Shown here one piece after another: positions 1-64,000 of a stretch of DNA of 64,000 bases. The DNA comes from Tubulanus polymorphus (Eukaryota; Nemertea; Palaeonemertea; Tubulaniformes; Tubulanidae): positions 22,914,153 through 22,978,152 of the forward strand of contig NC_134028.1 of assembly GCF_964204645.1 (NCBI RefSeq), in the 5' to 3' direction. The notes under the pieces are model-generated. The model worked only from the letters and a program-made list of their open reading frames with translations. It searched no databases and was not told where the DNA came from. The first letter of the stretch is position 1. Every line of letters starts with the position of its first letter. The translations under genes and the position numbers were made by a program.

Positions 1-163
1 TAGGTTACTGGTAAGTTTGACCCAAAATTGTGTTAATTTCCAGCTTTTTAGAGTAAAGTTAGAGCCTAGAACTCAACGCAGTGAGGAAGTACTGAACCAA
101 GGGAAGTTTGACCCAAAAAGGTTTAGTTCTGAATACTGGTACTTTCAGAGTTCATACACTCAC

Positions 164-3100
164 CGAGTATATCCCTCTTGCAGTTTTCCAGTTTATCTTG
201 AATTTGAGCTTTGACATCCAATTCCAACTCGAATTTCATCATCGCATCCGGAACTGTGGTTCCTCGATTGTTTTCTTCTTTCTGCAATAAAACATAAGAA
301 CAATCGTCAGGAGGCAAAACAATTGAGCGCTAGTAATGACTAGGCTAGGTTTATTACTTTTAGCTGGGCTAGGTTTATTACTTTCGGCTAGACTTGGCTT
401 ATTACTTTTGGCTAGACTGGGTTTATCACTTTCGACTAGACTGGGTTTATTCAACTCTAACAACCCAGAATTCAGTTCCAACATTTCTCACTCGATAATT
501 CTGATATTGGTTCAGTTCGAATGTTTTAACTCTCATATTCGAGTCAATCTTAGCGAGAACCGAGGAACTGAATCGAGGCTCCACAGCCCCCTGTTTCATG
601 ATCCGATAAAACCTAACTTACCGAATATTTCGCCTCCATTTTCGATTCGTACTCCTCGCCGAGGAAGAATCGCGTTTTGATTTTGTGACGTTTGAAGAAC
701 TGTGGCGCGTTGTCGCGTACGTATTGACGGGCCTCGTCCTGAGCTAGACGCGGCCTCGATCCGGCCGGTCGCGTCTCGTTAAACATCGTCACGCTCTGAC
801 ACACAGCATCGCACGCTTCCTGATTCAGCTTTTTCTGCGAAATTAAATTCAGAAATTTGAGGGCGAAATGTGATTTTGAAATAAAGAATAAAACCACATG
901 GTCCAAAGTTATAGGGTTGAGGCAAAAGTAAAATCCCTTTTTAAGCACTTTTGTTTGGCAAAAGTGACACTTTTCTTATCATCAGTGTTTTCAATAAGAG
1001 CCAGGTCCCAGGTCCGTCTGTCGTTTGTAAAAGACCCGCCTGTTTTTTCAAACCAGCTTTCATTTCCGGGACTATTATGGGACCCTCCTCATTTCCGGGA
1101 CTATTATGGGACCCTCCTGTTTTTCGAAGGGACCTGGCTTGTTAATTTCTTATTGAAAACACTGATCATCATCCAAATCCACAACAGAAATTGTCAATTT
1201 ATGATCAGTGGTCTATAAACATGGGAAAAATGGATTAGAAATGGAGGACAGCAATATGTTGATACAGGCAGTTATATTGTCATCACATATATAGTGTCCA
1301 AGAAAGTAATTTGGGATACCAAATGTTAATAGTACCGGTATTGGTAAGCTCTTTGTAAACACTCGTTCAAATTTTGTGAAAAACATTTTCTAAGGGCCAA
1401 CATAATTTTCAAACAATTTGGAGACTTGCTATGAACCCCGAACTATCGTATTTTAAAGATTATCCTCTCGGTCGTGAGAAACCCTTACGAGAAAATCCCG
1501 GTACGACGAAACCCACAACTCACCAGCGCGTAGAAACAGTGTTTGTTCGTTTTCAAATGTTTGACCATCTCGTCACCAGAAATGGCGTTCTTCTTCGTGA
1601 TGTGACACGCCGTGCAACAATACGAGATTCGAAAGTCGTCGAAACTTTCGCAATTCACGCATTCGTGGACCAAATTCAATCCTTAAATCAGATATATATT
1701 AATATTACGTTCAGAGTTTATTCAAGCTGATTGGCGGAACGAGTGACAAGAGAAACTACCACAGGGATTTGTAACCCATGAACCATGGACCGACGAAAGA
1801 TCACCAGGGCCCAGTAGCGCAATCCTGACTTACGTAAGTCCAAAAATGGTCTTAAATCCTATGACTGGTTATAAATTGTTAGATTGGCTATAGAACAGAG
1901 TTGGTCTTATATGTAAGCCATGACTGTGCAACCGGCCTCGGCACACGTTTTAATGGACGTAGGTTTTCTACAGGTCTTTTGGATACTCAGCGATTATTTT
2001 CAATAGTTTAAGCAAGAACTATTGAACTGGGCGCGTGAATCTGTTGTACAGTCAGCTTGGAGACCAGTCTCAAGATTAAATAACATTGTCGGACATAGAC
2101 GAGTCACCACTGCGCGACTGGGCCCCCGGGTCGTCCTGGTTCGTTGCAAGCTTGATAATCCAAGAAATTAACTAACCCGGTACAGGGTCCTTGATCAAGT
2201 TGATTTTATCGACTTCCACCTGAATTTCTGCGTAGATGAACTTTTTCGGTTCGGCTGAAAAAAAGAGCGGCAAAAACTTGCAAATTATTTACAGAACCTG
2301 AAAAATAAACTACGTACAAAAGCCGGCGTTCAATTTTACACAATCACAATCCAGCACCAATCATCGAAGAGACAATCAGCCTTGAATCTTAAAGTTGAGG
2401 TAAATAGAAACCTCTCATATTTGTAGTAAGCTCGCTTAAGGTTCATTCATGCGTGACCAGAAACTAAATTTTCGGGACATTCTTCTTCATCAAATTTCAA
2501 GGCGATGGTTTCACGGTTTTCTCTTTTTTTCTTATGTATACGACATACATACGCAAAATATACAAGAATCAGAAAATATATGTAAAACATACACATTCTT
2601 ACCTTCTAAATATCACTGAACACCTTTCCACCAAATTACAACAATTTATAGCAGGCTTTGAACTCTAATGCGCTAACAACAGCTCATAATCACCAATATT
2701 CTCAAAGTTAAACCCAAGTAACAAATAGGCTATCATCCAAAACGTCTTACGTATTCGGTATCTTTTTAAATTTACCATGCTCGTATTTCACCCTTTGGAA
2801 ATAACACCCTAACAACTTTCATACTGGCTAGAGTTAAGCTTTCTATTATAATTCCAAGCACTCACACCAATCAGTGTACAGCCTACTGTAGCGATTTTTT
2901 ATTGTGCAAAATGTTTCAAATGCCCTTTAGGTAGGTAACAACACTGTTGACACAGTTGACACGAATTCAAAATTTCCAATATTTTTTCCAAGTATTTCAA
3001 GGGCGATTTTGCAATTTTTCCAAACTGAAATGTAGCCTTAGTAAAAGTGAACACACCATCCATCATACGAAAAGGCACGTCAACATTTCAGGGTGTTGAC

Positions 3101-6100
3101 TGGTTGATGAAGTTGATTTTCAAGAAAAATTGCCAAAGAAAGTTGCCCCGCGGCGAACAATCGACACCCCGGAACTATGCTGGGTTAAAAGAGCCCCGAT
3201 TCAGCAGTTGAAGTTGGGAAGCTGTAGAACCAAGTATGATCGAGATACATATCAAGTTTAGTTCGTGTGTAATGAACCTCTTACCTCCATTTTCCACCAA
3301 TAACTTATTCTACAAATAGAAGCAAAAAACCGCGCACATTTTACTACAAGATGACTCGCGCTCCGTAACGCACCGGGTTCATACGTAGGTCTTAGGTTCA
3401 AAGTTCAGAACGTGTCCCCCCCAAGCTTGACGGTCATATTCAATGGTTGTTGAATTTACGCCCGATTGCGCACACCCCGAGTTCACCCAAATTTCATCTC
3501 TCATAATTCAAGCTTGGGGTTGAACATCAACCAAATAAACGGGGGTGATTTCAAGTGCTGTTGCGACGAACAACGAGACCAAAATCAAAAGGCATGAATT
3601 TTGTTATCCAAAACGAACACGTAGTAGCACGCGACCGTAAGTGGAACTCATGTGGAATAAGTGGATACAATGCGGAACAAGTGGAACTCAAGTCGACCAA
3701 AAATATTCACAGAGAATCATAAACGAAATTTTAGAATTACATCATCTAATTGTTAAGTTTGCACCAAATCTCAAATTGCTACAATTTTTCCATTCGCCGA
3801 CATAATCATCGCTCGTTGCTAAGACAGCAACCGATGAAGGTTTACGACTGAGAGCGCCCTCTGTGAGAGAGCATTGAAACTACATAACGCGTGTCTATTT
3901 ACCAGATAATGTCTTGGACTGTCGACATGGCGATACCACTGCGGATAGGAGATCTCCGCATCACACAACTGCAAAACAGTTATCAGAATAAATATTACAG
4001 GCTTTACTACTACGGTGTTTAGACGGCAGTCCATAAAGTACAGTCACTAAATTTTGCAGATTTTCAACACCATACATATGCATTGTTCCCATAGTTATTA
4101 TTTCCCTGGTTTCATTTTTTCCAAATGGAAATAGGCCTGCATAAAAATGCAAACTATCAGACGGACATTTAAGTGGTTTCTGGTTGATAAAGCTGGAGCC
4201 AGTTGCTCAAAAGTTGGTTAGATTTAACCAGCCGATCTGATAGTTGACATAGTGAAAATTGAAAGTTCACACTGCTACTATGGCATTCATCCGCCGATTA
4301 TCTTCAAACCAACTTTTGAGCACCTGATTTTTTCAGGAAAATTTGTAGCATGACGTTGCACACATGGGAAAACAGTTTTTCCTAATTTCTCAGTACTGTA
4401 GGAACAATGTGCACACCGAGAAATACGATGGAAAGTGCTACATCAATTGCTACTTACGTCACAGTGAGTATAAACTTGAGTGAATTTCTTCCCTGAAACA
4501 GAAACAATTCATACAGTAAAACAAGCTGTTACCCGGTCGATGAACCCAGGAACTGTGAAAAATGGTTCCTCAACCATGAGGACTCTTAAATAACATTCAT
4601 GTAAATACCTCGAGAGTTGATCTTGTACTCGTGCAATTTAAGCTGATGTTCCGGTGACTGCCAGTGAGCTTCCAAAACCTACACTCACAAAATTCAACGA
4701 AAGAACCTTACATCATTCCACCGGATGATGGCTGTTAGTCAACAGCCGAAACGTTGTGGTTTCGTAATAATAAATTTGATCATATAATTTCAAATTGGAA
4801 GTGTGGGATTTCTTCATTTAAGAACCTTATATTCGTCAAATACACGACAGTTAGGAATCCTGTTATCGAGAATTCCACCAGGTGTCATTAGTAGTAACAC
4901 TTCTTCTGCGCTTCAATTTCTTCCCAATCTCAGTCAAAATTGAATGAACTAAGAATTTTCTCTTAATCAGTTATCAACGAAAACTACAGACAGCAGTAGA
5001 ACGGTCAATAATCTTCGTTGAGAAAGATTCGTTGAAAACTTACCATCTCATCTTCGACAGGCATTTCATGCATACACAGTTTACAAGTCGCAGTCGACTT
5101 CTTCTCATTGACGTCCATGAGAAAAACTTTAAATTCTGATTCTTCCGGCTCCCTGTAAATATCAAAACTGACGTTAATCAAATATATTTCGTAATATAAT
5201 CTATGATGTTTTTTAAAACACGTTCGATGAATAAATGATCCATGAAGCAATCTACTTTTCATTGTTGATTTCTCCTCTGGATGTGCATTAGCTCAAGCCA
5301 TTCGCTCTGTCCTGGCCAAAGTAAATGAATGGCATATTTTTTTTGGTGCAATCGGGCTTAGAATAATATGGGACCCCTTCCTTGATTCAGACTCACTATT
5401 TCAGTCTTCCTAGACGAATCACTGATATCTGGTGTTACAGTTGCTTCATCAGGTACATTATTTCAATCAAAAATGTGAAGTCCTGAACACATGTGAAGTG
5501 TGGACAATCAGTCTTTGAAAGTGTGCTGATAGAATGTCTAATATATATAGTTCATTTTCAGTCAAAAATGTCTGTGTTGAAGTTATGAATGCATGTGAAG
5601 TGTGGTAAATCAGTTTTTGAAAGTGTGCTTGTAGTTCATTTTTTGGCACATTCTAACAAGTCTTTGTAACTAACTTACGGAAGATCTTCACCGACAATGT
5701 CTTCATCTTCAGGTTCTTCAAACTTCACCATTTCTTCTGGTTTGGCTATCTACAAAACAATGCGATACACAAACCAAATAGATATTTCTTTTCATCACAA
5801 GGATTTTGTTCAGCAAGCGCAAGAAAATTCTTCAGTGCAAAAACTTACCGGTTCTTTATTGGCTTCCGGTATTACACCAGATTCTGAAATACGAAAATTC
5901 ATATGAAAAGATATCTAAAAAGAATATCAATAACTTCAATCTAACTTATGGATATTCTTAGGCAAATGTTCGACTATATCGAGGTAACAATAGAATACCT
6001 AGTCAGCATTGTCAGTCAGTCAGTCAGTACCGGTAACTGGACTGTGGTTGTCAGTAACTCAGTAACTGGACTGTGCTTTAGGCAGTAACTGGACTGTAGG

Positions 6101-7472
6101 GTTTAGTCAGTAACTGGACTGCGGTTTAGTCACTAACTGGACTGCGATTAAGTCAGTAAGCAGACTGCAGTTTAGTCAGTACTAGACCGCAGGGTTAAGT
6201 TGGTAACTGGACTGCAGTTTAATGAGCAATTAAGTCAGTAACTGGATTGTAGCTTTATTAGCAGTAACCAGGCGATGCTTCAGCAAGTAATTGGATCAAC
6301 TCTTTTCAACCCAACTTACCATCGTAGTCACGAAGGAGTTTGAGCAAATCAGTTTTCGCGCCACTTGAATGAATTCCTCGACTGAGGCAGAGATCCCGTA
6401 GACCGGCTACGGTCATTGTACCGTAATTCACAGCGGTCGCAGCATTGCTCACTGCGGGTTTAGGTGGCTCGATCTCCTCTGGTGACATCGAGCTCAAGCT
6501 GAAAAATTATAATGAGTAAAGTCAAGCATAATGGTGGCTGATGATACAAACCGTCACCATACATAAATTCCCAACAATATTTCTCATCTATTACGAGAAT
6601 CATTTTGACATTACTGTCGTGGGTAAATACGACACTTTTAGCGTATTAGTTCCCAAAAACTAAATCTGCGTTATGGTTAGGTGATAAAATTGTTGTTTTT
6701 AACATCATTATCCCAAATTTAGTTAGGGGCCGAAACATTAAATATATTTCTCTTCAGTGAAATATCAATTTGGGTATATGGCACGGGAATTCCAAATGTC
6801 TCCATTTTTCACTAAAAAAACACCGCAATTTAGTCATAACTCTAGGCGTTTTTATCTAAGCAACTTGTATCAAATTGCTTAACTCCGTCCATTACTATCA
6901 CGTGGTATAAATTGAATCGCCCTAAATAAATTACCCTACTCTCTAGAACACGAAGCTGAATTTTCTGCGATTGAAAAGGCTGCCATTTTCTTTTTGGATC
7001 TAGACTATAGGCAGGCCTAGTTGAACGCTAATTATCGAGGTGTCATCGTGCAAATCAAATCCGAGCGTCTCGTACTTTGGTTAAGTAAATGGAAGATTTG
7101 ATCCGTGTTGATTCGAGTTGCTTAAATAAAAACGCCTTTGCCAATATTAATGAATAAAAAAAGCTTTGATGAGGAGAGAATCCCACAATGATAATAAAAA
7201 GTCCGAAAATGAAACTTCGAGATAGTAGTTTATTTCAACGTTTCGACTATATCCTAATAGTCATCTTCAGGAATAATGAAGCTTTGAATAGATTTGAATT
7301 TAATTGTCGACTATTTCTTGCATTTGTTACTCGGATTTCTTGCTTATGAATGAATTTCAATAACATTTCGCGGGTAACACACCCGAAATTTTGCATCACT
7401 AAGATTTGAAAACAAAATTAGTTCAGTTTTATGATGCACATACCTCGCTAAAGCGTCCGCAACGCCGAACAT
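164..7472 (-). CDS. SAP-domain, matrin/U1-type zinc-finger-like protein (N-terminal 360 aa; 3' end off window)
   Basis: I read eleven coding exons on the minus strand, all with GT/AG borders and matching phases: 7444-7472 (ATG), 6320-6498, 5849-5883, 5679-5749, 5044-5152, 3903-3968, 3285-3309, 2177-2254, 1524-1681, 622-834 and 164-281. The last ends in phase 1, so the gene continues left of the window. Residues about 37-69 form a SAP motif (GLRDLCLSRGIHSSGAKTDL), known in other proteins to bind A/T-rich DNA or chromatin. Residues about 88-112 are acidic. C128/C131 with H155/H161, and C220/C223 with H239/H245, give CxxC...Hx5H patterns like matrin/U1 zinc fingers, the second better spaced (15 residues) than the first. 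The region after about 250 is basic and Gln/Lys-rich and unfamiliar. I cannot name an orthologue. A nuclear nucleic-acid-binding role is inferred from the two domain types. Confidence 0.72.
335..455. repeat. Tandem repeat, about 30-bp unit, about 4 copies
   Basis: The phrase GGTTTATTACTTTTGGCTAG recurs about every 30 bases with small changes (at about 346, 376, 406 and 436). It lies in the intron between exons 164-281 and 622-834 of the minus-strand SAP gene. Confidence 0.75.
981..1166. mobile_element. Foldback (MITE-like) element with 19-bp perfect terminal inverted repeats
   Basis: ATCAGTGTTTTCAATAAGA at 981-999 is repeated as its exact reverse complement at 1148-1166. Inside, GAGCCAGGTCCC and GGGACCTGGCT form a second inverted pair, and a 31-bp unit around CATTTCCGGGACTATTATGG occurs twice in tandem. 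There is no coding capacity. It sits in an intron of the SAP gene. Confidence 0.7.
4202..4324. mobile_element. Foldback (MITE-like) element
   Basis: GTTGCTCAAAAGTTGGTT near 4202 faces AACCAACTTTTGAGCACC ending at 4324, giving imperfect terminal inverted repeats of about 18 bp around a non-coding centre. Intronic in the SAP gene. Confidence 0.65.
5466..5640. repeat. Direct duplication of a ~70-bp segment
   Basis: A segment running from TCAAAAATGT through GCATGTGAAGTGTGG to TTTGAAAGTGTGCT occurs twice, at about 5466-5532 and 5567-5635. It lies in the intron between exons 5044-5152 and 5679-5749 of the SAP gene. It looks like a local tandem duplication that has diverged. Confidence 0.6.
6008..6275. 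repeat. Minisatellite built on CAGTAACTGGACTG
   Basis: The core CAGTAACTGGACTG, followed by a short variable link ending in TTTAGT, recurs about nine times every 22-32 bases, preceded by a short (CAGT)n run. Intronic in the SAP gene, just downstream of the SAP exon in transcription order. Confidence 0.8.
7175..7275. repeat. Partial copy of the AGAGAATCCCACAAT repeat family
   Basis: AGAGAATCCCACAATGATAA at 7175 matches one terminus of the element at 21234-21372, and TAGTCATCTTCAGGAATAAT near 7258 matches the interior of that element. I see no opposing terminus, so this copy is truncated. It lies in the first intron of the SAP gene. Confidence 0.55.
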
Positions 7473-8333
7473 TTTGAATTCTTCACTTTTCACGGATATG
7501 GTCAGATATGGTGCCGGTGGCCGATTCGGTTTTCGTAGTTCTCAATTTATATTAAACCGCAACTCACTTATCAGCAGGTTCGAGTCACACATTATGCGAT
7601 GGGCTTTTGAAATAAATTCTCTAGAAGAATCAAATTTTCCTTCTTCAATCATTTTATCTTCGTAACTTGATAATAATTTCACATACCATCTTAAAACCAA
7701 AAAGCCTCTCAATCAATATCAATCAAAGATGCTTTCGATTTATATATATACTGATTTTAAGACGGTCTATCCTTGTAAAATTTGTGTATAGTTTACAAAG
7801 GAATACATAATTGAAAAAGGAAAAATAGATCTTTGAGAATTTCAATCATATAGTTCCATCGCTCAACAGGACTCGAACCTGATAGGGCACTTAAGTTGAA
7901 TCTAAATTGAAAACCATGATGGCCGAAATTTGTATCCTGCACATCCGATATAGACAATCCTGTATTGTACTGTCTTGCGCCACTTAGTAATCCTCTTAAA
8001 TCATGTTTCTATGTGATGAATTTTCAAAAATCGCCTGTTAGATAGAAACCCTACGACTATTAAGCCGTTATCATTACCGACAACACCAGCCTCAAGACAA
8101 CCAAGTTGTTAACAACATGATTTACAAGCCAACAAGGTAAAATGAAATATGGAATGGAAGATAGAATCTGAATCAGAATTGTTTATATTGACATGTTTTG
8201 TTGTTATCAGTAAGTAAATTAGTAATCTTTAGTTGTTGACATATTCATTTGATTTTGAATTGTAGATGATTTTGCAGGCAGCAGCAATAGTAATATCTTG
8301 CACTCGTTAAATCAGCATTTATCAGTTTATCAA

Positions 8334-8340
8334 TATATAA
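8334..8340 (+). promoter_or_regulatory. TATA-like box upstream of EME1
   Basis: TATATAA lies 68 bases upstream of the first EME1 ATG and just 5' of a short upstream frame. Position and sequence fit a TATA element, but this is AT-rich DNA, so chance occurrence is quite possible. Confidence 0.3.
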
Positions 8341-8356
8341 GCAGAGAATAATAGAG

Positions 8357-8380
8357 ATGATGTCAACGACAGAGGAGTAG
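8357..8380 (+). other. Short upstream open reading frame before EME1
   Basis: ATG ATG then five more codons and TAG (seven residues, MMSTTEE), ending 21 bases before the run of EME1 ATG codons. If it lies in the 5' leader it could damp EME1 translation. Inference only; the transcription start is not known. Confidence 0.35.
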
Positions 8381-8401
8381 TAATAGAGTCCAGTGATAAC
8401 G

Positions 8402-8545
8402 ATGATGATGATGATGGAGCCGACAGTCGATGATATTCAGTATGTTCAGTGCATCTGTCCACATATCAACTCCGACGACATCAGAAATGATTTGTGCTAC
8501 ACGAGAAACGTTCAACTTACAATCAATCGATGTTTGGATGGAAAT
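8402..8545 (+). other. EME1: CUE-like domain exon of EME1 (exon 1)
   Basis: The exon encodes 48 residues starting with five consecutive Met codons, so the exact start is uncertain. The stretch CICPHINSDDIRNDL followed by TRNVQLTINRCLDG resembles CUE ubiquitin-binding domains of the AMFR/AUP1 type (hydrophobic-Pro motif, middle helix, then a T/L-I-rich third helix ending in L-x-G). The donor GTGAGT falls in phase 0 after AAT, and the acceptor before 9249 opens the EME1 frame with TAT TTG AGA. Exon 2 has an in-frame stop just upstream of its acceptor and no early ATG, so EME1 needs an upstream start exon and this is the one that fits. Transcript evidence is needed to prove the join. Confidence 0.65.
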
Positions 8546-11500
8546 GTGAGTCTGTCACAAGTTCGCGGGGAAGCGATTTGTCACGATTAGTTGTCTTTAA
8601 GTCCAAATAATATGTATTTCTGTTTCAAATAACGAAGTGGATATTTTGCCAATATGGCTTTAGTCGAAATTATTTTGCTTAAACATGATTAAGAAAAATT
8701 TATTTCTCCGATTTGGATAACAAAAAGGATCTCAGTAAGATTTTAGGATTATTAGTTAGGTTAAGGTCTTAAAGTGGTTAAAGTGCTTAGGCCTAAATGA
8801 ATTCTGGCGGCGGGAACCAATGTTATAGTAATAGAAGTGTGGGGACAGGTGGTTGGTTTGGAATCCTGATCCCAAAAAGATACTGTGCTCTCTAGAATAG
8901 TCAGTAACCTGTCTGTGGTTTGATAGTTTCACGTTTGGATATTTTCACAAACCACTCAGAATATTGTTCGAGTATAGTTGGTATAAGCCCACCCAATTAT
9001 AAAAGCTTACCACCAATGATTAGTGAACTAGCTATCTTTAAAATAAAATAGATGGAACCGTGGTATTTGGTAGTTATTCATGAACTACACTCAAACAATA
9101 TACCAACTACACTCAAACAATATTTTTAGTGGTTGGTGAAAATATCCAATCGTGAAACTAAACCACAGACAGGTTACTGTTAAGGTATTTCTTTGCTTGA
9201 AACTTACGCGGAAATTTGAGACTGATGCATGTTCTTTGGTGATTTCAGTATTTGAGAAAGTGCCGTCCGATTATAAAGAGTCCCAGTAAAAAAGAAGCCG
9301 ACGCTTTGTTGAAAGCTATTAACGAAAGTCAGCTGGAGGAATTAGACTGCGAGAAAGTGGACGACGAGCAGTTGAGGTCGTTTATCAGCGATTGCAGCCC
9401 GAGTCCGAATAAAACGAAGGGCAAGATCATCAACAACGGAAGCTTCTCGAGCCCTACCCTTACGCCGGGAAAAATAGTGAAATATCCGCGTCCCCCGAAT
9501 CTCAAGACGTCGACGATAACCGCGCGTGATTTCAACAATACGAAAACGAAAATCTCGGCCGTCGATCATTTGGATAATTTAGTTGGTAGTTTCTTGGATG
9601 ATTTACACAACGAACGCGGTACGATCGACAAAACGATTTCGATCAAAAAAGAACCCTCGTCGTCGACGACCGCGCAACAATCGAAGCAAATATTGTCTTT
9701 GAATTCGGGGATTAAGTACAACCATGGCGACGTTATCGAACTATCGGATAGTTCAGATGACGAGGGTTCGTCGGTGCGGCCGAACGACGACGGCGAACAA
9801 TCGTCAGCCAACAACGCGGCGTTTTCGACAAAACGTAAATCGAGTTTTAGTTTACTGCGGAGTCCAGTGAAGAAATCTAAAGCCGCGACGATAAACGCTA
9901 GTCCTCAGCTCGGCGTTAGATCGCTTCTCGGTTCGAGTCCACGATTGATGGCGAGGGGCGGCTTTACGAGTCATCATCACAACATACGTCCCAATATCGT
10001 TCGAATCGGACCCAGACTGAATAAAGCGTGGAATCACGCGCCGAATCCGACGCGATTCGCTCAACCTCGCGTGGCGACGAGTCTACTGAATTCCACGTCG
10101 GCAGCTTCGTCGCGGCTCGCGAATAAAAGTAACGGTAAACAACGCGTCATCGCGACCGACCAAAACGGACAAAATCGAACCGATGATACGACGAGTACTG
10201 GGAATCATTTAGAAACACGCCACGGTTCGGATGACCCCACCGATGAAAAACATAGTGATAACGAATCTGTCGATTGCGGGGGGAACAAAAATGAAAAAAC
10301 TAGTCAAATTATTGAAACACGGGATGAGGAGAACATCGTCAATCAAACCGCGACGAGATTAAACCCACCGAGCGACGACCGGCTCAAACCTACTTCGGAT
10401 AACAGTGATAACGATCAAAACAGTATTCCTCCTAATCAGAGATCGCACGTGAATACGAACGGCGAGAAATCCATGACAGCACAGCCGTATAACACGGCAA
10501 TTACTAATGATCACCCGCCGTCTGAAGATAGAATTGTTCCGTCAGTGTCGGGCGGGACGAAGGCTTTTGATAGCTTAAATACGGGACAGCGGTTAACGCA
10601 CAATAACCCTTCTTCCGGTCACAATCAAAGCGCTCAATATAACAGTTTAAATCCAGTATTGAATCAAGAGGGCAATAAAAACAGTTTTGTCAACAACTGG
10701 AATAGTCAGCAAAATTGGAACAATCAAAATCAGAGTGGTGGCAATTGGAAACGGAATGAGTGTTACAGTCAGAATTCATGGCAAAATCAGAATCAGAATT
10801 ATGCGAACGAGTATCCCGATACTAATTATCAGGATGATACGGAGTATCAGGGTAACGAATTTGGTAACGCGGAGGAACATCCGAAAACGTACGATACCTG
10901 GGTACACAAATCCAATCCTTGGAATACGGAGGATGGGTACGACGATGGCGGATATGAAAACTTTGAGGACGGGGGAAACGCGTGGGAGGATGATCTTTTA
11001 GACGGTGCCAGCAGTCAGCCGACGACCGAAGAAGATGCGACGGACGAATGGAGCGATTATAACAGTGCAATAACGACATCGGCGAGTCAGATAACAACAA
11101 CTACTATAGGTTCTTCTAGTCAGAATAGTACGGCTTCCTCCGGCGCGGTGAAGAGTAGGAGTAAGAAAACTGCCGAACAATTAGCTTTAGAAAAACAAGA
11201 GAAACTACACAAACAGGTTTGGATTCATTTCATTGATTCACTGAGAATGTACAATCGTTCAGCCACCCATATTAACCTGTGTTTAGTACTCAGTGTCACC
11301 TTTTACATGCTTGTCATACAGCCTTCTATTGGTTGGTTTACTGTTCAGGCACAGGCCTAACTGTATTCCATGTTAGCCTTGATGTTTATTTGAGATTACT
11401 GTATAGGCCTATAATCCTCTTTATGAAAATGCAGGTATATGGATGGAAAATGTAGAGGGCTCTTACAGATCAGGGGATATTAGGGAATTCCAGATTTTTT

Positions 11501-14500
11501 TTTGCCTTGTAGGGAAAATCAGGGAATTCTGACTCTTGAAAATCAGGGAATTTGAATTTTTGGTGTCTCGCTGTTCCTGCTGGTGACGAGTGGCATGAGG
11601 AACCTCGTGATAAGAAACAGCAGCCCTCATCGAGGATATGTCATCATTTTATCAGGGAATTTTTATTTAATGGCCAGGGATTCTGGAAATATCTGGGAAT
11701 TTTAGATTCCCTGATCTTTAGAACTCTGAACAGATGACGAATAAGTATTTGAAGGTTATGAGATGTGACGGTCTTTTTTTTTTTAATAGGAAGAAAGAGA
11801 AAGGAAAAAAGCGGCGAAAGAACAAGAGAAGCTGGACAAACAAAAACAACGCGAATTGAAACTACAAGAAAAAGAGCAAAAAAAACTGGAAAAAGCGAAG
11901 GAAAAGGCGGCAAAAAAAGCAGTTCAAGAAGCGAATAAGAATTCGAAACCGGGAGAATGCACAAAAGTAAGTGAATGTATCGGCAGACGTGGGGTGTAAC
12001 TGTAGTTTCTCCACTTCTCTCTCTCTCCACTATGTGACACAGTGTTATTAATGATTAGGTTCATGGAAAAGTGGCCACTTACTTGGAAATCAGGGAAAAG
12101 TCAGGGAAGCTTCTTTTCTTTAAAAAAGTGAGGGAATAGTGAGGAATTTTGTGAAGAAGCTGAAAATCGGGAAAAAGTGGCGGAAATTTGTTGATCACGC
12201 GTATAATCAAACAGTTTCCGTCTACGTTTTATGTATTTAACTGTGTTAATAAATTGATTGGATTCTTAGCCGATCGGGTCAGGGAAAACACCGTGCATGT
12301 CCGGGAATAGTCAGAAAAAAAGCTAGTCAACTAAAAGTAGCCACCCTGATTAGGGACGCCTTAACGCCTTATTTTCTATCGATAGTTAATGGTAGTCATG
12401 ATCGACAGCGGATTGATAAACGGTTCTAGTTTAGCGCCGGCTCTACTGGGCACGTTACAGGGCGCGTCGGTTAACTATAGAGTGCAAGATTTACCCGTAC
12501 CGAATAGTATTACGTGGAGACGTCAGGTGCCGTCAACGGAGGTCGATCAGTACGGCCGAGTCAACAATCGAACCGCCGAGAACGACGAAAACGAAGCGAT
12601 CGTTTTCATTCCGATCGATGAATTCGTCGATTTAGTTTATAACGCAGTGAATCCTACCGGTAGTCCGTCGTTGTCGACGTTCGTGAAACAAGTTCGACAA
12701 AACGCCGGCAACAAGAACCTGACGATCATCGTGAAGGACATCGAAAGATATTTCAGGTGCGTCTAAAATTCTGAAATTAGTTTGTCAAGTGTATTATAGC
12801 GAAACCTCGTAAACAACGAACTTCAGGATCCAGTTCAGTTCCACAGTCATGAGTTAAGAGTAAACTCTGAGTTAAAATGAGTTCATTTTCAATGAGCTAA
12901 CTCCAGTCAAATCTTAACTCACAACCGTGGAACTGGGTCCAGGGGACCAGAAAATTGGGGGGGGGGCTGTGAGTATATCCATTAAGAGATATCCATGAGT
13001 ATATTCATTAAATCCAGTATCAAATGATTGAACTTATCCTATTTGGGATGAATATATTGGCTTGTGATTACACATAAATTGTTATATCCGAGGTTGTTAT
13101 AACGAGGTTTCACTGTATGTCGGATTTTGATGATTTGCAACATTCCCGGAGCACCCCCATGTATGCTACTTTAAGCATTATGTTCATAAGAATAAGTGGC
13201 CAAATTTCAAAATTCTATTTGTGATGGAATTCTAGGTTTTTGATAACTGATAAATCATTATATCTGAAGTCGTCTTAACGAGTTTCCACTGTACGCAAGA
13301 TTTTGATGATTGCATGTACGCATTTTAAAGCATTATGTACATTAGGATAAGTGGCCAAATTTCGACACCCCTCTCTTGGTTGTGTATTTTGAATGATTGT
13401 TGTTTTATGAGATCAAATGTTAATATTCGGTTCGGGGTTGTTTTGTTTAGATCAGTGAAGACCGTGCAACAAAGAGAATACCGACAAGCCGTACTGAACG
13501 TCGAAAATCCAGAATCTCAACAAAACAACAAGAAAACTATGTTTAAAGTGGCAAACGTCGATATTACTACTCAGATTACGCGCGTTCAACTCGAAGAGGT
13601 AATTACAACTTTTCTGGATAGAATATCATACAATATTACAGGCTGGCCACTTACATGTACTTGGAATTCAGGAAAAAGTCAGGGAAACCTCTAATCTTTG
13701 AAATAAGTCGGGGGATTTTGTAAAAAAGGAAAAAAAAGTCGGAAATTTGTTGGGATTGTTAGATTGCGCGTATAATCAAACAGTGTTTGTCTATGACTTT
13801 CATATTTGACTGTGTTAATTGATTGGGTTCTTAGCAGATCAAGTCGGGGAAACAACGTGCATGTCAGTGAATAGTCAGTGGAAAAGCAGGTCAAATAAAA
13901 GTTGCCACCCAGTATGACATTGGTAGCCACTGACCGTGAAAACCTGGAAAACTCAGAATATGAAAAATAAGGGAAACTTCAGAGAATTTGAACAAATTTT
14001 GCGTATAACATACTAGAAAACTTGGGGAATTTCTCAAATGGGTCGATAACACAAAATGTATTGGGCAAACCGATCGCCAGAACCGGATTCACTTGGTCAT
14101 GACTTGATTTCACCGAGTCGCCAAACGAACAACTGACTGAGTCGACTCAGTCTCCCATATTGTAGATATGTTGTATGTATTTATAGGCTCTGGTCGATGT
14201 ACAGGTGAATACAGGTTGTAACGTGAAGTTCGTAGAAACCGAAGACGCCGTCGCTAAAACCGTTTTACAATACACGAAAGCAGTGGCTGAGATTACGTTC
14301 AAGTGAGCATTTAATGATTGTTAGATTCAGCTGTGATATTGCGTGTTGACGCTTTCATCGTCGTAATGCTGTAAAATTAGTTTTTAGATTTATTTTTGAA
14401 TCGTAAACATCGCTTATATCATCACTTTTGTCTCATCTATCCTACAGTATTATTGAGTTTGTATATCCAAGGGTACATGATCCCGTTTCGTAGATTTTTG

Positions 14501-16184
14501 AGTTAGATTTGACTATACAGTTTGAAATCAATTACCGGAAGATTGTATACAACATTCTAACTAACATTACACTCATGGACCCATTTCCACAGTTGTGAGT
14601 TAGAGTTAACTCTGAGTTAAAGTTAGTTCATTTTCGATGTTTTAACTCAGAGTCAAATTTTAACACACGACTGTGGAACTGGACCATGCAGTCTATATAT
14701 ATAACTACAGTCAAAGCCCTTTGAAATGCCATCGTCGGAACCAGAAAATTGTGGCATTATAGAGAGTGGCCACTGACTTGGAAAGCGTGGAAAACTCAGG
14801 GAATCAGAAAAATCTAGAAGTCAGTGAAAACCAAGGCAATTTGACAAATTTCACCAAAAACCTGGGAAATTTGGATAAAACTATTGACCACTTGTTTCTT
14901 TATCAATTCGTGATTCAATGAAAGATGAATGAATTGTAACCTAGAAATTTCTCTGAATCACTCAGGGAATTTTGTCTAATTGCATGAAAAAATGAAGGGA
15001 AAACTCGGGGGATCTGTAAATTGGAAAGTTGCCACCCTGTTATATCGAATTTGCCGAATGGTATTTTTTCGTTGTATTTGAGTGAGATTTGACGTATTTT
15101 ATCTCTGAAGTATGTTGGCATTGAGCGAGTGTTATACACCGCGCTTTCACTGTATCGATGATATATATTCGTAGTTGACTGTATTTTTATTCGCTCTTTC
15201 TTTCACCGTTTCACCGTGTCGTTTTCAGGCAGTCGAGATTGAACAATGCATTTTCATTTATGCCCGATTTATCGGGCAGCGCTCGCGTCGATAAAGACGG
15301 CAAAGGGTTAATAAAAGTTTGGAAGCAACACATTCAACAATTTCGTAACGTAAGCGCAGATATGGCCGCTGCAATTGTTGCGCAATATCCATCTCCGCAA
15401 ATACTCATTCAGGTTAATATCGGCAGTTTTTACTGATATTCATTATTTCTGTTATGTTTGTATTGTTGATATCGGTTATTGTCTATTTTCCAGGCCTATA
15501 AACGCTGCAATCCCAGAGAAGGCGAATTACTCTTACAAGATATATCAGTAAGTATGGTGGGCTACTGGGACGGATCTATGGGGGGGAAACAGAAAAGGGA
15601 ACTTTTTTCAGCAAAAACGCAACTAAAAATCAAATATCCTCCGTGATAAGAGCTTTCTGGGTTTATAAAACTATATTGAAACCATCCTCACTTGCCAGGG
15701 TTTGATTGCTTCGTGCTGAAGTTCATGCCAACACATACCGTGGCCGTAGTTCCTTCATTGGATTCGAGATATCTTGGGCGGACGGGTTGCCTCTCAGCGG
15801 CCACCAGTCTATATATCTAGCTATCTCAATTGGCTGCTTGGAGTACTCAGTCTGATTACTCCGAGGCTACTTAGACTAGTGGTCGCTGAGTGGCGACCTG
15901 TTTGCTCAAAATCTCTTGGGCGGTGTAATAGACCAATGCAGGAACTGAGGCCGGGGGTTTGTGTTGGCGTGAGCTTCGATGGGAGGCAATCAAACCCTGG
16001 CAGGCCAGGATATATTTGAACGTACATGCATGGATTCTAATGTAAACTGATCATGTATTTTGATATTGTGTAGGTGCGAAGGGGCGCCGGAGTGTTAGAA
16101 ACTAATCGAAGAATTGGTAAAGAATTGTCTCGTCGAATCTATCAACACATGATGCTTGATAATCCAGAATTTCTACTCGAATGA
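8402..16184 (+). CDS. EME1: Crossover junction endonuclease subunit EME1 with N-terminal CUE-like module
   Basis: EME1 is the catalytically inactive partner of MUS81; the complex cuts branched DNA at stalled forks and recombination joints. Exons, all phase-matched: 8402-8545, 9249-11216, 11790-11966, 12386-12756, 13451-13598, 14187-14302, 15229-15412, 15494-15547, 16074-16184 (TGA); 1090 aa against about 570 in human. Residues about 9-48 form a CUE-like fold segment. Residues 210-220 (VIELSDSSDDE) look like a SUMO-interaction motif, about 242-262 is a basic nuclear signal, about 530-650 is Asn/Gln/Trp/Tyr-rich, and 705-763 is a Lys/Glu coiled region. From 764 comes the ERCC4-like domain (VMIDSGLI, TWRR, then KAVAEITFK). 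The last three exons give the tandem helix-hairpin-helix end (AYPSPQ-like AQYPSPQILIQAY, VRRGAGV, RRIGKELSRRIYQ). The MUS81 ERK catalytic motif is absent, as expected for EME1. EME2 is the main alternative name. Confidence 0.9.
8902..9179. mobile_element. Long-TIR foldback element in EME1 intron 1
   Basis: CAGTAACCTGTCTGTGGTTT from 8902 is mirrored by AAACCACAGACAGGTTACTG ending at 9179. The complementarity extends, with few mismatches, about 80 bases inward through the segments TTTCACGTTTGGATATTTTC and GAAAATATCCAATCGTGAAA. A short direct repeat (ACTACACTCAAACAATAT, twice) lies near the inner end of the right arm. No coding capacity. It nearly fills the second half of the intron. Confidence 0.8.
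12071..12348. mobile_element. MITE-like element of the GTGGCCACTTAC family, copy 1 (EME1 intron 3)
   Basis: Starts GTGGCCACTTACTTGGAAAT and ends AAGTAGCCACCCTG, with inner phrases CAGGGAAAAGTCAGGGAA and ATAGTCAG. The same layout recurs in introns 5 and 6 (13641-13912, 14764-15040). A looser relative rich in CAGGGAATT lies in intron 2 (about 11455-11720). Confidence 0.7.
12826..12940. mobile_element. Foldback element with GGGTCCAGTTCCACAG-type ends, copy 1 (EME1 intron 4)
   Basis: GGATCCAGTTC...CCACAGTCATGAGTTAAGA faces TCTTAACTCACAACCGTGG...AACTGGGTCC. The centre is another inverted pair (GAGTTAAAATGAGTTCATTT). Related copies are at 14577-14685, 55387-55517 and a minimal one at 17354-17397. 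Confidence 0.75.
13641..13912. mobile_element. MITE-like element of the GTGGCCACTTAC family, copy 2 (EME1 intron 5)
   Basis: Begins GGCTGGCCACTTACATG and ends AAAAGTTGCCACCC, with the same interior order as copy 1, including AAAAAGTCAGGGAAAC and a segment containing GCGTATAATCAAACAGT shared with copy 1. Confidence 0.7.
14577..14685. mobile_element. Foldback element with GGGTCCAGTTCCACAG-type ends, copy 2 (EME1 intron 6)
   Basis: GGACCCATTTCCACAGTTGT at the left faces CGACTGTGGAACTGGACC at the right; the interior GAGTTAACTCTGAGTTAAAG is itself inverted against AACTCAGAGTCAAATTT. Same family as 12826-12940. Confidence 0.75.
14764..15040. mobile_element. MITE-like element of the GTGGCCACTTAC family, copy 3 (EME1 intron 6)
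   Basis: Begins AGTGGCCACTGACTTGGAAA and ends AAAGTTGCCACCCTGT, with interior phrases AACTCAGGGAATCAG and CACTCAGGGAATTTTG. The most diverged of the three copies. Confidence 0.65.
15695..16000. mobile_element. Foldback element in EME1 intron 8
   Basis: CCAGGGTTTGATTGC from 15695 faces GCAATCAAACCCTGG ending at 16000. Further inverted pairs lie inside (TTCATGCCAACACA against TGTGTTGGCGTGAG; GCCGTAGTTCC against GGAACTGAGGC; CAGCGGCCACCAGTCTA against TAGTGGTCGCTGAG). The element fills most of the 526-bp intron. Confidence 0.7.
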
Positions 16185-17353
16185 TGAGAAAATTTAGTCT
16201 CATACGTAGAAAAAATGTACTTAATGTGTTCAAAGAATCATAAATTTTATATCTATACAAAACCAATTGTATCAGTCTTATATTTGTTGGTTGCGGTGTG
16301 TGATCAAATTGACCAGGGTCAGGTTTCGCTGAACTGAACTTTTTGGTTAAGTTTCTGTTGGTGGGTGCGCCATGATCTCGATGAGGACAAAAAATGAGAA
16401 CTGGATTAGTCGGGAGTCCCTAGATGAACCCACTACTGCTCGAGGCAATATTGAAAAGGTTTCTTCTTCACCCCACAGGAGTGGAGATGAAAGGCTATAC
16501 AGTAGAACCTAGTTACAGCGAACAGGACCAGAAAGTCTGCTCGTTATACCGATAGTTCGATATATCCATGAAATTCATTAAATTTTCTTGGGATGCAATT
16601 CTATGTTTTAATTATCTAATGAATTGTTGTATCCGAGTTTGTTAAAAAGTTTCACTGTAGAACCCTCCACTGACCACTTCTGTATTTTTCACCTGAATCT
16701 AGTTGAAAACCAAGCGATCTTCAAGACTACAGAACCATTGACCACCATAAACTCAACTTCTGCATTTTTTACCTGAATCTAGTGGAAAACCAAGCGATCG
16801 AGGACATCTTTTATCCTAATTGTGAACTAAACCGATATCAAAAATATTTCATCTAAAAATAACATTTATTAACAGCAAAAATCTGCGTTACATGTAAAAA
16901 CATTCAGACACATCAGTCCTAAGTATCTAACATAATCAATAATGAACTCGAGATTATAATTTTCGGTTCATCAGTCGTCCAAAAAATCCAACCGTCAACT
17001 CATAACTATGTAATGTAATAGATTCTGATGAATTGAGCATCATTTTGATTGACATGATTTATACTGACAAAAGAATTCGATAATTACTACTGAAAACAAC
17101 AGACATAAACAACAACACTATTGATGAAACTGAACCTTATTACAATGGTTAATTAATTGAAATTAGGAATCAGTAAATTGTGAATCGATTTCATTACCTG
17201 TATTTTTTGGACGGATTTTATAGAAGAGAACGAATTATCGAGCAAAAACGTGGGAAAGCGTGAAATGTTTAAACTTGTTTCTATACGAGGATGAATTCAG
17301 AACCAAAGATTGTGTAATGATTTAGGAACGAACAATAACACGACAACGAATAT

Positions 17354-17397
17354 GAACCCAGTTTCACAGACGGGATACGAACTGTGGAACTGGATTC
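17354..17397. repeat. Minimal foldback of the GGGTCCAGTTCCACAG family
   Basis: GAACCCAGTTTCACAG and CTGTGGAACTGGATTC face each other with only about 12 bases between them. This looks like an internally deleted copy of the elements at 12826 and 14577, reduced to its two ends. Confidence 0.6.
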
Positions 17398-17402
17398 AAA
17401 TA

Positions 17403-17638
17403 CAGGGTCCGATCTAAGGAATAAAAGCCACTTGCCCCGGGGCAAGCATATCTGAAACTTTACTTGCCCCTTCAAAAATCTACTTGCCCTACACGCAGTC
17501 AAACTGTTGTATTGATTGGGAAAAAGCTTTGCAACATAAAAATGCACTAGCCTGGAGGACAAGTGATAATGATAACCTACTTGCCCCTATGATAATATAC
17601 ATGTCCCGGGCAATTGGTCATGCTTAGATCGGACCTTG
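17403..17638. mobile_element. MITE-like element with CARGGTCCGATCTAAG ends
   Basis: CAGGGTCCGATCTAAGGA at the left faces GCTTAGATCGGACCTTG at the right. The interior carries several copies of ACTTGCCCC and a CTTGCCCCGGGGCAAG palindrome. No coding capacity. Confidence 0.7.
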
Positions 17639-18305
17639 AAATAACATACCGGTAAATAAATGCTCATCGAAACACGAAGCAGTTCTATGAAGGATTTTTC
17701 TAGGAAGAATATTTTTTGATTTGGCGGAATCTGGAAAACACGGAATAAAATTGAAACCAAAATGCACTGCTGGCTAATACAATGTAACAGAAGCTCAGGG
17801 GCTAACAACATATTCTTTTCACAGGAGGTCGGTTACAGTGTACGAGGAAGGTTGTCGTATGGTTGTATTAACTTGAACCTTGCCACGCAAACCCCTTACT
17901 ACTACTAGTGGTGAAGAATGAAGTATACCCTTTATCAAAACATGATTCAATCTGCAGCCTGCACAATGCAACCCTCAAAGATTCTAGGGTCTGGACCCCT
18001 CAGGCGTTATAACCAATTTTTGATTGTCTACACTTCACAAGCAAAGGCATTGTGGTCTATAGTATTCAAGTTCCAAAACAGTAATATGCCTGAGGAGCAC
18101 AATAGATACATGCGTATGTGCTTCTTAAGGGAAAGTAGGATAAGATTGCAGAAAAAGACATGAACATTTTCTGCAAACAAAATTTTCGTGGAATTTCACA
18201 CTTTTTCACAGGAATTTTAACTTTTTTCGAATTTTCACAACAATCTTGCACTGCGGGCTCGTTTCAGACTGCAGACTGAAAACCAAGCAAAAGCTTCTGT
18301 TCATT

Positions 18306-19186
18306 CTAAGCGTAAAGTTTCATTTGTTGTTGCATCTCTTCGAATGATGAAACTCCGTATCCCCCTCCGTTCTCTTCGCAACCCGTCGATTTCATCAGTT
18401 CGAATATTTCTTTCAACTGTCGTCGCTGAGTTTCGCGTTCCTCTTCAATCTGCTCCGACGTCAAATTCTCCATGATTTTCTTCGTCGCGACTTTCTGATG
18501 GATCTTTTTAACCTCACCCTGTAAATGTTCGACGTATTCAAATGGATCGATGTCTGGTTTCACTGAGTCGCCTAGAAAAAAAAAATAACAATAATAACAA
18601 TGATACTTTTAATTGACGAATTAAATAACGATAGGAAATCGCATAAGCAAACACAAAATATTGCAGAATAGGACGCTGGACAGAGCAACCACTGTTTAGG
18701 TGTCCTTAATGGTACCTAACCTAACCATATAACACTGTTCTTTAAAAGCACTAATGGAAAGGTGACCTACACTGGAGCCACTATCACTTATCGCGCATTT
18801 TCAACGATCAAATAGTTTTCAGAGGATCAGAAAGCTATATTTCAGTGCCAGTTATTAGTTTGGATTTGGAAATATTTACGGTAAAATTGCCATTTTAATC
18901 ATTAAACTTTTTTTAAATAGCCTATATTTCTAAACTTACTCGTTGAATTCTCTAGTTTGCTTTCTGATTCTATGATCGAACCGGATTCATCATTCTTCTC
19001 CGCATCATCAGCTACATCTTTGTTCTTCCTTTTCTTGGTTTTCTTCTCCGCCGTCGCGTCTTTCGTGGTGATTTCTTGTTGAGTTCGATTCTCATGTTTT
19101 TGCAATGTATATTTGAACCAGATGAATGCTATTACACCGGCCAGTATAGTAGAACCAATAGCGATATAAATCTGTAAAAGTTTCAT
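18306..19186 (-). CDS. MXRA7: MXRA7-like single-pass membrane protein
   Basis: Two exons, 18940-19186 (ATG at the top end, phase 1 donor GTAAGT) and 18306-18571 (acceptor TTTTTCTAG, stop TAG), give 170 residues. Residues about 3-23 are a hydrophobic membrane segment (IYIAIGSTILAGVIAFIWF), followed by a charged Lys/Glu-rich linker. The C-terminal part, EQIEEERETQRRQLKEIFEL then MK and, at the very end, EEMQQQMKLYA, matches the conserved C-terminal block of vertebrate matrix-remodelling-associated protein 7 (EELEEEQ..QKEQLAAIF.LMK ... LRLY). Human MXRA7 is of similar size. Its biochemical role is not well defined in any animal. Both the topology and the C-terminal match agree, so I am fairly sure of the family, less so of strict orthology. 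Confidence 0.75.
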
Positions 19187-20313
19187 GCTGAAAATGCGTT
19201 TAATTCGACGATATTTGATGTAATTTCTATCGATGTAATTGCATCGATTTTGACAGAAACCCGGAAATGAGTGAATGTAAAATGCGGAATCCGGACTCTT
19301 TGTTCATTGGTAAATCACGGTTACCGGATTATACGTACACAACGCGGATCGCGGGCAGAATTTTCTTTCCTAGGTGATCCTGATACCACGGGCGGTAATC
19401 TTAATGGATTAGGGGTTGTGTAGACTACATACCCATAAACTTTAACCAGGAGCCCCTGATCTTACTTGGAAACTTCAAGATCGGAAGCTAACCCCTCCAT
19501 CCAAATGCAACGACGAACACGACGACCCGGCGAGGCCGCAGGACTCGTATGAAACCAGCCTATAAATGACCAACCCCAATCCCTGTATAAAACACTTTTT
19601 TAAATCATACAGGGCCATAGGTGTCCCCAAAGGAGGGTGCGGGGGTAGCGGACGCACCCCCTTTTCGGCCGTGCGTTTACTGATAAGATGATGATCCACT
19701 AAAATCCCATTCACAAATCATGTTGTTAAAATAATTTTGATCTTGTCACAATTTTTTTGTTTTTCACTACGGAATGCTGTGAAAGGAAGCACACGAACAG
19801 TTGTATGGCTAGAGGATTGCAAAACAGCCGCCAGCCAAATAAATAACACGACCGAATCCAAGGTCTCGGGATCTGTTATTGAATCAACTCGCTGTACGCT
19901 CAGAAGATACCACTCGTTTGAATATGTGGTTTGCCGAATGTATGTATCAACCATTCAACCATGCGGTTCCCGCTAAAATTACCGCAAAATGATCGATGGA
20001 TTCTCAACTACCGAATGCATTAATCAAAACAACATTTCATTCTCAGATGCTTGGTTGTTTGTAATAGTAGTACAAGTAAAATAATGTTATTTCATTTTTA
20101 TCATACATTTCACATCACTTGAGTAAGTAATTATTGCCTTGTGTTGTTTGGCTGAAAGTGAATTCAAACCACTCATCTGCCTATCAATGACCAACCCCAT
20201 TAAATCTACACTTTATAATAGTCGTCCCATAAGTATCCCCACTCGCCAAAAATTAGAACTATTCGTCAACTTCTGCCCGACTTCATCGTTGGAAGATGTT
20301 CGAATACTTTGTA

Positions 20314-20571
20314 TTATATCTTATCCAAAAATTGACGATTATCGCCTTCAGCCAATTTTAAATATTCATCATTTTGGCAAAGACAATCCGAATCTTCGTA
20401 TGTCGTTAATGCATTCTCGAACCGCGGGGCGGAGTGAACATCTAATTCATAAAAATCGATTATAGTAATTTCATCATTATTGGATAAAATTGAATAAAAC
20501 GGTTTCAATTTCTCAATATTTCCGACGAAGAAATTCACACCTAGCTGCTCGTCACGAGACACCTCGTCGAT
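20314..20571 (-). other. Unassigned coding-like open frame (no ATG)
   Basis: An 85-codon frame opens after a TAA and reads IDEVSRDEQLGVNFFVGN, then ...IIDFYELDVHSAPRFENA... and ends DNRQFLDKI. The acidic, balanced composition looks more protein-like than most chance frames here. There is no in-frame ATG at the start and no obvious splice partner; I do not recognise the family. It may be an exon, a gene fragment or chance. Confidence 0.25.
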
Positions 20572-20954
20572 TTACAGAAATCTTCAGAAGACAGTCTTTG
20601 TATCTATAGTTATACGTGAACCCGGGCGGGTAGAGAGGCTATTTATAGACTTAAACCTGTCCATTGCGTTTACGTCAAATGACGTGAATTGTTAATTACG
20701 CTTTGAGCATCGCGGAATATTCTCTCAGTGATTAGTGTTTAGGTATATTAACGTCACTGTCTAATTATTGACATTCGTTGATTGAGAAGAACTTTAAAAG
20801 CCGAGACACGAGTCTCGCAGCCATTGTTTAATTATATCTACATGATGCGCGTCCTTACTACAACTCCCGGCCGTGGTTATTACAGCAGCCGCGGTCACAC
20901 GGAGTATTTTTTGGCCCGGGCCAAAGTGGCACGGATCAGGCCCGAGTCAAATTT

Positions 20955-21010
20955 GACCCGTCGAATTAGAGAGCGCGTTCACACGAAAACCACTCGATAG
21001 TAAGAAAAAA
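20955..21010. repeat. Repeat shared in inverse orientation with 37560-37605
   Basis: GAGAGCGCGTTCACACGAAA followed by ACCACTCGATAG is matched on the other strand near 37560-37605 (TCGAGTGAGTGATTTACGTG then TGAACGCGCTATC). Both loci also have GGCCCGGGCCA or ACCCGGGTCA motifs nearby, so they probably belong to one dispersed family. Confidence 0.5.
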
Positions 21011-21233
21011 GCTCAACCAAAGTGGAGTTATTCATTTCCGGTACCAGTGTTGCAATTCAAACGCAATCATTTGCCCCGTAAAATTTGGCCCGGGCCTGGT
21101 CCGACGTTTTTGGTCGGGCAAAATTTGGAAAATTTGGCCGGGGCCAAACAGGCGCGGGCCCATTTCGGCACCAATGTGAACAGTTGTTCAGGGCCAAAAA
21201 TGCTCGTGCGATCACGGCTTGTATCCGTGTTGT

Positions 21234-21372
21234 AGAGAATCCCACAATAATAACATACTGATAGTCATCTTAAGGAATATTAGAATAATAGTCGAAGCGT
21301 TGAATACACTACTTTAGCTCAAGGAAACGTTTTCGGGCTTCAAATTATTTCGTTATCATTGTAGGATTCTCT
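21234..21372. mobile_element. MITE-like element with AGAGAATCCYACAATRATAA ends
   Basis: AGAGAATCCCACAATAATAA at the left faces TTATCATTGTAGGATTCTCT at the right (two mismatches). The interior carries TAGTCATCTTAAGGAAT and a GTCGAAGCGTT motif, as in the partial copy at 7175. Confidence 0.75.
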
Positions 21373-21402
21373 AGATTAGATTAGATTAGATTAGATTTTA
21401 TT
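21372..21402. repeat. (TTAGA)n pentamer array ending in TTTTATTTT
   Basis: Four to five TTAGA units followed by TTTTATTTTACTT. The layout resembles the (TTAGGA)n-TTTTATTTAC array at 59595. Tandem tails of this kind often mark the 3' end of LINE-type elements. Confidence 0.6.
21397..21402 (-). terminator. Polyadenylation signal AATAAA for the PAN-like gene
   Basis: AATAAA on the minus strand lies 66 bases beyond the stop codon of the PAN-like gene, a normal distance for a short 3' UTR. It falls within the AT-rich end of the TTAGA array, so it may have been supplied by the repeat. Confidence 0.5.
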
Positions 21403-21467
21403 TTACTTATAATCATCGCTATAATACATATATTATACACATCTGTTCGCAGACTATCGAATTGAAC

Positions 21468-22558
21468 TCAAGAGCAACTAACTACAGCATGCATTCCGTA
21501 TTGACGATAATTTGGCCTCGATAACGCAGTAAATGTTGTCCCTACAGACAGGTTTATGTTGTTATATACATCAGATACTTGTATTCTGGTTGTTTCAATG
21601 ACGCTCGTTGTTTGCGGGCTCCTGGTTAAGAATGAGTTAAGTACATTGTTGTTTCCTGAATGTATGAATCCAATTATATCGCCCTGATTGACGCGTATCT
21701 GATCGGATTCTGGTACTCGGTATGAGACTGTGCCCATCGAACCGGGATCTAGTCGGTTGCGGCCTATCAGAGTCCAACTACGCGATGAACCGCTGTTTCT
21801 GAATACCCCGGCGTAGACAGGATCGTCAACGTCGTATCCACGCACATATTCCCAAAGCGTTATCACCCCATCACACGGGAATACAAAATCCAACATTAGA
21901 ATCAGCCATTCCCCTTGTTGATCCGTGAGACTGTCACTCAAAACCTGAGGGCCGACGACTTCTGTTCTCGCTGCAAACGAGAGAGAATTATACATCATAG
22001 ACTTTACTTATGAGATTATTAATTATGAGAGTTAAATGATATTGAATTGGTATCAATCATGGAGAAATAATTATAAAATTGAAACCTACTTTATATATCT
22101 ATACAAATTTAAGCTTAAAAACGTAATTCATATATATCAAAAGTTAAAACAAAATGAAAATTAATAGATTCGACTTTTTGGACTCGGCGGTTCGGCTTCT
22201 ACTTACGTTTAGTTTTCTGATAGACACGAGAATTACCAGGGATGTTCTGAGGACATTCGCTTATCGTCAACAGACCGCAACCATTTTCGTGAACGTAGAA
22301 CGCGGCACAAGATGCGTCCATGCAACAATCACTAGCACAGCTTATCCTCGAGGTCCTGTTCACCCGGGCTGATGCCTGACCGAACTGTTGATGACAAATT
22401 CGTGTGTGCTGACAATCCAGTAACTCCCTACAGTACGAATTTATTACGAGCAAAAAATGCAAATACAAAACGGATTGTGAGTTTGCAGTTCTCATTTTGG
22501 ACAGAAACACCGTAATAAGCATACAAACAGTGACAGGATGTTTCAACAATTGTTCCAC
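21468..22558 (-). CDS. Secreted protein with PAN/apple-like module and an unnamed beta-rich C-terminal domain
   Basis: Exon 1 is 22207-22558 (ATG at the top) and exon 2 is 21468-21970 (stop TGA). Donor GTAAGTAG and acceptor TTTGCAG join in phase 1, giving 284 residues. Residues 1 to about 28 read as a signal peptide (core HPVTVCMLITVFL). Residues about 42-112 are Cys-rich: CRELLDC, then SCASDCCMDASCAAFYVHEN and CGLL, SECPQNIPGN, the pattern of PAN/apple-like adhesion modules in many invertebrate secreted proteins. Exon 2 encodes a domain with EWLILMLDFVFPCDGVITLW, a GVFR strand and a SDQIRVNQGDIIGFI segment, suggesting a beta-sandwich; I do not know a name for it. An extracellular binding role is inferred. 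Confidence 0.72.
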
Positions 22559-22899
22559 TTTGGAAAAGAAGTGAACTGATTCAAACTATAAGTCATCCGT
22601 CCTCGTGAAGGGACTGCAGAACTATGTCTGATGTTCGCTATTCGTGAAAGCGTTTGAAGGAAGATAATAAGCACTTTCAGACATAGAAAGCGATTAACAA
22701 TATAGTTTCCGACTGTGTACAGGAATTGCGCTAACAATGACATCCAATATTTATTCTCGAATATCTGCGAATTGTTAAGTCAATATTTCAACTTGATTCT
22801 ATTATCGTTGTTGATCGGTTATAATGCATGATGTATGTTATATATCGCTACATCCAGTGGAGATGCTTTGAGCGCTTAACTTTCCAGTATTATCCCCCC

Positions 22900-23126
22900 C
22901 CCCCCGCTTATAAATCTAACCATCAATCTATTATTCATCTAGGTCTGAGAGAAGTAACATCACAGCAGCTACTAGGGGCCCAGAGCCAACTATCAGGCCA
23001 GGTACCCATTTACTCCTGGATGGAGAGAGGCAATGAGGATCAGTGTCTTGCCCTTGCGAATGTAGGGTTTTCGAAGCCATGACCTGGCTTCCCTGAGTCG
23101 AACGCTCTAACCACTGCCCACACCAT
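22900..23126 (-). mobile_element. tRNA-derived SINE
   Basis: Reading the minus strand from about 23126: GTGGGCAGTGGTTAGAGCGT gives a pol III A box and GCTTCGAAAACCC a degenerate B box about 45 bases on. A body follows containing CAAGGGCAAGACACTGATCC and a CATCCAGGAGTAAATGGGTA stretch, as in widespread invertebrate tRNA-SINEs. It ends in a run of G (C on the plus strand, 22896-22906). No coding capacity. Confidence 0.75.
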
Positions 23127-24943
23127 TTGGAAACACGGGTTACATAGTCTTCGTATTTCGAGTGGCTTGAATTTTGCTGTTTTGAACATTTGTTTAACTA
23201 CTTGGTCTGGGTTTGAATTCAGAGACGTATATGATATATTTTGTCTATTCAGAGACCATTCCTTGAGGATTTTCCAAAATTGAGTTCATTTTACTCCTGC
23301 AACTATGCCAAAGATCTGAGCAGGTTTTTTTACTTGCTATCAAGCGCAGAATCGGGGTTTAGAATTATTCACGTTTGACTTAAATAAGAACTGCACTCGT
23401 GGGCGGCCGTCGAAATGTGTTTTACTAACACCGCCGTTCAAAGTGGAGATATAAATCTAACTCGGATAAGGAGTGATCGTGACGTTCGCGGTTGTCAGCT
23501 CACCTGGTACACGGCGGTATAATTTCAACTTCACTTAAACGAGAAACTGAATTCAGTGGATGGAAATTGGAGTTAAATGAATTTACTGACGGTATCCGGC
23601 ACGGACTGCTGTCACCTGTAATCTGGATGTTCGTCTTTCAAAGCTGTAACTGTTTTTAATTTGATATAAACCGGATAGTGACGGTTGAAGCCGTGAATAA
23701 ATACTGCGCATAAAACAACGACGTGTCTGGCCTTGATTCTGTTGTATATAGGTTGAAAAAAACCCGTCGGCGAATCCAACAGAGAAAATTTTAAGGTAAT
23801 TCTTCTAAGTGCCGAAAAGATTAATCACTTGCTGTTTAATTAATAATGATGTGTATTCACATACACAGCATCAGCGTGATTAACCATTGTAATCAGCTCT
23901 GCGCTCTTAGCCGGTAGGGTCCATCATCGTAATCATTATTTTAAACATGACGTATCATCAAATCTCGAAGCCGGAATCCGCGGCCATTGAATACGCTGCC
24001 GGTGGTGAACGAATTTGTCATTTCGTTCGGTGAATATTTTGCTTCGAGGTTGAATAAATAGATTTTTAGTAATTATTCGATTTTTATGCGTATTTAAAAG
24101 GACCCAATACCGAACGTCAAACAGACAGGCAGACCTGACGGAGAACCGAATAGCGATAAACCGCGTTCTTCACCCGAAGCCGTATATATTAGAATTGTTC
24201 AGATTTCTGATATATGCGCAGTTCGATTGTTCAATCTATAATGACATTCCTTCGGGTTAAACGTGAATAATTTAATTCATTACTCAACGTTAGTTCCCTT
24301 GGATTTACAAACCATTAATGGCTTCAATTTGGGCGATGAATGGAAATTCCACTGTAGCGATACTGACTTTTACTGAAAAGTTAACACAACTCTTTAAAAA
24401 CGAAGGTTTCATGAGGCGCGTTTTCGTGTGAAAGCGGCCAAACAGTATAATGACCAGTAAGTGATCTAGCAAATAATTCCGCCTATTTTATGTGAAGATC
24501 GTGATTGAATCAAGAATTATTCATCAGTAAATGTTGGCCTATAAGCACCATCTCGTTCGGCCCGTTGCGCGGGCATCTTCGGCAAAACCACGAACACATC
24601 GCGAAACATGGATGAATTGAATTAATACAAGTCAGATAACAGACCGAGCCTGTCGGCAAATCTCTGTCATTATTTGTTACATGTCGACGATATTATATGG
24701 CTTCGGGCAGTTTTAGCATAAATATCAGACAAAACTCGATAAACTCGGCTAAAACGCGGCTAATGGTATTTTCTTTTTTTAATTAAATTCGTCCTTTGGC
24801 TGTGGTTGAATGATACGTGTTCATGCATCCGTACTCTCTGACCAACATTACAAGGATTCTGTTAGATTTAAATTGGCGACACTAGTTTTACGAAAATTTG
24901 TCAGATTCAATAAATCGAAAGATAGCCTACATATAATGTTGAC

Positions 24944-25212
24944 CAGGAGCGGATCCAGGGTTCGAACCGCCCTCTTTTCTGACCAAGTGCCCTTTTAAAA
25001 ATCACATGTGAAAAATTCCACCCGACATTGATCTATGACGAAAGTCCACAGTACTTCTTAAAGTAGTGAAATGCACTAAAATTGCATAAAATGTGCCTAA
25101 TTTTTCAAAATCTTCTGGGTAAAGGACCCCCCTGGGACGTACTTCACGAGTAATACAGTGCCCTTGTCATATGAGGTGAACCCCCCTTTCGCTCAGCCTG
25201 AATCCGCCCCTG
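24944..25212. mobile_element. hAT-like MITE, copy 1
   Basis: CAGGAGCGGATCCAGG at the left faces CCTGAATCCGCCCCTG at the right. The CAGGGGCGGATCCAG end is typical of non-autonomous hAT-type elements in many animals. The flanking 8-bp sequences do not match, so the target duplication has decayed or the ends are slightly off. Confidence 0.75.
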
Positions 25213-27678
25213 ATTACTACTGTATACATGTGGAATAAGAGCAACACACCATGTATCTAGGGAAAAACTTCTTGTTGGGGAGTTCAATCTGCGAATATCG
25301 AGTTGTAGAAAGATATAAAGTTACTGATGGCGAAACACTGTTTACACAAATTAAAAACAAATAAAACTTTGTTCTGCTTAAATTTGTTAAATTAGTTTTC
25401 ATGTTGTACTACATATACCACTATAGTTTGTATCTTTTGTATCACTTGAATGTAGTTTTGTTCTCGCGCGATCCGAGGTAATACTCATAAGGTAAGGCTG
25501 AACTGGATTGTATATATTTCATGATTTTGCTGTATTCTAGAACTGATGTCTTTTGGGATATACATTCAAGTAAAAACGTTGAAAATGAATTCACTAAAGC
25601 AAATTTTTCGGACTCGTTGCGTTGTTTTTCTTTTCTAAGTGTGGTATTTACTCCATCGCCGATAGGACATTACAAATGAGAACTACTTCTCCGAGAAACA
25701 AGTTCAAAAAATGAGGAGCATCCGATCGGTTTAATGTTGAACCTGTCCTCTCGGATGATAGACATATTTCACTCAGCGCTACTAATCAGTCAGTTACTGG
25801 GTATCTCAGAGACGCCAATAAATGTAATAAATCAGGATTCACTTTGTAACCTTGCTGAATCTTGTTCTTCTGGAATAACACGACCAAATTGAGCGCTTCG
25901 ACGACACGCTTTCATCGCCGATCTCACAGAAGGTCTTACGACGATAGAAAATTAACGTATAATCCGAAATTGCCTCCGATCCCGAGAACTGCGCGCTCGA
26001 TAAATCACGGAGACGTACGAACGACCCCGAGTCAATCACGTGATCGAAAATTCGTCGTGCGAGACCGTTTATCGATTCGGTGATACATCGGTCAAGGTCA
26101 TAGGTTCGACGCTTGAATCACGTGATAAATACCGAAACGACTAATTGGAAAGCGTCGTTTCGGCGGAAGCGATGTGATTAGACAATACTAACTGCTGACA
26201 CGATACGACCAGTGAATGTTTAATTAACACCCGGCGCTGATCATACTGTAATCAAAAAGTCATCGGTAAAACCTACCGTCGACGCTATGTTTCAAGTAAT
26301 GAAATATGCGCATCTAAAACTAAGTAAACATCCACAGTTTGACGTCGATATCTCACCGGCCGGCGTTATGAACGTATTACATGTTTCAAGAGATGACATT
26401 CCACGCTTGCATTTGTCAAAATAGTCTGGGCTAGAATTCTAATGATTGAATTGTCATTAATATAGAAAAGCTTCCATCATTCGCACATGAAACCGGGCCC
26501 GCTGAAAATGATCTCAGAAAAATCTGCTCGTTTCAACATGCGTATGATTTTTGAAGACGATAAGGTCGTGCGAGGGTCTTAATTCTTGTAAATGGAACCA
26601 GCACGTAACAGGAAGATTTCTTGCCGATTTCAGGATCAGTTTTCGAGATATTGGATAGAAAATGTTACCGCCGACGAGAAAACAGGAACAAATAGTATTT
26701 TGATATAGCGACAAGCAGCAGGTAGTCCTGCACTGAATAAACAATATCGCCGTTTCTGGTCAAATTCACAGTAAATATGAATACGTTAGATAACTTCCGT
26801 TATTTCGCTGTAGGAAAACGGCTACAATTGACCTTATCGTATATTAGCATGATCCAGTGGCTAGATTATTGTTTGCATTGCGACTGTTTTTCCGCAGTTG
26901 ACGTCAATTCAATTATAAAAAAGCTTCAAATTGTCCGTTCGATTCCCAAACATACGTATCATTTATAGATCGGGATTTAATGATACCAAGATAATACTCT
27001 ATAATTTCCGCCTATTTGGCGAAGAAATGAAATAGATAGGAAAGAAAATTATTTTCAATTCAATCACATCTGCACATTTTGTTAGCGGTTCTGAGAGCGG
27101 TGTTTCGTTTTGATCGTGGGGATTTATTTGGAATTTAATCAACCAAATAGTTATCATAACACGGATGGTTGTTTATGGGGAGTTCGAGGAGTTTTTATCT
27201 GATGACATCTTTTCAAGAATCCATCACAAACACACAAAAATACGAACTTTCGCCCTGATACTCTCTCAATGTCGGATCCTCGAAAAAAATGTTTTGCAAT
27301 CTGCCTCGCTAAGATAAGGAACCGAATGGAATGGCCAAGTAGACGCAAGGTGATTTCCTGTTTTGAATTCCCCTGATAGAGACGGCTGTCTGTAGTGGAC
27401 ATCCCTAGTGAATTCCACCCAGTGATACGACTGTTTGCTACATAATTGAGCCCATGTAATTATCGGCATGCTTGAAAGCTAAAATACCCTTCAGTGAATA
27501 TTGTTTTCAGAAAATGAGTTGTCTGTTGTTTCACTTCCATCGCATTTAGAGTCTGCAGACACTAATTGTTGTAATTCGCTATCATCTGTCTCTGTTTCGG
27601 CTAAGTTCATATCTATCAATTTTAAACAGTTGTATTCCACCATTCCCGAATTTTGGCCACAATCGATTTATATAATAA

Positions 27679-27744
27679 GCCGAAATTAGCTCAGCTGGGA
27701 GACTGAAGATCTAAAGGTCCCTGGTTCGATCCCGGGTTTCGGCA
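27679..27744 (+). pseudogene. tRNA-Phe pseudogene (shortened)
   Basis: This 66-base copy matches the intact tRNA-Phe genes at both ends (GCCGAAAT...GATCCCGGGTTTCGGCA, with CTGAAGATCT around the GAA anticodon). It lacks about seven bases between GGGAG and ACTGAAG, removing the end of the D arm and the 5' side of the anticodon stem, so it should not fold into a working tRNA. Confidence 0.8.
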
Positions 27745-27902
27745 TGGTTTTAAGTGTTTTCAGCATCGTTTGATCCATTTATTTTTATTCTGAAGCAATT
27801 ATATTGTTGGACGATTTAAAGTTAGTGACTTAGCGATGGTGAGAAGGACAGGGATTTATTTTGGCTTTAGCGAAATTTCGTCTTGTTTTCATTCAATTAA
27901 CA

Positions 27903-27959
27903 GCCGAAAATAACTCGAGTAGTCGCGGAACGTGCCTGGGTCGATTCCCGGTTTCGGCA
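27903..27959 (+). pseudogene. Degenerate tRNA-Phe relic
   Basis: Begins GCCGAAAATAACTCGAG and ends GGGTCGATTCCCGGTTTCGGC. Acceptor and T-arm ends match tRNA-Phe but the middle, including the anticodon arm, is lost; 57 bases remain. It lies 158 bases downstream of the shortened copy. Confidence 0.65.
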
Positions 27960-28959
27960 GCAGGTTTCGAAAGGTTGCTTGGTGATATGTGTCATTCATA
28001 AGTAAATATATGATATAGAAACATATCCTGCAGTTTTTGTTTTTCTAAGATGTTTAAACCCGGTTAAACGCTTTCACCAAACGGTTCATCGAAGCGCAAT
28101 TTCAGTTATCGATGATTTTGCATCACGAGTTCGCATGAATACAGCGTAATTTCCAGATAGATTGCATCAGCTTTTTGCTGTAAGTTCAATTGCCCGTTGA
28201 ATGTCATTTGTCCAACGGCTGAATCGGTAAGAATCCTTTTTTTGTTAAATGTGAATCGATCATTTTTCCAATCGAGATCCGATAACTTTCTAAATTCTTT
28301 TTTGTTAATACAATTTCAAGTGATCTTTCATAAATCTGTCATTAGAGCGCATTATTGCGTACTAGGATTCAAAGACTCTTGTTCTATTCACCGGAAAAAA
28401 CACTAGTGATACAACAGTTCTTGCAGCTGTAGCTTATAACAATATGAAATGAAAATGCAATAAACCTTGGAGTAATCATTGAAGATTACTTAAAGATAAA
28501 ATCAACGTACATCGTTACGGGGAGCAGACGATCAACGTCGAGATTTAACAAAACTTGAAAATCATTTTGAAATGTCGCATACTTTTCGATCGGCATAAAA
28601 ACTGAAATTCTGTCTTCTGTCTACGCTCGTATATGGTATTAAGGCCATTATGTGTTCGGTCGGTTGTTCGTTTTTCCATAAAGCGGTACAACGAAGTGTT
28701 ATGTCTTCATATTCTCGATCCATGTAATACCGTCTGAGCTTCATCCATCAGATAAAGAGGAGAGGTACCGAATCAGCTATCGTTTCGTCAAAGTGGCTTT
28801 AGTTAAGAAGTCGAAGCGCAAACGTTTGATGTAGTAGACGTGGAGATAAAGAAACGTTCCCAGAAATGGTGGATGGATAAAAACATTATATCGATACATT
28901 TTTGGACAGTTATCTTGGCGATCCCGGTTATTGCTCTTCGTACACTAATAAGATACGTC
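27960..28959. other. Spacer between tRNA-Phe relics and tRNA-Phe gene
   Basis: About 1 kb of AT-rich sequence; no gene or clear repeat seen. Confidence 0.4.
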
Positions 28960-29032
28960 TGCCGAAACCCGGGATCGAACCAGGGACCTTTAGATCTTCA
29001 GTCTAACGCACTCCCAACTGAGCTATTTCGGC
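28960..29032 (-). tRNA. tRNA-Phe (GAA)
   Basis: A 73-base cloverleaf on the minus strand. The acceptor stem GCCGAAA pairs with TTTCGGC, followed by discriminator A. The A box is TAGCTCAGTTGGGAG, the anticodon loop CTGAAGA holds GAA, and the T arm is CCTGGTTCGATCCCGGG. It differs by one base (A to T in the D arm) from the copy at 45320. No intron; the CCA is added after transcription. I see no strong T run right after it. Confidence 0.93.
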
Positions 29033-31494
29033 CGTGCTGATCTCGAAATAAATGAAAAATTGGCACGGATATCAACAAGCCCAAGCTCGACTGATAATGT
29101 CTTTTTTTATCTCGATTCATCATTTCGATCAGTATTCCTTAGAAATGAGCAGACTTCTAGAAAAACCAAGGACCTGCGCAACATTTCATGTCGAGAGGAT
29201 TGTTGACGTTCATTCATAGGAGAGATAGATATGTAATTAATAAGCAAGCCGGGTTTCCATCTTTCACTTCCACTGTTCACCACCAGTGAACAAAATATAC
29301 GGGAACACAAAAAGCTGAGCAATAGACGAACCCAAGAGGACTGATTGGCGCAGAATGTGGCCGCTGGAATATCTATGTAAATTTGTATTAATGTCCTAAC
29401 GTATGCAAACAACGTTTTTGGAAGTTCCTCGCCCAGAAATACACATTCATCGATTTCTTTACACATATCATTGTTTTCTAGCAAAAAAGACTGATATCTA
29501 TATATCCGATTCCACGTGCTTTATACCAGTTTTCAAACCACTCGAGGTTGTCAGCTAGCCCTTTTTTCCGACAGGAAACCGATGACACCGCGCGCCCGAA
29601 CGTGTTCGACTTTTCAGAAACTCTGCCAATGCGAATGCATATCAATGTATTTTATTACAATAAGTGCACGTTATTTTTGAATGCGCTGAGGTAGAAATCA
29701 AGCCTTTATTTTACTGAAAGAAAGAAGTCCAGAAACGACATATGTTGCTTCGAAAATCAAGTCTTGCAATATATGAATACTTCATTCAATTCAGTTGGAG
29801 AACTTAACTCAAGATAGAGAGCATACTGGGGCATTGAGCAGCCGACATCTGGAAACCACGGATTTAGATGATTTCATCGAAGTACCTGATTAGAATCTCT
29901 GATACATCGGGTTCCTCCAGAAGAAATTGGCCGGAATTTCAACTCACCGGAAGTAAAGTGAAGCGCGAAGGCGGCAGTATCATACGGAAGTAACCGGAAG
30001 CAGATGGAAGCCAAGCAGCGGTCACTAATGAGACGGCGCGAGTAGTGGTATTAATCTCAGTCCAAACTCTGAGATTTTTATTTTTCAAATCGCCAAGAAG
30101 ACGCGCTTGGTGAAATTAATGACTTAAAGTTGTCATCGCATGCTCGAAGGCTTTCACATATTGTACAAGAATATCACCAACATAATTTCCTTTAAGCTTT
30201 ACGTTTGTCGTGGAATCCTGCACACACAGTCGGATGTGGTTGAATTTATTGAGTTTTATAGCCGTAAGCAGGATGTGGATTGTGACAGAAATGAACGTCC
30301 TTTCAATGCGATCTATGTTTAGTTCTCTATTGAGATGTATTCGTGATTACCGATACTGAAATAACGGTGACGACGGCAGCGATTATGTTATTTTTATTTA
30401 CCAGTTGCAGATGCGCGCAAACCAGGATTGACCATAAAACTGCCAACCACGATGAAAATATCAATCCATAGCGACCATATGATATGCGAAACTAGTTACA
30501 CTCAATCGATGCCTAGATTTTATAACCAATTTGCCGCCATGTCACGTTATCACGACGTTTTCTATTGTAGCTGACGATTTTGTCTAACCGTGTTCCCATG
30601 ACAAGACTCAGCCGCGACACGTGCTGTGGCTTTTTCTCGATGCCATCAGGTTCGAATCCCCGCGGTAACGAGGTAGGCCCGTGCCTAGCTTTTTGAGGGG
30701 TAGTTCTATTTCAAGAAAAAAGGAGACTTTTTCACCGTGAAAAGTGGGGCACTTTCCTATTGAAAAAGGACAGATCTAATGAAGTGTCCTGGTACCTGAA
30801 TAAATCATTTGAGAATAGATTACGAACTTGTATCCAAATTTCGAAAAATCTTGACCCCAATTTTTTTACACTGACTTTTTTTGAAGGGCAATTTGTGAAT
30901 TTTAGGGGGCTCGTTCGCTACCCCGAAGTTGCCATACAGTCGAAGAGGGGTGAATCTCCCCGTATGAGACACCCTTTAAATCGGTTTGATAGTCCACGTA
31001 TAGCCACGTGTGGATCCAGACATTGACAGGAGCACGAAGAAATGAAAAGGGTTAAAATACTGTTAAAAAGGACATTTTAATATGCATAGTTTTAAGACTA
31101 ATCGCTGAAGCAAACCGCTAATGATAGCTGGTTATCGTTTTATTAGCTCAAGGCGAGAACATCGCATAATTCAATGAAATGATAATAAAATGAAATGCTC
31201 CGGCAAATAAATTCGTGTATGATTTTCAAATAACGATAACAAATGCACAGCAAATAGTGATTAAATCGGGGTATTTTTCTAAACGGCTGGTGATCAATTT
31301 GCCGATTAGCATAGATGGATAGATAGGCAACAGGTGGTAGTATGAAATGAATAGAACATTCGGAAAAAATACCATTAAAAGTATACTGGTATATATACTA
31401 ACACTAAAACACAAGTTTTACTAACGAGAGTACAGACAGGTGACTCAAATACATGTATTTGTTTCAAATATTGACCCAGGTATGTATGAAATAT

Positions 31495-31835
31495 CCCGTC
31501 GTCCGGTCATCCTGTGGTCCAGTTACCCAGTTCTCCAGTCATCATGACTGTAGTCCAGTTACCCAGTCGTCCAGTCATCCTGAGGTCCAATCACCCGGTT
31601 GCACAGTCAGCCTGTCGTCAAATCGCACAGTCGACCACTCAGCTTGTCGTCCAGTAGTCCAGCCAGGCTTTCGCCAAGTCAGCCTCTCAGTCCAGTCATC
31701 CTGATATCCTGTAGTCCAGCCAGGCTGCCATCCAGTCACTGCCATCGCTCAGTCAGCATGTCGGTCCAGTTACGCAATCAGCCTGTCGGTCCAGTCACGC
31801 AATCAACCTGTCGGTCCAGTCGCCCAGCCATGCAG
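31495..31835. repeat. Low-complexity tandem repeat (CCAGTCATCCTGTCGTC type)
   Basis: Variants of GTCCAGTTACCCAGT and GTCCAGTCATCCTG recur about every 15-22 bases through the whole interval. Two overlapping plus-strand frames here (31453-31922) are translations of the repeat, not genes. Confidence 0.75.
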
Positions 31836-33167
31836 TCAGTCGTCGTGTATAGTGTGTACCCTGCAGCCACACTGCGCACAATGCTCTATTATAAATTTGT
31901 GGTTCGTCCTGGAACTATTTAACCTACACTTTATTGAGCCCTAATATGATTTATTGAGCCCTTACTGTTTATGACCATCATGGTGTTTTATATGAATCGA
32001 GACTGTGTGTATACATTCTTGCGCTGATTTCCAGTCTCCCTCGAGTGAGGAAAGTTCTGAAAGTCTAGACGTATTGCCTAATCCGAAACCATTCATAGAA
32101 ATAATTGAAGTTGGATATCTCTATTCGGATGAGCCAACAAGTGCACAATAAGAGGTGGATTCGGACATTCGTTTCTGTCACTATTTAGTATGCGTCCTCA
32201 TGCTCGGATTGTTCAATGTTATCAATCCAGTCCGTTATCCCCGGCGGAACGCATTTATATCAGGGCATCAATCGGACTAATGAACGCCCCGAACGATAAA
32301 ATAACAAAAAAATATCACCCGTTGACGATTACTTAATATCTGGTCTATACACGCAGGATATGAAATTCTCTTTGATATTTCGCCTCGAACAGGTGCGCGT
32401 GTGAGAGCAGGTGCGCGTTGTTATTTGATATTACTGGTGGGACACGGGGAAGCGAGACTCCGCGACAGATGCTCGCTACAGCCAAGTCGATCGTCTCGCG
32501 AGTTGATTTTCATCTATTCACTTCTCCTACGTCATAACCGATGTGATTGTCGAATCAGTGCGACTCGTTTGGATAAACTTGCGCCTCTTTTACAAACAGT
32601 ACAGGTCAGTAGATTATAATTTGATATCTTTGAACGTCATATTCTTTCGATGCGGTTTTCGTTTTCTAATTATAATTACTGTACGATTGTGTAAATGCTC
32701 GCACAAATGATTCTTCATTATATCTCAAGTGTTTTATAAGTTTTGGAAAGTGCGTGAATTTATAAAGTAATAGTAATCCTACATTTTTAAACCAGCGAAT
32801 AACAAAAGTATTCTATTAGAAAGTGTAAAAAGTGTCTAATATCTATTTCGAGCAAGAGCTTGCGGTTTGAGAATTGAAGAAGGCGCGCATAGTTTTTCCT
32901 AGTTTTAGGGTTCGAAAAGCGCAAACATTTTTCATCAAAGATACAGAAGAAATGATTGAAATAAACTAAATTTGCTGCTATTTCGAAATTACGTCGTTGG
33001 ATTTTGATGCGGCGTATGGAGGGTGGGGGAGGCGGAGAAAAACAGCTTTGGTGGTGATAGTTGGGATCGAAGAGGAATGGATTTACTTATGAAATTAGGA
33101 AATCAGAAATTCAGCTCCTAGTCTAGGATCAGTTTTTTATTGTTGTTTTTTTTTTTGTTTGTTTGGT

Positions 33168-33236
33168 ATCCCGATGGTATAACGGTGGCTGACGGTCGCG
33201 TCGTCGAGGGTCGCGCGCGATCGCATCCGGGCGGAA
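33168..33236 (+). other. Possible tRNA-like remnant
   Basis: TATCCCGATGGTATAACGGT resembles the 5' end and A box of tRNA-Glu/Asp genes, and GCGATCGCATCCGGGC, about 40 bases later, resembles a B box. Pairing of the ends is poor. It may be a SINE head or chance. Confidence 0.25.
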
Positions 33237-36200
33237 TTCGACTATCTACGAACGGTTAATGCAATACAAATACTGGCTTCCGTAAAACAACATTTGAACG
33301 TTCAATTAATCGCCGCCATATTTTTATCCATTTCTCTTTTGTTTGTCGTCGATAAGACCTGATGCGTGAAATACAGTCGTCGCCGCCGCCGCCGCCTGTG
33401 AGTACTGATGAACTGGAGACACACGCGCCGAGAGGCCACACGCGACTGACAGTACCGACTCTTAGCTCGATATAAACTTTCTGGGAAACGATCAACCTGT
33501 CACACTACGTATTTATTTGACGGTGGCAGAGGATTATCCACCGGGTTAATCCACGGCTTATCTCCTCTGTTTTTTTGTTACTGGTACACTAATCCATTTC
33601 AATTACTGTGCTGACAAAATGTTGTTTTTTTTATCTTAGAATAAGGATTGCCCCTATTATCTATTTGATTAGTAGATATCGTTTAAGTTTTTTTTTATTT
33701 GGCGCCCATTAAAAACCCACCACACCTGCCGCGATCGAAACAGGGGATTCGATTCTGAAGTCTGAAATCGAAGTACAGATATAATTGTGTGATCGGCGGT
33801 CGAGTTAACATAATTTTTTGTTTAAAACGAAGTACTCAATAGGGAAATGTCGTTGTTAGCAGCAACTCCCATACTTTTGCCAGATATTGCCGAAAGTGCA
33901 TTTATTCCGACAGGTATTCCTAAACAGTGTCCGCTACTGATATCGCCCAACTGTAAATTAATTACCTGCTCTACGTCCTTGATGATGATGCCATTTTTCA
34001 CGATGTGGAAAATTAATGTCCCAGAAACTCCTGTCTTATCCATCCGTGACAAAATTTGCTGTTTCAGATCGAATTCTATTCGCGTTCTATACGTTAGCTA
34101 TGATAGACGAATTATGAAATATTTCCCTATCAATTTCCATAAATTTGATTTCGTTTCGTCGCGTCTAGACTTTTTCAATATGAATTACGAACAGGATTAG
34201 GGAAGTGTATGATGTTGAATATCAATACCTTCTATAATTCATGGGTAACCAGAACAGAGGCCATGCTTTCCTTTTTGTTAAATTCAACAGCACAATTGAA
34301 CTAAAATGAGTGCATTCATTTCAAAGCTCCTACAGTTTTCTTCACCCGAGGACCGATTACACGGCAAACGAATTATTCTGTTCTAGATCGGAGGAATCAC
34401 AGAACTAATGATTGATTAAAAGTTGGATCATGACGTTTGTGAGAAAATTAAAAAGGCTTTCGACAAAATGAAACCCGAAACAGATTCTAGTAGTGTATAG
34501 ACGTAATACTAATTATTCACAGATTCTGAGAAACGGAAATACAAAAATGTAATACCTGATAGAATCAGCTGCATCATTCACATAACCTTAGTTTATTTGC
34601 ATTGAATGTATTTTGAGGGTTCATTCAGTACGTGTGTACGCGCATTGCCTGCAGGTGATGATGGTCTTCGCAGACACCGTACATTCAACATTTTTGAGGT
34701 TTTATTTGATTTATGTTTTATCTCAGATAATAGTTGCTCTTAAACTAGTAAGATGAGAAAAGGCCACGTGTAAATTTCGATTTACAAATTTTCATCTCCG
34801 ATCATCGGTCAAATTGGTCGTTGTCGAATCTCACAATTAGTTCGAATGAATTCATAGTTTTTTTAACGCCGTAAAGACCGTTACAATGATGTTTGTATAT
34901 ATTGATACTTAGTATGCGTCATATAAGGAGTTATGTGCACTACGTCATCAATATTGGCGTTTCAAAATTACATGTACAATTATGGGCTTTGGCGTTTATT
35001 TTGTAATTAAATAGATTTTATAAATCTTATTCTAAATTGATCTTTGAAATTATTTTTTGAGAGGATGTGTACTACGTCATCAATATATCGGGGCTAGACT
35101 GGTTGCCGGTTGGACAATTCAATTCAATTATTAATATATTAAAATCAAAAACAACTTTATTGAGCCTTAATATTGTATATAATTCATCATATATTTCATT
35201 GTCGACTATTAAGAAATATGTGTTATCTTTAAGGCGTCAATAAACTTTCAAGTTCCCGTGATTTTTTGGTTTCCATGGTTTTCTTCTCCAAATAAGCCAT
35301 AATGAAAATTTAAAAAAAGGCTCGAGAACTCGAACTATCACGACGCACGTGCCGTTATCAAACGAGAAGTCCAAAAAGCCAGACAATAAGTGTTAAAAGA
35401 AATTCTGATTACGGAACGGATGAGCGCAAATATGATCGTAATCATTTGTCTTGATAAGTCTGGCGACGAATACTGATAAAATAGGTAATTATTGCCGATC
35501 AGACATGGGCGATGATAAGCTGTGGTAAGCAGTGATAAGTAGTCATATTCATATTCCTCCTGCTATCTTTAGGATAAGAAGAGACACACGTTTGATGGGT
35601 AACTTAGGTTAATGCACCGAAGAATTAATGATCTGTGAATCTTACACCATGTATAGATATTGACTGAGGTATTCGTCTATGACACAGTGCACGATACCTT
35701 TATACCGCTACTGGTATAGTTTTGAACGGATATATTGAACTTAAGCGTGGTCGCTGTCCAAGAACTGCAATTCTATTTCGGAATTCAAGACTCCTGGTCT
35801 TGACCAACAACACCACCTGGCGAGTTGACTGACAGAAAAAAAATCAATTGCTGAAACGCACTCTTTGTAATCGAGATGCTCGTCTGATCAATGCTGCCGG
35901 CTAGGCCTGTCTCTAGTAAACATTCCACTTATCTTAATTGCGACATTCAATCCATTTTCAAAAGAAAAATTTTTACTGAAATTCTACTTGATGAGGAAAG
36001 TATCTCTAAATCTCATGTCTTACATTCCACGCGATTTTAGTGGAGATTCAAATCTATTAACTATCATTATGGATTATCGTTAAAATCGTCATCCAAGCAA
36101 TCCCATATCTTCGCTCTATTTGATGGTGTATATATATATATTTATTTATCTATCGATCAGTTCGAGGTTACTCCGGAACCGCATAATAATATACACCAAC

Positions 36201-39200
36201 ACACAATATCGATACGCAAGAGACAGGAGAGATCGAGAGAGTTGTAAAATCTAGCGCTGTTAACGCTGTTACCGACACCATTGAATCGCGTTCTCCACAA
36301 TGGAATTCAGACATTCAAGTAGATACATGTAGTACCGTATGTAAATAGTAAAGAGAGGAGTTATCATCATAAATCCTTGCCGCTGTCGTAAGATCCGAAA
36401 TAAGAAAGTTTACAATTTAAAACATCACGCAAACGCATCTGTGTATTTTGTTGAATATTTAGCTGTTGTGCTTTCGTACTTATCACAGATTCAATTTTGT
36501 TCAATGGTGACAAATGCGACGATTAGTTTATACCGGTTCATTCCCTCCGAGGGATCTCTAACAGTGATTGAGCTATTCACTAACAGTGGTATTCACTAAT
36601 AGTTATGATAAGCGACGTCCCCGGCTACCGATAAAGTATATGTTACAACATACAACATCTTGTTCGAACGTTCACAACACAAATAAACCTTCCAACACAA
36701 CACAAATAAACCTTCCAGATACACGATATAACTTTCTTAACAAAATAGTTACGTCGATGTTTACCAAAAATTTCGAATGTGTTGCTAACGTCCGGTTTTC
36801 GGTTCAGAAATACACATAGCCGCTTAGGACATTTCAAGGTCACAAATGGCGCGCATTTGAACCGCAAACAACTTCATTCATCTTTAAGTTCACGTTTGGT
36901 TTAAAATCATGATATGTATCTATCTCAGCGCGTGCCATTTTGATTAAAATTACCCATGATTTGTACGCATTCCTCATTAATGATGACGCAACTGGATCGA
37001 ACATTTTCATGCAGGGACAGTAGTACAGTGTAAAAACGCCAAGACACTAGCGTGATAAACTATAAGGGCTCGCGGCTCATGTGATCATTCTTACTCGTGT
37101 CGTTAAAATCAATGGATACCATTTATAAACCGGAAACCCGACTTCCGTCCATGACATACCCTGAAATGTTCGATTTCCGGAGCTCATAGCTGTGACCAAT
37201 CATTGTACGATGCAAAACGGATTGATATGACGAATTGAAGTGAGAGGAGAAAGATTCGTTCGGTCGATATCAGACGAAAATATCAAATATTTCTCAATAA
37301 ATTATCAAACATTCACTTTGCAACCTTCCAGAACATGATCGAGCGTCGAGTCGTTCCTAATGTCTAGACCTATAGCCGCGAGCCGCTTTTACCCGGGTCA
37401 AAAACGTCCGACCAGGCGCCCGTGCAACAATTTCCAACACGGGTCAAATTATTCAGTGTGAATGCTAACTGTGACCATGGACTCTAAAACGAAAACTAAA
37501 TCGTTTCAGAGTCCATGCTGTGACTCTCCTCACTTACCACAGCATCATTTTGATAGCATGTTTTTATCGAGTGAGTGATTTACGTGTGAACGCGCTATCT
37601 AATTAGACACTTCACCTATATCTCATTTTATCTTTTCTTCATGTTCCTCCATCCTCACTTCTTTCAATTCGTCTATGTGCTATCTCTTGTTGATTGCGTT
37701 GTTCTTCACTCAATTCTTCAAGTGCTCGCAGCTCTTGAAAATGTCGTTATTGTAGCGATCAAATTATGGTAACACCTTTTCAGCAGAACGCTCAAGGACC
37801 ATCGACTTATCTCACACACTCTCTCCCTCCTCTCTCCTACAGAAAGTCAAATTCGTCGATATTAATTAGGCACCATATAAACTAGGCCTAATATGATCTT
37901 CCCAAGCATCTGAACAATTGCAATTAAATTGTGGAGCTCAAGAATACGTTACAATACCATGGCTCGATTACGATGCGGTCTTGTAACTAACGTTTCAAAT
38001 TTAAGCGATTATTTCTATTACGGGTATCCATTTTTCTAAGACTTTTCAATTCGAAAGGAGCTGAATTAAACCAAGAAAGAATAGTATCTTTAGTTATTGG
38101 ATAGAAATATAGGGGGAGGGTGAGCGGGTAATATCTGTATCTGTCGCGTATCTTCAGTTATTAGGAATTCTATCAGTTGTCGAAAGATCAGTTTTCATCA
38201 CGCTTCAGTAAATAAAACATCGTCCGTCATCGTATTGACAATACAACTCGATATAAGGACACAATAAACAAACTGTTTCTGACTGTTAGATAAACCTCAT
38301 AACGCACACGACTTGTTACGTTCCGCTGTAACCAACGTCACACGTCACGTCTACAACGTTCAACAGATCACTTGTACGCGTTCGACATGTTTTAATTAGA
38401 AATTCACGACGACTTCGAAAATCATCTCAAGCCGACCACTCGTAGGAATTCTCTTCGTTAGCATAAATATGGTTAGGATATTGTAGGAGAAATATATAAT
38501 CAAATCGTTTGGTACAACAGAACAGGACAGGATCGAGGCTAGTTGCACTAGTTTCACGAGGATTGTGTAATTACGACTTACCATCCGTGAAACGGGACCA
38601 AAAGCCGGGCGGGGGCAAATGGCTGTCGTGTAGGGGTAAATGTTAGACCCTATAACCGAGCCGTATACAAAATGGCGGATTTTTCAACCGATAAGATTAT
38701 GTCTCAGAGCCAAATGGTTAGTGTTGGGTAGGGTTTAGGGTTTATTACTATAGGGTAGCTTAGGATAAGACCATAAGCAATTAAAAAGGTTCGATAGCTC
38801 GATGGTAAAATGCTGCGCTAACACTACGGTGCTTGCGTATCCGAAACCCAATTTTTTTGTGACATTTCTAGTTTTTTCAGTTTTTTAAGTCAATGCGCAT
38901 GCGCAGGATTCAACACCTACCGTTGAATCGTTGATTCAACATCTACCGTCATTCCTGTGCTGCCGTAGCTCGGCGCCTTTTTGAACTCAGTAATGATTGT
39001 AAATTTTGCTCTCGACTCTGATTGTTTTAACACAATACCACGATATGTCACAATAAGATTACTGTACAAAGTCTTGCCGGAATTGAGTGTCAATCTTGTC
39101 GTAAAAGTTTAATTAAATTGTGTACGGATTGTCAGAATCGAACGAAGTAATAAAGCGGATATTGTTCCTGTGGCTTTCCACTGAAGTTTGGCAGACGAGT

Positions 39201-39702
39201 TTCAGTCGTGACGATGGGGAAATTTCGAAGCCGTCGTTCCGTGTCGAAACACGAGTTTGCTGTTACAAAATGATGATATTCAATTGGGGAATATGTATTT
39301 CATTGCGCCTTTTTATCAAGCTCACAATCGTGGTCTCCTCGCTGGAGAAATTTACACAGAAAACTACCGAGTTATGACTATTTAGGCACATAAAATATCG
39401 AATAAACCATTGTTTGAGTATTATCATTCATTTTGTCTGTGCTAATCTGTTTATCTATGTACACCTGAGGTCCAACTAGCGTCATTATCTAGACTGACAC
39501 CTCCGCGTTTTATCTGCTACTTTAGTTAGGAGTTTGTGTTATATGCATCTGAGGGCCCACTCCCATTGATGTTGATTAATCTTTAATGAAAGAAACTATA
39601 AGCATGACGATATGAAAGATTGGTGACTGATTATCTAATCAATTTTATCAATGATTTCTTGGATAACGTTAGTTTTCACCACCAAAACGTGACGAAACAG
39701 CA

Positions 39703-39826
39703 GCTCTCTCTTCTCTCCCCTCTCTCCCCTCCTCCCTCATTTTCACTCTCCCACTCTCCCCTCACTTTCGCTCTCCCCCTCCCCTCTCACTCTCTCTCCC
39801 TCCCTCCCCCTATCTCTCTCTTCGCT
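39703..39826. repeat. Pyrimidine-rich CT tract
   Basis: About 120 bases almost entirely C and T on the plus strand (CTCTCTCCCTCC-type phrases), with strong strand asymmetry. Could form triplex DNA; no gene. Confidence 0.8.
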
Positions 39827-40821
39827 TTTAAAAACCTAAATCTACGAAAATCACTCAATCATCGCGGATTCCCATGAATATGTCACTGTATCATTCATTA
39901 TGAATCCAATTGCAAGGAAACCTACGTACAACATCGGAAACAAACTGTGGAACGTGATGAGTGTGATGAGTGTAGTTTTATTGACGATAGTAAAGTGAAG
40001 TTATTGACTTATTAATCAGCAAAACAAACAGTAACCCGAATCCCGAATAGAACGAGCTACAAATGAAAAAAAGCCTAAGAAAACCAATCGATAGTCACTC
40101 CATTAGATTCGTCGCGAAGCTGGAAAAAATCAACACCTTTGAAATCTATTTTTCTTTAGTAACGAGTCAGTACATCAAAATGCCTCTCTGCGCTCGCTGA
40201 TTTGTGATAATTGAGAAAAGTATAGATTTGCCGACCACAATTGCTAAAATGCTACCTAGGCAGCTCGCCCGGTAATTATAGAAGACAGTTTTCTCAGCTT
40301 CGGAATAAGACCTTGCGATAATTGAATTAATCGTACTCAGATGTGGCGCATACGCGTGTCGGTATGATAATTTGTATCGGTCGAAAAAATCCGTCGCACC
40401 TAAATAATCTAATTCATCTCCGGTACATTGAGACATGTCCAAAATTCCGCCGTCAACGATTGCGATAAAAATCACCGTATATCAGTAGACGAGCCGTCCA
40501 GACACGTATACCACGCTCAACGCCAATTCATTATATACGTTTCCGCCCTATTTGTCTGTTGATACCATTAAGAGTGGTTTTCACAGTCAATTTTTTTAAA
40601 ATTGTCGAGGCCCACCCACAAACGCGACAGCCTAATGTCCAATCCACTTAGAGAACAGTCACTCCGTAATTAGAATGAAACGAGAAATGTCAAATAGAAA
40701 TGGATATTGTATTCCTCTCCTACATATTGACTCGAAATAGGGAAAAAATGTTACAGAAACAATAGTAGACTGACCACGAATTGGTTTCAGTAAATAAGTG
40801 GACATTTGAAGATAAAACCCC

Positions 40822-40932
40822 AAATATGAAGAAAAAACTACGAAAGTATTTGACTTTTCAACTAACTTAGAGTTTCGAAAAATAGAATTAAGCCGAAACG
40901 TCAAATACTCTCGTAGTTTTTTGCTTCGTATT
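40822..40932. mobile_element. Foldback element
   Basis: AAATATGAAGAAAAAACTAC followed by GAAAGTATTTGAC faces GTCAAATACTCTCGTAGTTT TTTGCTTCGTATTT with about three mismatches over 33 bases. The spacer is about 45 bases. Non-coding. Confidence 0.7.
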
Positions 40933-42386
40933 TTTCAATTGACCGCCGAGTATGAAAGTTACGCGATCTTACACCTAAAACTGGTGTTGTTCATCTGGTG
41001 ACGAACTTCGAAATCGTGTCCCTAAAAACAGATCTACTTCAGATTTATCGCGCTGTATAATACGCGTTCTTCTAATAATAGCTTGACTTTTACATTAAAA
41101 TATCATTTGCGCGCACTTTTCCGACCGATAATGCTCCAGAACTCCGACGAAATTAAATGAAATTGGCCATAAATTACGCACTAGCGACGTAGACGCTGTC
41201 AGGAGTGTGGCTTTATCAACACTGTCTGATCGATTAGAACGTAGAATCTTTGATGCCTGGACAGTTTTATGTTCAATTCTTAATATTTTCAATTAAAATG
41301 GCTGATACATCGGCTGGATGTAAAATGTAGGTGGAAGCTCTTTTAATGTTCACGCCGAGATTCACTCGCTTCGGCTGAAAAAGCTTTAATTGACGAATTT
41401 ATTACTTAGGAATCCGTGAACGATCTTTCTCGCAGCGATTTGCGAAGAAAACGATTAATTTTCGAGTTGATTTCCAGACATTCTTTTATAGCCTCGCATA
41501 TAGCGCCGACATATCGAGATTCCAGAACCATTTCCGCGTCTTTCCGCAATAAGGTTAGTTTTTCCAAAGACCTCCCTCAACGACGAAGAAAACCAACAGT
41601 CAACGTTGTCGTTCATAGCGACGATTTGTTGAATCTACCGGCGTTTGTTTTGTATATGGAACTGATAGAATCAACAGTGGGAATAAACGCAATATTCGGT
41701 GTCCTCAGTTCGACCTATACTCGACCGAGTCCAAGTTGAATAAGGGATCTCATTTTATGCCTGGGAATAATTTCTATCTAAAAAGTTTTCACGGGTCGGT
41801 CGCACAATCATCTCATTTCGCCTAGGATTTTGAAAGTATATTTTACACCAATATAAACATCTTAGTTTTGATATATAGACTATAAATCTGACAGGCTCCG
41901 GATACGCTTTTAGGACAAATGGTTCACTCTAGAAAAACAAGTGGTTTTTCGGCGTCCCTCTATGGAGAGCCCCTCAGTATACACGTTTGCGCTCTTTAGT
42001 GGTGTCGTAAAAGTTTAAGCGCTTTTACATAATACTGTGATGTATGTCGAATTTGATGATGTCCCGAGCTCTTGTCGTGGTAGAAACCGTGACGATGAGA
42101 TATTTAATTAAATGTAATATAAACATTTGCTCCACGAACTTTATCGTCGCTGAGTCAAGATTAACGATCCTACCATCGAATTGGATTGAACTCCGCGCGC
42201 TTTTAACAGTCGCATTTAGTGTCGTTTGATGCTTCGCATGTTCCACTTACTTTCGTCTAAGCCGATGTTTTTTGATAGCCACGTCCGGTACTTTCTTCCC
42301 TACGAAGTGCCAATTCATCAGTATTTTTAAACTGTGACAAGACAAGAATATACTTTGGATTATGATACACATCGAAGCAATGAAAA

Positions 42387-42609
42387 CTATGGTGGCTGAT
42401 TTGGGCCACACCGAGGTTTTTCGAGCGCAAAAATCTGAAAAAAAATTTGATAGCGAGATAACAAATACTGACGCGAGAAAACAAAAATAAACGCGAGAAA
42501 ACTAAATAATTTGTTTTCTCGCGCTAGAATTTGTTTTCTCGCCATCAAGTTGGTTTTTGGATTCTTCGTGATCGTAAAATCTCGGCGTGGCCCGAACCAG
42601 CCACCATAG
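42387..42609. mobile_element. CTATGGTGGCTGAT-ended MITE, copy 1
   Basis: CTATGGTGGCTGATTTGGGC at the left faces GCCCGAACCAGCCACCATAG at the right, and the pairing continues inward (CACACCGAGGTTTT against AAAATCTCGGCGTG). The middle has repeated GCGAGAAAAC motifs around a TTTTCTCGCGCTAGAA segment. The direct repeat GAAAACTATG spans both outer borders. Related to 51163-51419. Confidence 0.8.
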
Positions 42610-42736
42610 AAAACTATGCATTTTCTTGAAAGTATCATACTAAAATATAATTCCGTGCTCATGCACTGCCGTGTGCGCCGTAGTGAGAAAAATCAGTCCA
42701 TTTCCCTAAACTCAAATGTAAATCGGCACAATCATA

Positions 42737-42772
42737 CATATATATATATATATATATAAATATATATACACA
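42737..42772. repeat. Short TA microsatellite
   Basis: About 30 bases of alternating TA with one interruption. Confidence 0.8.
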
Positions 42773-43970
42773 TTTCCCATTCTCAAGGTTACAGGATATA
42801 AGAAACTTCTAGAAAATGCTTTTTAGCTGATGAAATTGCATTATTATCGAAATGTATTTCACATTTTTCCTGCGCATTCTATTCGTACCACATTTTCACG
42901 ATTAATCACCGTTCGTAACAGTTTTATAAGACGACGCGCGTAAACATAAAGACCTTCGGAAAATTGGAGGTGTCGATCTGACACTAATTTCGAACCATTA
43001 ACACAAAAAGAAACAATTTCGATATATTGCGTTTTGTCCTGAGAAATCCAATATCGCAGCAATTACTTTCAAGCCGATGAATTGGACCACTTTGTTTGAA
43101 AAAAAAAACTTCGTCCGCGTGACTTGATACTCGTAACTATTGTTTCCGGCGCAGTGAAGTGATCTCTTGCTCTCGAAGACCTGGTATCCCATCACGGTTC
43201 CTGGAAAATGATCACTCTTCTTAATGAGTTATTCAATGTTAAATCGCTCAATGTTGTTCTCATGTAAAGCGGTCGTGTAAGGATACACGTCGTCTAATGA
43301 TTGTTAATGTCACTAGGATTCACTTGTCATCAATATCGACATAAACACACGTTACATTTGATATTACCTACTGTTTTTTAGAATGCTGTCCAGCCGGTAA
43401 CATCAATATTCATCAACCCTAATCGATAATGTACGTCGTCCACTTAACCCGGCTGTATTGTTGGTCTGTTAGAGGTGCGTCAAAATCAAATGAAACATTC
43501 GGTCGAAATATCCGTAGGTATTATTACACGCGGAATCGCGATATTACACGTGTGAAATAAACATGTGCTGTTTTTCTATTTCCCATAACGATGTAGAACT
43601 CGATGCAAAATCTCATTCGATTTATTTTTAAACGTTAGATCTCTTTCTGCGACCTACCGACCTGTTGTTGGTTCTGCTTTGAAATACGGGGAATTTTTGG
43701 TGGTAAATGTTGATAGAGTTGACGCGAGTTGACGACGGCAGGAATCCCGATGGAATTCACAATCGTAGAGATAGTTTTTATGCTTCGGCGGAAACTTCAA
43801 GTTGCCTTTTATCCGTCGCTGATGCAATTTGGTTTCATTGAAGTCGCCCGTGGAAGCTGGATAACCTCATCTTCTGTCTCTAAAAGGTCCCGTCACAGAT
43901 AAAGAGAACTTAGGCGTTTATACCGTATACGTGAAGTGAATTCGTCGAAATGAAGCTTCGATATCACTGG

Positions 43971-44238
43971 GGCTGATTTAGGGGGTTCGGACCGCTGCCT
44001 TCCCATTGAGGTTGCCGATCACACGATAAATGCACGAAATCGACCAATGAAATACGTAGATAACAGGGTCAATCCCTATTTTAAGATGAAAAAACCCTGC
44101 AAATTCGGAAATTTCATCCTTTCGAATGGATTTCTCCAAAGATATCTAACACTGAGGGTGGTGCCCTATAATAGCCTATGACGCCCTGTATCTGAAAATT
44201 GCCTTAAGGACCCCCTGCCTTTTTAGACTCGCCCTGTA
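43971..44238. mobile_element. Possible hAT-like MITE, diverged copy
   Basis: ACTGGGGCTGATTTAGGGGG at the left and CCCCCTGCCTTTTTAGACTC then GCCCTGT at the right form weak inverted ends resembling the CAGGGGCGGATC ends of the clearer copies. The interior style (runs of GGACC/CCCCC next to the ends) also matches. Confidence 0.4.
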
Positions 44239-45182
44239 TCATCGTAATGAATTCAAAAGATTCTCCTGGACGTCCAATGGAAAATACATCGAACCTCTAC
44301 AACGGAATATTGGGGGAGGTTTTTCATATGACGCACGGGATTATTACAATGTTTTGATATTGGCAAAAGCCGTCTCTCGAGCGAAGAGGACAAGTTGTAA
44401 CAACTTATTAAAGATATTATTGCACATTTCCAGACGAGTGGATAGAATCTATCAAACGACTCCTGTAACAAATCCAATAACCGCACAAACGATCGCTGTT
44501 TCATCTCTAGGTACTGTTTTGTTCGTCGTTTCAGTCGCAGGCTTATTGATTATTGTAAAATCCAGACTTACGTCTCGAAACTCGCTTTGAAAATGAATCT
44601 TTCAAAAATTCAAACCGGTCTAAAAAATAAGACTAACAGTTTCTAAGCCGTGGAAATGCACTCTTTTAAGTGACAGAGGATGTGAAACCCAGCAAAAGAT
44701 CTTTCACGAAATATAATCTATATACGATAGGCCTTCTAACAATAGGTCTACACAGGCCTATTACGCTTAGTGCCACAAAATTCTTCGAATCAGTCTGCGC
44801 AATTTAAGCTCATGGGGCATAAGTCGCACTGACTACATCTATATAATAGTTGATATTGGTGATACATCTTTATGCCGTTGTTTGTTGTGAAAAGCGTGAA
44901 AAGCATGGAAGGAATTCATCATTTAGATAATGACAGGTCTAATAAGTCAGACTGTCGGCTCCAGAGAATTCCCTCTTGAATATTTCATTTGCCACAGTGA
45001 TAAGAATCTAATGACATGGTGGAGACAGATAATGATCATGAAAAATAAAACAACCATGATTCGGCATTTCAACTTTTGCAACGCCGCAAAATAGTTTGAT
45101 TGTTTTAGGCGTACATGTGTAAGGTTTAGTGGGATTTATTTCGAAAGCAACGGGTTTTTAGAACACGAAAGCTCAGTGCAAA

Positions 45183-45263
45183 ATGGTTGTAGATGCAATG
45201 TACTCGAACTTTTGATCTTAACTTCTGTTAACCAATTTACCGCTGAGTTATGCACCACCTGCT
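45183..45263 (-). pseudogene. Degenerate tRNA-like sequence
   Basis: On the minus strand GGTGCATAACTCAGCGGTAA gives a possible acceptor strand and A box, and AAAAGTTCGAGTACATTGCA gives a possible B box and 3' acceptor that pairs with the 5' strand over about six bases. The T stem does not pair, so this is a relic. It lies directly upstream of the intact tRNA-Phe. Confidence 0.4.
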
Positions 45264-45319
45264 TTTGCTCATTGTGCGCTGACAGGAGACTTCGTTGACA
45301 AATTGAATAACGGTCATCA

Positions 45320-45392
45320 GCCGAAATAGCTCAGTTGGGAGAGCGTTAGACTGAAGATCTAAAGGTCCCTGGTTCGATCCCGGGTTTCGGCA
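45320..45392 (+). tRNA. tRNA-Phe (GAA)
   Basis: A 73-base cloverleaf. GCCGAAA pairs with TTTCGGC, discriminator A follows, A box TAGCTCAGTTGGGAGAG, anticodon loop CTGAAGA with GAA, and T arm CCTGGTTCGATCCCGGG. A run of T (45396-45400) just downstream can serve as the pol III terminator. No intron. Confidence 0.95.
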
Positions 45393-45911
45393 GATATTTT
45401 TCTTTTATTTTTCAAAACCAATCCTTTCTTTGATTTTTTTCATCCGTCCATATACTGCGGATTGTTAATCGATTCGCGTAATATAAGTCCAGAAAGTGTT
45501 CAGTTTCGTATATGATTGATAGGTTCGTTGTATTTACATTGGCAAGTGATAGATTGTAAAATCTATGCTATCGTTCATAGTTTACGATTTGATCGAGAAG
45601 TTTAGATGCACCCGACTGTAATAACTAATCCCGCTAGATTCGATAAACACATATCTTATTGACATTATATAGATTATTACTCAGAAACTTAATTCGATTT
45701 TAAAGATTGGAAACAACAGTAAACGTTTTCATTATTTGGCAAATGTTTGCCTACGGGAACACTTCTAACCCAATGGTTTATTGTATTAACACATTACCAG
45801 CGCAATTCCTTTGACTTATAACATAATACGAGTGTATAACAAGAAACCATGGAGGTTTTCTTGTTGAGTTTTAACCTAATAAGAGATATTTCACATCTTC
45901 GGGAAGTTGTC

Positions 45912-46200
45912 CAGGCGCGGATTCAGACGGTAGCACCGTATAGGCACGAGTTACCGTCGCGAAAAGGGCACATTTCTCCCGAGCGAAGAGGCACGAGTTA
46001 CCGTCGCGAAAAGGGCACATTTTTTTCAAGGCGATGATTTTCAACCAAAGGACACATTCAGTCGTCCATAAATTCCGAAAACAAAAACAAGAAAGGGCAC
46101 ACCATTCTTCAGAATTTCTGGGGAGCTCCAGACCCCCACCGTTATGGTGGAGAATGCTCTTTTTCATCAATTGCGTTACTCTCAACTGGATCCGCCGCGG
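45912..46200. mobile_element. hAT-like MITE, copy 2
   Basis: CAGGCGCGGATTCAG at the left faces CTGGATCCGCCGCGG at the right. GTTGTC occurs directly on both borders (45906-45911 and 46200-46205), perhaps the rest of a target duplication. Inside, a 33-base unit starting GGCACGAGTTACCGTCGCGA occurs twice. Confidence 0.7.
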
Positions 46201-48433
46201 TTGTCACGAAGTTATAATAGCCTTATTGTCTACGTCCAAGTGTTTAGACTACCATCTCTAATAGTCTTATTCATACGCACCTGAAGGTATAGTATATATT
46301 CGTATGGCCACAGATTCCCCCGATGCCAACGGCGAATCGCTGCTGCGTGCATCACTATCAAATAATCCATTCTCGTAATGCGAACAAAGTCTCCTTCCCA
46401 TCATCGGCTACCTATTAATGCGTCGAAATCAAATTGATCCCCGAAATCTGAGACAAGATCTGTTGACCGTTTGTGCAATACAACCCGATAGTTTAGTAAT
46501 TCGACGATGGAAACTGGGGCATATTTGTTTATAGATAATGAAGACAACATGATGACTCGAACGCACCGATTGGGATCAATATCCGCCCAAATAGGTTTAC
46601 CTCTCCTCGCCGCTTGTGGCGCGGCTTTTACCGAGGAAAACCGAAAACCGGATAAGATGCCTGCAGAACGTGTTATATCTTGTGCGAAATCTGTCGAATT
46701 GTCACTAGGACAAATCTAATTTCTGACAGTCGCGAATTGAGACAGTCGTCGAATTCCAGCTACTTTGATGTATAAGATGTTAGGTAAATATCGCAAAGCT
46801 TTCAGATGCGATTTGAACTTGATTTGCCGAGGAGAACGGCTTTCGAAATTCTTTTGATAAATCAAACGGTCGTTTTTCTGAGTAACAATGACGCATACAA
46901 GCGGTGGATGCCGCAGGATCATCAACGAAATATTTATTAGAACAGTGCGCGGTTGAAGTTAGTGATATTTTATGAGCAACCTGAGCAACAGATCTTTTTC
47001 AAAAGATTTTCTCTCTGAAGCTTGGTATATGCGGATGTATATGGTTCGACGCGTCTCTACGATGCTGCACGTGTCAGGATTGAACACGAACGTGCGATGG
47101 AACCTGCCTTTTTTCCCGAGTAGAGCATTGACGATTCCGATGTCGTTGTTCTGTTAGCAGTAATAAACGTCGGAATAATGCGTCTGACTTTCAGCTGTAT
47201 GCTACTCAGGGAACTGAGAATATTCAAGCTTGAAATGGACCATTAATAACCATTAGAATAAATGCCAAAAGTCGAATGCCATGCATTTTCTACGCGAGTT
47301 GTGCTCGACATTAGATATAGCTTATTTTAAGCTTGGCATAGCTCTGAGCATATGAGTATATCATAAATCTGGACACGGGCTGACGTCCCTCGCCGATAGG
47401 ACGCAGTTCCCTGAAGGGCATAAATCGTATTAAGGGTACACGACCACTGTGGCCCTGGAAAATGAAGCCGTAGTACGGAAACCTTGCGCTTTTATGAAAC
47501 TGCGTCTCGAATCCGCTGTTTTTGATGTCTTAATCAACGTCCAATATGAGGGATATTTTTCACAGCGATCTCTCTACATATTGTCTAGACTAGATGATCG
47601 CTTTTAGTGATTGGTTAGTATCTGTTGATGAACGAGCCGGGTTATCTCCGAGTCGAAAGTTACTTAGGGAAATAAATAAGCCCGAAAAGCAAGCATTTTT
47701 TACTTTGATCTGGGAAACCGCGAATAAGTCAGGAAGCAACTAGGATTTCACTTAATCTCTAATAACCGAAATGGAGTCGTCAAAATGAGAAGGTGTTTTT
47801 TGCATGTCCACGAAAAAAGAAAACTGAATGAATATTTGGCTTCGGTAAGGGAAGAAGATAATACCGCGTGCCCTTTATTCGTCGTTCATGGTGGATTTAA
47901 AAAGTAAGGATAATAACTTGACCTGTGTGGCGCGTATATCCATCTTGTTTAAGAGGGATATTCGGCCGGAGCGGTGGCACTACAGGATATTACCACCAGA
48001 TATTTGCCACAATCCAATCAACGCAGTCAAATCTTTATAACAGCTTAATGAAAGAGGGGAACGGCTGAGGAGAAACGCTAATGATGTGTTATCAAGTTTA
48101 ACGATAGCTACATTCAGGAATATTGATACGTCGGCTACAAGTCGGAGGCCTGCTCTGCTCGACTAGCGCATTATTTTATACGCCATCATTAATGGCCCGC
48201 AGCCGCTGACAAATTGTATTATTGCCTTGACGAAAATTGAAAAGGGTGTCCTGCGCGTCAAGATTCGCTCGCGAGTTTAAAATTATCCAAATCGTTAATT
48301 TTCGAATGTCGATTCGATCGATAAATCGATGATGCCGGCCGTTGACGAGAGGTGCTACGGCTCGATCGATACAGAACCTTGAATTATCGCTCAATTCACC
48401 TCCGACCCTAGATTTCATTGTGCAGTAATGTCG

Positions 48434-48588
<155 letters not shown>

Positions 48589-49703
48589 GTTAATAGCGAC
48601 AGGTAGAAAAAAATCGACGAAAATGGATCGAGGAAAATTGGAAGGCGGGTCTGAAGGATAAAGGAGGGTATTCTTCGGGTAAAGCAGCCACGCCGAAGGC
48701 CACAAGTATTAGAAAATCTGAATGAAATACATCCAAAAAAGATGCAATTTCCCAGAGGATGAGTGTCAGATTTGCAGGATTCAACCATCTCCTCTGGGAA
48801 GGTATGGGGCCAGATTCCCGAAATAACCCGTAGATCTTAGTGAAAATGGTTCACTTGGTGCAGCTCAAAGTGTGTTTAATAATACCTCGTCATTTCCTTG
48901 ACCGGCAGGTTCTCCGAGTTATAATGCACCTTTTTATTCGCTAATCCATGGACTCTTAAAGAGTGGACTCTTTTAGGCTAATCTATAAGCCGCCATTTTG
49001 TGTGTTTTCACGCATCCTGCTTGGCCTCAATTCAATTTTTACCACGAGCGCCGAATGGAAATTGTCAAGTTTGACGAGATAAATAGCTACAGTGCTGATC
49101 AGGTAAAAACGGCTAGCTGATGAGGCGTGATTTTATTAGATAAATCACAGGCTACTGCCGGTTATTGTAACGGGCAGAATGGAGCTGATGTAATTACAAA
49201 AACAGTGAATGTTAGACACTGTAACGGTCGGGTGGTAATTGGTATGTAATACACAGTAACTCGACCACCAGTTACCACCAACAGCGACCCCCGCAGAAAT
49301 ACCATCACCACACGTAATGCGATTTGAAATCGCCCATTTTTTATACCGTAAATGGCCGCGGTCGTTGATAAACAGTAAGTAATGATATGAGAGCAGTGGT
49401 CACTATTATTAGTTTCCCTCGCATTGTCAGACGTTTCGCGCATTCTTTTGTGGAATTGTCGTGAAAAGAGGACTGAATGAAGACGATGAGAGATGATGCC
49501 CGACTAGAAATCTGTGAGATTGCTAACGTAAATTCCACCTGACGATAGCTGTTAGTGACCAGTTGAAACGTATAGTGGCTAATAAAATCAGATTTAGTAG
49601 ATTTCGGACATTTCCGTTATATGTTATGGGATTTTATTAATGTATTGTTAACCATTGGTGAAACATTCTGAGTCCATTTTTGGTTGATATCAATAAAGTG
49701 AAT

Positions 49704-49780
49704 AATCCAACGTTTCGACTCAAAATTCTATGAGCGATTTTCAAAATATTGCTGATAGATTCGAGTTAAAACGTTGGATT
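49704..49780. repeat. Foldback with AATCCAACGTTTCGACTC ends
   Basis: AATCCAACGTTTCGACTC faces GAGTTAAAACGTTGGATT with two to three mismatches around a 41-base loop. The AACGTTTCGACT phrase also occurs in the repeat near 7238. Confidence 0.6.
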
Positions 49781-51162
49781 CTCTCCTAGTTTTCTCATCT
49801 TATCGTGGATTTTTTCACTTTGCTCTGAGTCCACGTTGAAACCAGAAAACCTCACACATACAGAAAAGAAAAACGAGTTGGTAAATGTTTCGGCGATATA
49901 TCATCATTTCACGCGGACAGAGTGCACGGTGCCAGTTCACCGAGACACGAAAAACGTCAGTGTTTCTCGATCAATCGCGCGCCAGTAAATTGACTCGTCA
50001 ATTCATTGTCTTTTTTAGATTATCGCGAGGAATCTTCAGGGAGCGAGGCTTATACAGTGATTCCTGAACGACACCCGCAGGCACACACATATCCTGATTG
50101 ATGTACGTATTCGGACCTTCTGCTTGCCACCGCACTAGCGGCGCGAGTTATAGAAGTGACCGGCTAAATATCTACCACGATTCCGGTTAATCACATCCCT
50201 CGGGGAACCTGGCTAACTACGATACCGGAAAAAATAGTGCCCACTTTATGGTTCCGTTCACTTATTCTAGCCGTCGGGTATAAAATACATGGCCAGTCAA
50301 CTGCGGTCACTCTGATAATTAAATCTATCAACGTTGAACTCGTCGCCCGAGATGACAACTGTCCAGCGCTGCAGATATATTCCATTAACGATAAATCTGA
50401 CCCGTTCACCCATCTGACAATCGTCGATACAATCTTGACAGTTATAGGATCGTCGAACGAACGGGTTTTTTAAGCGTCATCCATAATCCGTATGTTTACC
50501 GCGACGAAACGATTGATATTCTAATTCAAAAGATTTGGTAAAATATTGAGACGTTGAAAACTCAATTAGGCGCGAGTGACCGCCGGCGAAATCATGATTT
50601 TGCGAAGTAGAAAAGGTTTTTAATTTTTCATTCCGAAGGCGACGACTGCGATTCGCAGCCACGCGCACCGCAATCAAGTTCATTATTAGCATTCTATTAT
50701 CAGGCGTTTTATGAATTCATTTTATATCACTTGAACCGATGAAACGGGGGCCGCCAATAGCTTTTTGCGACTGTCATTAATCAACTTAATTATCTTGTCA
50801 AGAACAGACTCGTCAAAACTGGTTCTGGAAGAAGTCACCGACGCAGTGAACGCATCGCGACTTGTGTGTACTTTATTTAGATCATTAGTTTTTTTAGCTG
50901 TTCCGGGTAAGTCCGCTGACAGTTTGGATTTTCCGTGGATGGAATTACCAATTATAATACTGTATACTATTGAATAACTAATTAATTAGGTATTACTGTA
51001 AAACCAGTGACCGATGAGTTTTCCATCACCACAGTTTCCGCTGGTGTTTATCGTTACGATATTCGTAGCGTATCAATAATTAACAAGATGCGCGACCAAA
51101 TAAACGAACACTTTACTTCGAATTATTCAAACAACGCGAGAAAAGAGTTCGTACTAAATCAG

Positions 51163-51419
51163 CTATGGTGGCACATTACGGTGGCTGATTCGGGCCATAC
51201 TAAAAAATTTTTCTGTACGGTTAGAGCAACGATAAAACATTTTCGCACTGGCCCGTTTTTTGAACTGACCAAACTTTTTGAATTCTCGCGCGAGAAAACC
51301 AAAAGTTTTGAATTCTCAAGCGAGAAAACCCAAAAAACGGGCCAATGTGAAAATTGTTTTATCGTTGCTACAGCCATACAGAAAAATCTTTTTAGCATGG
51401 CCCTGATCAGCCACCATAG
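51163..51419. mobile_element. CTATGGTGGCTGAT-ended MITE, copy 2
   Basis: CTATGGTGGC with a short insertion and then TGATTCGGGCCATACTAAAAA faces TTTTTAGCATGGCCCTGATC then AGCCACCATAG. Internal inverted pairs (GCACTGGCCCGTTTTTTG against AAAAAACGGGCCAATGTG) make almost the whole element a hairpin, with AATTCTCGCGCGAGAAAAC motifs in the middle. Confidence 0.8.
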
Positions 51420-51464
51420 ACACGATAGAAAACACATTTGCACATTTGTTCACATTTGCCCATA

Positions 51465-51500
51465 TTTTTTTTTTTGGGGGGGGGTGGGGGGGGGGGGGTT
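51465..51500. repeat. Poly-T / poly-G run
   Basis: Nine or ten T then about 24 bases almost all G on the plus strand. It could form a G-quadruplex; such runs are also prone to assembly error. Confidence 0.8.
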
Positions 51501-51632
51501 CTCGCGCGAGAATTCAAAAGTTTGATTTTGAATTCTCGCGCGAGAAAACGGACAAATGTGAAAATTGTGAAAATTTGTTCATCGTTTCTCTACCCGTAGA
51601 GAAAATCTTTTGGTATGGCCCGAATCAGCTGC
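51500..51632. mobile_element. Partial CTATGGTGGC-family element, copy 3
   Basis: Contains TTCTCGCGCGAGAA twice and ends in GGTATGGCCCGAATCAGCTG, as in the right arm of copy 2. The left end is missing and the G run abuts it. Confidence 0.6.
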
Positions 51633-51774
51633 ACTAAAGCATGGACTGGAACCGAAATGTCCAATTATGTACTTCGATATATAAGCAAAAGATTATGTAT
51701 AAAATTCGACCACCGATCACGCAATATCTGGACTTGGATTGCCCATTAAAGAATGAAATCCCCTGTTCCCCTCC

Positions 51775-51970
51775 CGGCAGGTGTCACTGGCGGATTTGTA
51801 CTTACTTAATCCCTTCGCTCTTGGTAGGGCATAGGCCATCAATGGTCCTTTGCCATTTTCTCCTGTCACCTGACTATTCTCTCTAAGCTGATTCCACGAG
51901 TAGCCCGTGGCCTTCTGGTCACCAAAAAGGTCTCTCCTCCAGCTATTTCTTGTTCGGTGTCTTCAATTCC
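51775..51970 (-). mobile_element. LINE-type retrotransposon tail (degenerate)
   Basis: On the minus strand the frame DRRKWQRTIDGLCPTKSEGI ends K-stop (stop complement at 51802-51804). The GLCPT-x-SE ending is familiar from the C-terminus of many non-LTR reverse transcriptase polyproteins. Upstream the frame is broken by stops and a shift (RRPRATRGISLERIVR in another frame), so only a 3' fragment remains. Family within the LINEs not determined. Confidence 0.5.
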
Positions 51971-52157
51971 CTTGTGTATTCCATGGTGGGTTTGTAAGAG
52001 ACACCAAAGCAAGCAAATCAAACCAAATCTATACCATTCAAATAACTAAGAGCAAATAACTAGGGGAGGGGGCAGGAAACAGATTAACATTTACAGTATG
52101 CGAATACAGATAAAAGTAAGTAAGATGATACACAATATCCCCGTGTTGATAAAAATT

Positions 52158-52320
52158 CGAGAGATTACCTCACAATAAATCAGCGAGAGACGTTAAATCA
52201 GTAATCGAGTATACGCTTGATGATGGCTAATAGGTTTTAGCCGAAAATATGCCCTAAATATATTCTCGTCTACCACTGATATCTAACGTCTTTCGCTGAT
52301 TTACTGTGGGTATTTTCTCG
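52158..52320. mobile_element. Foldback element with ~45-bp inverted arms
   Basis: From CGAGAGATTACCTCACAATA through AATCAGCGAGAGACGTTAAA at the left, faced by ATCTAACGTCTTTCGCTGAT then TTACTGTGGGTATTTTCTCG at the right, with about seven mismatches. Spacer about 70 bases, non-coding. Confidence 0.75.
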
Positions 52321-55192
52321 ATCACAAAAAACACTTTTGTTTTAGTAGAAGATTTTCATTTTAAGGATGTGTTTATTTCAGACCACACTTACACCATTAG
52401 GCAATAGAAACTTATACAAATTGCTTTTAGCATCGGAACTAAAAGTCCCGATTTTAATCTTATATGAATGTTTTCGCTTCAGGCGACAGCTACAAAAATA
52501 GCTCGTCAAAGCAAAAAAAAACATACTTTTGATCAACTCGCTGAAATATCTATTCTAAGACGTTACATTCGTATACGTTAAAATAGTAACTTCCATCGGG
52601 AACGATTTATCTGTTAAAGAGTTACGCAAATTCTTGATTTCATCCATTGTATAATGACGAAATTGGGCAAGCTTATTTCGTATAGTGTTTATCCAGGAGT
52701 TGAAGGAAGAGTTGACAGAGTGGTTTGACACGTCTTTACTCCTAATGGTCTCTTCGTCAGTTGCTGATAGTGTTTGTGACAGTGTCTCGTCAGTCTCACC
52801 GCTATCAGATCGCTTCGAAAATGGAAAGGGTGATTTTCGAGAAAAACCTTATTCGCGTATTGCGAAATTGCAAAAATCATTACGAAAATAATACACGATC
52901 CAGTACTCATAAGTATACGAGCTCACGTTTGTTTATGGGTTGTATATCGCGTTTGGAAAATGTCGAGATTTGAATAATGATCGTGATAGACTAACGAAGG
53001 TCTATTTATGAAAATGAACACTTATTTATAAAGCTTTGCGCTAATTAACTGCTCCATCTGTACTTTCTATGTAATAATAAAGCTTTGATTAATGAGGATG
53101 CCGAAAGCTGATCCGGAGAAAATTAGAAAAAAAAAATCGGCATGACGCATTAGCGCGAGTATCCAGCGGTTACTTCCTCTGTTTCAATTATACCGCAGTC
53201 TTATAGATATCTTATATAGCCTTATTATAAAGACTTTATTTTATAATCTAGTCGGTGATGGTGACAAGGGTTTATACGGTTAGTGATTTAGTGATCTAAT
53301 GATCGATGATATGTTCAAACCAATAGAATTAGGCGCCACGTCGCATGACGTCGAATCCCACAGGCATCGATCTTGTTTACGTAGTTCAACAAAATGGTTA
53401 AATGTTGAAAATGTCTCCATTTTCTTTTCTAACTCATAACTTCTGATTCTAGTAAATATTTACATTTCAACCGATATCATTCCTACGTACGTACAATACG
53501 CTATTACTATCATCTCAGTAAATAGATTTTCAGATATTTACATCTAAACAGTCATCATTTTGTTGAGCTGAAACCCGGGGAAATGCATGAATAGAATTTA
53601 GAATATGAATGGAATTTAAAAAGAAACAACAAAAATGCAATATTTATTCAATATGATGCAATGTTGGAATGAACTAAGATAAACAATGCAGTCAATGTAT
53701 TGATGACATGTTATGTTTATGCGATTAACTAGGATATCGTTCAGATAACTGAACTATGCAAGTATTCTTCCGTGATATCAAATTGTTATTTAACGACTGA
53801 TTGAACAATGCTTTTTATCTTCATCTTGTCATATATATTGAAGAACACTCCGAAATAACTGTAAAAGCTCTACTGGTGTTCACTTTGCCGATTCAACCCA
53901 AAGGGGTTCTCCGCTCTCTGGTAACCGCATAATGACTGCTATCATTGTGCTGGGGGTTGTCTCTGAAAGCATGTCTTCTATAGTCTGAAAGCTGAATATC
54001 CGATGGAATGGGCGTGATACTTTAAATGCCAGCAAGCTTCAGCTCAAGTGTCGGAATTACCTTTGTTTTAGCTATCACCTAAGGCCGAATAGCTCGAATA
54101 GCCAAATGGTTGATTATATTTGAACCTTATATTCTAAGTCTCGAGCGTTCAAGCTCCGATGGGACTGATGTTCATGGAGTCGACGAACGCCCAAATCACA
54201 AACGGAACGAATTAATCCAATCATATCGAAAACCAGTCCGTCGTTCAAGTCGTAATTCAAGGGTTAACGGTTTTCAAGTCTCTCCGGGTTAAGTTTAAAG
54301 TCAAATGTCAATTATGATACAGTAAAACGTAAGGAGATGATAATGCGATTTAACGCCGTCTGAATTATGGATAGGTAACCTTTCAGCGTGAAAAATGCGC
54401 CGATATAAAACGTTACGCCGTCAGTGATGCTGATTGGTTTTTAACAAAAGGCAGATACTTTTAATCAGGAAACGTAATTCATTCGGCGAAAGACAGCGCG
54501 AGCAGTAACTGATATTGTTCCTTATTGAAAGACGACTATTCTCCCTCCTCAAGTCTGCAGCTGTTATTAATGATGGGTAATTTATATTCCTCTCCGCCAG
54601 TCAAAGGAACGGACGTCCATGTAATAGAAACTAACCGCGACATTCTTATACCCGAATCTAGAATTCGACACCGCCGTTAAAGATTCATTAAAAATTCATT
54701 CGAAACTGTAGTTGAATATACTGAGCTGAAAAAAAACGTTAAAAATTTCATGAGGTTATTTCATATTATGGCTGCAATAATTATATTATGGCGACAACTT
54801 GAAATAGTATTCCGTCAAAGATATATACAGGGAGCTAATTCCTAGCCGGGAATTTCAGACGTTGGAATTTGAGATGTTTTGTTGTATTTTGATATTTTTG
54901 ATCTCAGATGCTAGCTGCTTCTGCTGCGACCACGTCATCTAGTAGCGTGCATTCCTGCACACCAAGGATAGCCTACAAATATAACATATCCAGAAGACAC
55001 AGCGATGACGACCTTTCGCGATCAATAGATTATCAGAACTGCTTTTAGCAAGTGCAGATCTCATATAAAAGTTATTCGAGAATCAAGATAATTTTCTAAT
55101 CTGAATTCAGATCTACATAGACTATTGAAACGGTATCTACTACGATTATGGTCAGAGATTTCACTTCTCCCGTAGTTCAAAAGAAATCGATA

Positions 55193-55373
55193 AACGTTAA
55201 GACAAATAGAACTTTGAAGGTTAACCTTGATTTTGTTAAAAGTACGAACTTACGCTTATAGTGTAGCGACGCTTTATGAGGTAATGACGGGACATAAACC
55301 TGATGAAGCTACTGTACACTGTAAGCGAAAGCTCGTACTTTTTGATAAAAGTACTATTTGTCTTTAGGTTAAC
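55193..55373. mobile_element. Foldback element
   Basis: AACGTTAAGACAAATAG at the left faces CTATTTGTCTTTAGGTT at the right; further in, AAAAGTACGAACTTACGCTT faces AAGCGAAAGCTCGTACTTTT and TATAGTGTAG faces CTACTGTACA. No coding capacity. Confidence 0.7.
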
Positions 55374-55386
55374 TGATTAAACACCA

Positions 55387-55517
55387 GGGCCCAGTTTCAC
55401 GAAAAATTTAAACTCAAATTTTTGGTGTAATTGCCATTGGTTACTTCATGTTTTCAATGAGGACAACAATTCAAACTTAACCGTTTTAGGCTTAAACTTT
55501 TTCGTGAAACTGGACCC
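55387..55517. mobile_element. Foldback element, GGGCCCAGTTTCACGAAAAA ends
   Basis: GGGCCCAGTTTCACGAAAAA followed by TTTAAACTCAAA faces CTTAAACTTTTTCGTGAAAC then TGGACCC. The terminal GGGYCCAGTTYCAC is shared with the elements in EME1 introns 4 and 6. Confidence 0.75.
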
Positions 55518-56114
55518 AGCAGGTTAACACTGCTTCTCCACATCTCTCTTCAATAGAAATGGGCAATTATTTTTTCACAGGAGCTAGGGAGTCTCCCTTC
55601 CGGTATACGAGCCCACCACATAAAGAAATATAGGGACTGACCAAAGACTCTATCGATTCTTTCTTCGGTAATTCATAATACGCTTATGATACATTTACTA
55701 TCGGAACAATAGACGATTTAGAAACGTTTATTTTGAGGCGATGATTTAGGATGGGATCAGATACGACGTTAGCCGCGTGTCGGTGAATCGTTATAGTCGG
55801 ATAGAGGAACATCGACGTAATCCTTGATTAAAAGTAATCGATGTCACAACATTTGTAAACAGGACACGAGCAAGTGACAGCGGGATTCTATTATTAGATT
55901 GTCTGGATGTATTTCGGCTTATGCTACTTAAAGATTAGAAAGACGAGACGGCATTTTTCCTAATTAGAAAAAAATAAATGCTCCCTGCTGCATATTCTGC
56001 TGAACAGACAAGAGGCCGACGAGAAACTTTTCTTCGAATGAAAACTGACCGAAAAAATAACGATTCAATTTCCGTTGAATGGCGGGTGACTGGCGGATGT
56101 TACGCAATGTAATC

Positions 56115-56167
56115 GATTGCACCATGGACGTATAAACTAGATCTAGTTTATACGTCCATGATTGCAC
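56115..56167. repeat. 36-bp perfect palindrome flanked by 8-bp direct repeats
   Basis: 56124-56159 reads ATGGACGTATAAACTAGA then TCTAGTTTATACGTCCAT, a perfect palindrome (38 bp if the outer C and G are counted). GATTGCAC stands immediately before (56115-56122) and again at its right end (56160-56167). The layout is that of a tiny insertion with an 8-bp target duplication. Confidence 0.9.
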
Positions 56168-56225
56168 TGATCACGCGTGTATTGATACGCGATCATCAGC
56201 GAAGGTATACGACTAGTCTCTGTCA

Positions 56226-56260
56226 GACCTTGGAGTTGTCAGACTGATTACTCCAAGGTC
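56226..56260. repeat. Short inverted repeat
   Basis: GACCTTGGAGT and ACTCCAAGGTC face each other with 13 bases between. It lies about 60 bases from the perfect palindrome. Non-coding. Confidence 0.7.
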
Positions 56261-56908
56261 AGTCGTTAAGAAGGCGCGGCGTCTATGTCGGTTGCGACGG
56301 TGAGGAGGGTCTCGAACAGTCGCATCGTCGCAGAACATGTGCGACGCACTGCCGTTGCTGGTGCAATGTTGTAAGGACGCGTTGCTCGACGGGACTTTTT
56401 TTTTACCTCTGGCATTATTACAGTCTCCGTCAGTTGTAAAGCAGCCTCTAGGTCGTGGGTGGACCTATACGCTATTTGTTCCGGCACAATTTGTCATAAA
56501 AGCCAACAAATCAACCATTTAGTGGCAATCCAAAGACGCACATAATTGTTGCAAGAGGAATTGTAAACCGTTGAGCCTTAGCACCCACAACTATCAACTA
56601 CGCGAGCTGTGATCAAAGTTGCATCCAACTCATCGATGATAGCGATCACCACTCTCTTGCATTTTTTCACAGAAGGCAATTCAACGAAGTCCTTTCGTCG
56701 CTAACGTTTTTTGTACATCGCATTATCTTTGCCAGTTTACACGTACATAACACGATACAGTTCAGTGTCATCTTGTAGAAGTCGAGTTCTGTGAGAAGCG
56801 ACAAATGACTATTTTGTTTCTTGCATGGGTAGCGGGCATGGCCTGAAATAAATGTCCATCAAATCTCCTTCAGCTTATGCTAACGATTCAACTGATGAAG
56901 AAAACGTT

Positions 56909-57160
56909 TTAACCGAGGCTTGATAGGCTCTTCGATGGTCTATAATTACTTCTTAAGCAGTGCTGCTTTCCCACCTTAATAATAGCTGAAACGACTGTGT
57001 TATTGGTTGTCAAGTCCCCACCAGAGAGGCCCACTTTTAGGACTCCTCCGGGACAAATTATCGTGTAATCGGAGTCTAAAGATGTGCAACCATCGCTGTA
57101 TGAAAATTCATATGAACCATCACCCCTGAGGGCCCCTTTCTTCCGCTCAAATGTTATCAC
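56909..57160 (-). other. Unassigned coding-like frame
   Basis: The frame reads GALRGDGSYEFSYSDGCTSL then DSDYTIICPGGVLKVGLSGG and ends in a Ser-rich tail. Composition (Gly, Ser, Asp, Cys) and the lack of runs suggest a possible exon of an extracellular protein. I see no firm splice partners and recognise no family. Confidence 0.2.
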
Positions 57161-57808
57161 AGGTTTTGCGTGCGGCTGCGTTTTTCCTTATGCCATAATC
57201 AAATTCGTATCCTTATTCTTATGTGCGTAGATACAGTTTGATGTTCTTGAAATAGAATCTCCTCCGTTTCTGGAATTATCTGAAAACTCTCACTACAATT
57301 TTAGTTGAAAACAAAGGATGAAGTGACGAACGCTATTAATAGAGGAAATTATGGAAAGCCATAAGGGCAATATTGTTACCTTAATCGTCAGCGACGGGTA
57401 GAATTTCTCAACAAAACCTGATTAAGAAATACTTCAGTCGTTTGGGATCGAACGCATGATGTTAGAATTGGGCGATAATAAGACTTTTGATATAAACTTT
57501 CAAGAACAATTGAGGAGACAATTTTCAAGCAGTACGGAATGGTACGATCGATTACGGGCACGAGGATAATTGCTCGTGGCGGTATACTCAATTTAACAAC
57601 CGCCGCATCGGGAACCTGAGAATGAAAACCAGATCCCGATGAAAAATATCGGTGAGTCATAACCTCCAGACAGCTATCAGTTTCAAGAAAGATATAGAAA
57701 CTAAAACGACCTAAATTTTAAAATAGGATACGAACAGATTAGGGGCAAACTGTTCACACTATTGATTCTGTGGAAGGTGTAAGAAGGAAAACTAGATACT
57801 GGTAATGT

Positions 57809-57988
57809 GGTATGGTTGGACGACCTACAGTTGAGATTGCATCGGAAGAGCTACACAAAGTAGACCAACTTATCAAATATGAAGAAGAGTTGTTGAGCTA
57901 TAACGTGCATTCGCGAACTACAGATTACCTAACTGTAAGCAAGCATTGTGATTCCATGATTAGAAATCATTCTCTTACAATCAAATAG
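57809..57988 (+). other. Unassigned short coding-like frame
   Basis: A frame of about 57 codons from an ATG (MVGRPTVEIASEELHKVDQL then IKYEEELLSYNVHS) closes at TAG; GTAAGC at 57936 could be a donor after YLT. It reads like a charged helical segment, but nothing around it supports a gene. Confidence 0.2.
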
Positions 57989-58214
57989 ACCTAATATGAA
58001 GGGCGCATACATCGTAACTCCCAAACTCCTCGGCATATTTTGTCCATATGACGGTCGCATATAAGATGGGGGTTCTGGCGCAAATTTTCAAATAACTCAA
58101 GTCGTCGAGTAATTTGACGACTTGACTTCAAGTAACTTGAAGATTTTCAGGGTCGATGACTGTCATCAGATTCGTATCCCTGCTAAGAGAGGATGCCAGT
58201 ATTTTATCTTTTTA

Positions 58215-58535
58215 TTTTGTCGCTGGCGGTTGCTGAAAATCGCGTCATAACGAACCGCTGACAGACGCAAAATGTCGCTTGCAGTTGCGACCAGTGCCTC
58301 GTCGCAACTATCCTGTTTCTGGTGGATAGGTACCGTTTCGATAACCATATTCTAGCTCTTCGTCGCTTATGCTTTGGTTTGATCCGACAAGTCTATCGTT
58401 CACCATGGCGGCAATTGCGATCTACGGCTTGAGTCACCGGCAACCGCAAGGCGTCGCTAGCAGTTGCAGCAAATCATTGGCAACCGTAAGGTATCACTAG
58501 CAGTCGTAACGAGTCACCGGCAGGCGCAAAAACGA
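58215..58535. repeat. Degenerate direct/inverted repeats (GGCAACCGCAAGGCGTCGCTAGCAG type)
   Basis: GCAACCGCAAGGCGTCGCTA, GCAACCGTAAGGTATCACTA and related phrases recur about every 45 bases at 58430-58530; inverted relatives (TCGCTGGCGGTTGC) occur near 58218-58310. Looks like an old foldback or satellite remnant. Confidence 0.55.
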
Positions 58536-59594
58536 CCATAACGCCTGCTGTAAGGCGTTCTTGTTAGCCTCTTTGGTCGAAATTGGATTTTTTTCCGTCC
58601 ACTGCCGCAGATGTGAGACATCTTATAAATTACAGTTAGAATATTTGCCGATTCATTGCGACACTGGACACATTATATATCACCGCGCCAATTGCGCCAA
58701 TCAAGAAAAAGTGGCCGAGATAATGATAATAAATCTGACGATGCTGAAAGGCGACCAGTAATTGAGACACGTCGTGTTAATGTATGGTTTGAGTTTACAA
58801 CTATTTGCAGGAGTTGTTCTACTAAACACACGAAATCGAGCGAATGTGTTCAGTTTATTGAGTGGCGCATCCGTCAATTCCGTCTCGAGTAAACCGGGCA
58901 GCAAACACCGAGATGATCTCTAATCGGGCGATACGTGAGCCGGCCTAAAACGTACGAATTGATCAGAATTGTAGTTCTTTCGCTTGAACAGACGTTCCCT
59001 TGATTATTAATACAAACAAAATGCTCACAGTCGGTCGTGTTGATTTTATAAAATGACAGATCTGTTTTCTCGCCCGCGGATTGTTTAACAATCCGCAAAA
59101 TCAGATCTATTAAATAAATAAGTTTCAATCGACGTCGCCTCGGCTACCAGTGATCTATCCCCTTGTTGTTGACGTAAGCCCCTGTAGAATGCCACGCGGG
59201 GTTTGCTGCTTTTATAACGAATTTCCCAACGGCGCCGATTAACTGTGAATATTAAAACGATGCACGAGGTGCATAGTTTTCATACATGCAAAATCGTTTC
59301 TCATTTGCTTTATCCGAAATAATGAGGAACTGCCAACGCTACCGCGGCAATCGAGGGTTACACTTATGGCAAGTGAGGATCCGCCAGGTTCGCTAGAAGT
59401 AACTCGGTCTTACGTGTCCAATTTATTTTACATTTCGGTTAAAATGGCATCATCTTTTCTTCGCATAAATAAATCAGTTATTTGACACAGACACTGAATA
59501 TAGGGTTGAATTTGATGTACCTTAATTGGGTTCTGTAATTATGTATGGATTCTGGAGCCTAGAAATTCAGCTCAAACTTGATGAATGAACTGAT

Positions 59595-59632
59595 TTGACA
59601 TTAGGATTAGGATTAGGATTAGGATTAGGATT
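59595..59632. repeat. (TTAGGA)n hexamer array
   Basis: Five to six TTAGGA units followed by TTTTATTTACACTCC. The unit differs from the animal telomere repeat TTAGGG by one base; the following TTTTATTTAC matches the array at 21372, which points to a shared transposon tail rather than a telomere. Confidence 0.8.
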
Positions 59633-61508
59633 TTATTTACACTCCAACCATTTCTACTGGTACATGGAGGGAGACTGAGTGCTCGTCGCGCCATCTCGTG
59701 GCAAAGCGGGTGTTGCAGTTCCCATTCTCAACATCCCCCTATTTGTACATATATAGATATATTGCACATTGCTACCAGGAAAGGACCACAAATTCATACC
59801 ACATCGGATTGTGTGTAACATGTGTTTGGTTTTATTCTAACATAAAGGTATCATCTATTTGTGCACATATATTACAAACTGTTTAATCTGTTCCGTGTAT
59901 GTTATTTCATACATATTCAATATGATAAAAACCCCTTGAATCGCGAGTTAATCATTTCACAATGAGCGACATGAAAAGTGGGGACTGTTTTTGCAAAACT
60001 GCCTCAGGAATTCTGCATCGACAGATATGAATTGAGGTACGGTAAAATATCGACAACAATTTTTCATGAATTTCCGTCCGATAAAACATCAACTGAAGTC
60101 AAGTAACTCAGCAAACTGTTTAAGCTTTTTCGGGTTAGTTTAGATGTCGAAAATTCTTACTTTATCTATTCGGTATTTTCACAAAGCCTTTGATTAGGGG
60201 GGGGGGATAAGTTTTATAGCTTTGTGCTGAAACTGGCGAACGTTTTATGTCGCATTCAATATTTACGCTTCTATTGACATAGCTTGATTGGAATATCGGT
60301 CGCATCTCAGTGAACTGAACAAGAATCTCCATTGACTGCGATGATAAGAAATATATTTTTTTCGCCTACGATAACATCGTCAAATTACCACCGATGACAC
60401 GTCAGTTGAATAACTAGTAAGGTTGCCAAAAAGAAACACTATGGCAATGAGTAACCATTCCGTCAATTAAATGAGGCGACTAAGCACAATTTACATTGAA
60501 TAGAATAATAGTATATTCGTAGAAAATAGAAAAATAATTTCCAACATGAATAGATAAGACATATGATCATCAGAAATTATACAGTATCAGAAATATCCAT
60601 TTGCTTCATGATTTTCCCCATATTTGGTATACACGCGTAAGCCTAGTCGCTATCTGTAACCTATTTTGATTCAACGTGGTACATGGGAACTTCGTAACCC
60701 CATATTGACATATCTAGGCATGTGATGACCGATAGATGGCGCTTCCTACAAAATAACCGTATTTTCATCAATTAATGATGAAGACTGATCTCGATGAAAC
60801 TTCATAGGCTTCACAGTACGGGCATTCAAACCAGCAAGGCAGAAAACCCGTTATCGCTGATTTGCGGCTATGTTTATTTAACGTTTTCTCTCTGATTAAT
60901 TCAGCGCTAATTCAATCCGCCCGTTTGATTATGTCAAAACCTGTTTTTCTACGCGAAATATTTAACATCGATTATCGCGTAGGCCCGCCGTCGTGTTCGT
61001 TTCACATGCGAACTAACAAAATCGACTGCAATACCAATACGCGATCTTATATGAAGACGGTGTGACAGATATTTGTTTTAAATTGTTGAAACCTCCGTGT
61101 TTTATCCGTCGCACGATTACTTTTGCTTTACTCAAATAGATCATCTATCAATGTTACTTGTCGATCTATTTATTGATTATGATACACCTTCCACGCGGTC
61201 ACCGTTAGTTATCATGATACATATTATTGACTATTGATATAGAGGGTAAATTTCAGATATTTGTGTATCAAATATACAATACCGACTGTTTAACGTTTAA
61301 CTAGATTATAAGTGTGCGGTGGAAAGAATTTTAGTGTTAAATCCTACGCAGCTGTTTTAGTTGCGTGTAAAGCATCACTCACAGTAACCACTTATACTTT
61401 TATCATTCCAGGTGTCGCGACTATTAAACTACCCTAGCCCGACGACGACTGCTGATAATATTCGCGGTGTACGCAACGTACAACGACAGTCGGCACCTAT
61501 TACTGGAG

Positions 61509-61544
61509 ATGCGGCGAGAAACCGACGATGAAACAAAAATCTGA
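61509..61544 (+). other. Upstream open reading frame before the receptor
   Basis: An ATG at 61509 opens an 11-codon frame ending TGA; a second, overlapping ATG frame follows at 61521. If this stretch is 5' leader (a possible acceptor CATTCCAG ends at 61410), these frames precede the receptor ATG and may lower its translation. Confidence 0.35.
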
Positions 61545-61643
61545 TTTACAGCATCATGCGTCGATTGTATTTCAACTGAGCTGATAGACGAAAAAAGAAG
61601 AACAAAATCATTTCGATCGGTGTAACTGGACAGCGTGGCGAGA

Positions 61644-62056
61644 ATGGATCGGATACCGTGCAACGCAACTTTAGAAAATGCCACAGTACCGGGCTACCGT
61701 AAAAACGGCACCGACTCCCCGTGCGTGGCAATAAACCCGTTCGAAATATCGGAGGGAATTCAAGTAGTTTATTTCGTAGCTTTCGTTGTAATGATTATCG
61801 TGGCTGCCGGGGGTAATATAATCGTTATATGGATTGTCGTGGCGCATAAACGGATGAGGACAGTTACGAACTATTTCTTGGTAAATTTGGCTTTAGCAGA
61901 CGCGCTGATATCCGCGACTACGGTTATTTTCAATCTGATATATATGGTACGGTTACACTGGCCGTTCGGGGAGTTTTATTGTAAGTTCATGTATTCGATG
62001 ACGGTCAGCACGGTATCGGCTAGTGTACTCACCTTCATGGCTATCGCTATAGACAG
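61644..62056 (+). CDS. Tachykinin-receptor-like GPCR, first coding exon (partial gene)
   Basis: Rhodopsin-family receptors of this type sit in the plasma membrane and signal neuropeptide binding through G proteins. The exon encodes 137 codons plus two bases. Residues 1-38 are extracellular with N-glycosylation sites N7, N12 and N21. TM1 is about 40-63 (GGN, N58), then AHKRMRTVTNYFLVNLALAD gives loop 1 and TM2 (D86). C123 is the usual TM3 disulphide cysteine, and the exon ends in ...FMAIAIDR, splitting the DRY arginine codon at donor AG|GTAAAT. The VIWIVVAHKRMRTVTNYFLV block is very close to the tachykinin receptor consensus. I chose the first ATG; no further exon is visible to 64000. Confidence 0.88.
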
Positions 62057-62430
62057 GTAAATACTTATTCATTTTCTTTCTCTGTTTAATTATACACCCT
62101 GTAAGTGTTTTATATCGCAGTGAAGTGGATAACAAGAGTTGTAACTGCGATACACCACACATGGCGTAATAGAATTACAGAAAAATACGTCAATAAGGTC
62201 GACAGGTTTCGAGTTCTACGTTGTCTATTTTGATCGTAGTTTTCTTTGAGAACTAGATGAATATCATTTAGTTTAGTTCAGTAGAGTTTTACGTCCCAAC
62301 TGCAAGTAACGGTTAAATCCTAGAGTTTCTTAAGAGACGACCAGAACTTTTTTATAGGTTGTTATGGCTTCCAACCTGACTAAGTTAGCAGAGCTTTGTC
62401 CACGTATGTGTCTTGAAAGCCAACGCCAGA

Positions 62431-62481
62431 GGTGCAGTTCCGAACCAGGGGCCTATTGGTTCCCAACTGAGCTAATCGCAC
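62431..62481 (-). pseudogene. tRNA-like relic, anticodon arm deleted
   Basis: On the minus strand GTGCGATTAGCTCAGTTGGG gives acceptor start and A box, CCCCTGGTTCGGAACTGCAC gives B box and acceptor end (GTGC pairs with GCAC). The middle is too short for an anticodon arm. The A box is identical to that of the tRNA-Phe genes over TAGCTCAGTTGGGA. Confidence 0.55.
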
Positions 62482-63800
62482 AGGACCAGCGAAAGGCGCG
62501 AAAAGTGTTGTAGATTTTCAACGATTAATAATTAGTAACTCCGCTACAATTCAGATGCCAATCATAAAACAGTCGCCAGAATATTAAATGGTTTTCGATT
62601 TGAAATCTACGTAAAATCATAAAATGACGAACATGATTTCTGCGAGCACTCGGCTCCTGACATCGAATTGTAAAATCAGTTCGAACACAATCCACACGAG
62701 CTCCTTCTGAAACACTCGACGTTTCTGCGTGGCGTATGCACGCGATGTGAAAAATATATCGACGAAATATGTTGTATTTTTATGATTACGTTTTAGCGTC
62801 AATATTAACAACGGAAGAATTTTTTCTACTTCCGAACGTCGCAGTACGAACCGCGGAAGTAATCATACGATTCGCGCGGGTAATTAGCACTAACTTTCGG
62901 TGCAATAATTCAGATCGTGACAAACACGCGAATTAATGCTTCAGTATAGAGACAGTTTATGGCGGAAAACTTGCTAGAATGCGTACGCGGTGTCATAATT
63001 TTCATTATTGTTTAGTTAATGCATGACGACATTCGCAGAAATGTACATTTTTATTACGTATCTAACACCGATTCACAACGACGCCGTTTTCACGAACTAT
63101 CTTCATACAATAAGAATCTAGAGGTTTTCGTCAAGGCTGTTCCGTTGATCGTATCATTTCTTCCGGGAATGGAAGGCGGGCTTTCATGCAAATCCATATT
63201 TATGGCTTCAATCGCCGCGTCAAAATATGGCAATTTAATCCTTAAAAAAGGTTTCGCGTATGTTTTTTTTCCGGAATTGATTAACAACGCTAATTTTGTA
63301 ATCGATTTCACGATTTAATGTTGTAATTTAATTCATTAGAGACCATTAGCTGGATGGAAGATAGTCTTTTATGAGGTGTAGTGGGTAGTATCTCTACGGG
63401 AGATAATTGCTGTTTCCACGCACTGCGTGATTCCACTTCAAAAATGATTCGATTTCAAAATGTTTTCTCGGTTAACGATTCAAAGTCTCGACCAGCTGAC
63501 ACCACTCTGTATGTGTCTATAACATGTAGCACGAATCCGATGCGTTGTTTACTTTTTCATGGAAATATCGAATATTTCACCGCGGGATTTCGTCACGTTT
63601 GAATATGCATGTTGGTAACATCGGGTTCGAACCCAAATACGGGAACTGGTGACTCAGTCGGATTACGTCGACAGTTGGTTGGTTTTTGCTGTATCCTGGG
63701 ATGGAAGGTTACCCTCGACGACTTGAATACGATGAAGGGTTTTGGTTAGAGTTGGATTAGGCTATAATATCGTTAAGTTAGGTTACTTTTCATCCTATAT

Positions 63801-64000
63801 CAGGGGCGGATCCGAGGGGATGGGTGCGCACCCTCCCCCTAAAAGTGTCAAGTTTACCAGGAATTAACGAAAAAATTGAATACATTTACCAAACTGATAC
63901 CTCGACAAATTTAAGTTCATGAGCTTTCTCTGTATTCCCAAAAATGATTTTCTGCCCTGTGATAACTATATGATATGCCCGATATTGGGTATGCACCCCT
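63801..64000. mobile_element. hAT-like MITE, copy 3 (left end, runs off window)
   Basis: CAGGGGCGGATCCGAGGGGA matches the ends of copies at 24944 and 45912; the matching right end would lie beyond the window. Confidence 0.6.

Follow-up and report, generated by a model that had tools for sequence, protein, structure and literature searches.

EME1 is the partner of the DNA-cutting enzyme MUS81, and neither human EME1 nor that of other vertebrates is known to carry a CUE domain. The delivery of MUS81-EME1 to damaged DNA is usually explained via the scaffold SLX4: human SLX4 requires its UBZ region in order to be recruited to crosslinks, and MUS81-EME1 is bound to SLX4; the ubiquitin reader in this system is a UBZ4-type domain that brings to the crosslink a scaffold for structure-selective nucleases, including MUS81-EME1 (PMC4075355). 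A CUE domain has likewise been described in DNA repair, in ASCC2, where it takes the ALKBH3-ASCC complex to ubiquitin chains; ASCC2, however, is a subunit of alkylation repair and not of MUS81-EME1, and its ubiquitin-binding motifs are conserved (PMC8800115). The case described here differs from both, in that the candidate reader is carried by the nuclease subunit itself.

Two elements have been described as essential to CUE domains, namely MFP (or hFP, haP) and LL (or iL, ih) (PMC6688830). Among the CUE domains of the ER-degradation proteins AMFR (gp78), AUP1 and Cue1, that of AMFR binds ubiquitin (PMC8699718), and the reported values are ~13 µM for gp78 and, with mono-ubiquitin, 173 µM for Cue1 (PMC8800115). 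The first CUE domain of the chromatin protein SMARCAD1, by contrast, prefers the coiled coil of KAP1 (~158 nM) far over mono-ubiquitin (~952 µM) (PMC6688830).

The window that we analysed, a stretch of 64,000 nucleotides from the nemertean Tubulanus polymorphus, contains a nine-exon gene that ends at position 16184 and encodes a protein of 1,090 residues, with GT..AG ends at all eight introns. Pfam identifies an EME1-MUS81_C domain (PF21292, 2e-32) and an ERCC4 domain (PF02732, 2.9e-9) in the model protein, whose C-terminal 329 residues match solved chains of EME1 at 1.3e-55, compared with 7e-21 for EME2 and 8.1e-6 for MUS81. Since the protein combines an ERCC4-type domain with the EME1-MUS81 C-terminal domain and scores better against EME1 than against either EME2 or MUS81, we conclude that the gene is EME1. 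Both of these domains are common to the solved EME1 chains; the N-terminal CUE-like module is extra here. When a protein search was made for a copy elsewhere in the genome, a single candidate was scored, which was the locus itself, and a scan of viral contigs for relatives found none. The features of the gene are as follows.

8402 to 8545, plus strand: exon 1, 48 codons, encoding the CUE-like module and starting with five ATGs (open reading frame, splice signals, profiles)
8435 to 8542, plus strand: core of the CUE-like module, residues 12-47, whose alignment with AMFR, AUP1 and Cue1 is gap-free
8453 to 8461, plus strand: ICP, at the position of the CUE MFP motif, residues 18-20 (alignment)
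8531 to 8536, plus strand: CL, residues 44-45, where CUE domains have their di-leucine motif (alignment)
8546 to 9248, plus strand: predicted intron 1, phase 0 (gene model, splice scoring)
9249 to 11216, plus strand: exon 2, a long region of low similarity with no confident Pfam domain
9294 to 9338, plus strand: UIM-like motif EADALLKAINESQLE, residues 64-78 (seven of eight consensus positions)
9732 to 9764, plus strand: SIM-like motif VIELSDSSDDE, residues 210-220 (pattern match)
11790 to 11966, plus strand: exon 3, a charged segment rich in Lys and Glu (gene model)
12386 to 12756, plus strand: exon 4, in which the ERCC4-type nuclease-like domain begins (gene model, Pfam)
13451 to 13598, plus strand: exon 5 (gene model)
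14187 to 14302, plus strand: exon 6 (gene model)
15229 to 15412, plus strand: exon 7 (gene model, Pfam)
15494 to 15547, plus strand: exon 8 (gene model)
16074 to 16184, plus strand: exon 9, the last coding exon, with part of EME1-MUS81_C (gene model, Pfam)

The explanation that we favour, and to which we assign an even chance of being correct as a whole, is that the coding sequence of EME1 starts with the exon at 8402-8545, that this exon encodes a divergent CUE-like module, and that the module, together with UIM-like and SIM-like motifs in exon 2, would form an N-terminus that reads ubiquitin and perhaps SUMO. The sequence gives strong support to the gene, the frame, the splice signals and the CUE similarity, whereas the use of the splice in RNA, the fold, the binding of ubiquitin and the role are proposed on that basis.

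In comparison with the CUE domains of AMFR, AUP1 and Cue1, exon 1 aligns over 36 residues without a gap, with 10 to 14 of the 36 identical (14 in AUP1), and all of them have in common a proline and a pattern resembling DL..T..V..TI...L.G. The module would be expected to form a divergent three-helix fold of the AMFR/AUP1/Cue1 type; single-sequence AlphaFold on exon 1 alone gave a pLDDT of 47, with no confident fold. The host proteins differ as well, since the known domains of this group reside in ER-degradation proteins, whereas the module described here resides on a nuclease subunit.

The sequence-only reading that preceded this analysis had taken exon 1 to be a ubiquitin-binding module, but its two ubiquitin-contact motifs are degenerate. 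Where the related domains have MFP, VFP, VLP or LAP followed by IL, LL or YL, exon 1 has ICP and CL. ICP keeps the hydrophobic residue and the proline, but cysteine replaces the aromatic residue, so that it departs from MFP even when hFP and haP are allowed, and for this reason we call the module CUE-like; VLP of AUP1 and LAP of Cue1 depart from it as well. In CL, the second leucine is retained and the first is a cysteine, with iL and ih allowed for. Because ICP stands in place of MFP and CL in place of LL, the hallmark of ubiquitin binding is only partly retained.

These degenerate contact motifs could signify that the exon is EME1's and adopts the CUE fold, but that its ligand is a partner protein, such as SLX4, MUS81 or a chromatin factor, instead of ubiquitin. 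The docking of SMARCAD1 onto KAP1, described above, provides a precedent. On the other hand, the nearest relatives, AMFR and Cue1, do bind ubiquitin, and a UIM-like motif adjoins the module. For these reasons we regard a partner other than ubiquitin as possible but somewhat unlikely. We rank weak ubiquitin binding above other ligands because Cue1, which has LAP for MFP and YL for LL in the alignment, still binds, and we have weighed the counterexample of SMARCAD1 in doing so. Ubiquitin binding by the exon 1 module is therefore no more than plausible.

The UIM-like and SIM-like motifs are new additions, beyond the earlier observation of CUE similarity. The UIM consensus is given as Ac-Ac-Ac-X-phi-X-X-Ala-phi-X-X-Ser-X-X-Ac (PMC8273247), and the motif in exon 2, which was spotted by eye among several possible kinds of motif, agrees with it at seven of eight positions, with the alanine and the serine both retained. 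The same level of agreement was reached by 52 of 20,000 shuffles of the whole protein and only once when residues 49-108 were shuffled 20,000 times; it was reached by none of 24,402 open reading frames from shuffled windows and by no other among the 1,255 real ones in the window. Searches of Pfam and PDB gave no match to the motif. AlphaFold, applied to the initial 60-residue segment encoded by exon 2, predicts at low confidence (mean pLDDT 57.9) a helix at residues 14-25 of that segment, which spans positions 1-10 of the 15-residue UIM-like motif. The SIM-like motif, judged by a general pattern, was matched by 24 of 20,000 shuffles. Taken together, the CUE-, UIM- and SIM-like elements, which precede a long linker, point to a possible multivalent reader.

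Degeneration of the MFP and LL positions is also what one would expect if the exon belonged to EME1 but had lost its binding role, leaving a start exon under weak constraint. The codon usage of exon 1 may point in the same direction, as it does not look coding-like: measured against a codon table trained on EME1 exons 2-9 only, it scores -8.7 bits, or -3.2 bits when the run of methionines is removed (its two remaining frames have -27.4 and -21.4). Nevertheless, the gap-free match extends over 36 residues and the pattern of helices 2 and 3 noted above is retained, and we therefore consider a decayed module improbable.

The need for a start exon follows from exon 2 itself, because its frame is closed by a TGA at 9240-9242 and its first in-frame methionine, at base 9948, comes only at residue 282 of the model. 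Exon 1 spans 144 nucleotides of the plus strand and encodes 48 residues, MMMMMEPTVDDIQYVQCICPHINSDDIRNDLCYTRNVQLTINRCLDGN; its donor reads GGAAAT/gtgagt, the acceptor of exon 2 at 9249 reads tgatttcag/TATTTG, and the two join in phase 0. The GC content of exon 1, at 40%, exceeds that of the upstream sequence (33%) and that of intron 1 (35%). The sequence-only reading had argued that exon 2 of an EME1 gene needs a start exon and that 8545 joins to 9249; the upstream stop and late methionine bear out the first point, the open reading frame, donor, acceptor and phase of the predicted splice are all as it described, and the domain matches and PDB-chain scores agree in naming the gene. We infer that the 8545/9249 splice is very probably used in the RNA.

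It is important, however, to consider whether the open reading frame at 8402-8545 lies outside EME1, as a stray or separate CUE-like exon, so that EME1 begins at a tiny or a two-part start. An enumeration restricted to one-part starts identified four distinct phase-0 candidates with a donor score >3 in 6600-9200, namely the CUE exon and three rivals.

7350-7373: rival start candidate, 8 residues, donor score 5.4
7508-7516: rival start candidate, 3 residues, donor score 4.2
8797-8838: rival start candidate, 14 residues, donor score 3.9

On a combined codon-plus-donor score, with donor weights taken from assumed frequencies, the 8-residue and 3-residue candidates (5.7 and 5.1) exceed the CUE exon even when the latter is read from its last ATG (3.9), because its codon term is negative, and all three rivals outrank its five-methionine version, read from the first ATG (-0.6). 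Against this, the rivals encode only a handful of residues each, and the CUE exon has the best donor of the four, at 8.15. Nor was another host gene seen for exon 1. Twelve other plus-strand open reading frames of at least 60 residues overlap 1-8400, and the 11 scanned with Pfam (all but 7625-7810) have no match over the cut-off; their best matches below it are DUF7815 (0.026) and NRIP1_repr_2 (0.061), and none of the 11 matches an acyltransferase like that of AUP1. The nearest recognised upstream open reading frame, which encodes a SAP domain, is on the opposite strand. A start elsewhere is, in our view, quite improbable.

The CUE similarity of exon 1 was assessed with two kinds of profile. 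Pfam CUE (PF02845) matches the 48 residues at 19.3 bits (E 8.8e-4) over profile positions 13-42 of 42, which falls below the curated cut-off of 21.1 bits; three versions of the exon match at 8.2e-4, 0.0098 and 0.0021, and the E-value weakens to 0.0098 when 55 residues are added and to 0.11 (12.6 bits) in the full protein. Neither the reversed exon 1 sequence nor six neighbouring open reading frames gave a Pfam CUE match, and an NCBIfam scan, which uses prokaryote models, returned no match. When the whole genome was searched with Pfam CUE at an E-value limit of 0.001, three other places came up, exon 1 not among them. Three PDB chains match exon 1 at E up to 10: the CUE domains of AUP1 (0.39) and Cue1 (0.52), and a transferrin-receptor chain (0.55) that we take to be unrelated.

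We then built a profile of our own from four CUE domains of the AMFR/AUP1/Cue1 group, gathered in a search for which this genome's AMFR, rather than exon 1, served as the query. By this profile the exon 1 open reading frame ranks first of the 1,255 in the window, with 25.9 bits (E 4.7e-7), as compared with 8.6 bits for the runner-up. The highest scores obtained by shuffling were 11.4 bits, among 24,402 open reading frames of 20 triplet-shuffled windows, and 10.1 bits, among 20,000 residue shuffles; extrapolated by length to a genome of 268 Mb, this corresponds to 0.002 expected chance matches. When CUEDC1 and VPS9 are added to the profile, the exon 1 open reading frame drops to 13.8 bits (E 0.0026), with 10.3 for the best shuffled frame, and residue shuffles reach up to 12.7 where exon 1 itself has 15.1. 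Since the mixed profile lowers the score, it is the AMFR/AUP1/Cue1 group that exon 1 most resembles.

The profile was used in six versions: the full set, four with one member left out, and one that lacked both AMFRs. Exon 1 outscores CUEDC1, TOLLIP and VPS9 in all six, which favours the AMFR/AUP1/Cue1 group because those three belong to other subgroups. The left-out member scored 50.3 against 26.0 for exon 1 in the case of this genome's AMFR, 34.1 against 25.4 for human AMFR, 31.4 against 22.0 for AUP1, and 15.1 against 20.0 for Cue1. In the version without either AMFR, the scores were 41.0 for this genome's AMFR, 24.8 for exon 1 and 24.7 for human AMFR. Exon 1 thus has the appearance of a divergent group member, since three of the four left-out members outscore it and Cue1 does not.

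That the similarity is a chance match, as the sub-threshold Pfam score, its weakening to 0.11 in the full protein and the absence of the exon from the genome-wide list might suggest, is very improbable indeed and is rejected on the strength of the shuffle and leave-out controls, together with the location of the exon in the right place, frame and phase. Judged by these profiles, the resemblance of exon 1 to CUE domains is real and beyond the level of chance. What had been proposed from the sequence alone therefore survives in part: an AMFR/AUP1-type CUE resemblance is upheld by the Pfam E-value and by our own profile with its controls, CUE is the only Pfam family returned for residues 1-48, and the need for a start exon, the phase-0 join and the identity of EME1 all stand, whereas the Pfam score lies under the curated cut-off and the ubiquitin-contact motifs are degenerate.

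If the favoured explanation holds, the N-terminus of this EME1 would begin with the three-helix CUE-like module, followed after 16 residues by the start of the UIM-like helix and, at about residue 210, by the SIM-like motif, and a long linker would connect this reader with the nuclease-like core that binds MUS81. By binding weakly and multivalently to ubiquitylated proteins, or to proteins carrying both ubiquitin and SUMO, at stalled forks or crosslinks, the N-terminus could then concentrate MUS81-EME1 there, a job that is done in humans by the UBZ domains of SLX4. It is even conceivable, though we think it unlikely, that in this invertebrate lineage EME1's own composite reader picks out ubiquitin chains, or mixed chains of ubiquitin and SUMO, at damaged forks, recruits the nuclease directly and replaces or backs up the SLX4 UBZ; a search for SLX4 in this genome returned two weak matches (0.44 and 0.48), neither of them convincing. 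Were a ubiquitin reader on EME1 to be confirmed, it would let the nuclease reach ubiquitylated sites of damage directly, and it would mean that the link between ubiquitin signalling and MUS81-EME1 can shift between subunits in evolution. The module, at 48 residues, is small.

Our literature search, whose scope stopped short of subscription journals and of database annotation of other invertebrates, found no paper that joins EME1 with a CUE domain, and none came up among the papers listed in related searches; public gene models may nevertheless show this arrangement already. In the main text of PMC11377751, the term CUE is absent and the sole mention of EME1 is of MUS81-EME1 as a known ERCC4 heterodimer.

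Several further features of the region may be recorded. The run of five ATG codons with which the predicted coding sequence opens (8402-8416, plus strand) is part of a GAT repeat, the length of which could differ between individuals while leaving the frame intact. Out of frame with the CUE open reading frame, 8341-8430 of the plus strand encodes AENNRDDVNDRGVVIESSDNDDDDDGADSR, which is SIM-like and acidic, lacks an ATG, and may be a chance product of the same repeat. A seven-codon upstream open reading frame, MMSTTEE (8357-8380, plus strand), shares the CUE frame within the predicted 5' UTR and ends at a TAG. A bacterial-type promoter scan of 8200-8420, of a kind irrelevant to an animal gene, found nothing, and one possible promoter element was noted.

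8334 to 8341, plus strand: TATA-like TATATAAG, some 65 bases ahead of the first ATG (weak, pattern only)

Among the neighbours in the window, the SAP-domain open reading frame (6309-6506, minus strand; Pfam 1.3e-7) is arranged head to head with EME1. An MXRA7 helical domain is encoded at 18309-18608 (minus strand; Pfam 1.4e-15), and the start of a rhodopsin-family GPCR at 61626-62057 (plus strand; Pfam 3.2e-24). A long TA-type microsatellite occupies 48176-48836 on the minus strand, and its open frames read YIYIYI.
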